Below are positions 1 through 46,419 of a stretch of 46,419 nucleotides of DNA, piece after piece. The notes beneath the pieces are model-generated. The model made no database searches. It was not told the origin of the DNA and was given only the letters and a program-made list of their open reading frames with translations. The number at the start of each line of letters is the position of its first letter. The first letter of the stretch is position 1. Source of the DNA: an uncultured Lachnospiraceae bacterium (GTDB lineage: Bacteria; Bacillota; Clostridia; Lachnospirales; Lachnospiraceae); the NCBI GenBank assembly GCA_934339135.1, contig CAKRHP010000021.1:1-46419 (forward strand), written 5' to 3'. The position numbers were made by a program, and so were the translations under genes.

Positions 1-329
1 AATGCAATCCCCTGTCTCCGATATGCCGGTGCCGTATACATATTCATAATATAAGCCTTTTTACCTGTTGGATTATGGTAAGTCGGCATTACCTGATAGA
101 AGCTGACACCACCTGCACCAATAAAAGTTCCGTTATCATACACCAGATATGTAATATGCTCACCAGTTTCTAATGCTCGCTTATAATACTCATAGGACTC
201 TTTCTCCACCACTGACATATCCACGTCATCTGACAGTTTATTGGCGGCACGAAGAACAATATTTCTTGTTCTTACCAGTTCATCAATATCTTCTATAGTT
301 GCTTTTTTATATTCATAGTTTTCTTTCAT
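1..329 (-). CDS. GNAT family N-acetyltransferase (3' end outside window)
   Basis: The frame starts MKENYEYKKATIEDIDELV and runs off the left edge after about 109 residues. It reads like the N-terminal two thirds of a GNAT acetyltransferase: an N-terminal strand-helix that begins with the usual 'ATIEDIDEL' pattern, a central 'YLVYDNGTFIGAGGVSFY' beta-strand pair, and a terminal 'MNMYTAPAYRRQGIA' which is the start of the acetyl-CoA binding motif A (R/Q-x-x-G-x-G/A). A clear GGAGGTG ribosome binding site lies 5 nt upstream of the ATG, inside the 3' end of the preceding pseudogene, so the two overlap by 17 nt and were probably co-transcribed. The acceptor substrate cannot be told from sequence. 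Confidence 0.85.
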   Translation of the reverse strand, partial: MKENYEYKKATIEDIDELVRTRNIVLRAANKLSDDVDMSVVEKESYEYYKRALETGEHITYLVYDNGTFIGAGGVSFYQVMPTYHNPTGKKAYIMNMYTAPAYRRQGIA

Positions 330-984
330 TCGACACCTCCATCAGCAAAGACTCTCCCTTAGAACATTCTCCGCTTGTCCATTCCCATTGTTCCGAAAGT
401 TCCATTTTCCCATTCTCTAATACAGTTGGTACACCATGACACTTTCCGGTTTTTACCTGCATATCCTGATTCATATGATGATATACAAAATCAAGTTCTC
501 CGTTAATTGATACTGTACCTATCAAAGAACCTCTCAATATATCGCCACCACTGTAGTCTGCCCATAACAATTTTCCATTCTGATGATATGTAAAGGTAGT
601 CTGTTCACTAACCTCGCCATTCTCGGAATTCATTTTTGGAATGAACCTTCTTCCATCATAACAAATGTCTGTAGACGCCTTATTAAGTTCTTTTTCCATA
701 ACCTCATAGGCAAGCATCACTCCATTTTCTGGTGTTCCGGCAAAACATAAACTCTTGTAATATGATTATCTTCAAAACAGCCTGTGCCAATCATATTTCC
801 ATCTATTTTGAGGACGCTTACATATCCATTTTCGATATCTCTTTTTATCGCCTCCTTGCTGTGAAGCTCACAGAAAAATACCACCGCTTCTGCCAGATAA
901 TATTTCGGATATACTTTTTATCGTATGTTGCACCAAATCGTACACAGCCTGCAATTCTTCTATTGTTGCTAATTCATATATCAT
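313..984 (-). pseudogene. Broken GNAT acetyltransferase fused to avidin-like domain
   Basis: Two parts of one gene are visible. The first starts at the ATG at 984 (GGAGA 7 nt upstream) as MIYELATIEELQAVYDLVQ; near 915 the coding frame shifts, and YPKYYLAEAVVFF... continues in another frame to HITRVYVLPEHQ near 735. There the text jumps, again out of frame, to ENGVMMLAYEVMEKEL, which in related fused proteins is the last strand of the GNAT fold; roughly 40-45 residues holding the acetyl-CoA loop are missing. The rest (YDGRRFIPKMNSENGEVS ... WEWTSGECSKGESLL) is the small beta-barrel family often mislabelled 'N-acetylglutamate synthase'. So the gene has one frameshift plus one internal deletion and cannot make an active acetyltransferase; an isolated 135-residue product from 720 is still possible. 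Confidence 0.75.
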
Positions 985-1081
985 ACTCATTCTCCATATT
1001 ATACATATCAATCCATTACCAATACTTTCATTTTGACCTCCGTTTTCATGTACCACATTTTTATATGGTATCACAGAATCA

Positions 1082-1294
1082 CTATATCATCAACAACAAT
1101 CGCAACTTCTTGCGAATGTTTCCCAGTTTGCAATATATAATTCGGCTGCGTAAAGTGAATCGGGGATATGCAGAGGAATTATCTCCCTCCGCCCCTATTC
1201 CACATCTTATATTCCGCCTTATCTTTACCAGTGCCTCTACATAAATTCTCTGGAACTCCTCATAAAGCTCGTCACCATCCAGCTTTATCTCCAA
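1082..1294 (-). other. Unassigned open frame next to the Mod remnant
   Basis: A 70-codon frame (LEIKLDGDELYEEFQRIYVEALVKIRR...) opens with TTG where the methyltransferase remnant stops. The first 27 residues have normal protein composition (alternating charged and hydrophobic residues, amphipathic helix); the remainder looks like random translation. It may be the out-of-frame continuation of the Mod gene or the 5' piece of another lost gene. I do not recognise a family. Confidence 0.2.
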
Positions 1295-1727
1295 CCTTTG
1301 CCACGCTTTTCTAAATATTCATCTTGTAAAGAGTACTTATCATCATCTTCTACCGGCTTTGATGATATTTTACATTTTTCTTTATTCTTGGCATAACACA
1401 ACACATATTCTGTAACTGTTTTTATGTCTAAACCAGTATTTGAACCTGGTGTAGATTGCCAAATAATATTAGCCAAGTAATTTGATTCTCCAAAAATCGA
1501 ATCACACAACAATTTTAATGATTACAATTCAACATCATTTATCGATATCATTCCCGTAGCACTCAACAAATTTTTAGCCACCAAAAGTCGTGCAGCAATA
1601 AAAGATAACCATTTGCTATGTCTATAACCATCATTACCATCTATTATGCTATCATTATAAACAAAATCCTTACTTCCAGTATTATATGGTGGATCAATAT
1701 ATATCACATCAATCTTTCCCTTGCTTA
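1285..1727 (-). pseudogene. Truncated adenine-specific DNA methyltransferase (type III Mod-like)
   Basis: The preserved part contains VIYIDPPYNTGSKDFVYND, the catalytic DPPY motif IV of beta-class N6-adenine methyltransferases, followed by HSKWLSFIAARLLVAKNLL, GMISINDVEL and LLCDSIFGESNYLANIIWQ, which match the order seen in type III Mod proteins. An in-frame TAA interrupts it after INDVEL (about 1519-1521); the frame resumes directly with SLKLLCDSIFG, so a single substitution explains the stop. The N-terminal region is gone: a TGA and unrelated sequence appear upstream of about 1727, and the protein ends early at EKRGKGWR. No Res (restriction) subunit is present. It is a remnant of a type III restriction-modification or orphan methylase gene. 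Confidence 0.8.
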
Positions 1728-1784
1728 AGAAAAATCACTCTGACCCGGAACGGGTGAAAATATTGAAAGAGATAAAGAAATGAT
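1728..1784 (+). pseudogene. 3' tail of an unidentified plus-strand gene
   Basis: Immediately next to the broken 5' end of the methyltransferase remnant, the plus strand reads KNHSDPERVKILKEIKK and stop, followed by a terminator hairpin. The highly charged C-terminal helix with a stop and a terminator right behind it looks like the end of a real gene whose body was lost when the two sequences were joined. The family cannot be determined from 17 residues. Confidence 0.3.
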
Positions 1785-1794
1785 GGTAATATAC

Positions 1795-1835
1795 AAAACT
1801 CCTCAATATTCAAAACTGAACATTGGGGAGTTTTT
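1795..1835. terminator. Bidirectional intrinsic terminator
   Basis: AAAACTCC pairs with GGAGTTTT, extended by CAAT/ATTG inside, with T runs on both strands. It serves the plus-strand remnant and lies 46 nt beyond the stop of the FRG gene on the minus strand. Confidence 0.7.
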
Positions 1836-1880
1836 CTAATACACATTTAAATTTTAATACTAAATTATACAAAGAAGTTC

Positions 1881-2603
1881 CTAAGCAGAATATGCATCTT
1901 TAACTATATCTTTAAGCACCTCTTTACAGCCGATATCAATGTTATCAGGAAATAAACTCTTTGCAGATATTCCCACCATTTTCAATTCTTGTAACAATTT
2001 TTGTTTATCTTCCGCTGCTATAGTAACAATTTCTGATATTATATGATTTTCTTCATTTTTTTCTATTCCACTCAGCTCTTTATCAGGAAACCACATAAAC
2101 AATCCTTGTTGCGCTCTTTGTCTATCACTAAAATTTTTTGCTCTCACAAATGCAATTCTGTCTTCTTTTCTCATTTCTTTCCCATCATAACTTGTATATA
2201 TTGTTGCATTCATACCTGCGTTGAAGACAAACACTTCACCTGAATAAGTTTCATTTCCTGTACATGCAAAATATAATGCTACCAACGGATTCTCTGTTAT
2301 ATCCATTAGTCGTGTCGGAAGACCATAATGTTGCAACAAGGCTAATTCATCAATTGAGTTGTTGTCTCCAAACATATCCGGATATTCTAACTTAGTTCTT
2401 TCAATAATTTCTTTTTCAAAGGCAATATAATTTTCACAATCATCTGTGCATCCTTCTAATATATGTGTCAATGAGGGATTTAATTTGTAATTACAATTTG
2501 ATTGACCTCTATAAAAGATTTTTTGCACTCCTGCGCAACCCTCTGATGCATAAAATCCTTTTATAATTGATATATATTTCTCTAAACTATTTATTTGTAC
2601 CAT
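1881..2603 (-). CDS. FRG domain-containing protein
   Basis: A 240-residue protein carrying the signature that names the FRG family: IFYRGQSN near residues 29-36, then LALLQHYGLPTRLMDITENPL, ALYFACTG and the later QRAQQGLFMWFP block. FRG domains resemble ADP-ribosyltransferase-type folds, but activity is unproven and they are frequent in mobile and defence-associated loci. Start choice: an ATG at 2615 exists in frame, but the predicted promoter (-10 at 2618-2623) puts the transcript start near 2611, and GGAG lies 6-7 nt before the ATG at 2603, so 2603 is preferred. The gene is intact although its neighbours are decayed, and its base composition is AT-rich like theirs. Role in defence is inference from context. 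Confidence 0.85.
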   Translation of the reverse strand: MVQINSLEKYISIIKGFYASEGCAGVQKIFYRGQSNCNYKLNPSLTHILEGCTDDCENYIAFEKEIIERTKLEYPDMFGDNNSIDELALLQHYGLPTRLMDITENPLVALYFACTGNETYSGEVFVFNAGMNATIYTSYDGKEMRKEDRIAFVRAKNFSDRQRAQQGLFMWFPDKELSGIEKNEENHIISEIVTIAAEDKQKLLQELKMVGISAKSLFPDNIDIGCKEVLKDIVKDAYSA

Positions 2604-2617
2604 GTTTTTCTCCATTC

Positions 2618-2646
2618 ATTATACTAACATAATCAAATAATATTAA
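2618..2646 (-). promoter_or_regulatory. Promoter of FRG gene
   Basis: Minus-strand -35 TTAATA (2641-2646), 17-nt spacer, -10 TATAAT (2618-2623). It predicts a leader of only about 8 nt, which decides the start codon at 2603. Confidence 0.55.
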
Positions 2647-2745
2647 GAGTGCGGTACCTCTCTATACAGAGCAGCTTAATAATTTCTTACATTCAAAATC
2701 AGTACATTGAACACCACTCTTTTTGCTTACATTCTGCTTACATCC

Positions 2746-2787
2746 AAAACGAGAAGCCCCTATTTTACAAGGCTTCCCGTTATTTTA
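2746..2787 (-). terminator. Terminator of guaA
   Basis: On the minus strand AACGGGAAGCC and GGGCTTCTCGTT form a near-perfect stem with an 11-nt A/T-rich loop and a TTTT tail, directly after the guaA stop codon. Confidence 0.8.
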
Positions 2788-2790
2788 CTC

Positions 2791-4365
2791 CTATTCAAAC
2801 TCTATCGTCCCCGGTGGCTTACTCGTCAGATCATAGAATACCCGGTTGACTCCCTTCACCTCATTGATGATCCTGCTCATCACCTTCTGCAGCACCTCAA
2901 ACGGTATCTGTGCAGCCTCGGCGGTCATAAAGTCAATGGTATTTACGGCACGCAGTGCCACAGCGTAATCGTAGGTACGCTCGTCACCCATCACACCCAC
3001 GGAACGCATATTGGTGAGTGCTGCGAAGTACTGGTTCGGCATCCACGCCGGTGCTTCGCCGTTCTGCTGCTCGTACTCTTTGGCAGCCTTGTCCACTTCC
3101 TCGCGGTAAATGGCATCGGCGTCCTGCACGATCTTGACCTTCTCGCCGGTAACTTCTCCGATGATACGGATGCCCAGACCCGGACCGGGGAATGGCTGAC
3201 GGAATACAAGCTTCTCCGGAATGCCCATCTCCAGACCAGCCTTGCGGACCTCGTCCTTAAACAGGTTGCGGAGCGGCTCGATAATCTCCTTAAAATCAAC
3301 ATAGTCCGGGAGACCTCCCACGTTGTGGTGAGATTTAATGACTGCAGACTCGCCGCCAAGACCACTTTCTACCACGTCCGGATAAATGGTTCCCTGTACA
3401 AGGAAGTCTACGGCACCGATCTTCTTTGCCTCTTCCTCAAAGACACGGATGAATTCCTCACCGATAATCTTACGCTTTGCCTCCGGCTCTGTGACGCCTG
3501 CAAGCTTTGTATAATAACGCTCCTGTGCATTGACACGGATAAAATTCAGCTCGTATGGGCCGTTCGGACCAAATACTTCCTCTACCTCGTCGCCCTCGTC
3601 TTTTCGAAGGAGTCCGTGATCCACAAAAACACAGGTGAGCTGGCTGCCGATCGCCTTGGAAAGCATAACGGCTGCTACCGAAGAATCAACACCGCCGGAC
3701 AGAGCGCAAAGCACCTTTCCGTTGCCGACCTTCTTGCGGATCTCCTCGATGGAATGCTCCACGAAGGAATCCATTCTCCATGTGCCGGCACAGCCGCAGA
3801 TATTGCGGACGAAGTTATAAAGCATCTTGGTTCCTTCCTGGGTGTGAAGCACCTCCGGATGGAACTGGATCGCAAAAAGCTTCTGCTCCAGATTCTGTGC
3901 TGCTGCCACCGGACAGTCTGCCGTTGTGGCTACAATCTCAAAGCCCGGTGCTGTTTTTGAAATATAATCAAAGTGGCTCATCCAGCAGATGGTGTCTTTG
4001 CTGACATTCTGGAATAACGGTGAGTCCTGATTTACGGACACTTCTGTCTTTCCATATTCACGGACAGGTGCCTTTTCCACCTTACCTCCCAGCACATGCA
4101 TCATAAGCTGTGCGCCATAACAAAGTCCCAAAACCGGTACACCTAATTCAAACAATTCTTTCTGATATGTCGGAGAATCCGCCTCATAACAGCTGTTTGG
4201 TCCTCCGGTCAGAATGATTCCTTTAGGATTCATTGCCTTGATCTGCTCTAAATCCGTCTTATAGGAATAGATTTCGCAATATACGTTGCACTCACGCACA
4301 CGTCTTGCCACCAGTTGGTTATATTGACCACCGAAGTCAATAACAATAACCTTTTCCTGATTCAT
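2791..4365 (-). CDS. guaA: GMP synthase (glutamine-hydrolysing)
   Basis: Full-length 524-residue enzyme converting XMP, glutamine and ATP to GMP in de novo purine synthesis. The N-terminal class I amidotransferase domain shows the nucleophile in GLCYGAQLM (C82) and the H169/E171 pair in FHPEVLHT. The ATP pyrophosphatase domain follows with the PP-loop [10 protein letters not shown] (about 221-230), and the C-terminal dimerisation domain ends in KPPGTIEFE as in other GuaA proteins. The start is [10 protein letters not shown] at 4365, preceded by GAGAGGAAG; an upstream in-frame ATG at 4416 lies at the predicted transcription start and is not used. It is a single-gene transcript with its own promoter and terminator. 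I saw no purine riboswitch in its short leader. Confidence 0.98.
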
Positions 4366-4414
4366 CTGTGTCTTCCTCTCTTTCTGTGCAATAATAAGCA
4401 TACACGCTTCTTTC

Positions 4415-4443
4415 ATTATAAATTACTGTCCCCATAATAACAA
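4415..4443 (-). promoter_or_regulatory. Sigma-A promoter of guaA
   Basis: -35 TTGTTA (4438-4443), 17-nt spacer, -10 TATAAT (4415-4420), about 50 nt before the guaA start. Confidence 0.7.
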
Positions 4444-4502
4444 GGGCATTTTGCACTTTCCTTTCCTCTCTTTGTTTACACCTGTTAAATTACACTCTTG
4501 AT

Positions 4503-5408
4503 CTACGACCTCTGCTCCAGATAATCTCTCAGATCCTTCCGCAAATGCTCAAACTCCTTCGCCGTCTCCGGATTTTCCGACTGAAACGACATCATCCGGC
4601 CCAGATATCCCTGCTCTTTGGCGATCCGCAGGCTCTCCTGATATACCAGCTCAAATGCCAGCGAGCCGTGTGCCACAACGTAATCAGCCGGCTGCTTTTT
4701 CAGACTTCGAAGCACTGCGTGATGCTCCAGAAACGCCTGTCTGACCTCCGGTGTAATTCCTGACCGGAGAATATCTTCCGTTTGAAAGCCGTAAACCTCC
4801 TCCATCGGCGTATCACAGATTACCCGGAAGATATCAACCTTATCCGCATCCCGCAAAATATGACAGAACATCTGCGTCCGTTCATCAAGACCTTCCTGTA
4901 TGCGGTATGCACTGTGTTCTCCAATGGCTATGCGAAGTGTCCGGAGCACATCAGATAACGGCATGTCCTTACTCAAGCCAGTGGATGATCCACCCTCTCC
5001 GCTCATCCGCCCAGCTGCACCTCGTTTATCAGCAGAATCAATTCCATCAGCCATCGACCCGGCATTAGCAACTAATTTTGCCGTTGATATCTCCGGCACA
5101 TAATTGGCGATCAATCCGTCCTCATAAAGCAGCTCCACCGCAAACTTCGCATGATCGATCGACTGCGCATCCGAAAATGTATGATAACGGCGAAGCTGTT
5201 CGAACCTTCCAATGTCATGCAGCATCCCGCTAAGCCACGCCAGATCAATGTCTTCCTGCGCCAGATCCAGCGACTTTGCGATCCGCTCGCACAGATCTGC
5301 CACACGGTATGTATGATCGATCTTTAATTTTATTTTCGGATCGGTACTGTCATAACGATCAGTATATTCCTGAAATGTATTCTTTATATGTTCACGATTT
5401 ATCTTCAT
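4503..5408 (-). CDS. HD-domain metal-dependent hydrolase
   Basis: A 301-residue protein with the HD phosphohydrolase metal ligands in order: H32 (DHTYRVADLC), H64-D65 (GMLHDIGRFEQ, the HDIG signature), H76 and H86 region (RYHTFSD, DHAKFA), and D188 in LRDADKVDIFR. Such proteins hydrolyse nucleotides or cyclic nucleotides; the substrate is not predictable. Start ATG at 5408 is chosen because AGAGG lies 6 nt upstream; two earlier in-frame ATGs lack spacing. Odd feature: residues about 115-148 are a Gly/Ser/Asp-rich, low-complexity stretch inserted between the HD helices and the second half, longer than I expect for the family. The gene stands alone between guaA and the AIM24 gene. Confidence 0.88.
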   Translation of the reverse strand: MKINREHIKNTFQEYTDRYDSTDPKIKLKIDHTYRVADLCERIAKSLDLAQEDIDLAWLSGMLHDIGRFEQLRRYHTFSDAQSIDHAKFAVELLYEDGLIANYVPEISTAKLVANAGSMADGIDSADKRGAAGRMSGEGGSSTGLSKDMPLSDVLRTLRIAIGEHSAYRIQEGLDERTQMFCHILRDADKVDIFRVICDTPMEEVYGFQTEDILRSGITPEVRQAFLEHHAVLRSLKKQPADYVVAHGSLAFELVYQESLRIAKEQGYLGRMMSFQSENPETAKEFEHLRKDLRDYLEQRS

Positions 5409-5444
5409 GTTCATCCTCTTTTCCATCCGCCATATATCAAAAGA

Positions 5445-5476
5445 CACAGCAAAAACGCCACCGCATCTTTGCTGTG
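5445..5476 (-). terminator. Terminator downstream of AIM24-family gene
   Basis: CACAGCAAA pairs with TTTGCTGTG around a GC-rich loop; on the minus strand it is followed by TCTTTTGAT. It lies about 90 nt beyond the AIM24-family stop and just ahead of the HD gene. Confidence 0.6.
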
Positions 5477-5563
5477 CCAGATCGATCCTTCTACGAAAAC
5501 AGATCAAAAATGTCTACGGAATCAGTAATATTGTCCACTACATTTCCAAGTGTGCTGCCCCGA

Positions 5564-6247
5564 TCAGTTTTTACTGGGAATCATCTTTGCGATTCTGCCG
5601 GCAAACTCGGCAAAGTTCTGGGTCTGAAGAACAACACGTCCCGGTCCGGTAATCTTCGTAAGGAACAGGCCCTCACCTCCCAGAAAAATATTCTTTAATC
5701 CCTTGACCATCTCGACTTCATATGCCATCCCCTTCTGGAATGCCACAACATTTCCGGTGTCTACCTTGATCACCTCGCCCGGTGCAAGGTCCTTGATGAT
5801 CTTGTCTCCATCAATTTCCAGAAAAGCCATACCTGCTCCGCTGATCTCCTCAAGAATAAAGCCCTCACCGCCAAAGAAACCTGAGGAAAGTTTCTTCGTC
5901 AATGTAACGCTTAAATTGACGGTTGGCTCTGCACAGAGGAATGCTCCCTTCTGACAGATCATTCCACCGGTCTCGCTGACATCCAGAGGCATGATCTCAC
6001 CTGCTACTGTAGAAGCAAATGCAATGGTTGCCCCCGGTTTGCTGGCGGTATAATTTGCCATAAACAAAGACTCTCCGGCAAACATTCTGCCAACCCCCTT
6101 GAGGAGACCTCCCCTGGTATTGGTGTCCATCTCTACACCATCTGACATCCACGCCATACCGCCAGACTGTGTATACATGGATTCTCCCGGCTGATCAAAT
6201 AAGATTTCCACCGCCGGCATGGTATTCCCTAAAATTTTGTACTGCAT
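5564..6247 (-). CDS. TIGR00266/AIM24 family protein
   Basis: A 227-residue Gly-rich all-beta protein, no signal peptide. It has the family hallmarks: N-terminal YKILGNTMPAVEILFDQPGESMYTQSGGMAWMS, a central 'GGLLKGVGRMFAGESLFMANYTA' segment and two repeated 'F(F/L)GGEG(F/L)' strands (around residues 125 and 190). Members are related to the yeast mitochondrial protein Aim24 and to tryptophan RNA-binding attenuator-like folds; no biochemical activity is established. SD-like AAAGGCAGG precedes the ATG. It lies upstream of the HD gene but separated by a terminator, so they are probably separate transcripts. Confidence 0.93.
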   Translation of the reverse strand: MQYKILGNTMPAVEILFDQPGESMYTQSGGMAWMSDGVEMDTNTRGGLLKGVGRMFAGESLFMANYTASKPGATIAFASTVAGEIMPLDVSETGGMICQKGAFLCAEPTVNLSVTLTKKLSSGFFGGEGFILEEISGAGMAFLEIDGDKIIKDLAPGEVIKVDTGNVVAFQKGMAYEVEMVKGLKNIFLGGEGLFLTKITGPGRVVLQTQNFAEFAGRIAKMIPSKN

Positions 6248-6458
6248 TTTTTACCTGCCTTTCTTTTTCTTCCTCTGCTGATTTTATTCACTTCTCCTTT
6301 GATTTATCACAAGAATTTAATAAATTCGCATCACGAGGGTGCTTGTCACTTTTACTTTTGCCTTCGCATACATCTTACCATACAGGCAGGCATTTGACTA
6401 GGAAAAACAGAGAACTCCCTTTTTTATTTCAATGATGAATCTCAAAAAGTCAGGTATC

Positions 6459-7121
6459 CTAACATATTTTCCCATCTGACATTTCTATCTGTCTTTGACA
6501 CTGCTCTGCAATCTCCCGGTCATGAGTCACCAATACGATCGTCTTCCCCTTTTTATGAATGCCCAAAAAAATCTGCATAATTTCCTCACTGTTCTTTTTA
6601 TCCAAATTACCTGTGGGTTCATCTGCAAGAAGCAGTTCCGGTTTATTGATGAGTGCCCTTGCGATTGCCACCCGCTGTTTCTGTCCCCCGGACAATTCAC
6701 TTGGCAAGTGGCTTTGCCTTTCTGATAAGCCTAACATTTCCACTAATGCATTGTAGTAATCTTCGTCTACTTTTTTCCTGGCGATCAGCACAGGCATTAT
6801 AATATTTTCCCGGACATTCAGCTCCTCGATCAGTTTAAAATTCTGAAAAACAATGCCAACATTTTCACACCGGTATTTCGCTTTTTGCTTTTTCGAATAT
6901 TTACTGATATCTTTTCCGTTAAAGAAAACGGAGCCTGCCGTGGGACTGTCCATTCCCCCGATCATATGTAATAACGTAGACTTTCCACTTCCGCTTGCAC
7001 CTACCACGGCAACCAGCTCCCCCGCTGCAATTTCCAGATTGACGCCGTCAAGTGCATGCACGATTCCCTCTCCCATTCCATATGATTTAACGATTTTCTT
7101 TATTGTTATAATGTTTTCCAT
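6459..7121 (-). CDS. ABC transporter ATP-binding protein (MacB/LolD-like)
   Basis: A 220-residue ATPase with Walker [10 protein letters not shown] (41-49), Q-loop VFQNF, signature LSGGQKQR, Walker [13 protein letters not shown] and the switch histidine in LVTHDRE. The 'DEPTGNLD' ending is typical of ATPases paired with FtsX/MacB-type permeases, which move substrates or signals by mechanotransmission rather than by a transmembrane channel. It follows the permease gene by 20 nt with AGGAGGTG before its ATG, so the two form an operon. Cargo (antimicrobial peptide, lipid, cell-wall signal) cannot be told. Confidence 0.95.
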
Positions 7122-7141
7122 CCCGCACCTCCTGTTTCAAA

Positions 7142-10081
7142 TCATTCCTCTTCCTGCCTGTTCAAATTTAAAGTTTTATTTAACCGTCCGTTCTGTAATA
7201 ACACCAGCAAAGATATAACAATAACTGATATAACAGCTCCTGCCAAAATGACAACGACACATTCCTTGTTTATCATTTCATACTTTGGAATAATTTCTAC
7301 CCATGGCTTCTGCATAAAAAGAGCATCTGTCGTATCCATTTTGTTGGCAGTTTTTATCAGATCAGAAGCATATTTCTCCAAAACGGTATATATTACGACC
7401 GGAAATAAACTAAAAACGGCACCAACTATTCCCAGTCGGGCATATCTTTTTATATAAATATTTAGAATTTGATTTTTCGTCAGGCCCAGATTATATAATA
7501 TGATCTGCTCTTTTTCCATTCCACACATACGCATAGCGATGGAATTACTGATACATAACATCCCAATCAATAATAAGACAGCAAATACGAAATAAAAAAT
7601 TGCCATGATCTGCTGTATCGTCCGTTCCCTTTCACGAAGCACACTATATACATCAACAAAATCCATATATTTTGCATCTTTTAGAACCCGCATCCATGTG
7701 GAATCAAATGTTTCTGATCCTTTTTTGTCCTTCAATGTTACTCCCACACTGGTATAATTACGGTTTGATAACCCCCAATTCTTAAATGCATTTTTCCCGG
7801 TCAGTAAATTCACCTGATACCCCGTTTCACCGCGGTCAAAATAAAATGAGTACTCTTCTGCATCAACACAAATAACGGCTCCAATACGTGTATGACATGA
7901 TTTCAATGAATCATAACGGTAATATGTTCTTGTTACTCCGCCAAGCGTAACAGAATATGATTTTTCTTTCACTTTGTAGCTTTTCGGTACTTGCCCGGAT
8001 AAAATCTCCTGACTCTCATCCAACCCCTTCGGCCTGACCACATCATATAAAGGCAGTTCCTCTCCCGGAACAAAATATGACGCAAGACTTTCATCGGTTA
8101 CAACCACCAAAACCTCTTCTCCTGTTTTTAATTTATCCGGATGGAGCTCTCCTTTGATCACAGCATCTTCAAAGCTGCTCAGATCCTCATCCCGGACGCC
8201 AATCGTCGGTATATGAAAAGCCTCCTGTTTCTTTGTGTCAATTCCCATAGACTGAAAATATTTTAGATTCGCCTTTGCATCAAGCTTACAGTTCACATCA
8301 TTATCGATCGGATCGAAATATTCACTTTGAGGCTTTAATACATTGGAAATCATATCTTCTGAACGATACAGCAGCAAGGTAGAGTTATTTTCCACAACTC
8401 CCTTTACCTCTTCGACGGACCTTTCTTCTTTTAAATCATCAAATGCTTCCTCGGTCACCCCGCTGTTATGCATATATTGCATGGTACCATTAAGAACTGT
8501 ACTATTCTGCTTCATATAATAATCCATACCATTTATGCGGGCACTCTCGATTCTTTCCGTCATCTGCCTGGTATCATCCTGCGATTTCGCTCTAAAAAAT
8601 AAAAAACCAAAGATGGAAACGGACATCAAAACACAAACCATAACATACGGTATACAATTTTCCAAAAAAGAACCTTTCCCCACATAACGATTGATCAGAT
8701 AACTTATATTCCGGGACTGTTTCCGGCGTCTTTTCTTATGAATGGACGAATGCTCCAGTTTAATCGGCGTCATAGACAGCAGATCAACGGAAACTCCGAT
8801 AATACCGACAACTGTCACCAAAGACGCAATGACTGCCGACCAAAACCATGGATTTTTTGTTGCCATTTTAATATAAAATCCGAAATATTGATCCATCATC
8901 AATGCAGACGGCAAACTAATACCAAATATTTTCTGTATGCCCATAAGAGCTAACTGATAACTGAGAGAACCAAGCCCCCAGCCAGCAAATATACTGACAA
9001 TAAGTAATATCAAAAATTCAAACACCAGATATCCTAAAATACGCAGCCCCGTCATTCCCATTCCTAAAAGAATTCCATATACTTCCCTCCGCTCTTCCAC
9101 AGAAAGTCTTATGACGTCATAAATTCCAACCGATGAAATAAGCAAAATTAATACCATAAAAATCGGAATAAAATACTTCGTATATACATCTGTTTCTACA
9201 TCGCCCTGCTCCACACTTTTTGTGAGCACATCGGAATTCGAACCATTCTCCATCTGCTTTCCAACAATACAAACAGCCGTCCATTCTCTTCCAAATACAT
9301 GATCAACGTCAATATGTAATTTTTCCGTCAGAGAAGAATCAACCGTTCCATTTTCCATACCCAAATAGGAATTAAAAACATCATCCGGATTTTCTTTTGA
9401 TGAAATATTCGCTAATATATGCTTTTTCGACTTGGTAAATATTTTTCTTGCTTCCTCCATACTGATATAGGCAAGAGGAAAACCAATTTCATTCACCTGA
9501 TCCACCGAAAACATCTTTTCAGGATATTTTCTGCTCGTATATATGGCTCCTTCATCCTGTTTTTGTACTTCTATAATTCCAACTAATTTAAATTTCCTGT
9601 AACATATCGTTTCATTTTCATCAAGGTATGATAATGAAATTTGCTGCCCCAGCTTTTCGGAATATCCGCCACTTTTTAATGTAAGTCTGTCAACACATAT
9701 TTCCCCCTCCGACTTGGGATATCTGCCACTCACCGGATTAATATAGAGCATGTCTTCTGTCTTTTGATCCTTCAATGCTCCCAAATTGATCTCATTTCCG
9801 CTCTGCGTCAGGGAAACCGTTCCAAAATCATATACATATCCCAATTTTGAAAAACGTGTATCATTTTTAATTTCTTTTTCCAGTTCTTTTGTTGAATCAC
9901 AAAATGCAATGTCATAATTCCCATAATCCTGCAATATCGTATCTGCTTCCCGCATCTTTTGTGTACGCACCATTAACATCGAAACCACGAGAGCTGCAAT
10001 TCCAAATACCAATGTGAAAAACAACAGCAAATAAGAACGCTTCATTCTTTTTATACTTATTTTCAGCATACGAGTCAGCAT
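7142..10081 (-). CDS. FtsX-like ABC transporter permease
   Basis: A 979-residue membrane protein with a hydrophobic segment at about 15-37, a large extracytoplasmic domain, an FtsX core of three helices (from about residue 300, containing IFMVLILLISSVGIYDVIRLS and VYGILLGMGMTGLRILGY), then a second anchor near 475, a second large external domain and a C-terminal FtsX core (about 830-970). Two FtsX cores in one chain means a single polypeptide can supply the dimer-like permease. GGGAGG stands 7 nt before the ATG. It is the first gene of a two-gene operon with the ATPase. No sensor kinase or response regulator is in the window, but the promoter carries phased repeats suggesting one elsewhere. 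Confidence 0.9.
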   Translation of the reverse strand: MLTRMLKISIKRMKRSYLLLFFTLVFGIAALVVSMLMVRTQKMREADTILQDYGNYDIAFCDSTKELEKEIKNDTRFSKLGYVYDFGTVSLTQSGNEINLGALKDQKTEDMLYINPVSGRYPKSEGEICVDRLTLKSGGYSEKLGQQISLSYLDENETICYRKFKLVGIIEVQKQDEGAIYTSRKYPEKMFSVDQVNEIGFPLAYISMEEARKIFTKSKKHILANISSKENPDDVFNSYLGMENGTVDSSLTEKLHIDVDHVFGREWTAVCIVGKQMENGSNSDVLTKSVEQGDVETDVYTKYFIPIFMVLILLISSVGIYDVIRLSVEERREVYGILLGMGMTGLRILGYLVFEFLILLIVSIFAGWGLGSLSYQLALMGIQKIFGISLPSALMMDQYFGFYIKMATKNPWFWSAVIASLVTVVGIIGVSVDLLSMTPIKLEHSSIHKKRRRKQSRNISYLINRYVGKGSFLENCIPYVMVCVLMSVSIFGFLFFRAKSQDDTRQMTERIESARINGMDYYMKQNSTVLNGTMQYMHNSGVTEEAFDDLKEERSVEEVKGVVENNSTLLLYRSEDMISNVLKPQSEYFDPIDNDVNCKLDAKANLKYFQSMGIDTKKQEAFHIPTIGVRDEDLSSFEDAVIKGELHPDKLKTGEEVLVVVTDESLASYFVPGEELPLYDVVRPKGLDESQEILSGQVPKSYKVKEKSYSVTLGGVTRTYYRYDSLKSCHTRIGAVICVDAEEYSFYFDRGETGYQVNLLTGKNAFKNWGLSNRNYTSVGVTLKDKKGSETFDSTWMRVLKDAKYMDFVDVYSVLRERERTIQQIMAIFYFVFAVLLLIGMLCISNSIAMRMCGMEKEQIILYNLGLTKNQILNIYIKRYARLGIVGAVFSLFPVVIYTVLEKYASDLIKTANKMDTTDALFMQKPWVEIIPKYEMINKECVVVILAGAVISVIVISLLVLLQNGRLNKTLNLNRQEEE

Positions 10082-10103
10082 ATCAGAACCTCCCTTCTTC
10101 CAT

Positions 10104-10135
10104 AAAAAGCCCCAGTGACAAAGCTGCCACTGGGG
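10104..10135 (-). terminator. Terminator after M23-like gene
   Basis: CCCCAGTG and CACTGGGG, 10-nt loop, then CTTTTT on the minus strand. It starts 2 nt after the -10 of the ABC promoter, so read-through from the M23 gene would form the whole hairpin while transcripts starting at the ABC promoter should lack several bases of the 5' arm. Confidence 0.75.
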
Positions 10136-10137
10136 TT

Positions 10138-10191
10138 ATAGTACCAGATAATTCTTAAAATATATGAATAAAATTCTTAAGACTTCTTTAA
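10138..10191 (-). promoter_or_regulatory. Response-regulator-type operator and promoter of ABC operon
   Basis: On the minus strand TTAAAGAA begins at 10191, TTAAGAA at 10180 and again TTAAGAA at 10158: starts are 11 and 22 nt apart, the helical phasing used by OmpR/PhoB-family regulators. A -10 like TACTAT follows at 10138-10143, with no good -35, as expected for an activated promoter. Confidence 0.5.
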
Positions 10192-10236
10192 GATATTTAT
10201 TTGGGCATATATCAGATCTCACTATCTTTATAGTTA

Positions 10237-11046
10237 TTAATTCAATAGCAGCAGCGGATCCACCGCTTTTCCATTTTCTTTCACCTGAAAGAACAGATTA
10301 CTTCCCTCTTCGCTGAAATATTTCGTTGGTGCTGCAACCGTTCCCAGAAGCTGGCCTTCCTTGACTTCATCCCCTTTTTTCACCTTAAGATTTGTCAACT
10401 GGCCGTAGGTGACTTTGTAATTACTTCCGATATCTGTAGTAATCATTGTTCCGGTGATATCATCCTTGCTGATCTCCGTTACGGTTCCTGCCGCCGAAGC
10501 GATCACCTTAGTTCCTTCATCTGCAGAAATCTCGATCGCCGGATTGCTCTTATACTGCGCTAGGGTCTTGAAATAAATATTGTTGCTCTGGCTGAATTTC
10601 ATCAGGACATCCCCTTTAACCGGCCATGTCAATCCCTTTTCCTCATTGAAGCTTTTGTGGTTTGCCGATATCATGGTTGCCTTTGACGTATTTTTTGTGT
10701 CCTTTTTCTTTGCCTGATTTGCCTTGACCACAACATTTTTCTTTGCAGCCTTTTCCTTCTTTTTGGCGAGATCATCCGCATTCATCGTCGTGCTTGCCTG
10801 CTCGCTGTCCGTCTTGCCGATTCCCTGGGCATCTGCTTTCCAGTTTTTATCAATGGCTGACTCTCCGGCTATGGTTGCAGCAGGTTTTTCCGCCACCTTA
10901 TGTCCTGTGTTGTCTGTTTTCTGCGTCTGAAAATACGCTGTCCCCAGTACTGCAGCGCATGCCAGTACAGCACATGCTGACACGTAAAAGCTTCTTTTGG
11001 ATAACTGCGTGTTCTGATCCCTAAAATCATTGCGTTTATTCTTCAT
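10237..11046 (-). CDS. M23/LytM-fold membrane-anchored protein, catalytic residues lost (SpoIIQ-like)
   Basis: 269 residues: short basic N-terminus, one membrane helix (about 20-40), a Lys/Ala-rich linker (about 90-130), then a LytM domain from GLTWPVKGDVLMKFS. In active M23 peptidases the zinc ligands come from HPGIDI and HLHFEV. Here the equivalent strands read NPAIEISADEG and NLFFQVKENG, so the metal-binding His and Asp are replaced and the domain is probably a binding module. Architecture (one helix, linker, LytM) resembles SpoIIQ, the forespore-engulfment channel protein, some versions of which are also degenerate. Assignment as SpoIIQ rests on architecture only. GGAGGGACAGG precedes the ATG. 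Confidence 0.8.
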   Translation of the reverse strand: MKNKRNDFRDQNTQLSKRSFYVSACAVLACAAVLGTAYFQTQKTDNTGHKVAEKPAATIAGESAIDKNWKADAQGIGKTDSEQASTTMNADDLAKKKEKAAKKNVVVKANQAKKKDTKNTSKATMISANHKSFNEEKGLTWPVKGDVLMKFSQSNNIYFKTLAQYKSNPAIEISADEGTKVIASAAGTVTEISKDDITGTMITTDIGSNYKVTYGQLTNLKVKKGDEVKEGQLLGTVAAPTKYFSEEGSNLFFQVKENGKAVDPLLLLN

Positions 11047-11148
11047 CCTGTCCCTCCATTCTGAGACGCTGCCGCCTCTTTTCTTTTATGCCAATAGCCG
11101 TTTCAATGACATATTTTGTCACGGAAACCGCCTATTCAGAAAAGAAAG

Positions 11149-11181
11149 AAAAGCACCTCAAATCTATCGAGATGCTTTCCG
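11149..11181 (-). terminator. Terminator after RDD gene
   Basis: AAAGCATCTC pairs with GAGGTGCTTTT across a 9-nt loop on the minus strand, followed by a CTTTCTTTTCT tract, about 60 nt beyond the RDD stop codon. Confidence 0.65.
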
Positions 11182-11241
11182 ATATCTTCTGTCTTTATTT
11201 TTGACAGGCATTTTCGAATTTATTCAATGACTTTAAAAAAT

Positions 11242-11883
11242 CTAATCGACATTTGCATGATCCTCCGGCTCCTGCGGTGAACTCTGTACCGGAGCTGCAG
11301 CAGATGTCATCTCCTGCGGTGGAACCGAACTTCCACTCTGTGGGTTCATACCTCCCTGCGGCGGCACAGTATATCCCGGCTGCGGCACCATATTCCGATA
11401 ATTCATCTGTGTATGCACATACACCTTCTTTTCATGATAATAGATCACGCTGGTATCTGCCAGCAGATCGTGAATTCCCCGGTGTTCTTTCTGCGCCAGG
11501 ATCAGCAGATATCCCAGGTTCATGATCACTCCGGACAAAAATCTGCCGATGCTCTCCCGGTAAAGTACCTCAAAGAATGTCATTTTCCGGTCTTCCGTAC
11601 TGACGACCCGAAGCTGAAAAAGCTTTTTGCCAAGGGTTGCCCCTGTATAATACGTCAGCAATGTAAAATACAGTACCGTCAACAGATAGCAGACGATATC
11701 TACCATGGAATACTGAAAAATGAAATCCCGCACCAATACGTTATCCGGGCTATTTAATGATAATATCCACATCGGGATCCGAATCACCAGCAATGCGGCA
11801 TTGACGATGATCATATCTACCAGGAATGCCGTCAGACGTACGAAAAATCCGGCATATACCTGATCCTTCGTATTAGTCTGCAT
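11242..11883 (-). CDS. RDD family membrane protein
   Basis: 213 residues with the RDD core: GFFVRLTAFLVDMIIVN (the R...D pair in helix 1), a second hydrophobic helix VDIVCYLLTVLYFTLLTYY, the 'GATLGKKLFQLRVVS' loop and a third helix ending before 'HRGIHDLLADTSVIY'. The C-terminal 50 residues are Pro/Gln/Gly-rich (PQPGYTVPPQGG...) and probably disordered. The ATG lies inside the end of sppA (11-nt overlap), which points to translational coupling. RDD proteins are of uncertain function, some linked to ion transport; pairing with SppA suggests a membrane-quality role, which is inference. Confidence 0.92.
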   Translation of the reverse strand: MQTNTKDQVYAGFFVRLTAFLVDMIIVNAALLVIRIPMWILSLNSPDNVLVRDFIFQYSMVDIVCYLLTVLYFTLLTYYTGATLGKKLFQLRVVSTEDRKMTFFEVLYRESIGRFLSGVIMNLGYLLILAQKEHRGIHDLLADTSVIYYHEKKVYVHTQMNYRNMVPQPGYTVPPQGGMNPQSGSSVPPQEMTSAAAPVQSSPQEPEDHANVD

Positions 11884-12910
11884 AATACATCAGCACTCCT
11901 TTTCCTTTATTTTCAATAATATCTACTGCCAGCTCACTGTCAGATTTTGGCATGATCTTCTGCACAGATCCCATCAGATTAGACAGGAAATCAGAACCGG
12001 AGCTTTTTGCCGTATCATATACGACATCATCTGACAGCTTATTTTCTTTCTGGATCAATGCCTTCAGCTCATCCTCGGTACCGATCTCATCCACCAGATT
12101 CTTCTCCTTTGCCTGCTTTGCAGAATAGATCCTACCGTCTGCAATCTTCTTGACCGTAGCAATGTCGATGCCTCTGCCCTCGCTGACAATCCCGGCAAAC
12201 TGGTCATATGCCTCATCCACCAGACTCTGCAGAATGTCATACTGCTCATCGGTCAGATCAAGACCGCCGGAGCCCATAGATTTATTTTTACCACTGGTAA
12301 TATCAATCTCCTTGATCCCAAGCTTGTCATAAAGCTTTTTGTAATTGGTTAGAGATACGATAACACCGATGGAACCGGTCCATGTATTACGATTTGTATA
12401 AATCTTATCTGCTGCCATAGAAATATAATATGCCCCGGAGCATGCCTGTGAACCAAAGTATGCGTATACCGGACGTTTTGTCTTCTCCTTATACTCCATC
12501 AGCTTCAGATACAGCTCATCACTCTCATACACGGTTCCTCCCGGACTGTTGACATACAGAAGGATCGCCTTATTATTTTGGGACTTTTCCAGCTCATCAA
12601 CATATTTCATGTAAAGATCATGATTGTACTGACCATCATCGGAGCCTGTTAGACTGATGCTATTGGATGAGTTTGCCTGAATCGTCCCCACAATATTCAG
12701 CACTCCTACGAAATCCTCCTCCGGTAATGTAATCTTCTCCTCGGAAGATCCCCAGATGCTGCTTAACATTTCTGATGTACTTGTTTTTGACTTTGTGTCT
12801 GCTTTTTCTGTAAGTTTTGATTGTACGACATTTGAAAAAACGCCCGTTGCACATACAGCGATAAATACTACGCCTGCCACAACAATTCCAATCCATTGTT
12901 TCTTTTTCAT
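11873..12910 (-). CDS. sppA: Signal peptide peptidase SppA
   Basis: A 345-residue, Gram-positive-length SppA with one N-terminal membrane helix (about 6-27). The catalytic dyad is visible: serine in SQACSGAYYIS (S158) and lysine in SGKNKSMGS (K210), with the oxyanion segment YVNSPGGTVYESDELY before them. These enzymes degrade cleaved signal peptides in the membrane and in Bacillus also protect from lantibiotics. It lies 12 nt after the PRTase-like gene and overlaps the RDD gene, forming a three-gene run on the minus strand. Confidence 0.95.
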   Translation of the reverse strand: MKKKQWIGIVVAGVVFIAVCATGVFSNVVQSKLTEKADTKSKTSTSEMLSSIWGSSEEKITLPEEDFVGVLNIVGTIQANSSNSISLTGSDDGQYNHDLYMKYVDELEKSQNNKAILLYVNSPGGTVYESDELYLKLMEYKEKTKRPVYAYFGSQACSGAYYISMAADKIYTNRNTWTGSIGVIVSLTNYKKLYDKLGIKEIDITSGKNKSMGSGGLDLTDEQYDILQSLVDEAYDQFAGIVSEGRGIDIATVKKIADGRIYSAKQAKEKNLVDEIGTEDELKALIQKENKLSDDVVYDTAKSSGSDFLSNLMGSVQKIMPKSDSELAVDIIENKGKGVLMYYAD

Positions 12911-12922
12911 GTTGCCTCCCTG

Positions 12923-13567
12923 TTAAATCTTAGAATATCCAAAGCTGTTTACAATGGCATCCAGCTTCTGTTTTCCATCACAGAACGGACATGCACCCGG
13001 TCTGTATGTCGCATAATCCGGAATGTCACTGGTGGTAAAGATGGAGTCTACATCAACGCCGCCTACATTATCCACGGCAGAGAAAAGTGCGGACACCCCC
13101 TCTACAATACCTCCGTAGTAACTAATGCCATCGATGCTCTGCTGGATGGTCTTGCCTGTCGTTGCACTGGCAATGAGTACCACAACATGCTTATGCAGTA
13201 CCATTGGCTCCACATTCTCACGGAAGATGATCTGTCCACTGGAATTGATCTCCGGTGTAATGACATTCACACACTCATGGGAGTTCAGAGACATAATGCC
13301 GGCTGCTGTAAGCTCTTCTGCCAGATAAGCACCGATCACTTCGCATCCGTCCATACATACGATTGCATCTACTGCTGTAGTATGACGATACTTTTTCACC
13401 ATTTCCTTCGCTACAAGCTGCGCCTCTGTATGGCGATACTTGATCGGTGTCATATCCAGATAGTAATTGATATGGGAATGATTTGTTGCGAAATGTCCCG
13501 GAATCGCCTTTAATTCGATCTTGCGATTGCACTTAGCCGGAATTTTAATAATGTTGTCCATACTCAT
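12923..13567 (-). CDS. Phosphoribosyltransferase-like protein (orotate PRTase relative)
   Basis: 214 residues with a type I PRTase layout: a CMDGCEVIGAYLAEEL nucleotide-loop region, then a hydrophobic strand and the TTGKT phosphate-binding loop at about residues 136-140. Usual orotate or purine PRTases have two acidic residues in this motif (DDxxTTG); here it is IASATTGKT, so PRPP catalysis may be altered. A C-terminal ACPFCDGKQKL could bind a metal. Start ATG at 13567 is set by GGAGGGG 8 nt upstream. It is followed by sppA after 12 nt. Such proteins are often annotated orotate phosphoribosyltransferase in Clostridia, but no other pyrimidine gene is nearby. Confidence 0.7.
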   Translation of the reverse strand: MSMDNIIKIPAKCNRKIELKAIPGHFATNHSHINYYLDMTPIKYRHTEAQLVAKEMVKKYRHTTAVDAIVCMDGCEVIGAYLAEELTAAGIMSLNSHECVNVITPEINSSGQIIFRENVEPMVLHKHVVVLIASATTGKTIQQSIDGISYYGGIVEGVSALFSAVDNVGGVDVDSIFTTSDIPDYATYRPGACPFCDGKQKLDAIVNSFGYSKI

Positions 13568-13680
13568 AATAACCCCTCCATTCTCCCTTCTGTTCTGTGA
13601 TCCAGAGCATCCGGGAACTAATTGACGCATCCATACCGACGAAATGTATCATCTGTTGTCCGCATCGTTTTCTGTTTACA

Positions 13681-13709
13681 ACTGCCCTATGCAGAATGCA
13701 TAGGGCAGT
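13681..13709. terminator. Perfect 13-bp inverted repeat after glgP
   Basis: ACTGCCCTATGCA and its exact complement flank GAA, 35 nt past the glgP stop. The stem is strong but the following bases are TGTAAAC on the minus strand rather than a T run, so it may end transcription weakly or protect the mRNA 3' end. Confidence 0.5.
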
Positions 13710-13744
13710 GAATATGTTGCTCCGTCTCCGAAGCAGTTATTTTA

Positions 13745-16210
13745 TTACTCGTCATCCTCCGGAACCTCTACGGTTACCTTCTCAAGATGCCAGATTTCTT
13801 TTGCGTACTCCTCGATGGTACGGTCAGATGTGAACTTACCACTCTTAGAAACATTGAGAAGTGCTGACTTTGCCCAGCCCTCTTCATCACGGTATGCAGC
13901 TTCAACTCTCTTCTGCGCATCTGCATAGGAACGGAAATCCTTCAGGATAAAGTACATATCCGGACGTCCACCGTTACCATCTAACAGGGAATTGTAAATG
14001 TCACGGAACTCGTCAAGGTTTCCGGAAGCATATGTGCCATCCACAAGCTGTGTCATCACCGCACGAATGTCAGAATCGATATTGTAAATATCTCTTGGGT
14101 TGTACTGACCATTCTGCTCATATGCGATAACCTCGTCAGAAGAAAGACCAAAGATAAATGCATTCTCCTCGCCAACCTCGTCAACGATCTCGACGTTTGC
14201 ACCGTCCATGGTTCCCAGTGTCAATGCACCGTTCAGCATAAACTTCATATTACCGGTACCGGATGCCTCCTTGCTGGCAGTTGAGATCTGCTCAGATACA
14301 TCGGCTGCTGCAAAGATGATCTCTGCATTGGATACGCGGTAGTTCTCGATAAATACAACCTTGATCTTGTCGTGGATATCCTTATCGTTGTTGATCACAT
14401 CACCAACGCTGTTGATCAGCTTGATAATGGATTTTGCTCTGTGATATCCGGCAGATGCCTTCGCACCAAAGATGAAGGTACGTGGATAGAAGTCCATCTC
14501 CGGATTCTTCTTTAACTCATTGTACAGATACATAATATGAAGAATATTCAAAAGCTGACGCTTGTATTCGTGAAGTCTCTTTACCTGTACATCGAAGATG
14601 GAACGAGGATTTACCTCTACACCATTGTGCTCCTTGATGTACTTCGCCAGACGAACCTTGTTCTGATACTTGATGTTCATGAACTCCTTGCGGCTCAGCT
14701 CATCGTCTGCATAAATACCCAGCTCATTGATATGTGCCAGGTTAGTGATCCAGTCGTCCCCGATCTTCTTAGTTACCCAGTCTGCAAGCAGTGGATTTCC
14801 ATGAAGAAGGAAACGTCTCTGGGTAATACCATTTGTCTTGTTGTTGAACTTCTCAGGCATCATCTGATAGAAGTCCTTAAGCTCCTGATTCTTCAGGATC
14901 TCTGTATGAAGCTTGGCAACACCGTTTACAGAAAAGCTTGCTGCGATTGCAAGATGTGCCATCTTAACCTGTCCGTCATAGATGATCGCCATCTTCTCAA
15001 CCTTGCTGTTGTCTCCCGGATAAGCAGCCTGGATCTGAAGAATAAAACGACGGTTGATCTCTTCTGTAATCTGATAGATACGAGGAAGCAGTCTTGAGAA
15101 CAGCTCCAGCGGCCATTTCTCCAGCGCCTCGGACATGATCGTATGGTTTGTATATGCACATGTCTTGTTGGTAATGCTCCATGCCTCATCCCACTCAAGA
15201 CCATAATCGTCAACCAGGATACGCATCAACTCAGATACGGTTACGGTTGGATGTGTATCATTTAACTGGAAGCAGACTTTCTCGTAAATCTTACGGATGT
15301 CATCATGCTTCTCCATGTATTTGGCAACAGCTCTCTGAACACTGGCAGATACGAAGAAATACTGCTGTTTCAGACGAAGCTCTTTACCTGCCATATGATT
15401 ATCGTTTGGATAAAGTACCTCACAGATGGTACGTGCAAGATTCTGCTGCTCTACTGCCTTCTGATAATCACCCTTATCAAAGGAATCCAGATTGAAAGTA
15501 TCAATCGCCTCTGCATCCCAGATACGCAGTGTGTTTACCACGTTATTGTTGTAACCCACAACCGGGAGATCATACGGAACAGCAAGTACAGACTGATAAT
15601 TCTCCTGTACAAACTTGTCTCTGCCAAACTCGTCCTTACGCATTGCTACGTAACCACCGAACTTAACCTCTACAGCGTACTCCGGACGCTTGATCTCAAA
15701 TGGGTTGCCGTTCTTTAACCAGTCATCCGGCTTCTCGATCTGATAACCATTCTCGATGACCTGCTTGAACATACCATATTTATAACGGATACCACATCCA
15801 TATGCAGGATATCCCAATGTAGACAATGAATCCAGGAAACATGCAGCCAGACGACCAAGACCACCGTTACCAAGTGCTGCATCCGGCTCCTGATCCTCAA
15901 TCACGTCCAGATTCATTCCCAGCTCTTCTACAGCTTCCTTGATTGCCTTATTGCCCTTTAAATTGATGATGATGTTTCCTAAGGCACGTCCTGTCAAAAA
16001 CTCCATTGACAAATAATATACTGTCTTTACATCCTGCTCCTCATATGTCTTATGAGTTGCCATCCACTGATCAACCACAATATCCTTTACTGCGTAGGAA
16101 ACAGCCTGAAACTTCTCCTGATCACTGGCTTCTTTGATGGATTTACGGAACAAGACTTTTGCATAATTCTCAATGTCTTTTTTGAATTCTTCCTTGTTAA
16201 TTTCGTTCAT
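13745..16210 (-). CDS. glgP: Glycogen/starch phosphorylase
   Basis: 821 residues, normal length for GT35 phosphorylases, which release glucose-1-phosphate from alpha-1,4-glucans using pyridoxal phosphate. The PLP attachment block EASGTGNMKFMLNGAL is present with the Schiff-base lysine at about K656, as are EDQEPDAALGNGGLGRLAACFLDS near residue 90 and the VFIENYRVSNAE segment. The N-terminus lacks the eukaryotic phospho-regulatory extension. It is monocistronic, with a promoter 50-85 nt upstream and an inverted repeat behind. Divergent to it is the lipoprotein-GH31 pair, so starch or glycogen use is a local theme. Confidence 0.98.
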   Translation of the reverse strand: MNEINKEEFKKDIENYAKVLFRKSIKEASDQEKFQAVSYAVKDIVVDQWMATHKTYEEQDVKTVYYLSMEFLTGRALGNIIINLKGNKAIKEAVEELGMNLDVIEDQEPDAALGNGGLGRLAACFLDSLSTLGYPAYGCGIRYKYGMFKQVIENGYQIEKPDDWLKNGNPFEIKRPEYAVEVKFGGYVAMRKDEFGRDKFVQENYQSVLAVPYDLPVVGYNNNVVNTLRIWDAEAIDTFNLDSFDKGDYQKAVEQQNLARTICEVLYPNDNHMAGKELRLKQQYFFVSASVQRAVAKYMEKHDDIRKIYEKVCFQLNDTHPTVTVSELMRILVDDYGLEWDEAWSITNKTCAYTNHTIMSEALEKWPLELFSRLLPRIYQITEEINRRFILQIQAAYPGDNSKVEKMAIIYDGQVKMAHLAIAASFSVNGVAKLHTEILKNQELKDFYQMMPEKFNNKTNGITQRRFLLHGNPLLADWVTKKIGDDWITNLAHINELGIYADDELSRKEFMNIKYQNKVRLAKYIKEHNGVEVNPRSIFDVQVKRLHEYKRQLLNILHIMYLYNELKKNPEMDFYPRTFIFGAKASAGYHRAKSIIKLINSVGDVINNDKDIHDKIKVVFIENYRVSNAEIIFAAADVSEQISTASKEASGTGNMKFMLNGALTLGTMDGANVEIVDEVGEENAFIFGLSSDEVIAYEQNGQYNPRDIYNIDSDIRAVMTQLVDGTYASGNLDEFRDIYNSLLDGNGGRPDMYFILKDFRSYADAQKRVEAAYRDEEGWAKSALLNVSKSGKFTSDRTIEEYAKEIWHLEKVTVEVPEDDE

Positions 16211-16267
16211 TCGTAGTATCCTCCCTGAAATTATCGACTTCTAGATTCTATTCACAGTCACTCTACC

Positions 16268-16296
16268 ATCATATACTATAAAAGTCAAAAAATCAA
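16268..16296 (-). promoter_or_regulatory. Sigma-A promoter of glgP
   Basis: -35 TTGATT (16291-16296), 17-nt spacer, -10 TATGAT (16268-16273), leader about 50 nt. The remainder of the 243-bp gap to the divergent lipoprotein gene shows no other clear element. Confidence 0.7.
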
Positions 16297-16453
16297 CGAA
16301 TCCACCCTAATTTGTTGATAAAATTGGCGTTATTTTACTTGGATTTCCTATGTTTTTTGCATATGTCTGCGGGTTTTCGAATAAATTATATCAATATTTG
16401 CTTTATCATGCGTTTCGGTTCGAAATCCCAGCCGCAAACTGCCTGAGAAAGGA

Positions 16454-16951
16454 ATGAAAATTTATATGTCATCACTAAAACTTTTTTCTGAAAAAATAAA
16501 CTCAACTGCCCCTCGTCGTTTTTTCCGGTTTTCACTGTGTTCTATCTCACCGGCTCTGCTCTCCCTGCTTTTGTTATTCCTGCTTCTACCTCTGCTGACC
16601 GGCTGTGAGAAAAATCAGCTTCCGGAAAAGACCAAAGATCTGGACTTTACCGTCGTCGCAGGAACAGATATTCCGGCAGAGCTGCAGGAGCTTATTGACG
16701 ACCGGTGTAATGATGCCTTTGAGCTTACATATTCCGACGGAAGCTGCCTTTATATCGTCAAAGGCTATGGTGCCCAACAGACAGATGGCTACAATATTGC
16801 CGTTACCGACTTCTATGAATCAAAGGATGGCCTTGTCTTTGCCACGGAGCTGACCGGTCCAAAAAAGAACGAAGATACCAGTGAGACAGAAACCTATCCA
16901 TATATCGTGATCAAAACAGAGTTTAGAGATGCAAACGTAATCTTTTCATAA
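16454..16951 (+). CDS. Putative lipoprotein with PrcB-like C-terminal domain
   Basis: 165 residues. A hydrophobic stretch (about 33-48, LLSLLLLFLLLPLL) ends in a lipobox LLTGC, predicting lipid attachment at the cysteine and export. The mature part, 'LDFTVVAGTDIPAELQELIDDR...FELTYSDGSCLYIVKGYGAQQTDGYNIAVTDFYES...LVFATELTGPKK', follows the pattern of the PrcB C-terminal domain (a small protease-complex accessory domain). The long basic N-terminus before the hydrophobic core suggests the real start could be the ATG at 16466. It precedes the GH31 gene by 94 nt on the same strand; a functional link is not shown. Confidence 0.75.
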   Translation: MKIYMSSLKLFSEKINSTAPRRFFRFSLCSISPALLSLLLLFLLLPLLTGCEKNQLPEKTKDLDFTVVAGTDIPAELQELIDDRCNDAFELTYSDGSCLYIVKGYGAQQTDGYNIAVTDFYESKDGLVFATELTGPKKNEDTSETETYPYIVIKTEFRDANVIFS

Positions 16952-17045
16952 AATATTCACACATTTCTAACGATTACGACATTGCATCTGACGCACTGAT
17001 TTTGTACAATGGCGTTTAGAAACAAATACAAAGGAGTCATACAAA

Positions 17046-19352
17046 ATGAGTACATTTCCATGGAAATATGAATTATCTGATCATGCCTGCTCTGTTTATG
17101 CAGGAGATCTCTTAAACAAATACACCAATGTTTCCGGCACACCTCTGCAGATTGAGGCTGTCACAGATACTATGCTGCGGATCCACGCCAGAACTCAGGA
17201 GTCTTTTGCCATTGAAAACAGACCGGTATCTACCGGTACATTAACCGCAACAAATCCATCTGATGCTGCGGATGTCTGTAAAAACGACCATCCCCTCCTC
17301 ACACTTGCCACAAAAGCTTTACAGGTTTCGTTGGACGACCAGCTCCATCTGCAGATCTGCTCTATGGACGGAACACCTCTTTGCTCTGATTACACAGGAG
17401 CACTGCGGGAAGCAGAGTCCCTGACCGAAGAGGAAATTGAACAGATGCGTCAGGAGGGGCACGTCGTCCATGCCGGCGATGATGCCTGCCGTTTCCAGAT
17501 CACCAAATCGCTGTACGGCGATGAAGTATTCTATGGTCTTGGTGACAAGACCGGCTTTTTAAACAAGATCGGCTACGACTATACCATGTGGAATTCAGAC
17601 AATCCGGATCCTCATGTAGAAAACCCTACCTTTAAGGCTCTATACAAGTCAATCCCGTTTTTTATTACACTCCGCAAAGACTGTGTCTATGGTATCTTTT
17701 TTGACAACCATTACAAGACAAGCTTTGATATGGGCTACAGCTCTACGGAATACTATTCTATCGGTGCTGCAGACGGCGAGCTGGATTATTACTTCATCTA
17801 TGGAGAAACCATCGCTGACGTGATCAGAGACTATACCGGTATCACCGGACGCTGCCCTCTGCCACAGCTTTGGACTCTGGGTTATCATCAGTCCCGCTGG
17901 GGCTATTCTTCCCAGCAGGAAGTTCTTGAGCTGGCTGAAAACTTTATCCAAAATGACCTTCCTTGTGACGTGATCCATATGGATATTGATTATATGGAAA
18001 ACTACAAGGTCTTCACCGTGGATAAAAACAAATTTCCGGATCTGTCCGGTCTCAGTAACACCCTGCATGACAAAGGCATCCGCTTAGTCACCATCATCGA
18101 CCCCGGTACAAAGGTTGAAAAGGGTTATCACATGTATGACGAGGGTGTTCGCAATCACTATTTCGCACAAACCCCAGAGGGCGATGTATACGAAAATGTT
18201 GTATGGCCGGGAGATTCTGTATTCCCTGATTACACCTCCTCTACTGTTAGAAACTGGTGGGGAAATCAGACAAAATTCCTCGTGGATCAGGGCATAAGCG
18301 GTATCTGGAACGACATGAACGAGCCAGCCAGCTTCCGCGGTCCTCTGCCGGATGATGTGGTATTCCCGGGAGACGACACACCACGGCTTCATAAGGAGGT
18401 CCACAATGTATATGGCCATCTTATGGCAAAAGCCACCTATGATGGTCTTAAAGAGATAAGCGGTAAACGCCCATTTGTTATTACAAGAGCGTGCTACAGC
18501 GGTTCACAGAAATACTCTACCGCATGGACCGGCGATAACCAGAGTATATGGACCCATCTTAAAATGTCTATTCCACAGCTGTTAAACCTTGGAATGTCCG
18601 GTATGCCATTTGTCGGCACAGACATCGGAGGCTTTGGCTCCAATACAACCCCGGAGCTTCTCTGCCGTTGGATACAGGCAAGCTGCTTTGCTCCACTGTT
18701 CCGTAACCACTGTGCAAAGTTCTCCCGTTGTCAGGAGCCATGGCAGTTTGACCGTCAGACTCTCGACATTTATCGTACCTATCTGAAGCTTCGATACAGA
18801 TTTATTCCTTATCTGTATGATCTGTTTTACGAAGAATCACAGACCGGCATGCCAGTCATTCGTCCTCTGGTAATGCACTATCAAAACGATCCGGAGGTTT
18901 ATGAATGTAATGACGAATATCTGGTCGGAGACCGTATCCTGGTTGCTCCTGTCACTGATCAGGGTGCCCACGTCAGACCGGTATATCTCCCGGAAGGAAC
19001 ATGGGTAGACTACTGGACCAAGGAACGCATCGAAGGTGGAAAGTATATTCTTCGGGATGCTCCTTTAGACATATGTCCGATTTATATCAAGGCCGGCAGC
19101 ATTATTCCTACCTGGCCACAGCTTAACCACATTCCGGACGGCGGTGCCAAAGAGCTGATCCTTGAGTATTACACCTCAGATACTCCTGCGGAATACTGCC
19201 ATTATCAGGACAACGGCACCGACTTTTCTTACGAAAACGGTGAATACAATATTTACCATTTCCATATTGACAGCAACGGTCATCTGACCACCTCCATGGA
19301 TCATGAAGGTTATGGCCACCTTTATGACGCAGTCCGTTTAAGTGCCCACTAA
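17046..19352 (+). CDS. GH31 family alpha-glucosidase
   Basis: 768 residues with no signal peptide, so probably cytoplasmic. The GH31 nucleophile is in GIWNDMNEPASF (D423) and the acid/base in WTGDNQSIW (D497); other family blocks are CDVIHMDIDYMENYKVF, FPDLSGLSNTLH and GMPFVGTDIGGF. It should hydrolyse terminal alpha-linked glucose from malto- or isomalto-oligosaccharides, complementing glycogen phosphorylase encoded divergently. AAAGGAGT stands 9 nt ahead of the ATG. Exact linkage specificity cannot be told. It converges with the tad operon, leaving 29 nt between stop codons. Confidence 0.95.
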   Translation: MSTFPWKYELSDHACSVYAGDLLNKYTNVSGTPLQIEAVTDTMLRIHARTQESFAIENRPVSTGTLTATNPSDAADVCKNDHPLLTLATKALQVSLDDQLHLQICSMDGTPLCSDYTGALREAESLTEEEIEQMRQEGHVVHAGDDACRFQITKSLYGDEVFYGLGDKTGFLNKIGYDYTMWNSDNPDPHVENPTFKALYKSIPFFITLRKDCVYGIFFDNHYKTSFDMGYSSTEYYSIGAADGELDYYFIYGETIADVIRDYTGITGRCPLPQLWTLGYHQSRWGYSSQQEVLELAENFIQNDLPCDVIHMDIDYMENYKVFTVDKNKFPDLSGLSNTLHDKGIRLVTIIDPGTKVEKGYHMYDEGVRNHYFAQTPEGDVYENVVWPGDSVFPDYTSSTVRNWWGNQTKFLVDQGISGIWNDMNEPASFRGPLPDDVVFPGDDTPRLHKEVHNVYGHLMAKATYDGLKEISGKRPFVITRACYSGSQKYSTAWTGDNQSIWTHLKMSIPQLLNLGMSGMPFVGTDIGGFGSNTTPELLCRWIQASCFAPLFRNHCAKFSRCQEPWQFDRQTLDIYRTYLKLRYRFIPYLYDLFYEESQTGMPVIRPLVMHYQNDPEVYECNDEYLVGDRILVAPVTDQGAHVRPVYLPEGTWVDYWTKERIEGGKYILRDAPLDICPIYIKAGSIIPTWPQLNHIPDGGAKELILEYYTSDTPAEYCHYQDNGTDFSYENGEYNIYHFHIDSNGHLTTSMDHEGYGHLYDAVRLSAH

Positions 19353-19381
19353 TTTGTTATAAGTAATCTTACCTTCCTTTT

Positions 19382-20347
19382 TCATCCGGTACAGAGCAAA
19401 TAGGTAATATCTGCAAAACCAATGATATCACCTGTTTTGCAAAGTACCGGATGTTCTTTTATCAATCTTTTTTTATTCAAAAAAACTCCATTAGAGGAGC
19501 TTGTATCCGTCACAAAAACCTTATCCTCCTCTATTTCTATTCTGGCATGATGCCAGCTGATCTGACCTCCCGGCAATACTACATCACATCCCGGTGCACG
19601 CCCCACAGACAGCGTTCCCTCCGACAGAGGAAGCTGCTCCAATGCCTCCGGGTACTTTGAAACATTTTTCAGATAATAATTACTTTCTCCTGTCTTGTCC
19701 CTTTGTTCCTCTCTATGATGCACCTCCTGCTTTAAACATTCCTGTCTCTTTTCGGATTCTCCCTCAAACTGGTCATCTGTGTTATTTTCCCTGTTCCTGT
19801 AGCTTTTCAGGTAGTGCTCCAACTCTGACATGGAAAATCCTCTTCCCATCAGCTGATCATACCATCCATATACAAACTCCCTTCCAAGCTTTTCCTGATG
19901 ATCCGTCACAGGTAGCAGAAACTCACAAAGCATTTTAATCTGGACCTCCAAAGCCTCTGCAGCTCCGGGAAAATAACAAAATGAAAAGCCCTGTGTTTGT
20001 GGATCCCGGTAAATATATTCCGGACATAACAGCAAATGTTCTGTCTGAAGAAGATACTCGCCACACGCACCACAGCAGTAGAATATATCATTCCATAATT
20101 GATATGCCGCTTTAAACCGAAGCTTGTCATGCAACAAAAATGTGGCAAGCGAAATCTTTTCTCCTGTCAAATAACGATAAATACATTGATTGTCAATATA
20201 CTGGAGCTGTAACGGAAGGATGCCTGAAATTTCATTGTTTAAAAGCATTTTGACATCAAAGGTATCACTCAGATCCTGTGCATTTTCCACCACCAGAAAA
20301 CCTTTTTCCTCCCGAAAGCGTCCCTCCTGCCGGTCAATCTCCTCCAC
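19382..20347 (-). CDS. DUF6382 and FHA domain protein of the tad locus
   Basis: 321 residues. The N-terminal ~190 residues are a DUF6382-type domain (SLATFLLHDKLRFKAAYQLW, PEYIYRDPQTQGFSFCYFPG) seen beside clostridial tad genes. After a charged linker the C-terminus (about 240-321) is an FHA domain: LSVGRAPGCDVVLPGGQISWHHARI and TDTSSSNGVFLNKKRL hold the conserved G-R, S-x-x-H and N-G residues that bind phosphothreonine. It suggests phospho-dependent control of pilus assembly. The start is a GTG at 20347 with AAGGAGG 9 nt upstream, overlapping the previous stop by 14 nt. It is the last gene of the operon. Confidence 0.88.
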   Translation of the reverse strand: MEEIDRQEGRFREEKGFLVVENAQDLSDTFDVKMLLNNEISGILPLQLQYIDNQCIYRYLTGEKISLATFLLHDKLRFKAAYQLWNDIFYCCGACGEYLLQTEHLLLCPEYIYRDPQTQGFSFCYFPGAAEALEVQIKMLCEFLLPVTDHQEKLGREFVYGWYDQLMGRGFSMSELEHYLKSYRNRENNTDDQFEGESEKRQECLKQEVHHREEQRDKTGESNYYLKNVSKYPEALEQLPLSEGTLSVGRAPGCDVVLPGGQISWHHARIEIEEDKVFVTDTSSSNGVFLNKKRLIKEHPVLCKTGDIIGFADITYLLCTG

Positions 20348-20768
20348 TTGTCTCTTCCTCCTTTCCCTTTATCCTCAACACTGTCTCCGGCTGCACGGAT
20401 GAAATGGTCTGACTCACACTGCTCCGAAAACAATTTCCCAAAAATGACTGCATAACAGGAATTTTCCATACTGCCGATGCATTGATTTTTCCTTTTGTGC
20501 ATACAGAATTTTTTTGAAGCTGAAAACCATCCACCTGTGCGATCCAAAGAGCTTCCTGAAGCTTCTCCCTCCACTCATCCATTTCCTGCTGCCCACATTC
20601 CTTTTTCTCCTGACGAAGTACAACTATCTCCTGCAACATTCCATCCATCACTACCTGATCATGAAGATAAAAAAGCTGAAACATCCATCCATAAAATATC
20701 CCAAGAACTACAGGAACAATAAATGCCGCTTCAACAGTATAACTTCCATCCCACATATACCTGTTCAT
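20334..20768 (-). CDS. TadE-like pseudopilin (second)
   Basis: 144 residues. MNRYMWDGSYTVEAAFIVPVVLGIFYGWMFQLFYL is a TadE-type prepilin N-terminus: short leader, cleavage-like G-S-Y-T-V-E-A, then one hydrophobic helix; the remainder is a charged, helical extracellular part. An ideal AGGAGG lies 6 nt before the ATG at 20768. In Tad systems TadE and TadF are minor pseudopilins processed by a TadV-type peptidase, and one such gene stands directly upstream. Overlaps the FHA gene by 14 nt. Confidence 0.85.
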   Translation of the reverse strand: MNRYMWDGSYTVEAAFIVPVVLGIFYGWMFQLFYLHDQVVMDGMLQEIVVLRQEKKECGQQEMDEWREKLQEALWIAQVDGFQLQKNSVCTKGKINASAVWKIPVMQSFLGNCFRSSVSQTISSVQPETVLRIKGKEEETSGGD

Positions 20769-20854
20769 AATAAACCTCCTTGTACTTCTCTTGTTTTTCA
20801 TCGTTTTTATCTCTACTCTATTACTATATTTATAAGTTATCGTATCCATCCCAT

Positions 20855-21277
20855 TTATAAGCACAGCACCGTAATATACCCCATCCACATAAATAGGACC
20901 ATCGGCATTCTCGTCTCTCTCCCTTTGCGCCATATGATCACTAAAAAAACTGCTGCCACAAAGGAATACAAAAAGCTGCATACCACAAACAGCACGCCGT
21001 TCCAGAGCGGCCATACCATTACCAATATTCCCAGCAAAATTCCATCTGCCTTTCCAATCTGTCCCCTGGTCATAACCGCCGCCACATAGAAAAATACTCC
21101 TATGCCAATTCCAAGCAACAGCCCCTGCCACGATATGCTCTCTTTCAACAGATTTCCCGTGACACAATAGCAGAGCATAATCCCCACCAGCGGCATCCAT
21201 ACCTTTCGATACATGCAGTCCATAACAGCACATACCCCCAACATAATTATCAAACCCAGATGAAATACTGTACTCAT
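20855..21277 (-). CDS. Second prepilin peptidase (A24-like)
   Basis: 140 residues, almost all hydrophobic helices. The two catalytic aspartates of A24 peptidases appear to be present: one after the first helix (GVCAVMDCMYRKVWMP) and one in RGQIGKADGILLGI, where the usual GxGD is GKAD. It lies between two pseudopilin genes, so it may process them specifically while the larger TadV at the operon start handles Flp. The ATG at 21277 is favoured because GGAGG lies 8 nt upstream, within the end of the preceding gene; the intergenic gap is 4 nt. Confidence 0.75.
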   Translation of the reverse strand: MSTVFHLGLIIMLGVCAVMDCMYRKVWMPLVGIMLCYCVTGNLLKESISWQGLLLGIGIGVFFYVAAVMTRGQIGKADGILLGILVMVWPLWNGVLFVVCSFLYSFVAAVFLVIIWRKGRETRMPMVLFMWMGYITVLCL

Positions 21278-21281
21278 TCCG

Positions 21282-21974
21282 CTAGCCTCCACATTTGCTG
21301 CAAGGCGGCAGATTCCCTGCTTTCGACCGCCTTACTGCTTTAACATTTCTCTTTAATTTCGAACATTCCCTTCGGATATGGTATCTGTCGCCGTACGATG
21401 TGAAATATACGGTCGCTGCCGATGACTGTTCCACCCCATGACAACAGCTTTCACAAGGATAATAAATTCCTCCGGAATAGTTTCGTTTACTCTTCAATAC
21501 ATACTGTGTGCTTTCCTGAATCCGCGCACGCAAATAGGTGCATTCCCTGTCCCGGTGAAACACTCTTCCACTTTCTGCAATATATACAAAATAATCAGAC
21601 GACTCATCCGAAGCCATACTGCATCCGGAATAATCCGTGACAACCATCTGTTGATAACGGTTCAACCGAAATATTCCGGACCCCAGAAAAGGAATTCCTT
21701 TCGAATAACCGGCATAACAGTATTTCATGCCATCCTCTTCCTTCCACCCCACCCAGACGCCCTGATCAATTGCTCCTGCTGCTGACGACATCTTGCTCCC
21801 TGTCGCAGCATAAGTCTGCATCGTATGTAAAAGACACATCTGCACGTCATTCCCTTTTATCAGCAGAGTAAACAAAACACTTAAAGAAAACAGCACCAGA
21901 AAACCAATAGGAACCGCCAATGCAGCTTCAACCGTATAAGATGCCTGACACCACTTTTTCCTAAAACATCTCAT
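21282..21974 (-). CDS. TadE-like pseudopilin with duplicated Cys/His motif
   Basis: 230 residues. The N-terminus MRCFRKKWCQASYTVEAALAVPIGFLVLFSLSVLF is a TadE-type pseudopilin leader and helix. The C-terminal half has two copies of a small motif: VFHRDRECTYL ... YYPCESCC and RYHIRRECSKLKRNVKAV ... LPPCSKCGG, each with H, C, then C-x-x-C, suggesting two metal-binding or disulfide knuckles on the outside of the cell. AAGGA stands 8-10 nt ahead of the ATG. The gene is separated from the preceding operon gene by a 224-bp gap that holds an inverted-repeat element. Confidence 0.85.
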   Translation of the reverse strand: MRCFRKKWCQASYTVEAALAVPIGFLVLFSLSVLFTLLIKGNDVQMCLLHTMQTYAATGSKMSSAAGAIDQGVWVGWKEEDGMKYCYAGYSKGIPFLGSGIFRLNRYQQMVVTDYSGCSMASDESSDYFVYIAESGRVFHRDRECTYLRARIQESTQYVLKSKRNYSGGIYYPCESCCHGVEQSSAATVYFTSYGDRYHIRRECSKLKRNVKAVRRSKAGNLPPCSKCGG

Positions 21975-22002
21975 ATATTTTTATCCTTATTACTATTTCC
22001 GA

Positions 22003-22184
22003 GGGCTGTACAGAGCACTTTCTCTATTTGTTATATACTGATTTTTCAATCGACAAGTTTTTACGAAATTACGTAATGCTCTATTTATATCTTATTGAAA
22101 GGGGGAAGCGGCTTCTGCCAAACATTATGAACTATTATAGGTTTATTTCTAAAAGAAGATTTGAGAAAGTGCCCTGTACAACCC
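22003..22184. mobile_element. Candidate MITE with 22-bp terminal inverted repeats
   Basis: The left end (22003-22024) begins GGGCTGTACAGAGCAC and ends TTTCTC; the right end (22163-22184), read in reverse, begins GGGTTGTACAGGGCAC and ends TTTCTC. The arms match at 20 of 22 positions and similarity continues a few bases outward. The 138-bp centre is AT-rich and has no gene. I found no clear target duplication. It lies within the tad operon, directly behind the DUF5702 stop. Confidence 0.6.
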
Positions 22185-22198
22185 CCGGCATATTCGTT

Positions 22199-23857
22199 TT
22201 ATGAGTATCCATACACGACAGCTATCCGCCTGCTCAGAATTCCTGCCGTACCTTTTGCGCCATTTAAACTATTTCTATAGTCTCTTTGTTTTGTAAGCCG
22301 TTCAAATAAAACCGGCAGATCATATGTAACCACTACTTTTGTCCTGCAAATGCACTGATCAATGGTAAAGGTTTGATTAAACCGCTCCCGCAGATCGAAC
22401 TGTATCACATCCAGTGTTCTCTGATACAATTCATCCCCTGAATGCATCATAAGCATCAACCACAAATATTGCGTATATCCAAGACTGCCTCTGTTACTTC
22501 CAATGAGCAGACCGCCTCTCTCTTTCGGAAAGTTTTTTGCTTTTTCCCGAAACAGCTTCCGGTTTGCCAGACAGATCTGCGCATACTGCATTTGAAAGCT
22601 TCCTTGATTTTTCAGTACCGGCACCTGCCGTCCCTGAAGAAGTGCTGTGATATCAACACATGCCTCTTCCATGGATAGAACCATCAATATCCCTTTCTGG
22701 ATAACAGGAATCAACGCTTCTGCCATCAAAGGTGAGGCTATAGCTGTTGCCGTCTCCAGGCTCTGCGCCTGAAGCACCGGATCCTTTTCCACATACAGAA
22801 AATTAGTCATTGTCCGAATAAGAAACAGATGATCGATCACTGTACTAAAGGCCTCCTTCTGGCTGTTCTTTCCACTGATCAGATACTCCAGTCCATAGGG
22901 TACAGTTCCTTTATGCTCGGACACATATGATTCCAGCTTATTGGTTACATACAGTATAAGCTCACCCTTTTTCCCGGAATCCGACATCATTTCATCATTC
23001 CACATGGAATCCTCCTGCTCCAGAAACTTTTTCATAATTCCCAGACCCGATTTTCCTTTCGTCCAGCTTTTGTTTTTCCTAGCCGGCAAGTCCACCGGTA
23101 CAGCCTCGTTTTGTCCCGCAGTTCCCCGCGAATCAATATCCCTTTCACACAGGCTTGCCGTGTCACAAACCAGGGAAAGCACTCCATCCTGCAGCAACTC
23201 TTTAAGAAACTCCAACGGATTCTCCACCTTCTTCTCCTGCTTTCCCAAATCTGCATCCTCCGAATTATCTTTACCGGCATCAAAATTTTTTATTGGAGCT
23301 GTCGCCTTCCCTGCCTCCAGAGAATCCGTCTCCTCTAAATCTCTCAACAACTCCTCCTTTTGGCCCTGATCCGTTCCCAGTACCTGTTTGAGCAGATCAT
23401 CTCCCAGATCTTTTACTCCCTCAGCTGTGATCCATTTTCGCAACTGTTGTCTAAAATACTTTTCTTCTGTCAGAAAGTGAACCTCTTTGAACTCCGTCCG
23501 AATTCCACTGATCTGATAAACCGATGCATATCTTCTGGGAAAAATGCCCCCGTTCCTGCTATTCGGACGCTCTTTTAAATTTTCCTGCAGGATCTCCTCA
23601 TAACGATCCAGCCAGTCCTCCTCCCCCTTTCCGTTAAAACCGCCACAGCCAAATAATCCATACTCTGCAAACAACTCCCGGTTATACTCCCCATATGCAG
23701 CAATCTCCGCTCCATATGCAGACGACCTTACATAACCTCCGGAGCCAAAATATCTGGCACTGTCCAATGTGGCTCCGGTTAGCGCAAATAACAACAGAAA
23801 AATAAATGTCATAAATACTGTAATACTTCCTTCTTCCTTACATGCTGATACCATCAT
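22199..23857 (-). CDS. DUF5702 domain protein of the tad locus
   Basis: About 552 residues. An N-terminal EEGSITVFMTFIFLLLFALTGATLDSARYF segment is pseudopilin-like (TadG-type position, E-G-S-I-T-V then a membrane helix), followed by a long external part with charged coiled regions (about 160-270) and an all-alpha C-terminus. DUF5702 proteins are regular members of clostridial tad operons and probably take the TadG role at the pilus tip or envelope. The start is uncertain: ATG at 23857 (AGGG 7 nt upstream) is preferred, overlapping flp by 20 nt; an in-frame ATG at 23896 is possible. Confidence 0.8.
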   Translation of the reverse strand: MMVSACKEEGSITVFMTFIFLLLFALTGATLDSARYFGSGGYVRSSAYGAEIAAYGEYNRELFAEYGLFGCGGFNGKGEEDWLDRYEEILQENLKERPNSRNGGIFPRRYASVYQISGIRTEFKEVHFLTEEKYFRQQLRKWITAEGVKDLGDDLLKQVLGTDQGQKEELLRDLEETDSLEAGKATAPIKNFDAGKDNSEDADLGKQEKKVENPLEFLKELLQDGVLSLVCDTASLCERDIDSRGTAGQNEAVPVDLPARKNKSWTKGKSGLGIMKKFLEQEDSMWNDEMMSDSGKKGELILYVTNKLESYVSEHKGTVPYGLEYLISGKNSQKEAFSTVIDHLFLIRTMTNFLYVEKDPVLQAQSLETATAIASPLMAEALIPVIQKGILMVLSMEEACVDITALLQGRQVPVLKNQGSFQMQYAQICLANRKLFREKAKNFPKERGGLLIGSNRGSLGYTQYLWLMLMMHSGDELYQRTLDVIQFDLRERFNQTFTIDQCICRTKVVVTYDLPVLFERLTKQRDYRNSLNGAKGTAGILSRRIAVVYGYS

Positions 23858-24017
23858 TGATCGTCCCTGCCCCATCATCAATCTGTGAAAACGCACTGCT
23901 GATAATCGACGTAATCTTATCCTTAAAAATTACAATTAATGCCACAAGAATTACCAGAATCAACACAATCTCCACAACACCAATACCGTCCTCATCCTTC
24001 CAAAAATTTCTGATCAT
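23838..24017 (-). CDS. flp: Flp-type pilin (Flp1-like)
   Basis: 59 residues: MIRNFWKDEDGIGVVEIVLILVILVALIVIF, a short leader ending in glycine, then the mature IGVVEIVLIL with the conserved glutamate at +5 and a single hydrophobic helix, and a small C-terminal tail. This is the major subunit of the Tad pilus, which mediates adhesion. Among three in-frame ATGs, 24017 is best spaced from AAGGA (9 nt). The gene lies between the TadC-like and DUF5702 genes. Confidence 0.9.
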   Translation of the reverse strand: MIRNFWKDEDGIGVVEIVLILVILVALIVIFKDKITSIISSAFSQIDDGAGTINDGISM

Positions 24018-24053
24018 ATTCATATTTCCTTCCATCCTTTCTTTATTTTCATA

Positions 24054-25439
24054 TCACATTGCCCGGAACGCTGCCGTCAGGATCATTGCAAATACCACCA
24101 CAAGCATCAGCATCATTGGAAGTAAAAGCTTTGTTCCCGCCTCTTCTCCCTGCCGCTTTGCAAGCTCCCGCCGGGACCGGACCGCATCCTCCGCCTCCAG
24201 TTCCATCCGCCGTAACAGATCATCCGAGCCCTTTTTCAGGTTTTGTACCAGAAGCGTACTGAACTTCATATACTGCAGCATTGAAATTCTTCTTCCAAAT
24301 GCCGTATACGCTGCCGCTTCACTTTTTCCATTTTCCATTTCATTCCTTGTCAACAACATTTCCTCATACAGATAATGGTATGACATTTCCCCCGAGGCCC
24401 TTCGTCTTTCATACTCTCCCGTGATCCTGAGCCAGGCTCCCCGTATGGTCAGGCCAGCTCCCAGCAATAAAATAAACCGCTCCACCATCTCCGAATATTC
24501 TGTCTGTAACTGCAGATTTCTTTTCCTTATCCCCTGTTCTGTCTGATAATCCAAAAGAAACGGGATGCAGATACATAACAGCCCCCCCGCCAGAAGAACC
24601 CGGCACCACATTCGTTCCCGCACTTCCCGGTAGAAAAGCTTACTTCCTGCTGCCTCCTGCGGCAGTGTCAACACCTTTTGCTGTGCCGACTGTGCCTTTT
24701 CCTCCTCCAGACAGCTCTCCCATTCCTCCCACAGCTTCTGTTCATGACTCTTTTTGCCGGGATAGACACAAAGCTCCAGTTCCACGGGCTCTTTCACATC
24801 CCTGTATACCATATAAGCAGTAATAGATATCTCTGCTTTCCGGGATAATGCCATATTGTTCAATGTACCATCCCGATTAATATAACCATCCGCATCCAGC
24901 TTCCATTTTACCTTAATGGCACTATCTTTTATTTGGGACATCAGCTGTAACGGCTTTATGACTTTCTCCGAAGATTTATTTTCTCCAAGATAATTCTTAA
25001 TAATATATTTTCTTCCCTCCGTCAGCTTTGCCTGCAGCTCCTCCGGAAGATATTCTCTCTCAGGAACAACAATCTGTACCTTTTTTTGTACATCATCTCC
25101 TTTCACCTGAAGCTCCGTCTTTTGTTCTCCCCTGCCCGGCTCCTGCCGCTCCAGATAACCGTTCCCCTTTAAATACCGGGACCCTCTTTCGCCTGTCCAC
25201 ACAATCAATGTTAAAAACACAGTGAAGATCACAAGAAGAATCCATAAAGTAAATCTGCGGCAATCCTCCTTTTCCTCCAGCTCCCTTCGGGATTTTCCCG
25301 GCCAGAGCATCTGCAAATGCTTCATTCTGTCCTGGGAAAACGGGATATGAAGACGCTCCCTCCACAAAAGATGCAGACCAACGGCAAGCGAATCTATTTG
25401 TTGTTTCAGCTTTTTGCAAAGCTCATTCCCCCTGTACAT
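24054..25439 (-). CDS. tadC: TadC-like membrane protein with extra extracytoplasmic domain
   Basis: 461 residues. Residues about 65-82 form a membrane helix, 95-270 a soluble region that includes KYIIKNYLGENKSSEKVIKPL and DADGYINRDGTLNN, and from about 280 a helix (VLLAGGLLCICIPFLLDY), a cytoplasmic T2SSF-like segment (FILLLGAGLTIRGAWLRI ... LTRNEMENGKSEAAAYTAFGRR ... LVQNLKKGSDDLLRRMELEAEDA) and two closing hydrophobic helices. The C-terminal half is typical TadC, the inner-membrane platform partner of TadB. The ~200-residue N-terminal addition is unusual. GGGAGG lies 8 nt before the ATG. Confidence 0.8.
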   Translation of the reverse strand: MYRGNELCKKLKQQIDSLAVGLHLLWRERLHIPFSQDRMKHLQMLWPGKSRRELEEKEDCRRFTLWILLVIFTVFLTLIVWTGERGSRYLKGNGYLERQEPGRGEQKTELQVKGDDVQKKVQIVVPEREYLPEELQAKLTEGRKYIIKNYLGENKSSEKVIKPLQLMSQIKDSAIKVKWKLDADGYINRDGTLNNMALSRKAEISITAYMVYRDVKEPVELELCVYPGKKSHEQKLWEEWESCLEEEKAQSAQQKVLTLPQEAAGSKLFYREVRERMWCRVLLAGGLLCICIPFLLDYQTEQGIRKRNLQLQTEYSEMVERFILLLGAGLTIRGAWLRITGEYERRRASGEMSYHYLYEEMLLTRNEMENGKSEAAAYTAFGRRISMLQYMKFSTLLVQNLKKGSDDLLRRMELEAEDAVRSRRELAKRQGEEAGTKLLLPMMLMLVVVFAMILTAAFRAM

Positions 25440-25464
25440 ACCACATTCCTCCCTCTCCTATATA

Positions 25465-26184
25465 CTAAAAACAGATCCGGCATATCTTCTCACTGAGCAG
25501 ATATGCCACAATATAAATCCCCAAAAAGACACTCATGGTGATCCGTCCCCATCCCCCGCCATAAAAGCAATCCAGAAATCCCGGAGAACAGATCCAGAAA
25601 TAAAATATCATCCCCAAAGGAACGATATTCATAATTCTTCCCTCCATTTGCTTTCCGGCAATCAGAGTATGAATCTCTCTGCTGACCTCTATCTTTTCTG
25701 CAATTCGTTCCGCGCAGGCTCTGGTTATGGACACCAGATTGCCCCCGGATCTCCTTGCGGTTCGAAATACCTCTGCAAAGCTTTTAATATCTGCAACCTC
25801 ACTTCTGACCGCAAATTCATCCATTACCTGTTCCACCGGTCGGTTCAGTCGCAGTTGCTCCAGCATGATCTGAAACTCCCAGCATAACGGTGAATCCTGT
25901 CCATATAAAACCTTTAGGTCCCTTTGGCTCTCCTCAATGGCATTTTCTATGGAATATCCAGCGTTTAAAGCGGCCGCAATTCCCTGAAGTCCCTCTTTAA
26001 ACTCCAGATTCAGCTGCCAGTGCCGTTCCTCCTCCCACTTCTTTTGCAAACGGCGGTATTGCAGATAAAATAATGGTATCCACAAAACTACAACCCACAA
26101 AACACTTCTGTAAAACAGTATCAGAAGTACCAAAAGTGCCAGCCCCGAGCGGACTATGTCCATTTGCTGCTTACGCTTTCTCAA
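25465..26184 (-). CDS. tadB: TadB platform protein (T2SSF)
   Basis: About 239 residues: two N-terminal helices (GLALLVLLILFYRSVLWVVVLWIPLFYL), then the T2SSF cytoplasmic domain with FKEGLQGIAAALNAGYSIENAI and RTARRSGGNLVSITRACAERIAEKIEVSREI, and two C-terminal helices. It forms the membrane platform of the Tad pilus with TadC. A TTG at 26184 with AAGGAG 7 nt upstream, overlapping the end of tadA, is the most likely start; the first ATG in frame is only at 26163. Confidence 0.9.
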   Translation of the reverse strand: MRKRKQQMDIVRSGLALLVLLILFYRSVLWVVVLWIPLFYLQYRRLQKKWEEERHWQLNLEFKEGLQGIAAALNAGYSIENAIEESQRDLKVLYGQDSPLCWEFQIMLEQLRLNRPVEQVMDEFAVRSEVADIKSFAEVFRTARRSGGNLVSITRACAERIAEKIEVSREIHTLIAGKQMEGRIMNIVPLGMIFYFWICSPGFLDCFYGGGWGRITMSVFLGIYIVAYLLSEKICRICF

Positions 26185-27418
26185 CCGCCTTCTCCTTTCC
26201 CGCCATAACAAGCTTTCTGCGATTTTCCAGAGAATTACCTGTGGTCATTAGTTTTCCTTCCACCCTCTCTCCGGTACTTTCCTCTGTCTCCTGAAACAGA
26301 TAAAGCGGCCGCAGGACAATTTCTCCCTGAACGATCCCACAGACTTCATCAATTTCCAGCACCTTTCGGGACTTGTCCCGAAGTCTTCCCAGCTGTACCA
26401 CAATTTCAATAGCAGAAGCAATCTGACTTCGGACGGCCGCCAGCGGAATCTCCATTCCGGTCAGCACCAGCGTCTCCATTCTTCGAAGCATATCTGCCGG
26501 GCTGTTCGCATGTCCTGTGGAAATACTTCCGTCATGCCCGGTGTTCATGGCGCTCAAAAGCTCGATCACCGCCGCATCCCGGATTTCTCCAATGATTATC
26601 CGATCCGGCCTCTGGCGAAGGGCTGAGCGCACCAGATCACGGATCGTCACAGCATTTTTCCCTTCCAGATTAGCATTTCTCGTTTCCAGCCTTACAAGAT
26701 TGGCAACATTTCGGATCTGAAGCTCCGCAGAGTCTTCAATCGTCACAATCCGTTCGTTGGACGGAATATAGTTAGAAAGAACATTTAAAAAAGTAGTTTT
26801 TCCAGACCCTGTCCCTCCACTGATAAAAATATTGTATCTTGCTTCCACTAGTGTCCGTAAAAAATCTGCCGCCTCCTGCGTAATGCTCCCCAGTTCCAAC
26901 AGCTTGTCCATATGAAAGGGCGTCTCCGGAAATCTCCGGATCGTCATAACCGGCCCATCCAACGCAACCGGTGGCAGCACCACATTTACTCTGGAGCCAT
27001 CCAGCAAGCGTACATCCACAATAGGTGAAGCTTCATTTACAACACGGTTCACCCTTGACACGATCTGCTGGATCACATCTTCCAGCTTGCTCCGGCTGGA
27101 AAATTTCTTTCCGGAATCCATCAGCTTTCCATCCTTCTCAATGAAAATATGTTCCGGCCCATTGACCATGATCTCCGTAATATCCGGATCCTCCAAAAAC
27201 TCTTCCAGAACATCCAGTCTTCGAATGGAATTAAATATTTTTTTTGCGAGCTCCAGCTTTTCCTCAATGGTCAGATATTCAATCTGTCCATATTTCAGGA
27301 CACGTGATTCAATCTCATCGCGCATTTCCTCATCCGAAAAGCTTACTCCCTGCTCCAATTCAACCAGAAGCTCCTCCTGAATCTTCTGCTGTATCTGTTC
27401 CAAACGCTTTTCTCCCAT
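26171..27418 (-). CDS. tadA: TadA/CpaF pilus assembly ATPase
   Basis: 415 residues, a type II/IV secretion ATPase. Walker A is GGTGSGKTT (201-209), the Asp box ERIVTIEDSAEL, the Walker B region RPDRIIIGEIRDAAVIELL and the His box TGHDGSISTGHANS follow. It powers Flp pilin assembly from the cytoplasm at the TadB/TadC platform. ATG at 27418 with GGGAG 6 nt upstream, 10 nt after the TadZ-like stop. The last residues read into the tadB ribosome binding region, indicating coupling. Confidence 0.95.
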   Translation of the reverse strand: MGEKRLEQIQQKIQEELLVELEQGVSFSDEEMRDEIESRVLKYGQIEYLTIEEKLELAKKIFNSIRRLDVLEEFLEDPDITEIMVNGPEHIFIEKDGKLMDSGKKFSSRSKLEDVIQQIVSRVNRVVNEASPIVDVRLLDGSRVNVVLPPVALDGPVMTIRRFPETPFHMDKLLELGSITQEAADFLRTLVEARYNIFISGGTGSGKTTFLNVLSNYIPSNERIVTIEDSAELQIRNVANLVRLETRNANLEGKNAVTIRDLVRSALRQRPDRIIIGEIRDAAVIELLSAMNTGHDGSISTGHANSPADMLRRMETLVLTGMEIPLAAVRSQIASAIEIVVQLGRLRDKSRKVLEIDEVCGIVQGEIVLRPLYLFQETEESTGERVEGKLMTTGNSLENRRKLVMAGKEKAVEKA

Positions 27419-27428
27419 ATCCGTCTCC

Positions 27429-28334
27429 CTATACTGCAATATAACGTATGCTTTCCAGCACATCCTCCAGTCCCTCTTTGACCAGAAGCTTTTCCAGACC
27501 ATCAGCCTGCTCCTCCTCCCAGGAAGTCTGTGCTTTTGGAATATAAATACGGTCGCAGCAGTACAACAGATATAATGCCGTATCCGTCAAAAAACCAATA
27601 TCAAAGATCACACGTTCATAGCCTGTCTCGCTGGCAATCACCGTCAACAGCCTATCCACATCCTCCCGGCATAAGCTGTAAAGATCCCGAAAATCCGTTA
27701 CCGGCCGGATATGATCCATTCCATTTCTAGTCTGTACCAGCTGCCGCAGCTTCAATGCCAGTCTCTCGTTTTTCTGTTTCAGATAAAAAATAATCTCCGA
27801 CAGTCCTCGATCATCCCCTGACAATGCTCCATGCTGCTCCCCAGTCAAAAGCTCCATATTGATCTCCAGACATCTTTTGACAGAATCCTCCTGTTCCGGA
27901 CAAACCTGCTGCATGGTCAATGGGGCGTGATATGGATGGTACATCCCCCATATTTCCATCTGTCCACGAACCTTCCCGGCAGATCCCGATTCCTTCGATT
28001 CACCTTCCTTCAAAATAGAAAAAATTTCCTTTAATATATTTTCCGCAGACTGATATTTAAAGATCAGCGGATAATCCTCTCTGCCCTCTGACACACAACT
28101 TCCCTCTGACAAAATGACCAGATGCTTTACCCGATCCAGATATTTCAGGCCTGTCCGGTCTACATCCTGTCCCAAAAGCAGTACATCCGGTTCTCTTTCT
28201 TTCAAAAAATCATTGAGACTTTCTGTTTTTGTAAAAAGACGGCTGTCCAATAAAAAATTCTTTTTTCCGAAATATTCTGCCAAAGCTTTCATATATCCCT
28301 GTGTATCATATAAAGCCACCAATAATTTGTTCAA
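27429..28334 (-). CDS. TadZ/CpaE-like protein lacking a P-loop
   Basis: 301 residues. The N-terminal ~100 residues resemble an atypical receiver domain (MNKLLVALYDTQGYMKALAEYF, EPDVLLLGQDV, FKYQSAENILKEI). The rest aligns in position and pattern with the MinD/ParA-like ATPase domain of TadZ (GLSEIIFYLKQKNERL, GYERVIFDIGFLTDTALYLLYCCDRIYIP), but where the deviant Walker A should stand there is MEIWGMYHPYHAPLTMQQV, with no lysine-containing loop. So localisation of the Tad machine may be ATP-independent. Start is TTG at 28334 with GGGGGG 6 nt before it. Confidence 0.75.
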   Translation of the reverse strand: MNKLLVALYDTQGYMKALAEYFGKKNFLLDSRLFTKTESLNDFLKEREPDVLLLGQDVDRTGLKYLDRVKHLVILSEGSCVSEGREDYPLIFKYQSAENILKEIFSILKEGESKESGSAGKVRGQMEIWGMYHPYHAPLTMQQVCPEQEDSVKRCLEINMELLTGEQHGALSGDDRGLSEIIFYLKQKNERLALKLRQLVQTRNGMDHIRPVTDFRDLYSLCREDVDRLLTVIASETGYERVIFDIGFLTDTALYLLYCCDRIYIPKAQTSWEEEQADGLEKLLVKEGLEDVLESIRYIAV

Positions 28335-28353
28335 AAAATCCCCCCTGTCATAT

Positions 28354-28854
28354 TCAGACCCCCACTTTTCCGGATAACCGGTACAGCAAAACGATATAAT
28401 ATGCCAGAGACATCACCGGAGCTAATGGAATCACCATGGACCTGCCATCTCTGGCCGCATCATAATACCGGCTTTTTCGGTCTAAAATCACAAAATGGAA
28501 AAAATAACGAATTCGATTCACAAAAAGACGATTTATCAACATATAAACAAAAGAAAATAACGCCGCCAGAATTGCAAAGACAATCCCCGTCTGCATCCAG
28601 ATCTTCATTCCATACATTCCGCCGATCACAGACAAAAGCTTAATATCCCCGGCTCCCATTCCGTGGATACCATACACCGGCAGCAATATAAGGATTCCCG
28701 CCACAATACAGCAGATCCCTGCTCCCATTCCGGAAATCCCCTGCATGTACAGTCTGCAGACCAGCGCCGCCAGCCATCCTGCCAGGATCAGATCATTTGG
28801 TATCCGATACTCCTGCAGGTCACTGACCGAACTCAAAATCCATAATATGGTCAT
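28354..28854 (-). CDS. tadV: Prepilin peptidase TadV/CpaA
   Basis: 166 residues (from ATG 28854), a small A24 aspartic peptidase with only membrane helices. The catalytic pair is in SSVSDLQEYRIPNDLI and in GIHGMGAGDIKLLSVIGG (GxGD). It cleaves Flp and pseudopilin leaders. First gene of the tad operon. The near-consensus AAGGGAGGTGA lies 18 nt upstream of this ATG, which is long, but 7 nt upstream of an in-frame ATC at 28869; either the ATG is used despite spacing or translation starts at ATC, giving 171 residues. Confidence 0.9.
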   Translation of the reverse strand: MTILWILSSVSDLQEYRIPNDLILAGWLAALVCRLYMQGISGMGAGICCIVAGILILLPVYGIHGMGAGDIKLLSVIGGMYGMKIWMQTGIVFAILAALFSFVYMLINRLFVNRIRYFFHFVILDRKSRYYDAARDGRSMVIPLAPVMSLAYYIVLLYRLSGKVGV

Positions 28855-28900
28855 TGCAACAGCGTCGATCCTGTCACCTCCCTTCGCTTTGGTGCCGCCT

Positions 28901-28929
28901 ACTATAGCACCCGTACCGGAGGCTGTCAA
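28901..28929 (-). promoter_or_regulatory. Consensus sigma-A promoter of the tad operon
   Basis: -35 TTGACA (28924-28929), 17-nt spacer, -10 TATAGT (28901-28906). The spacer is GC-rich. It is the only strong promoter I find before the eleven-gene run to 19382. Confidence 0.85.
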
Positions 28930-28961
28930 ACGCCGGAAATCTGTGCAATTTTCCCAAATTT

Positions 28962-29225
28962 TTATCCATGAATTGTAAAAAATAGCTGTAAAACATAAAG
29001 CCCTGCCACACCACTTATCCCCAAAAGTGTCGAAACACACACCGTAATTTCGTTAATTTTGACGGCAATATTTCCTCCAAAATACTGAATCAATCCGTTA
29101 CACAAATAGACGCAGATCAAGCAAAACAGGCATCTTATGACTGCATTCATGATCACCCTTCCCATATTTCCCCATATGCAAATTAAAAACATAATAACCA
29201 AAACCAAAAATGCCGCTTTGTACAC
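28962..29225 (-). CDS. bofA: Pro-sigma-K processing inhibitor BofA
   Basis: 87 residues, four hydrophobic segments. The C-terminal half, CNGLIQYFGGNIAVKINEIT followed by STLLGISGVAGLYVLQLF, follows the BofA pattern (N-G at the start of the segment, then 'N..T......GIPG'). In spore formers BofA holds the SpoIVFB protease inactive in the outer forespore membrane until sigma-K is needed. A GTG start at 29225 has GGGAGG 8 nt upstream. It reads toward the tad promoter with a 33-nt gap and no obvious terminator, but its sporulation role is independent. Confidence 0.85.
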   Translation of the reverse strand: MYKAAFLVLVIMFLICIWGNMGRVIMNAVIRCLFCLICVYLCNGLIQYFGGNIAVKINEITVCVSTLLGISGVAGLYVLQLFFTIHG

Positions 29226-29242
29226 TGCAATTTCCTCCCATC

Positions 29243-29266
29243 TGCCGTTTCTGACACGGCATTTTT
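29243..29266 (+). terminator. Hairpin between bofA and yaaL
   Basis: TGCCGT and ACGGCA with a 7-nt loop and a TTTTT run on the plus strand. It faces away from yaaL, so on the minus strand it is a leader hairpin 13 nt ahead of the bofA ribosome binding site; on the plus strand it could stop antisense transcription. The remaining ~250 bp up to yaaL hold possible promoters only. Confidence 0.4.
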
Positions 29267-29514
29267 CATATTTTTCAATTTCCGACTATCACATAGAAAC
29301 AAAAGCACACAATCCCACTTCTGTTTCTTCACTTTAAAATATATGCACGTCCCGACCCCATATGACCGATCCTGTCACAATACAAAACCAAAAATTTTAT
29401 AAAACACAGGAAAAACTGCGTATATTTTCAAAAGGGCATGTCTATACTTAACATATAATAAGATGCAGGGAATAAAAGCAGATAACAATAATACCAACAG
29501 AAATGAGGATGAGT

Positions 29515-29817
29515 ATGATTCAGTTAATTTGGAAAAACAAAAAGAAAACCCCTCCGAAACGAAAGGATTTTCTCAAAAAAGCGATCAAAGACTGTCAGCA
29601 GGCTATCAACGATGCCTGGCTTGGACTCCAGAACACCAACGAGCCCGATCTCATTGACCGTTATATATATGAAATGAACGCGGCAAATGTACGCTATCGT
29701 TTTTTATTAAAAGAAATGCAGGAGCTTGCCACTGCCGAAGACGTATCTGACGTTCCAAGCATTTCCCCGACAAATCTCGAAACAGAGACCTCCTTGCTGA
29801 ACCGCTCCTTCAGATAG
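29515..29817 (+). CDS. YaaL-like DUF2508 protein
   Basis: 100 residues. The core KAIKDCQQAINDAWLGLQNTNEPDLIDRYIYEMNAANVRYRFLLKEM is the DUF2508/YaaL pattern: two helices with no known activity. In Bacillus yaaL lies next to bofA, and the same neighbours occur here in divergent orientation, supporting both identifications. ATG at 29515 is favoured by GAGG 6 nt upstream; earlier in-frame ATGs at 29503 and 29509 are possible. The last ~40 residues, beyond the usual family end, lie antisense to the 3' end of the helicase gene (124-bp overlap). Confidence 0.8.
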   Translation: MIQLIWKNKKKTPPKRKDFLKKAIKDCQQAINDAWLGLQNTNEPDLIDRYIYEMNAANVRYRFLLKEMQELATAEDVSDVPSISPTNLETETSLLNRSFR

Positions 29818-31598
29818 TAAATATGAAGATGCGATTTGGCGCGTGTCATTGCCACATAAAACATCCGGCGTTCCTCCTCAATATCTTCCGTGAGGACCGC
29901 TTTATTATATGGGGTGATCCCCTCATTGACATCCGGAATAAAGACACATTCAAACTCCAGGCCTTTTGAGCCGTGCATGGTCATAAGCATCACTGCGTCC
30001 TCCGGCTGTCCATTGTCCGGCTGGCGGCTTTTTTCACTCTGTTTTTTCAACTCCTCACCGTAGCTGCGGATATATTCAAACCACTCCTCAAAATCTTTAA
30101 ACCCCTTGGATGCTTCCTGCAGCTCGTCCAGAATCTCGTACATATCAGCCGCACGGATCCCCCGATACTCCGCATATTCCTGGATATAATCGTCATATCC
30201 CACCCCCCGGCGGATAAAATTGACCGCCGCATAGGGACGCATATCTGCGATCAGCCCCAGATCTGCCCGGAGATTGACGATCCGGTCCACCATCCAGTCC
30301 TTATCCTCATAAAAAAGCTCCAGCTCCTTCAGATCAATATAAGGCTCCGTCAATGCATTCCTGTGGACATAACGCTTTGGCCGGTTAATGATCCGCAGAA
30401 TATTCCCCCGCTCCCGGTTGCCCATCGCCACCCGGATATACGTCAGAATATCCCGCACGATCCAGTGATCATAGAGATTTGGCACCATTTCCTTCATCAC
30501 AAAAGGAATATTGTACTCCTTCAGCTTGGCACTGATGGCTCTCGCCTGCGTATTGGTGCGAAAAAGCACCGCCATCTCCCGGTACGGGATCTTTTGATGA
30601 CGGTACGAAAGGATCTCCTCCCGGATCTTCTCATTCTGCTCGGTCATGCCCTGAAATTCCTGCACACGTACCGCAGAGCCCACCGCAAAGTCTTCCTCCG
30701 TCCCTATAATCTTTTTCGCCAGACGGTTCTTATTGTGTCCGATCACACGTCCCGCCAGAGCAATGATCTCGCCTTTGCTCCTATAATTTACATTCAGCTT
30801 ACATACTTCCGGCGAATATTCCTTCACAAAGCTCTGCATGATATCCGGACGCGCCCCACGGAATCCGTAGATCGACTGGTCATCATCTCCTACAATAAAC
30901 AGATTATTGTGAGGCTGCGCCAACAGCCTGACCACATCATACTGCACCTGATTGATATCCTGAAACTCATCAATGAGAATATACGGGAACTGCCTCTGCC
31001 ACATCTGCCGGATGTCCGGACGCTGATCCAGAAGCTCATAGCAGTATACAAGCATATCGTCAAAATCCAGAAGCCGTTTTCTCGCAAGACCATTCTGATA
31101 TTTCTCGTAAATCCGCCGGAAGGTATCCCCCGGACAATTCGGAGAATAATAATGAGCCAGATCCATCCGCCCGCCTTTCACACGGCTGATCTCGGAACCG
31201 AGATCATTCAGAAATTCATTTTCATCCTGTATCTCAATATCCGTCTCGTCCACAATCTCCTTCAAAAGCTGACGGCGCATGTCCTCCCGGATAATATTGC
31301 TCGCCTTATAATGATATGCGTGTTTCAGAATCGTGAAAAAAATAGAATGAAATGTACTAAAAGAAACCGGCGCACTATATGCCGGTGCCATCTGACGGTA
31401 ACGTTCCCGCATCTCCACCGCCGCTGCCTTTGTAAATGTAATCACTAATATATTCGAGGGATCAACTCCCTTTTCCTCTATTAAAAAACGGACCCGGTGG
31501 GTAATGACTCTGGTTTTGCCAGAGCCCGGACCCGCCAGGACCATCATCGGCCCCTCGAAATGAGAGACCGCCTTTTTCTGTGCATCATTTAACTCCAT
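29694..31598 (-). CDS. UvrD/PcrA-family superfamily 1 DNA helicase
   Basis: 634 residues. SF1A motifs in order: Q-motif LNDAQKKAV, Walker A AGPGSGKT (22-29), motif Ia FTKAAAVEMRER, motif II YILIDEFQD, motif III GDDDQSIYGFRGA, motif IV NYRSKGEI, motif V LMTMHGSKGLEFECVF and motif VI EERRMFYVAMTRAK. It is shorter than full PcrA (about 720-750) and ends soon after SRFVGEML, lacking the long C-terminal Tudor-type tail. Likely role: DNA repair or displacement of proteins from DNA. ATG at 31598, with AAGG upstream, 10 nt after gltX, so it is co-transcribed with it. Confidence 0.93.
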   Translation of the reverse strand: MELNDAQKKAVSHFEGPMMVLAGPGSGKTRVITHRVRFLIEEKGVDPSNILVITFTKAAAVEMRERYRQMAPAYSAPVSFSTFHSIFFTILKHAYHYKASNIIREDMRRQLLKEIVDETDIEIQDENEFLNDLGSEISRVKGGRMDLAHYYSPNCPGDTFRRIYEKYQNGLARKRLLDFDDMLVYCYELLDQRPDIRQMWQRQFPYILIDEFQDINQVQYDVVRLLAQPHNNLFIVGDDDQSIYGFRGARPDIMQSFVKEYSPEVCKLNVNYRSKGEIIALAGRVIGHNKNRLAKKIIGTEEDFAVGSAVRVQEFQGMTEQNEKIREEILSYRHQKIPYREMAVLFRTNTQARAISAKLKEYNIPFVMKEMVPNLYDHWIVRDILTYIRVAMGNRERGNILRIINRPKRYVHRNALTEPYIDLKELELFYEDKDWMVDRIVNLRADLGLIADMRPYAAVNFIRRGVGYDDYIQEYAEYRGIRAADMYEILDELQEASKGFKDFEEWFEYIRSYGEELKKQSEKSRQPDNGQPEDAVMLMTMHGSKGLEFECVFIPDVNEGITPYNKAVLTEDIEEERRMFYVAMTRAKSHLHIYYLKERFSKEVSVSRFVGEMLGTSDTSSAVASSCISFNKKR

Positions 31599-31608
31599 AT
31601 AAGCCTTT

Positions 31609-33060
31609 CTATGCTTCCAACAGCTCGATACCCTTCTTGATACGGGCAATCGTCTCATCCTTGCCAATGATCTCGATGATCTCATATGCACCGCCCGGTG
31701 TCATTTGCTTACCGGAAACCGCTGTACGAAGAGGCCACAGACATACACCGTTTTTGATCTCCTTCTCTGCAATATACGCCTTGCAGACAGCCTCGATACC
31801 ATCATGGCTGTAATCCTCAAGCTGCTCCAGACGTGGCAGCATATCCTTTAATACTGCCAGAGAATTCTCGCTGTTAGTCTTCATCTTCTTGTGTGTATAC
31901 ATTGCGATATCGTACTCCGGAAGCTCTTCAAAGAAGTCAATCTTCTCCTTGATATCCGGGAATATCTCAATACGTGTCTTAACCAGATCGGCAATCTTCT
32001 TGAGATCGTAATCCTTTGTGATCACCTCTTTGATCACAGGAAGCGCATGCTCATAATATGCCTCATCATCCATCGCTTTGATATACTCACCATTCATCCA
32101 TTTAAGCTTTACAATATCAAAAACTGCCGGTGATTTGCTGATATGGTGGTAGTCAAAATTCTCTACCAGCTCCTCCAGGCTGAAAATCTCACGGTTATCT
32201 GTCGGACTCCATCCCAGAAGTGCTACATAATTTACAACTGCCTCAGACAAAAATCCCTGCTCGATCAGATCCTCATAGGAAGAGTGCCCGCTTCGCTTGC
32301 TGAGCTTCTGGTGCTCCTCATTGGTGATCAGCGGACAATGGATATATTTTGGCTCCTCCCATCCGAATGCCTGATAAAGTCTGGTATATTTCGGCGCAGA
32401 GGAAAGATACTCGTTACCACGTACTACATGTGTAATCCCCATCAGATGATCGTCAATAACATTGGCAAAATTGTAAGTTGGATATCCGTCTGATTTGATC
32501 AGGATCATATCATCCAGCTCCTCATTCGGCTGGGAAATATCTCCGTAAATCTCATCATGGAATGTAGTCACACCCTCATTTGGTACATTGGCACGGATGA
32601 CATAAGGCTTTCCTTCTGCCAGATTCGCCTCGATCTCCTCCTTTGAAAGATGAAGACAATGCTTGTCATACGCTATGATCTCCTTGCCACCGATATTCTG
32701 CTTAAGAGACTCCAAACGCTCCTTATCGCAGAAGCAGTAATATGCCTCGCCCTTCTCAATCAGCTCCTTGGCATATTTCATATAAAGACCGCTCTTGCAG
32801 CGCTCACTCTGAATATACGGACCATAGCCGCCATCCTTGTCCGGACCCTCGTCATGCTTCAGTCCTGTCTTTTCCAGTGTCCGGTAAATGATCTCCAGCG
32901 CCTCGTCAAAGAAACGCTCCTGATCGGTATCTTCTATTCTAAGCACAAAATCGCCGCCCTCATGCTTTGCGATCAAATATGTGTATAATGCTGTTCTTAA
33001 ATTTCCCACATGCATTCTGCCTGTCGGGCTTGGCGCAAATCTTGTTCTAACCTTACTCAT
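31609..33060 (-). CDS. gltX: Glutamyl-tRNA synthetase
   Basis: 483 residues, class I synthetase. The N-terminal [22 protein letters not shown] contains the HIGH-type motif (HVGN); [14 protein letters not shown] is the KMSKS-type motif; [12 protein letters not shown] is the family's glutamate-binding block. ATG at 33060 is set by GGAGG 9 nt before it; upstream in-frame codons are not used. It has its own promoter (33186-33214) and is followed by the helicase gene. I see no T-box leader. Confidence 0.97.
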
Positions 33061-33145
33061 TCTCACAATCCTCCACATTTTCATTCTCTGTCTGTTATCC
33101 ATCAATCATTTCTCTGCCGGATCGACATCATCCCTTCCATCGGGC

Positions 33146-33184
33146 AAAAGAAAATCTCCGTCCAAAAAACTCCGGACAGAGATT
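33146..33184 (-). terminator. Terminator after sir2-like gene, overlapping gltX start site
   Basis: AATCTCTGTCC pairs with GGACGGAGATT, followed by TTCTTTT on the minus strand. It begins 2 nt beyond the gltX -10, so it ends the upstream operon while new gltX transcripts would begin within the 5' arm. Confidence 0.65.
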
Positions 33185-33185
33185 A

Positions 33186-33214
33186 ATTGTAAACCGTTTT
33201 CGCTTGTTTTGCAA
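33186..33214 (-). promoter_or_regulatory. Promoter of gltX
   Basis: -35 TTGCAA (33209-33214), 17-nt spacer, -10 TACAAT (33186-33191). Confidence 0.65.
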
Positions 33215-33256
33215 CCTTCCCGGCTCTTAATTCTTTCGAAATTTAGATTAAACTTT

Positions 33257-34075
33257 TTATGAATTCTCAGCCGGCTCCTTCTCCAGAGCTGCTGCCGCTT
33301 CCAATTCCTCATCCGGCTCCTCGAACACAGCATCCGGATCATAGCCCGTAATATACGGAACAATCTCACCGATCTTCCCATATATCCTGTAATCGGCACG
33401 CTCATCTCCCAGCTTCTCCTCCGTATTGACAAGGATCAGCTTATTCCCTTTGTAATATTTATGCAGATGCTGACACAGCGACTCCCGAATGCCAAATCCA
33501 ATTACAAAAAGGACATCTGCCGCTTCAATATCATCGCATGCCTCAGACATTTTCCCGTTATCCACACGCTCTCCCAGAAGGAGAAATCCCGGCCGGATCG
33601 GCACTTTACAGGTATCACAAAGCGGTTCTCCCACTGAATCTTTGATGTATTTCATATCAAAGATCTTACCACATGCGGGACATTTATTTTTCTGAATAGA
33701 TCCATGAATATCCAGTACATTCTCGCACCCCGCATTCTCATAAAGCCCATACACCGTGTATGTGATAATACGAGGCACCTTTCCCTTCTGCTGCAACTGA
33801 CGGATCGCCTTGTGAACAATCGTCGGTTCTGCTGTTTCCTTATTGATCGTGACATTTTTAATGTAATCATAAAAGATCTCACTGCGCCTTGCATAAAATG
33901 CGGACGAAATGATCTCTTCATTGGCATAGCCGTACTTTTCCTCTGTCTCATAGGCAAGATGCTCTGCACGAACACCATTTAACCCGGTTTCCTTCATGAC
34001 ATTCAGGCCGCTTAAAACCACAATATTGCCACTCTTATCAATGATCTCCTTAATTCTTTCTGCTATCTTCTCCAT
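33257..34075 (-). CDS. Sir2-fold protein with altered NAD-binding motifs
   Basis: 272 residues. Sirtuin features that remain: LDIHGSIQKNKCPAC with the catalytic histidine, a second cysteine pair CDTC giving a zinc knuckle, PIRPGFLLLGERV and the Rossmann strand ADVLFVIGFG. However GAG(I/V)S of the NAD site is SGLNVMKETG, and TQN(I/V)DxLH is TYTVYGLYENAG, so the residues that bind nicotinamide and ribose (N and D) are missing. NAD-dependent deacylation is therefore doubtful; binding of another nucleotide is possible. GGGGG lies before ATG 34075. It is 22 nt after the kinase-like gene, forming a two-gene operon. The acidic C-terminal tail (about 250-272) is probably disordered. Confidence 0.85.
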   Translation of the reverse strand: MEKIAERIKEIIDKSGNIVVLSGLNVMKETGLNGVRAEHLAYETEEKYGYANEEIISSAFYARRSEIFYDYIKNVTINKETAEPTIVHKAIRQLQQKGKVPRIITYTVYGLYENAGCENVLDIHGSIQKNKCPACGKIFDMKYIKDSVGEPLCDTCKVPIRPGFLLLGERVDNGKMSEACDDIEAADVLFVIGFGIRESLCQHLHKYYKGNKLILVNTEEKLGDERADYRIYGKIGEIVPYITGYDPDAVFEEPDEELEAAAALEKEPAENS

Positions 34076-34097
34076 AACACATCCCCCTTTGTTGCTG

Positions 34098-34706
34098 TTA
34101 CTCGCCAAGGTAAGTGCAAATACTCTCCACCGCTTTATCAATACCGGCAATATCACTGCGGACAACCATATCGTAGTTGGTCAGATTCGTCCACTTCTCA
34201 CCCACATGATAATTGTAGTAGTTTGCTCGGCGCTTATCGTTCTTTAAAATAATCTCTCCTGCCTTCTTCTCACTTTCTCCGTAATCCTCCACGACCCGTT
34301 TCAGTCGGAAATCCAGAGAAGCCTGTACAAAGACATTGAAAACATTGGTTCTCTCCTTCAATACATAATCGGCACATCTGCCAACAATCACGCATGGTCC
34401 GTCATCGGCAACCTTCCGGATCACATCCGACTGTGCCAGGAAAATACGATCGTCGAGACTTAAGCCGGAAAAACCAAAATCCTGATTGCCATACACATTG
34501 ATCCCCATAGCAAGGGAATACAACAAGCTGTTGGTCGCTTTGTCCTCCGCTCTTGCAAAGGTCTCCTCCGCAAAACCGCTTTCCTTCGCTGCCCGTGTGA
34601 TCAACTCATTGTCATAAAACGGAATCCCGTAATGCTCTGCCAGCTTCTGTCCAACTTCTCTCCCCCCGCTGCCATACTGTCTACTGATAGTAATTACTTT
34701 ATTCAT
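34098..34706 (-). CDS. Cytidylate kinase-like family protein
   Basis: 202 residues. MNKVITISRQYGSGGREVGQKLAEHYGIPFYDNELI has the P-loop-like GSGGREVG of the cytidylate-kinase-like family common in Clostridia; CVIVGRCADYVL and the RLKRVVEDYGESEKKA lid region follow. Substrate is unproven: these are distinct from the housekeeping Cmk. ATG 34706 has GGGGG 7 nt upstream. The Sir2-fold gene follows directly. Confidence 0.9.
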   Translation of the reverse strand: MNKVITISRQYGSGGREVGQKLAEHYGIPFYDNELITRAAKESGFAEETFARAEDKATNSLLYSLAMGINVYGNQDFGFSGLSLDDRIFLAQSDVIRKVADDGPCVIVGRCADYVLKERTNVFNVFVQASLDFRLKRVVEDYGESEKKAGEIILKNDKRRANYYNYHVGEKWTNLTNYDMVVRSDIAGIDKAVESICTYLGE

Positions 34707-34772
34707 ATCAAGACCCCCTTTGTTCCACTCCAACCCGTTACGGATTGCATAAAATGTTTTACATCTATTTTC

Positions 34773-34801
34773 AGTATACACCTTTTTGGTTATTTTCACA
34801 A
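34773..34801 (-). promoter_or_regulatory. Promoter of kinase-like/sir2-like operon
   Basis: -35 TTGTGA (34796-34801), 17-nt spacer, -10 TATACT (34773-34778). It lies in the 397-bp gap 34707-35103, which otherwise contains only the fabV terminator and AT-rich sequence with no gene. Confidence 0.6.
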
Positions 34802-34970
34802 GGATTTTAATATATTTTTATATTTTTTTGTGAAATATTTCTAATATTCTCATCATAATTTAGGAATATTTTCTATACTACGTTTCTACTTTGTTGGATT
34901 TATTATCCAGTGGCCGCTTTATAATTGTAGTTGGATTTCCACTCTGTTTCCACTATTTTCCCAGAGACGA

Positions 34971-35019
34971 AAAAATGTATGTATGATTGTTTCTGTAACG
35001 AAACATCTCATACATACAT
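34971..35019 (-). terminator. Terminator of fabV
   Basis: ATGTATGTATGA pairs exactly with TCATACATACAT, with an inner GTTTC/GAAAC stem, then TTTTT on the minus strand. Confidence 0.85.
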
Positions 35020-35103
35020 CCTGTCAAATTTTATTCCGTTTTCCTTATAATAAATAATGACGTGTCGCAAATCCCTAATCAAAATAATTGTACGATTATT
35101 TCT

Positions 35104-36291
35104 CTACTCTGCCGCAATGCTTGGAATCTGTACATCTGCGTCCACATCGGCACTGTAATCCACACCGTCGATCCGGAATCCAAAAATCTCATAAAACTCC
35201 TGCCAGTATCCCTCCAGATCGGTAACCTCCTCGAGATTGTCCTGATCGATCTTCTGCCAGATCTCAGCCACAGCCTCTTGAACCTTTGGCTCCATCTCCC
35301 AGTCATCCATACGGATCAGGCGGTTCTCATCCGTCACAACAGCCCCGCCATTACAGAGACGGTCATGGAGCATACGGTACATCTGCTCGATACAACCCTC
35401 CTGCACCTTCTGCTCCTTCATTACCTTAAACAAAATCGCCAGATAAAGAGGCACGATTGGAATCGCCGCACTGGACTGTGTTACCACTGCCTTATTCACA
35501 GAGACATATGCCTCAACCCCATCAACCTCTGCCTGGATCTTGTCTGCGGAAGCATAAAGATCCTTCTTTGCCTGTCCGATAGAGCCTTCCTTGTAGATCG
35601 GATAGGTCAGCTCCGGTCCAATATAAGAATATGCCACGGTCTTTGCACCATCCGCAAGAACGCCAGCCTCCTTCAATGCTTTGATCCAGAGTATCCAGTC
35701 CTCACCGCCCATAACCTTGATGGTGTTCCGGATCTCCTCGTCTGTCGCCGGCTCAATTGTTGCTTCCATGAGCTGATTGTTTCTCAGATCAATGGTGCGA
35801 TTGGTATAGGACTCTCCTGTGGTCTTGAGAACAGACTTGTAGGTCACTCCATCCGGTGCCGTTCTACGCGGTGCCGCAATACTGTAGATCACCATATCCA
35901 CCTGACCAAGATCCTTTTTAATAGTCTCAATGGTCTGCTCCTTCATCTCTGCCGAATATGCATCCCCGTTCAGAGTCTTTGCATACAGACCGTCTGCTGC
36001 GGCGATCTCCTCAAATGCCGCCGTGTTGTACCATCCTGCCGTCGCGGTTCTCTTGCCCTTCGCCGGCTTATCAAAAATAATACCCAGTGTGTCCGCTCCG
36101 CAGGAATATGCTGCCGCAATACGGGAGGCAAGTCCATATCCCATGGAACAGCCGATCACCAGTACCTTTTTCGGTCCCTCTGTCTTTGGCTGTGCCTTTA
36201 CATAATCAACCTGTGCCTGCACCGCTGCACGACATCCTGCCGGATGCGCAGTAGTACAGATAAACGCTTTTACCTTTGGTTCAATTACCAT
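35104..36291 (-). CDS. fabV: Trans-2-enoyl-CoA/ACP reductase FabV (TER)
   Basis: 395 residues, single-chain NADH-dependent reductase of the FabV/TER type, acting in fatty acid elongation or in reduction of crotonyl-CoA. Seen: VIGCSMGYGLASRIAAA (GxxxGxG cofactor loop, about 47-55), VIYSIAAPRRTAPDG, and the catalytic Y-x8-K in YPIYKEGSIGQAKK (Y233, K242). The usual ~395-400 length fits. ATG 36291 is chosen from GGAGG 8 nt upstream; an earlier ATG at 36306 overlaps that site. It sits 64 nt behind a tRNA-Gly gene with a terminator-like hairpin in between, so its transcription may depend on read-through. ACP or CoA preference cannot be told. Confidence 0.95.
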   Translation of the reverse strand: MVIEPKVKAFICTTAHPAGCRAAVQAQVDYVKAQPKTEGPKKVLVIGCSMGYGLASRIAAAYSCGADTLGIIFDKPAKGKRTATAGWYNTAAFEEIAAADGLYAKTLNGDAYSAEMKEQTIETIKKDLGQVDMVIYSIAAPRRTAPDGVTYKSVLKTTGESYTNRTIDLRNNQLMEATIEPATDEEIRNTIKVMGGEDWILWIKALKEAGVLADGAKTVAYSYIGPELTYPIYKEGSIGQAKKDLYASADKIQAEVDGVEAYVSVNKAVVTQSSAAIPIVPLYLAILFKVMKEQKVQEGCIEQMYRMLHDRLCNGGAVVTDENRLIRMDDWEMEPKVQEAVAEIWQKIDQDNLEEVTDLEGYWQEFYEIFGFRIDGVDYSADVDADVQIPSIAAE

Positions 36292-36315
36292 GAAATAATC
36301 CTCCATTCATTAAAG

Positions 36316-36346
36316 AAAAATCGCAGAACTCATAAGAATCCTGCGA
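36316..36346 (-). terminator. Terminator-like hairpin between tRNA-Gly and fabV
   Basis: TCGCAGGA pairs with TTCTGCGA (one G-U), 10-nt loop, then TTTTT on the minus strand. It begins 9 nt after the tRNA and ends 24 nt before the fabV start codon, leaving no room for a separate promoter after it. Confidence 0.7.
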
Positions 36347-36355
36347 ATCGTTACA

Positions 36356-36426
36356 AGCAGGATACGGGAGTCGAACCCGCCTCCTCAGCTTGGGAAGCTG
36401 ATATACTACCGATGTACTAATCCTGC
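36356..36426 (-). tRNA. tRNA-Gly (anticodon CCC)
   Basis: The minus strand folds as a cloverleaf of 71 nt: acceptor GCAGGAT/ATCCTGC, D-arm with GGTA, anticodon stem TCAGC/GCTGA around TTCCCAA (anticodon CCC, reads GGG), T-arm with GGTTCGACTCC, discriminator U. CCA is not encoded. Preceded by its own consensus promoter. Confidence 0.95.
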
Positions 36427-36455
36427 ACAGAAGCATCTAGCTGCTGCTCCTTTTT

Positions 36456-36484
36456 ATTTTATACATTATGACTGAGTTTGTCAA
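36456..36484 (-). promoter_or_regulatory. Strong promoter of tRNA-Gly (and fabV)
   Basis: -35 TTGACA (36479-36484), 17-nt spacer, -10 TAAAAT (36456-36461), about 30 nt before the tRNA 5' end. Confidence 0.85.
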
Positions 36485-36525
36485 ATAATGTTTCTGCATT
36501 TCCTCGCCGCCATATCTCGTCTTTA

Positions 36526-39500
36526 TTATATGCCGTTTTCAATGGATATCCTGCTGCCCTCCTTTGTCTTCTTTACCTTGATCTGCTGCGGGATATTCTC
36601 CATGAGCTCCTCTCTGTGGCTGATGATCCCCACCAGCTTATTGGCATCAGAAAGTCCCATCAGGCACTCCAAAGCATTGTCCATGGATCTGCGATCCAGA
36701 GTTCCGAAACCTTCGTCTACAAACAGGGCATCCATTTGAATGCCTCCCAGATTCGAAGAAACGGTATCCGACAATCCCAGAGCCAGACTGAGAGATGCCT
36801 TGAAACTCTCCCCTCCGGAAAGATTCCCCACCGGTCTCCGATGACCGGTATAGTTATCAAGCACCTCCAGATCCAGAAAATTGTTGCTTTTTTTGCCCAC
36901 GGTATCCTGCCGGTAAAGCTCATATTGTCCATCACTCATCGGAAGCAGACGGCGGTTCGCCGCAGCAATAATGCCGTCAAAGCCCGCTGCCTGAATATAC
37001 TGCTCCAACGTGATCTTTCCGTTTCCGGTCATACCTTTTACCAGATTATACAGTTTCCGGCAATGCTCATATTCTTTGCCTGCTGTTTCCAGCGTTTCCC
37101 TCTGCGCCGCGATATTGTCACGCTTCTCCGTGTTGATACGGATCCTGTTTTCAATAACATTGACGTTTTTGCGCAGGCATTCGACCTCTTCCATCTTCTC
37201 CCCACATACATTGTCCAGAATATCCATATCAATATATTCTTTTCCTGCAGCATCCTTGTGTGCCTGATCCAACTGCGCCTGATTCGTTTTTATTTCCTGT
37301 TCATATGCACTTATAATTTCTTCTGTGTCCGAAATCGCGGACTCCTCTGTCTTATAGGAAAGCATTTCCTCCACTGAAGTAAAGTGTTGTTCCTTCAATG
37401 CAAGTTCCAATTTTTCTTTCCACTCTTTTTCATCTGTCTGTTGATCCTGCAGGGCTTCCTCCTGTGTTGCCAGAGCCGACTGCAGCGATGTCACTTTATC
37501 ATCCGATTCCTTTTTCGTCTGCTCCGCCAATGAGATCGCATCCGTAATTTCCGCCACTGTCCCAAGCATTTTATCCATTTCTGCTTCCGCTGTCTCCCAG
37601 TTTTCAAACGGCAGCTCTTCCATAGTTTTCAGGGTGGCTGTCGTTTCGGAAACAGCTGCCACAGTCTTCTGCCGTCGCAGAGTCAGCTTTTCTCTTTCTT
37701 CCCGAAGCTGCTCCGTCTCCTCCCCCTGTGCCTTCTCAAGTGACTGCTGAAGCTTTTCCAGCTCTGTACAGGTCTTCGCCAATGCCATCTGTGCGCTTTG
37801 ATTTTCCTTTTTCTTTGTTTTCACAATATCCTGTACATCACAGAGCTGCTTTATAAGTGATTCTATATCTTTCTCCTCAGGTGTGATATCCAGCAAAGGA
37901 TTTTTGAGACATTTCACTATCTCTTTCCAAAGCTGTTCTTCTGTCCCCTGTAGCATGGTTTTGGCCTTTTCCGCCTCTGTATTGGCAGACTGCTTCTTTT
38001 GTTGAAGCTCCTCCTCCTTCTTCTGCAGTTTTTTGAACGTCTCCTCCGTAACAGACTGCTCCGGCAGCTTTGCCGGCTCCGGATGATGGGTAGAGCCACA
38101 TACCGGACATTTCTCCCCATCCTTCAGATTTTCTGCCAAAATACCGGCACGGCAGTTTTCCAAAATTCTCTCTGCCGCTTCCCGCTGCTCATGCGCCTCA
38201 TCATATTCCTGACGTACCGCCAGAAACATGTCCTGTTTTTCGGACAGACTTGTCTGATCCTTTTCCAGCTTCGGAAACTGTTCCTCCAGAATATCTGTAA
38301 TTTCTTCCTGAAGTTCATCGAGCTTTTCGCCCTGATTCTCCGCCTGTGCCAGCTCTGCCGGTGCCTCTTTATTTGTATTGATCTGCTCCTTCCAGGTCCG
38401 GATCTGCTCTGCCAGTGCCTGCTCCTGCTGAGCCAATGTTTTCTCATCCTGCTCCTGCCTGGTCTGCTCCTGCTGCAACTTTGCCAATGTGGCAGACAAC
38501 TGATCTCTTAGCTGATATTTTGTTTCTTCCTCTTTGATCTTATCCGCCCTCTTTTGTAATTCTTCTGCCTCCGGGCGTTTTTTCTGTACATTTTCCAGTT
38601 CTTCCCTGCATTCCTGCGCCTTCTGTTTTGCCGTTTCCAGCTTTTCCTCCTTGGACCGGAGCTGCTCCTTCGTCTGACGTATCTCCTGATCCTTTGCCGC
38701 CCAGGAAGCATATACCGGATAGGCTTCTCTGGTTGCAGATTTCTGCAGCACCAGCCGTCCCTTTAATGCCTCCATCTCCTCTTGTCTGTCTGCAAGCTCC
38801 TCCTGCTTCTTCTGCAGAGTGTCCCTCCGGGCAATAAAATCATTATTTATCTTTGCCATAGTAAGAGATGCCTGACATTCCTTGAGGTCTTTTTCTGCCT
38901 TTTTTAATACCTCTGTTTCTTCTTTATATTTCATGGTATCTGATGCGGTGATCCGTTCTAAAAGCGACAACATCTCATCAACATTCCATGCGCTGCCGGA
39001 CTCTTTTGCTTTTTCCTGCAGTTCAGAAAGCCCCTGCGCCAGACTACATTTCTCTGCAGCTTCCTCTTCCTTTTCACCCTCCGCATCTCCAAAATACTGG
39101 ATAATACTGTTTTCCACCGTATTTTTGATGCCAAAGCTTTGATTCATGCGATCTTTCAGCTTGTACTCAATGTTCTTATAAGGATCGGTCATAAAGATAG
39201 TACGAAGAATCTCTGTTCTCTGCTCTGTTTTTGCATTGAGCAGCTCCCAGAATTCTCCCTGCGCGATCATGGCAATCTGCTTAAACTGCTTGTCATTAAT
39301 ATGCAGCAGCTCCTCTACAGCGGCATTTACCTGTTTCACTCCCTCGACCGGTGACTGTCCCCGCTCCTGAAAAACTGCCCTTTCGTTTTCCGTGATCACA
39401 CCTGTGCCACGCTTTTTGGGTCTTTCGTAAGCCGGCTGACGTTTTACATGGTATTCCTTTCCCTGATGAGAAAAATAAAAATCCACGTAGCTTTCAACAC

Positions 39501-39723
39501 CCTCCCCGGCATATTCACTTCTTAAGTTTTTCGTATCTCTATATGTTCCACTGGTGGTTCCGTAAAGAGCAAAGCATATGGCATCAAATATCGTCGTTTT
39601 TCCTGCTCCGGTATCTCCGGAGATCAGAAAAAGTCCCTTATCCTCAAATTGTCCGAAATCAATCTCCGGCATTTTTTCACCGTAAGGGCCAAACCCACTG
39701 ATCAATAATTTAATCGGCTTCAT
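36526..39723 (-). CDS. sbcC: Exonuclease subunit SbcC (Rad50-like)
   Basis: 1065 residues, SMC-type ATPase of the SbcCD nuclease that opens hairpins and processes double-strand breaks. Walker A GDTGAGKTT (36-44), long coiled coils (about 200-500 and 560-850), zinc hook KCPVCGSTHHPEP near residue 535-540, ABC signature LSGGESFKASLSLALGL and Walker B ALFVDEGFGTLD. The ATG overlaps the end of sbcD by 14 nt, so translation is coupled. The C-terminal VGIISHREELMENIPQQIKV is the D-loop/H-loop region. No truncation. Confidence 0.97.
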   Translation of the reverse strand: MKPIKLLISGFGPYGEKMPEIDFGQFEDKGLFLISGDTGAGKTTIFDAICFALYGTTSGTYRDTKNLRSEYAGEGVESYVDFYFSHQGKEYHVKRQPAYERPKKRGTGVITENERAVFQERGQSPVEGVKQVNAAVEELLHINDKQFKQIAMIAQGEFWELLNAKTEQRTEILRTIFMTDPYKNIEYKLKDRMNQSFGIKNTVENSIIQYFGDAEGEKEEEAAEKCSLAQGLSELQEKAKESGSAWNVDEMLSLLERITASDTMKYKEETEVLKKAEKDLKECQASLTMAKINNDFIARRDTLQKKQEELADRQEEMEALKGRLVLQKSATREAYPVYASWAAKDQEIRQTKEQLRSKEEKLETAKQKAQECREELENVQKKRPEAEELQKRADKIKEEETKYQLRDQLSATLAKLQQEQTRQEQDEKTLAQQEQALAEQIRTWKEQINTNKEAPAELAQAENQGEKLDELQEEITDILEEQFPKLEKDQTSLSEKQDMFLAVRQEYDEAHEQREAAERILENCRAGILAENLKDGEKCPVCGSTHHPEPAKLPEQSVTEETFKKLQKKEEELQQKKQSANTEAEKAKTMLQGTEEQLWKEIVKCLKNPLLDITPEEKDIESLIKQLCDVQDIVKTKKKENQSAQMALAKTCTELEKLQQSLEKAQGEETEQLREEREKLTLRRQKTVAAVSETTATLKTMEELPFENWETAEAEMDKMLGTVAEITDAISLAEQTKKESDDKVTSLQSALATQEEALQDQQTDEKEWKEKLELALKEQHFTSVEEMLSYKTEESAISDTEEIISAYEQEIKTNQAQLDQAHKDAAGKEYIDMDILDNVCGEKMEEVECLRKNVNVIENRIRINTEKRDNIAAQRETLETAGKEYEHCRKLYNLVKGMTGNGKITLEQYIQAAGFDGIIAAANRRLLPMSDGQYELYRQDTVGKKSNNFLDLEVLDNYTGHRRPVGNLSGGESFKASLSLALGLSDTVSSNLGGIQMDALFVDEGFGTLDRRSMDNALECLMGLSDANKLVGIISHREELMENIPQQIKVKKTKEGSRISIENGI

Positions 39724-40867
39724 CCATCACACCTGCCTCTCTTGCCACCATCCGCATAATATCCATCTCTTCCTCACTGATCTCACATCCATAAATCTTA
39801 CTGTAAAAATCCGTGATCAGCTCCTCAAAGGATCTGTTTTCTGCAATTTTGGAAATATCAACCTGTTCCAGCTCCTTCGTATGGGAATTGTCATAATCAA
39901 TCTTAACAGTATTGGGATAAATCTGCTGGAAAATCCCCATGGCATCATTTACGATATCTTCATCCGTCAGTGTTGCATAGATGAAATCCTCTGTGTCCGT
40001 TACATTTTCTTTTTTTAGAAGCTGCTTAAGCTCTCCTTTTATATGACGCATGTCCCGCACAGGCTTCAAAGGGATCAGCTCAATGGATGTCTTTCCCTTC
40101 TCCTCCATAGTGATCACAGGCACTGACTTGCCATTCGCCACCTCACTCAGGGAATATTTCAACGGAGACCCGGAATACCGCACCTCCTCCCTTCCTATTT
40201 TTTGAGGAGAATGAATATGACCCAGTGCCACATAATCAAAATCTCTAAAACAGTCGTAACCGATCTTTTCCACCAGACCGACACTCTGTACACCCACGCC
40301 CTCGGATCCACTGATCACAGGATCCTCCGATTTTCCGATCACAAATTGATGTGCTGCGATCACATTCCGACGTGACCTGTCAATCCCTGCCTGCTCCAGA
40401 ACCGCCCTTACCGCATCATCATAATTTTCGATCTTTGCATCCGGCAGAAAATGTTTTACCTGTGACGCTTTTACAAAGGGCAGAAGATAAATATCTATCT
40501 CTCCGTAATCATCCGTTACCGTTTTTTTATACAGCGCCCCTTCATATTTTGCTGAAATATAGATCCGGTTCTTTTCAAAAAGATCACTTCCGTAATTCAG
40601 ACGCTCATCGGAATCATGGTTTCCGCTGATCATAAATGTCATGACACCGGATCCTGCAAGACTGCTCAAAAAATAATTTAGCAGCTTTGTCGCTGCTTCA
40701 CTTGGAACCGCCCTGTCATATACATCCCCTGCGATCAGTACCGCATCAACGGACTGATTTTTTACGATTTCCAATATCTGATCTAATATATATTTCTGAT
40801 CTCTGATCAGGTCAAAATCTCCCAGAGATTTTCCCAAATGCAGGTCCCCCAAATGCAAAAATTTCAT
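39710..40867 (-). CDS. sbcD: Exonuclease subunit SbcD (Mre11-like)
   Basis: 385 residues. The calcineurin-like phosphoesterase motifs are in order: HLGDLHLGK (D, H), LIAGDVYDRAVPS, ISGNHDSDERL, AAHQFVIG and DYVALGHIHSPQKIG. A C-terminal capping domain follows. ATG 40867 is preceded by AGGAG. It is the partner nuclease of SbcC, encoded first in the pair. The 269-bp gap before it holds the hsp20 terminator and a 15-bp direct repeat. Confidence 0.97.
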   Translation of the reverse strand: MKFLHLGDLHLGKSLGDFDLIRDQKYILDQILEIVKNQSVDAVLIAGDVYDRAVPSEAATKLLNYFLSSLAGSGVMTFMISGNHDSDERLNYGSDLFEKNRIYISAKYEGALYKKTVTDDYGEIDIYLLPFVKASQVKHFLPDAKIENYDDAVRAVLEQAGIDRSRRNVIAAHQFVIGKSEDPVISGSEGVGVQSVGLVEKIGYDCFRDFDYVALGHIHSPQKIGREEVRYSGSPLKYSLSEVANGKSVPVITMEEKGKTSIELIPLKPVRDMRHIKGELKQLLKKENVTDTEDFIYATLTDEDIVNDAMGIFQQIYPNTVKIDYDNSHTKELEQVDISKIAENRSFEELITDFYSKIYGCEISEEEMDIMRMVAREAGVMDEAD

Positions 40868-40920
40868 ACTCCTATTTCTCCTTTTTATATCGTGAATAAA
40901 AATGCTTAGGCATAAACTTA

Positions 40921-41016
40921 AAAAACTATGCTTTTCCTCACTCGCGGACGCGTTCATATCTATTGTACCATAAATTGGCAACACTTCAGCAAATGCTTCG
41001 TAAAAACTATGCTTTT
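40921..41016. repeat. 15-bp direct repeat upstream of sbcD
   Basis: AAAAACTATGCTTTT occurs at 40921-40935 and again at 41002-41016, 81 nt apart. Nothing else in the gap explains it; it could be a regulatory site or chance in AT-rich sequence. Confidence 0.4.
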
Positions 41017-41045
41017 ATAAATCCGCAATGACCCGGCGAAAATTT

Positions 41046-41084
41046 AAAAAGCCCCTGCGGGAGTTATAAAACTCTCACAGGGGC
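41046..41084 (-). terminator. Terminator of hsp20
   Basis: GCCCCTG/CAGGGGC with inner GAGAGTT/AACTCCC pairing, then TTTTTAAATTTT on the minus strand. Confidence 0.85.
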
Positions 41085-41136
41085 ACACATATGAAAGCGA
41101 TGGTTTATTTAACTTATTTGCACTTATCTATGACCT

Positions 41137-41580
41137 TTATCCCTCAATAGCTATGGTCTTTGTCTGCTCAACTGCAGGCTGTGGATCTTTCTTTGGAACA
41201 GAGATCTTCAGGATACCATCCTCAAACTTCGCTTTAATATCCTCCTCTGTCATATCCTCACCTACATAAAAGCTACGGCTGCAGCTTCCATAATATCTCT
41301 CACGGCGCAGGTACTTGCCACTCTTCTCATCCTTTTCGCCGTCCTCGGATTTCTTTTCAGCACTGATGGTCATATAACCATCCTTGAGCTCGGCCTTTAC
41401 ATCTTCCTTCTTATAACCCGGCAGATCAATATCAAGCTCATAACCGGCATCTGTCTCTTTCACATCGGTCTTCATGGCACTTGGTGTCGGGTTTGCATAA
41501 TGAATCACATTCATTGGTCTTGCGAAATCATCAAAAAAGTCATCAAATAAATTTTCTCCAAAAATACTAGGCATCAACAT
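41137..41580 (-). CDS. Hsp20/alpha-crystallin small heat shock protein
   Basis: 147 residues, an ATP-independent holdase that keeps unfolded proteins soluble. Alpha-crystallin domain from about residue 37 (MKTDVKETDAGYELDIDLPGYKKEDVKAEL) to FEDGILKISVPKK, which holds the conserved G-x-L/I; a C-terminal I-x-I anchor appears as TKTIAIEG. The N-terminus FGENLFDDFFDDF is the usual oligomerisation arm. ATG 41580 has GGAGG 8 nt upstream. The promoter carries a CIRCE operator, so HrcA repression is expected. Confidence 0.97.
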   Translation of the reverse strand: MLMPSIFGENLFDDFFDDFARPMNVIHYANPTPSAMKTDVKETDAGYELDIDLPGYKKEDVKAELKDGYMTISAEKKSEDGEKDEKSGKYLRRERYYGSCSRSFYVGEDMTEEDIKAKFEDGILKISVPKKDPQPAVEQTKTIAIEG

Positions 41581-41691
41581 AAGTCATTCCTCCTTCAATC
41601 AAACCTTATTGAACTGTTCTTCTCAGAGCAAGTAGGATGAAGTCCCGGTCATTTCTGACTTCCTATTACCTCTTCCCTTGTTCTGTAATAT

Positions 41692-41733
41692 GTTATACCA
41701 CTTCTGTTAGCACTCGTCAAGAGGGAGTGCTAA
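41692..41733 (-). promoter_or_regulatory. CIRCE operator and promoter of hsp20
   Basis: CIRCE: TTAGCACTC (41707-41715), N9, GAGTGCTAA (41725-41733), exact consensus arms. On the minus strand the -35 TTGACG (41715-41720) lies inside the operator and -10 TATAAC (41692-41697) follows at 17 nt, so HrcA would block the polymerase directly. Confidence 0.93.
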
Positions 41734-41759
41734 CAATTTTTGTGAAAATTTTGTGAACC

Positions 41760-42545
41760 CTAATGAAACTCCGTCATATGCTTCCGATAATGTAGCGGTA
41801 AATTGTTTCTCTGCAGTCCTGCATTCTCTCGTTCCTTAATGACTATGCTGTCAAAGAACGCTTTCCACAGGTCTGCATACTCCTGTCCGCCACTGTGTTC
41901 CAGCTCATCTAACACCTGACACTCCTCCGGTTCCAGCTTACGCAGATACCATTTCCTTCCGGGATTATGAAACGCTGCTTTTCCATGGCTCTTATCATAG
42001 ACAATGAACCATTCCGGATTCAAACGGTCTGTAAAATGGTCTGCAACCATATCGATCACCTCATTCTCCGGTTCGATCACTGCATACAATACGGGATGAT
42101 CCTGCCAGGATATTTCCTCAAACCGTATAAACTCAAGGAAGTAGTGTGCCTCATTCCTTGCTTTACGGTAAATCTCAAACATCCTCTGGACACAGGGAAT
42201 ATGAAGTGCCTCCGTCACCTTACTGCCCAACGCAAAACCATATACGATAAAATGATAGATCACATCTGCCTTATCCGGCTGGCGGCTCCCTGCTGCCACC
42301 ATAATATACTCATATGCCTGCTGCGAGATCTGCCGCCGGACGGTGCGCAGCACTTTTGTCATCTTGTCCGCATCCGGTGTCACATCCACATATTCCGAAA
42401 ACAAAGTGTAATTCTGCTCTGCCTCCGGCATATTTACCTCCAGTCGGATATGGTCATGTCCATATGCAGATTTCCCCGCATCATAAACAGCCGTAAAGAT
42501 GGCCTCCGGTGTATCATCACACCGGTATATTCTCATTTCTTTCAT
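41760..42545 (-). CDS. TIGR03915-family DNA repair/metabolism protein
   Basis: About 261 residues, matching the TIGR03915 family that is nearly always encoded next to the radical SAM protein described below. Typical segments: RIYRCDDTPEAIFTAVYDAGKSAYGHDHIRL at the N-terminus, YEYIMVAAGSRQPDKADVIYHFIVYGF in the middle and RKWYLRKLEPEECQVLDELE before a C-terminal KAFFDSIVIKERENAGLQRNNLPLHYRKHMTEF. Function is unproven; DNA damage handling is inferred from partners. The start at 42545 is not certain (ribosome site GGAGG is 13 nt away, GGGGA 2 nt). It lies 114 nt after the radical SAM gene with no terminator visible. Confidence 0.88.
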   Translation of the reverse strand: MKEMRIYRCDDTPEAIFTAVYDAGKSAYGHDHIRLEVNMPEAEQNYTLFSEYVDVTPDADKMTKVLRTVRRQISQQAYEYIMVAAGSRQPDKADVIYHFIVYGFALGSKVTEALHIPCVQRMFEIYRKARNEAHYFLEFIRFEEISWQDHPVLYAVIEPENEVIDMVADHFTDRLNPEWFIVYDKSHGKAAFHNPGRKWYLRKLEPEECQVLDELEHSGGQEYADLWKAFFDSIVIKERENAGLQRNNLPLHYRKHMTEFH

Positions 42546-42659
42546 TGTCCCCGGATAACCTCCATTCCCCTGCCATCTGCACCACAGCAAATAATATAAT
42601 CATACTATTTTCTAAATACAATGCTTGTCTCATAATCCATAAATCAAGCAGCTGTTATA

Positions 42660-44372
42660 CTAGTCTGCATCTACCGCAAAATCAAACAGTGACAACTGCT
42701 GATAATGGATCTGGCTCTGCTGATAATATCGCTGCAACTCCTTTTCCTCCCCTACCAGCCGTCTCGTGATAAAATCTTCATCCACCTTGAGAAAGTCATA
42801 CATCATCCTGCCGTTACACGTAATAAAATACACTGCTCTCTTTAATACCACCCCCATTTTTTTCAGATGTGAATAGTCCAGAGAACCTGTCCTTCTCGCC
42901 TTCACGATCCGGCTGGCAGACTTTACACCGATCCCCGGCACACGCAATAATGTATCATAATCCGCAGTATTGATCTCTACCGGAAAGGACTCCATATGCC
43001 CCAGTGCCCAGTCGCATTTCGGATCAAGAAATACATTGAAATTGGGTCTGGATGGCGACAACAGCTCCCCTGCCTCAAAGCCGTAGTACCGCAGTAAAAA
43101 ATCTGCCTGATACAACCGATGCTCCCGTCGCAGAGGCGGTCCGCTCTCCAACGCAGGAAGAGAGGCATCCTGATTCACATTGATAAACGCCGAATAAAAC
43201 ACCCTCTTGAGATCAAATCTCTGATATAACGCCTCCGAGACAGACATGATCTCATAATCACTCTCCCCTCCGGCACCGATGATCATCTGTGTACTCTGTC
43301 CCGCCGGCACAAATCCTCGGTTCGTATCATGATGCCGCCACTGGGTCAGCCCCGCCGTCCCGGCAGAGGAAGGGAGATAAAGATCATCCGTCACAACCTT
43401 CTGCCGATCCGCAGCCTCCTTCATAATATCTTTACTGTCGTTCTGACCTTGCCCGGCCTCCGACTCCTTCTGCAAGCCCCCCGGCTTCCCTGTCCCCCGC
43501 GTCTTACAGGCTCTGTCGGATGTCCCAGTCAATCCCACCGCCTCCGATGCAGTCCGGCTATAACCCGATATACCCTGTTTCTCTGCCTTTGGGGTATCCT
43601 CTCTGTGTCCTGCTCTGCCTGATATATCCTGCAGTCCCGTCAGCTTCGGCGCGCCCGCCCTCTGGCTGATCCCATCCGGCATGCTTCTCCCCAGCCTGCG
43701 GCTGGTATGCCAGTAGGCACTGCGATTACCCCCCTTCATCCCAAGTGCCTGTCTGCTTTCCTCCATTCCTGACTGAATCTGACGCATAGGTGTCAAAATC
43801 TGCCTGCGGTCCTTATTGGGCGCAAGCTGACGCAGGCCGTCCGCCGTAGGAAGCTCCATATTTACACTCATACGATCCGCATACCAACCTGCCAGTTCCA
43901 CTAACTCCGGTGAAGCCCCCGGTATCGCCTTGCAATGGATATAGCCATGGAACCGGTGAATCGTCCGGAGATCATGAAGTGTCTGACAGATCAATTCCAT
44001 CGTATGATCGGCTGACTGTATGATCCCGGAGCTCAGAAAAAGACCTTCTATATAATTTCTCCGGTAAAACTCCATCGTCAGCTCGCAAACCTCCTCCGGA
44101 GTAAACGTCGCTCTGGGAACATCGTTGGTCACGCGATTAATACAATATTTGCAATTATAGATACATTCATTGGTAAACAGAATCTTTAACAAAGAAATGC
44201 ATCTCCCATCCGCCGAGAAGCTGTGACAGATCCCCGCCGCACTTGTATTTCCTATCTGCCCATCCTTCCCCTTCCGGGAAACTCCACTGGAGGTACAGGC
44301 AACATCATACTTCGCCGCATCCGATAATATCCGCAGCTTCTCCTCCAGAGACGCATGCTCCGCAAAGATCAT
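42660..44372 (-). CDS. Putative DNA modification/repair radical SAM protein with large insertion
   Basis: 570 residues against about 420 normally. Radical SAM cluster motif C-x3-C-x2-C is in NECIYNCKYC (about residue 70-77 from this start); CISLLKILFTN, NDVPRATFTPEEV, YIEGLFLSSGI, HCKAIPGASPEL, MSVNMELPTADGL and FVPAGQSTQMIIGA are family blocks. A C-terminal helix-hairpin-helix (RVPGIGVKSASRIVKARR) suggests DNA binding. Residues about 213-349 (43326-43736) are an extra Gly/Ser/Arg-rich low-complexity stretch interrupting the SAM barrel between QALGMKGGN and HHDTNRGFVPAG. ATG 44372 has AGAGGAG 9 nt upstream. A LexA-type box overlaps the start of the transcript. Reaction unknown. Confidence 0.9.
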   Translation of the reverse strand: MIFAEHASLEEKLRILSDAAKYDVACTSSGVSRKGKDGQIGNTSAAGICHSFSADGRCISLLKILFTNECIYNCKYCINRVTNDVPRATFTPEEVCELTMEFYRRNYIEGLFLSSGIIQSADHTMELICQTLHDLRTIHRFHGYIHCKAIPGASPELVELAGWYADRMSVNMELPTADGLRQLAPNKDRRQILTPMRQIQSGMEESRQALGMKGGNRSAYWHTSRRLGRSMPDGISQRAGAPKLTGLQDISGRAGHREDTPKAEKQGISGYSRTASEAVGLTGTSDRACKTRGTGKPGGLQKESEAGQGQNDSKDIMKEAADRQKVVTDDLYLPSSAGTAGLTQWRHHDTNRGFVPAGQSTQMIIGAGGESDYEIMSVSEALYQRFDLKRVFYSAFINVNQDASLPALESGPPLRREHRLYQADFLLRYYGFEAGELLSPSRPNFNVFLDPKCDWALGHMESFPVEINTADYDTLLRVPGIGVKSASRIVKARRTGSLDYSHLKKMGVVLKRAVYFITCNGRMMYDFLKVDEDFITRRLVGEEKELQRYYQQSQIHYQQLSLFDFAVDAD

Positions 44373-44399
44373 TCCTATCATCTCCTCTCAAACACATAT

Positions 44400-44445
44400 C
44401 GAACATTTGTTCTATTATAATACACTCGTCCCGGATTTGTGTCAA
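44400..44445 (-). promoter_or_regulatory. LexA-type SOS box and promoter of the radical SAM gene
   Basis: Minus-strand -35 TTGACA (44440-44445), 17-nt spacer, -10 TATTAT (44417-44422). CGAACATTTGTTCT (plus strand 44400-44413) follows at the transcription start and fits the Firmicute LexA consensus CGAACRNRYGTTYC at 12 of 14 positions, with perfect GAACA/TGTTC arms. Repression by LexA and induction by DNA damage are predicted. The rest of the 386-bp gap to the Rpn gene has only its possible promoter. Confidence 0.8.
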
Positions 44446-44605
44446 GAGGAAAAAGCTGGAAAGTACGGGTTTTACTTTTCTTTGTCAACAATCGCCAAAA
44501 ATCACTCCGCAATCTATAAAAACCGCACCATATAATATTAATTTTTTCTTTATAATTATGTAATCCCTTATAAAATGCCTGTGACAGATTTAGTGACAAT
44601 GTCAA

Positions 44606-44635
44606 TAGACAGCCGTATGTAATGCGTACTATGAT
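44606..44635 (+). promoter_or_regulatory. Possible promoter of the Rpn-type gene
   Basis: -35 TAGACA (44606-44611), 18-nt spacer, -10 TATGAT (44630-44635) on the plus strand, with a leader of about 115 nt. Confidence 0.4.
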
Positions 44636-44758
44636 GATATGTACAACTGGAAACATCAGATTCGCAAATAATAAATTCTGAGATAAATCTTAAAAGGTAA
44701 AATTCCAAATCACAAATCGTTTCTGAAAAAGCATATCGCAAAGTGGAGGTATTACATT

Positions 44759-45577
44759 ATGACAAAAGCATATGAAGAATTAGAACTGCAGGATGATTTT
44801 ATGTTCGGAGTGATCATGCGTAACCCGAAATACTGTAAACCATTTTTGGAAACAATCCTCGGGATCAAGATCCGCAGGTTGGAGTATCCGGAGAGCCAGA
44901 AGACCATCGACCTGTCCGCAGGAGCCAAAGGAGTGCGACTGGATGTTTATGTGGAGGATGAGAATAATACCGTATTTGATATGGAGATGCAGGTACATAT
45001 CAAACGCAATCTGGCGAAACGAATGCGATATTATCAGGGAATGATTGATCTGAATATCTTAGAAAAGGGAGGCGATTATAACGAATTAAAAAAGAGCTAT
45101 GTCATTTTTATCTGCACCTTTGACCCCTATGGTCAGGGGCGTCATCTGTACAGTTTCGAGTACCTGTGTAATCAAGATCCATCGTTGACATTTGGAGATG
45201 AGACCATTAAAATTATTCTAAATACGAAAGGAACGATGGACGATGTGAGTCCGGAAATGAAACGGTTGTTAGAATATATTGATGGCCAGGCTGCAAGTGA
45301 TGAGTTTACGAGAGAACTGGATGATGCGGTGCAGTCTGTTCGCCGAAATGAGAAATGGAGGCTTGATTATATGACACTGCAGCAGGAATATCGTGAAAAA
45401 TATAATGAGGGGCTGGAAGCCGGAAAAATCGAAGGAAAGCTTGAGGGAAAGATGGAAGGAAAAATAGAACTTCTCTATTTAGATTTCCAATTAACAATCC
45501 CGGAGATTGCGCGAAAGCTGGAATTGTCTGAGAAATATGTGCAAGGGATTGTGAAAGAAATCGAAGATAAAAAATGA
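44759..45577 (+). CDS. Rpn family recombination-promoting nuclease / PD-(D/E)XK transposase-like protein
   Basis: 272 residues. N-terminal KAYEELELQDDFMFGVIMRNPKYCKPFLETILG is the family's entry motif; the nuclease core has RLDVYVED (D62) and FDMEMQ (E76-x-Q78), the D...ExQ variant of PD-(D/E)XK. The C-terminus has four short GK(I/L/M)EGK-type repeats (about 222-236) that likely form a charged helix, then an HTH-like LTIPEIARKLELSEKYVQGIVKEI. Rpn proteins cut DNA and raise recombination in E. coli; they are spread by transfer and are common in gut Clostridia. GGAGG is 9 nt before ATG. Converges with the glycosylase gene, 4 nt between stops. Confidence 0.92.
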   Translation: MTKAYEELELQDDFMFGVIMRNPKYCKPFLETILGIKIRRLEYPESQKTIDLSAGAKGVRLDVYVEDENNTVFDMEMQVHIKRNLAKRMRYYQGMIDLNILEKGGDYNELKKSYVIFICTFDPYGQGRHLYSFEYLCNQDPSLTFGDETIKIILNTKGTMDDVSPEMKRLLEYIDGQAASDEFTRELDDAVQSVRRNEKWRLDYMTLQQEYREKYNEGLEAGKIEGKLEGKMEGKIELLYLDFQLTIPEIARKLELSEKYVQGIVKEIEDKK

Positions 45578-45581
45578 TAAA

Positions 45582-46058
45582 TCACTCCCGTATCACCCGC
45601 CACGCCTCCACAAGCCGTTCCATTCCCCAAGCAGCATTGGCAGGACTGGTAGACGGCAGGCACACCGCCTCGATCCCGGTCTGTTTTGCCTGATATTTTC
45701 GATACAACTGCTCCGCCTTTTTGCCATTGACATAGATCCGGCGGATCGGTGCCTGCGCCAGAACCTCACTCAGATCCGTAGGCACTACATCCTTAATGCT
45801 GCTGTCTGCTGAACCCTGAATCTCACAGGATGCGATCACATCCCAAACCGCCACACCATTCCTTAACAAAAACTCTTTCTTTTCCTCGACAGTCTGTGGC
45901 ACCTCATTGCCATATACCGCAGCGAGTACCCGCCAGAAACGATTTTGCGGATGCCCATAGAAAAATCCCTGTTCTCTGGATTTCACAGAGGGAAAGCTCC
46001 CCAGAATTAAAATATTAGAATGATCGTCATAAACCGGTGCTATAGGATGCTGTATCAT
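45582..46058 (-). CDS. Hypoxanthine (deoxyinosine)-DNA glycosylase, UDG family 6
   Basis: 158 residues. NILILGSFPSVKSREQGFFYGHPQNRFWRVLAAV is the active-site block of the HDG family in the uracil-glycosylase superfamily, and LPSTSPANAAW is the later minor-groove loop. It removes hypoxanthine arising from adenine deamination and starts base-excision repair. It stands close to the radical SAM/TIGR03915 pair, whose families are known to be associated with UDG-superfamily proteins. The ATG at 46058 lacks a clear ribosome binding site (AAAGGTTTGTGGC upstream has AAAGG at 8 nt). Confidence 0.93.
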   Translation of the reverse strand: MIQHPIAPVYDDHSNILILGSFPSVKSREQGFFYGHPQNRFWRVLAAVYGNEVPQTVEEKKEFLLRNGVAVWDVIASCEIQGSADSSIKDVVPTDLSEVLAQAPIRRIYVNGKKAEQLYRKYQAKQTGIEAVCLPSTSPANAAWGMERLVEAWRVIRE

Positions 46059-46076
46059 GCCACAAACCTTTCCTAA

Positions 46077-46104
46077 GCTCTGCAGTCAATAAAACTACAG
46101 AGCC
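46077..46104. other. Hairpin ahead of glycosylase gene
   Basis: GCTCTG-C-AGT and ACT-A-CAGAGC pair around CAATAAA. No T run follows on the minus strand, so it is a weak terminator for the upstream fragment or a leader hairpin of the glycosylase gene. Confidence 0.4.
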
Positions 46105-46133
46105 TAAATTTATAAAACATATTTTTCTATTCA

Positions 46134-46331
46134 TCATTTTTGAACCGGCAAGCCTAAATTACTTTCCTTCGATTTCTCAAGAAATTCCTGCGGATAATCA
46201 TCCTTCTTTCCATTATTTTTAAATACAAAATATGGTTTTCCAAAGATATATTGATAAAAATCAAATTTCTTATTGTCCGGTTTGTTATATCCACTGCATT
46301 GTATCAGGAAATAACGATTGATGCAATGCAC
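46134..46331 (-). CDS. Unidentified small protein or gene remnant
   Basis: A 65-codon frame from a GTG: HCINRYFLIQCSGYNKPDN ... IFGKPYFVFKNNGKKDDY ... LEKSKESNLGLPVQK. Composition is protein-like. The frame stays open upstream to 46397 and there reads GAGLLIFFRRTVYTIRWIG, a hydrophobic segment with no start codon better than the GTG, so this may be the 3' part of a membrane protein whose front is frameshifted. I do not recognise the family. Confidence 0.35.
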   Translation of the reverse strand: MHCINRYFLIQCSGYNKPDNKKFDFYQYIFGKPYFVFKNNGKKDDYPQEFLEKSKESNLGLPVQK

Positions 46332-46419
46332 ACCGATCCATCGGATAGTGTAAACTGTTCTTCGGAAAAATATGAGCAGACCAGCTCCTAGATAGTTTTA
46401 AGAACTTCAACTACCTGCA

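Follow-up and report, generated by a model that had tools for sequence, protein, structure and literature searches.

The stretch of Lachnospiraceae DNA analysed here (46,419 nucleotides, hereafter the window) carries on its minus strand a radical SAM gene of the family TIGR03916 at 42660..44372 (NCBIfam 660.1 bits, cut-off 343.5). The longest open frame of this gene starts at 44381 and encodes 573 amino acids, but translation likely begins at ATG 44372 instead, which gives a protein of 570 amino acids. The Shine-Dalgarno-like sequence GAGAGGAG (44382..44389, minus strand) directly adjoins 44381 and has good spacing for 44372. A length of 570 amino acids is found in 29 of the 30 closest homologs among the matches listed, which fits ATG 44372, and four other homologs in the top 34 of the matches listed have 573. 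The protein contains a CxxxCxxC motif (C73, C77 and C80, codons 73-80 of the 573-aa frame; 44142..44165, minus strand), seen across 181 aligned orthologs in which conservation likewise reaches 98% or more at C29, C52, H53 and C61, and a helix-hairpin-helix (HhH) domain at residues 467-498 (42888..42983, minus strand; Pfam PF12836, 28.8 bits, cut-off 27). Together with the curated score, these two features place it in TIGR03916, which was its sole NCBIfam match at E 0.001; the general Pfam Radical_SAM model scored 25.0, below the cut-off of 29.5. A 90-residue linker inside the protein (codons 239-328; 43398..43667, minus strand) is absent from most aligned orthologs, its columns being occupied in fewer than 30% of the 181.

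On the same strand, a TIGR03915/DUF4130 gene runs from ATG 42545 (41760..42545; NCBIfam 216.6 bits, cut-off 112.25; Pfam PF13566), with its longest frame beginning at TTG 42590. The curated score assigns its product to TIGR03915, and the gene is also recognized by its adjacency in relatives, adjoining the radical SAM gene in at least 145 of the 164 loci with room for it and in more with corrected starts. Four residues of TIGR03915 are invariant (R141, R174, R239 and E259), all of them in the second half of the protein. Tentatively, the family resembles DHH/DHHA1 phosphoesterases, in predicted fold only; metal motif and profile similarity do not place it among them. A DHH motif was not found in the TIGR03915 consensus, hhalign against RecJ and NrnA sets gave a probability below 1% (with small template alignments and a LexA negative control that was empty, at 0 sequences), and an alignment-free structure prediction was uninformative, with a pLDDT of 49.

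The pair lies in a repair-type cluster at 36526-46058 that comprises sbcC, sbcD, the pair itself and a deoxyinosine glycosylase gene, with an Rpn-type gene in between. Among 80 orthologous loci with short flanks, only L001 and L002 contain relatives of these neighbours. We considered sbcDC and the deoxyinosine glycosylase as conserved partners and rejected both, given that sbcD was found at 1 and the glycosylase at 2 of the 80 loci, within at most 3 kb on each side.

A candidate LexA (SOS) box, reading AGAACAAATGTTCG on the minus strand and CGAACATTTGTTCT on the plus strand, occupies 44400..44413, over the expected transcript start of the radical SAM gene. The original prediction had placed a palindrome at the predicted transcript start, behind a TTGACA-17-TATTAT promoter, and this arrangement is borne out at 44413-44400 on the minus strand. 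The -35 element TTGACA (44440..44445) and the -10 element TATTAT (44417..44422), both assigned by sequence match on the minus strand and separated by a 17-nt spacer, agree with consensus at 11 of 12 letters. The hexamers alone carry little weight, because 44300-44800 contains three promoter-like sites compared with a mean of 1.8 in shuffled sequence. The box begins 3 nt past the -10 element, and the expected transcript start therefore lies within it; it is 27 nt ahead of the likely start codon (44372). It matches a CGAACN4GTTCG-like palindrome at 9 of 10 consensus letters and at all 8 letters of the core, and CGAACNNNNGTTC has its sole copy in the whole window here. By itself, the pattern is modest evidence: strict CGAACN4GTTC occurs once in the window, and shuffled windows contain a mean of 0.21 matches, with one or more in 17 of 100. 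For a 250-nt promoter region, simple arithmetic (0.21/46,419 x 250) puts the chance of the pattern at approximately 0.001. The case for the predicted box is carried by position and conservation, not by the bare pattern. With a matrix whose training set was 74 boxes in 78 orthologs (L003-L080, with the window, L001 and L002 excluded), the window box ranks first at 21.8 bits and the runner-up scores 12.4; none of 60 Markov sequences of window length reached 21.8 bits.

LexA scores over its cut-off in both sister genomes, G001, the closest relative (locus L001; 89-95% DNA identity in four matched stretches, of which the three longest reach 93-95%), and G002, the next. The same holds for 26 of 28 genomes in one set and for 88 of 90 in a phylum-wide sample (G001 scored separately). 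The pattern GAACN4GTTC occurs 14 times in G001 and 17 times in G002, and the backwards pattern 59 and 36 times, respectively. The matrix divides these 31 sites sharply, with 13 scoring at least 16 and the other 18 at most 13.2. Six of the high sites are in G001 and seven in G002, and five are common to both, preceding recA, recN, a LysM gene of YneA type next to lexA, a gene for an ABC transporter and the radical SAM operon. A family search identified recA in both sister genomes. The recN gene of G001 was named from its NCBIfam score (390.9 bits; the cut-off of 407.85 was missed because the piece fetched is truncated), and that of G002 by similarity. For the YneA-like gene, the name comes from NCBIfam in G001 (50.8 bits, below the cut-off of 60) and, in the two genomes alike, from Pfam LysM. 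The ABC transporter gene has a Pfam match in G002 and was named by similarity in G001. Where a high site occurs in a single genome, it lies near a DUF5688 gene, near a gene of Schlafen/AlbA type, or with a DUF402 gene on one side and a gene with no Pfam match on the other; the sites near the DUF5688 and Schlafen/AlbA-type genes fall within short open frames. The SOS box of the ABC transporter gene (L111, L134) scores like that of recA in both sister genomes.

Orthologs in other lineages were sampled from 23 plasmid records, selected for spread out of 158 that matched; ten phage records also matched, and both families were found in a Caulobacter control genome. All 15 alphaproteobacterial loci have GAACN7GAAC at most 43 nt from the annotated start or, where there is none, the matched start. 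The motif has 16 copies in the 66,806 bases of these loci, 15 at the start and one elsewhere in the Thioclava locus, and it ranks at the top of 3328 direct-repeat patterns (15/15 loci). Both Caballeronia loci have CTGTN8ACAG. We take GAACN7GAAC to be the LexA motif of Alphaproteobacteria and CTGTN8ACAG that of the group to which Caballeronia belongs. Six of the 23 plasmid loci (Acinetobacter, Fusobacterium, Bacteroides, Spirosoma, Acetoanaerobium and Gemmatirosa) have no exact match to the motifs tested; Acinetobacter is not known to have a LexA, which would fit the missing motif there. Of the 18 proteobacterial records, 12 annotate the second gene as UdgX family, and both of the alphaproteobacterial UdgX-annotated proteins that we scanned contain TIGR03915 followed by TIGR03914.

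These data bear on the strongest rival explanation, that the palindrome is bound not by LexA but by a different repressor whose half-site is GAAC-N4-GTTC. LexA binding at the box is something that we infer, and equally good boxes in the sister genomes are found near the ABC transporter, DUF5688, Schlafen/AlbA-type and Pfam-less genes. However, in the two sister genomes recA, recN and the YneA-like gene are each preceded by a box of the same type, and in Alphaproteobacteria and Caballeronia the operon carries the LexA motif of the respective group. A repressor other than LexA is improbable.

Conservation of the box was assessed in two sets of orthologs. The first (80-set) comprises loci nearest to the query, the best 80 of 326, and is the source of the matrix training boxes. 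The second (91-set) covers the phylum to which G001 belongs, with one over-cut-off match for each of 91 of 398 evenly drawn genomes; L251, being partial, and L252, which scored below cut-off, were left out. By 40-mer comparison the sets overlap in genome G001 only, and four near-duplicate pairs remain in the 91-set and five in the 80-set. We scanned from -250 to +10 relative to refitted starts, of which 67 were moved; for 31 of the 174 census rows, among which the window is counted, refitting was not possible and the first start was retained. A matrix score of at least 12 is reached upstream in 79 of the 80 nearest orthologs and in 74 of 91 phylum-wide (17 score below 12), compared with 3/80 and 0/91 for in-gene controls and 2/80 and 1/91 for the upstream stretch read backwards. 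The exact core is present upstream in 54/80 and 22/91, and at least 7 of its 8 letters in 78/80 and 64/91. The palindrome predicted for orthologous promoters is thus mostly kept. Two or more boxes scoring 12 lie within 300 nt in 54 of the 80 loci (L001-L080), and 40 of the 56 spacings between them measure 56-61 nt; nine of the 91-set have two, and the window has one.

In a scan of 3328 combinations of half-site and spacer, the top-ranking upstream patterns of either set were GAAC-N4 and shifted versions of it. After removal of near-duplicate promoters (75/80 and 82/90 kept, L175 left out), exact GAAC-N4 was found upstream in 47/75 and 19/82 and inside genes in 3/75 and 0/82; the form AACA-N2 was found upstream in 56/75 and 36/82. 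Allowing one mismatch raises GAAC-N4 to 71/75 and 55/82 upstream, but these counts are weaker evidence because in-gene matches are also frequent (20/75 and 18/82), and other patterns that are fixed inside genes by coding conservation reach up to 73/75 and 60/82. Only the exact and matrix counts discriminate well. Alignment of ten promoters shows the box as their sole long conserved block, between diverged flanks.

The same census bears on two further rivals. The box could control the divergent Rpn-type gene (44759-45577), which lies on its opposite side, instead of the radical SAM gene. Yet the start of that gene is approximately 345 nt from the box, and an Rpn relative is present in L001 only among the 80 loci, nearly all of which have the box, so we regard this arrangement as very improbable. 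Chance could also have produced a palindrome in this AT-rich promoter, as the bare pattern in 17 of 100 window shuffles might suggest, but such an origin of the box is hardly credible given its presence in 79/80 and 74/91 orthologs compared with 0-3 in controls and its retention within otherwise diverged promoters.

Variation within the phylum was examined on an ortholog tree of 86 of the 91 rows, with box labels set at a matrix score of 12. The box occurs on both sides of the midpoint root, with 11 changes compared with a mean of 14.8 after shuffling. In 28 of 86 genomes with a good LexA match there is no 7-of-8 core within 200 nt; some of these missing cores are due to misplaced starts or variant boxes. 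The LexA match is weak or absent in five genomes, and in four of these there is no box (Fisher p 0.05, uncorrected, with the five picked by eye); the tie between box presence and LexA strength is borderline. Seven genomes (L225-L231) have GAATNNNNRTTY, a variant SOS-like box, at the radical SAM gene, and similar sequence with T-rich second halves precedes lexA in the same seven (L282-L287, L290). In a clade of four genomes (support 100/99), the radical SAM gene lacks the box and the TIGR03915 gene has been relocated to a position directly behind queC (L344:598-2171, L345:2623-3988, L346:2009-3502 and L347:550-2133); no box was found before the relocated gene or before queC in this clade. The position behind queC may point to a link with 7-deazaguanine chemistry or may reflect a single chance move.

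Predicted LexA control of the TIGR03916-TIGR03915 pair is the best-supported reading of the locus and, judged from sequence comparison, very probably correct. The SOS-box reading is supported by a box kept in orthologs and by LexA and a recA box of the same type in both sister genomes. Under LexA control the two genes would form an SOS operon, presumably co-transcribed, in which a LexA dimer on the box behind the -10 element would cover the transcript start and block RNA polymerase. RecA on single-stranded DNA would trigger LexA self-cleavage, and the pair would then be made. The radical SAM protein, with its CxxxCxxC cluster, three further conserved cysteines and HhH domain, may act on a damaged DNA base through a 5'-deoxyadenosyl radical, repairing or modifying it, and TIGR03915 may be its DNA-handling partner. 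A bolder version, which we consider possible but unlikely, is that the pair is an old, widespread SOS effector under three LexA motifs with an undescribed radical-based repair step, in which TIGR03915 would be a DHH-fold protein, now without its catalytic metal site, that presents the lesion.

Because the box type matches the lineage, we argue that SOS control is part of the function of the pair. This ties a large, uncharacterised repair-enzyme pair of gut anaerobes to the DNA-damage response and makes a knockout under SOS-inducing damage a focused experiment. The original prediction had also expected SOS control to indicate which lesions to test. Here it went too far, as the box tells when the pair is made and not which lesion it acts on.

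SOS control of such pairs is of a known kind, predicted earlier elsewhere. In this comparison, we take COG4277 to be the radical SAM/HhH family. The present analysis upholds predicted SOS control of both families, but not as a new idea, since two earlier papers already contain such predictions (PMC3828012, PMC8565304). In C. acetobutylicum, CAC3343-CAC3344 were predicted in 2013 to be LexA targets on the basis of footprinting and expression data (PMC3828012); like the window pair, they consist of an identically annotated radical SAM gene and a second gene of unknown function. That prediction concerns one Clostridium, whereas ours concerns Lachnospiraceae with a phylum-wide census. The same paper also gives sbcDC as a predicted LexA target (PMC3828012), whereas no other site in the window exceeds 12.4 bits. 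An SOS-linked uracil-DNA glycosylase (UDG) operon, COG1573-COG4277, was described in Bacteroidetes in 2021, with Verrucomicrobia and Caulobacter also cited (PMC8565304). It resembles the window pair as an SOS-linked operon and differs in its LexA motifs (GGA-N5-TCC and CTAA-N5-TTAG) and its UDG partner (PMC8565304).

Other radical SAM proteins have been linked to the SOS response. The spore photoproduct lyase SplB, a radical SAM repair protein, is described as SOS-regulated in several species (PMC8565304), and the Gram-positive core SOS regulon is reported to include an unnamed radical SAM protein (PMC7739468). No spore photoproduct lyase was found among the NCBIfam (E 0.001) or solved-structure matches of the window protein. 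DUF4130 has been described as an enzyme predicted to take part in mutagenesis and as having links to radical SAM proteins and UDGs (PMC3765255). In the two alphaproteobacterial proteins that we scanned, TIGR03915 is followed by a fused UdgX domain (TIGR03914); the window TIGR03915 protein, unlike those, has no UdgX domain by NCBIfam. Within one open-licence library, we found no papers naming TIGR03916, TIGR03915, or UdgX together with radical SAM, and the Lachnospiraceae case, the census and the three-motif comparison were not found in print. To the control already predicted elsewhere, our analysis adds the census, the match across three LexA motifs, the double operators and a tentative DHH-like fold for TIGR03915.
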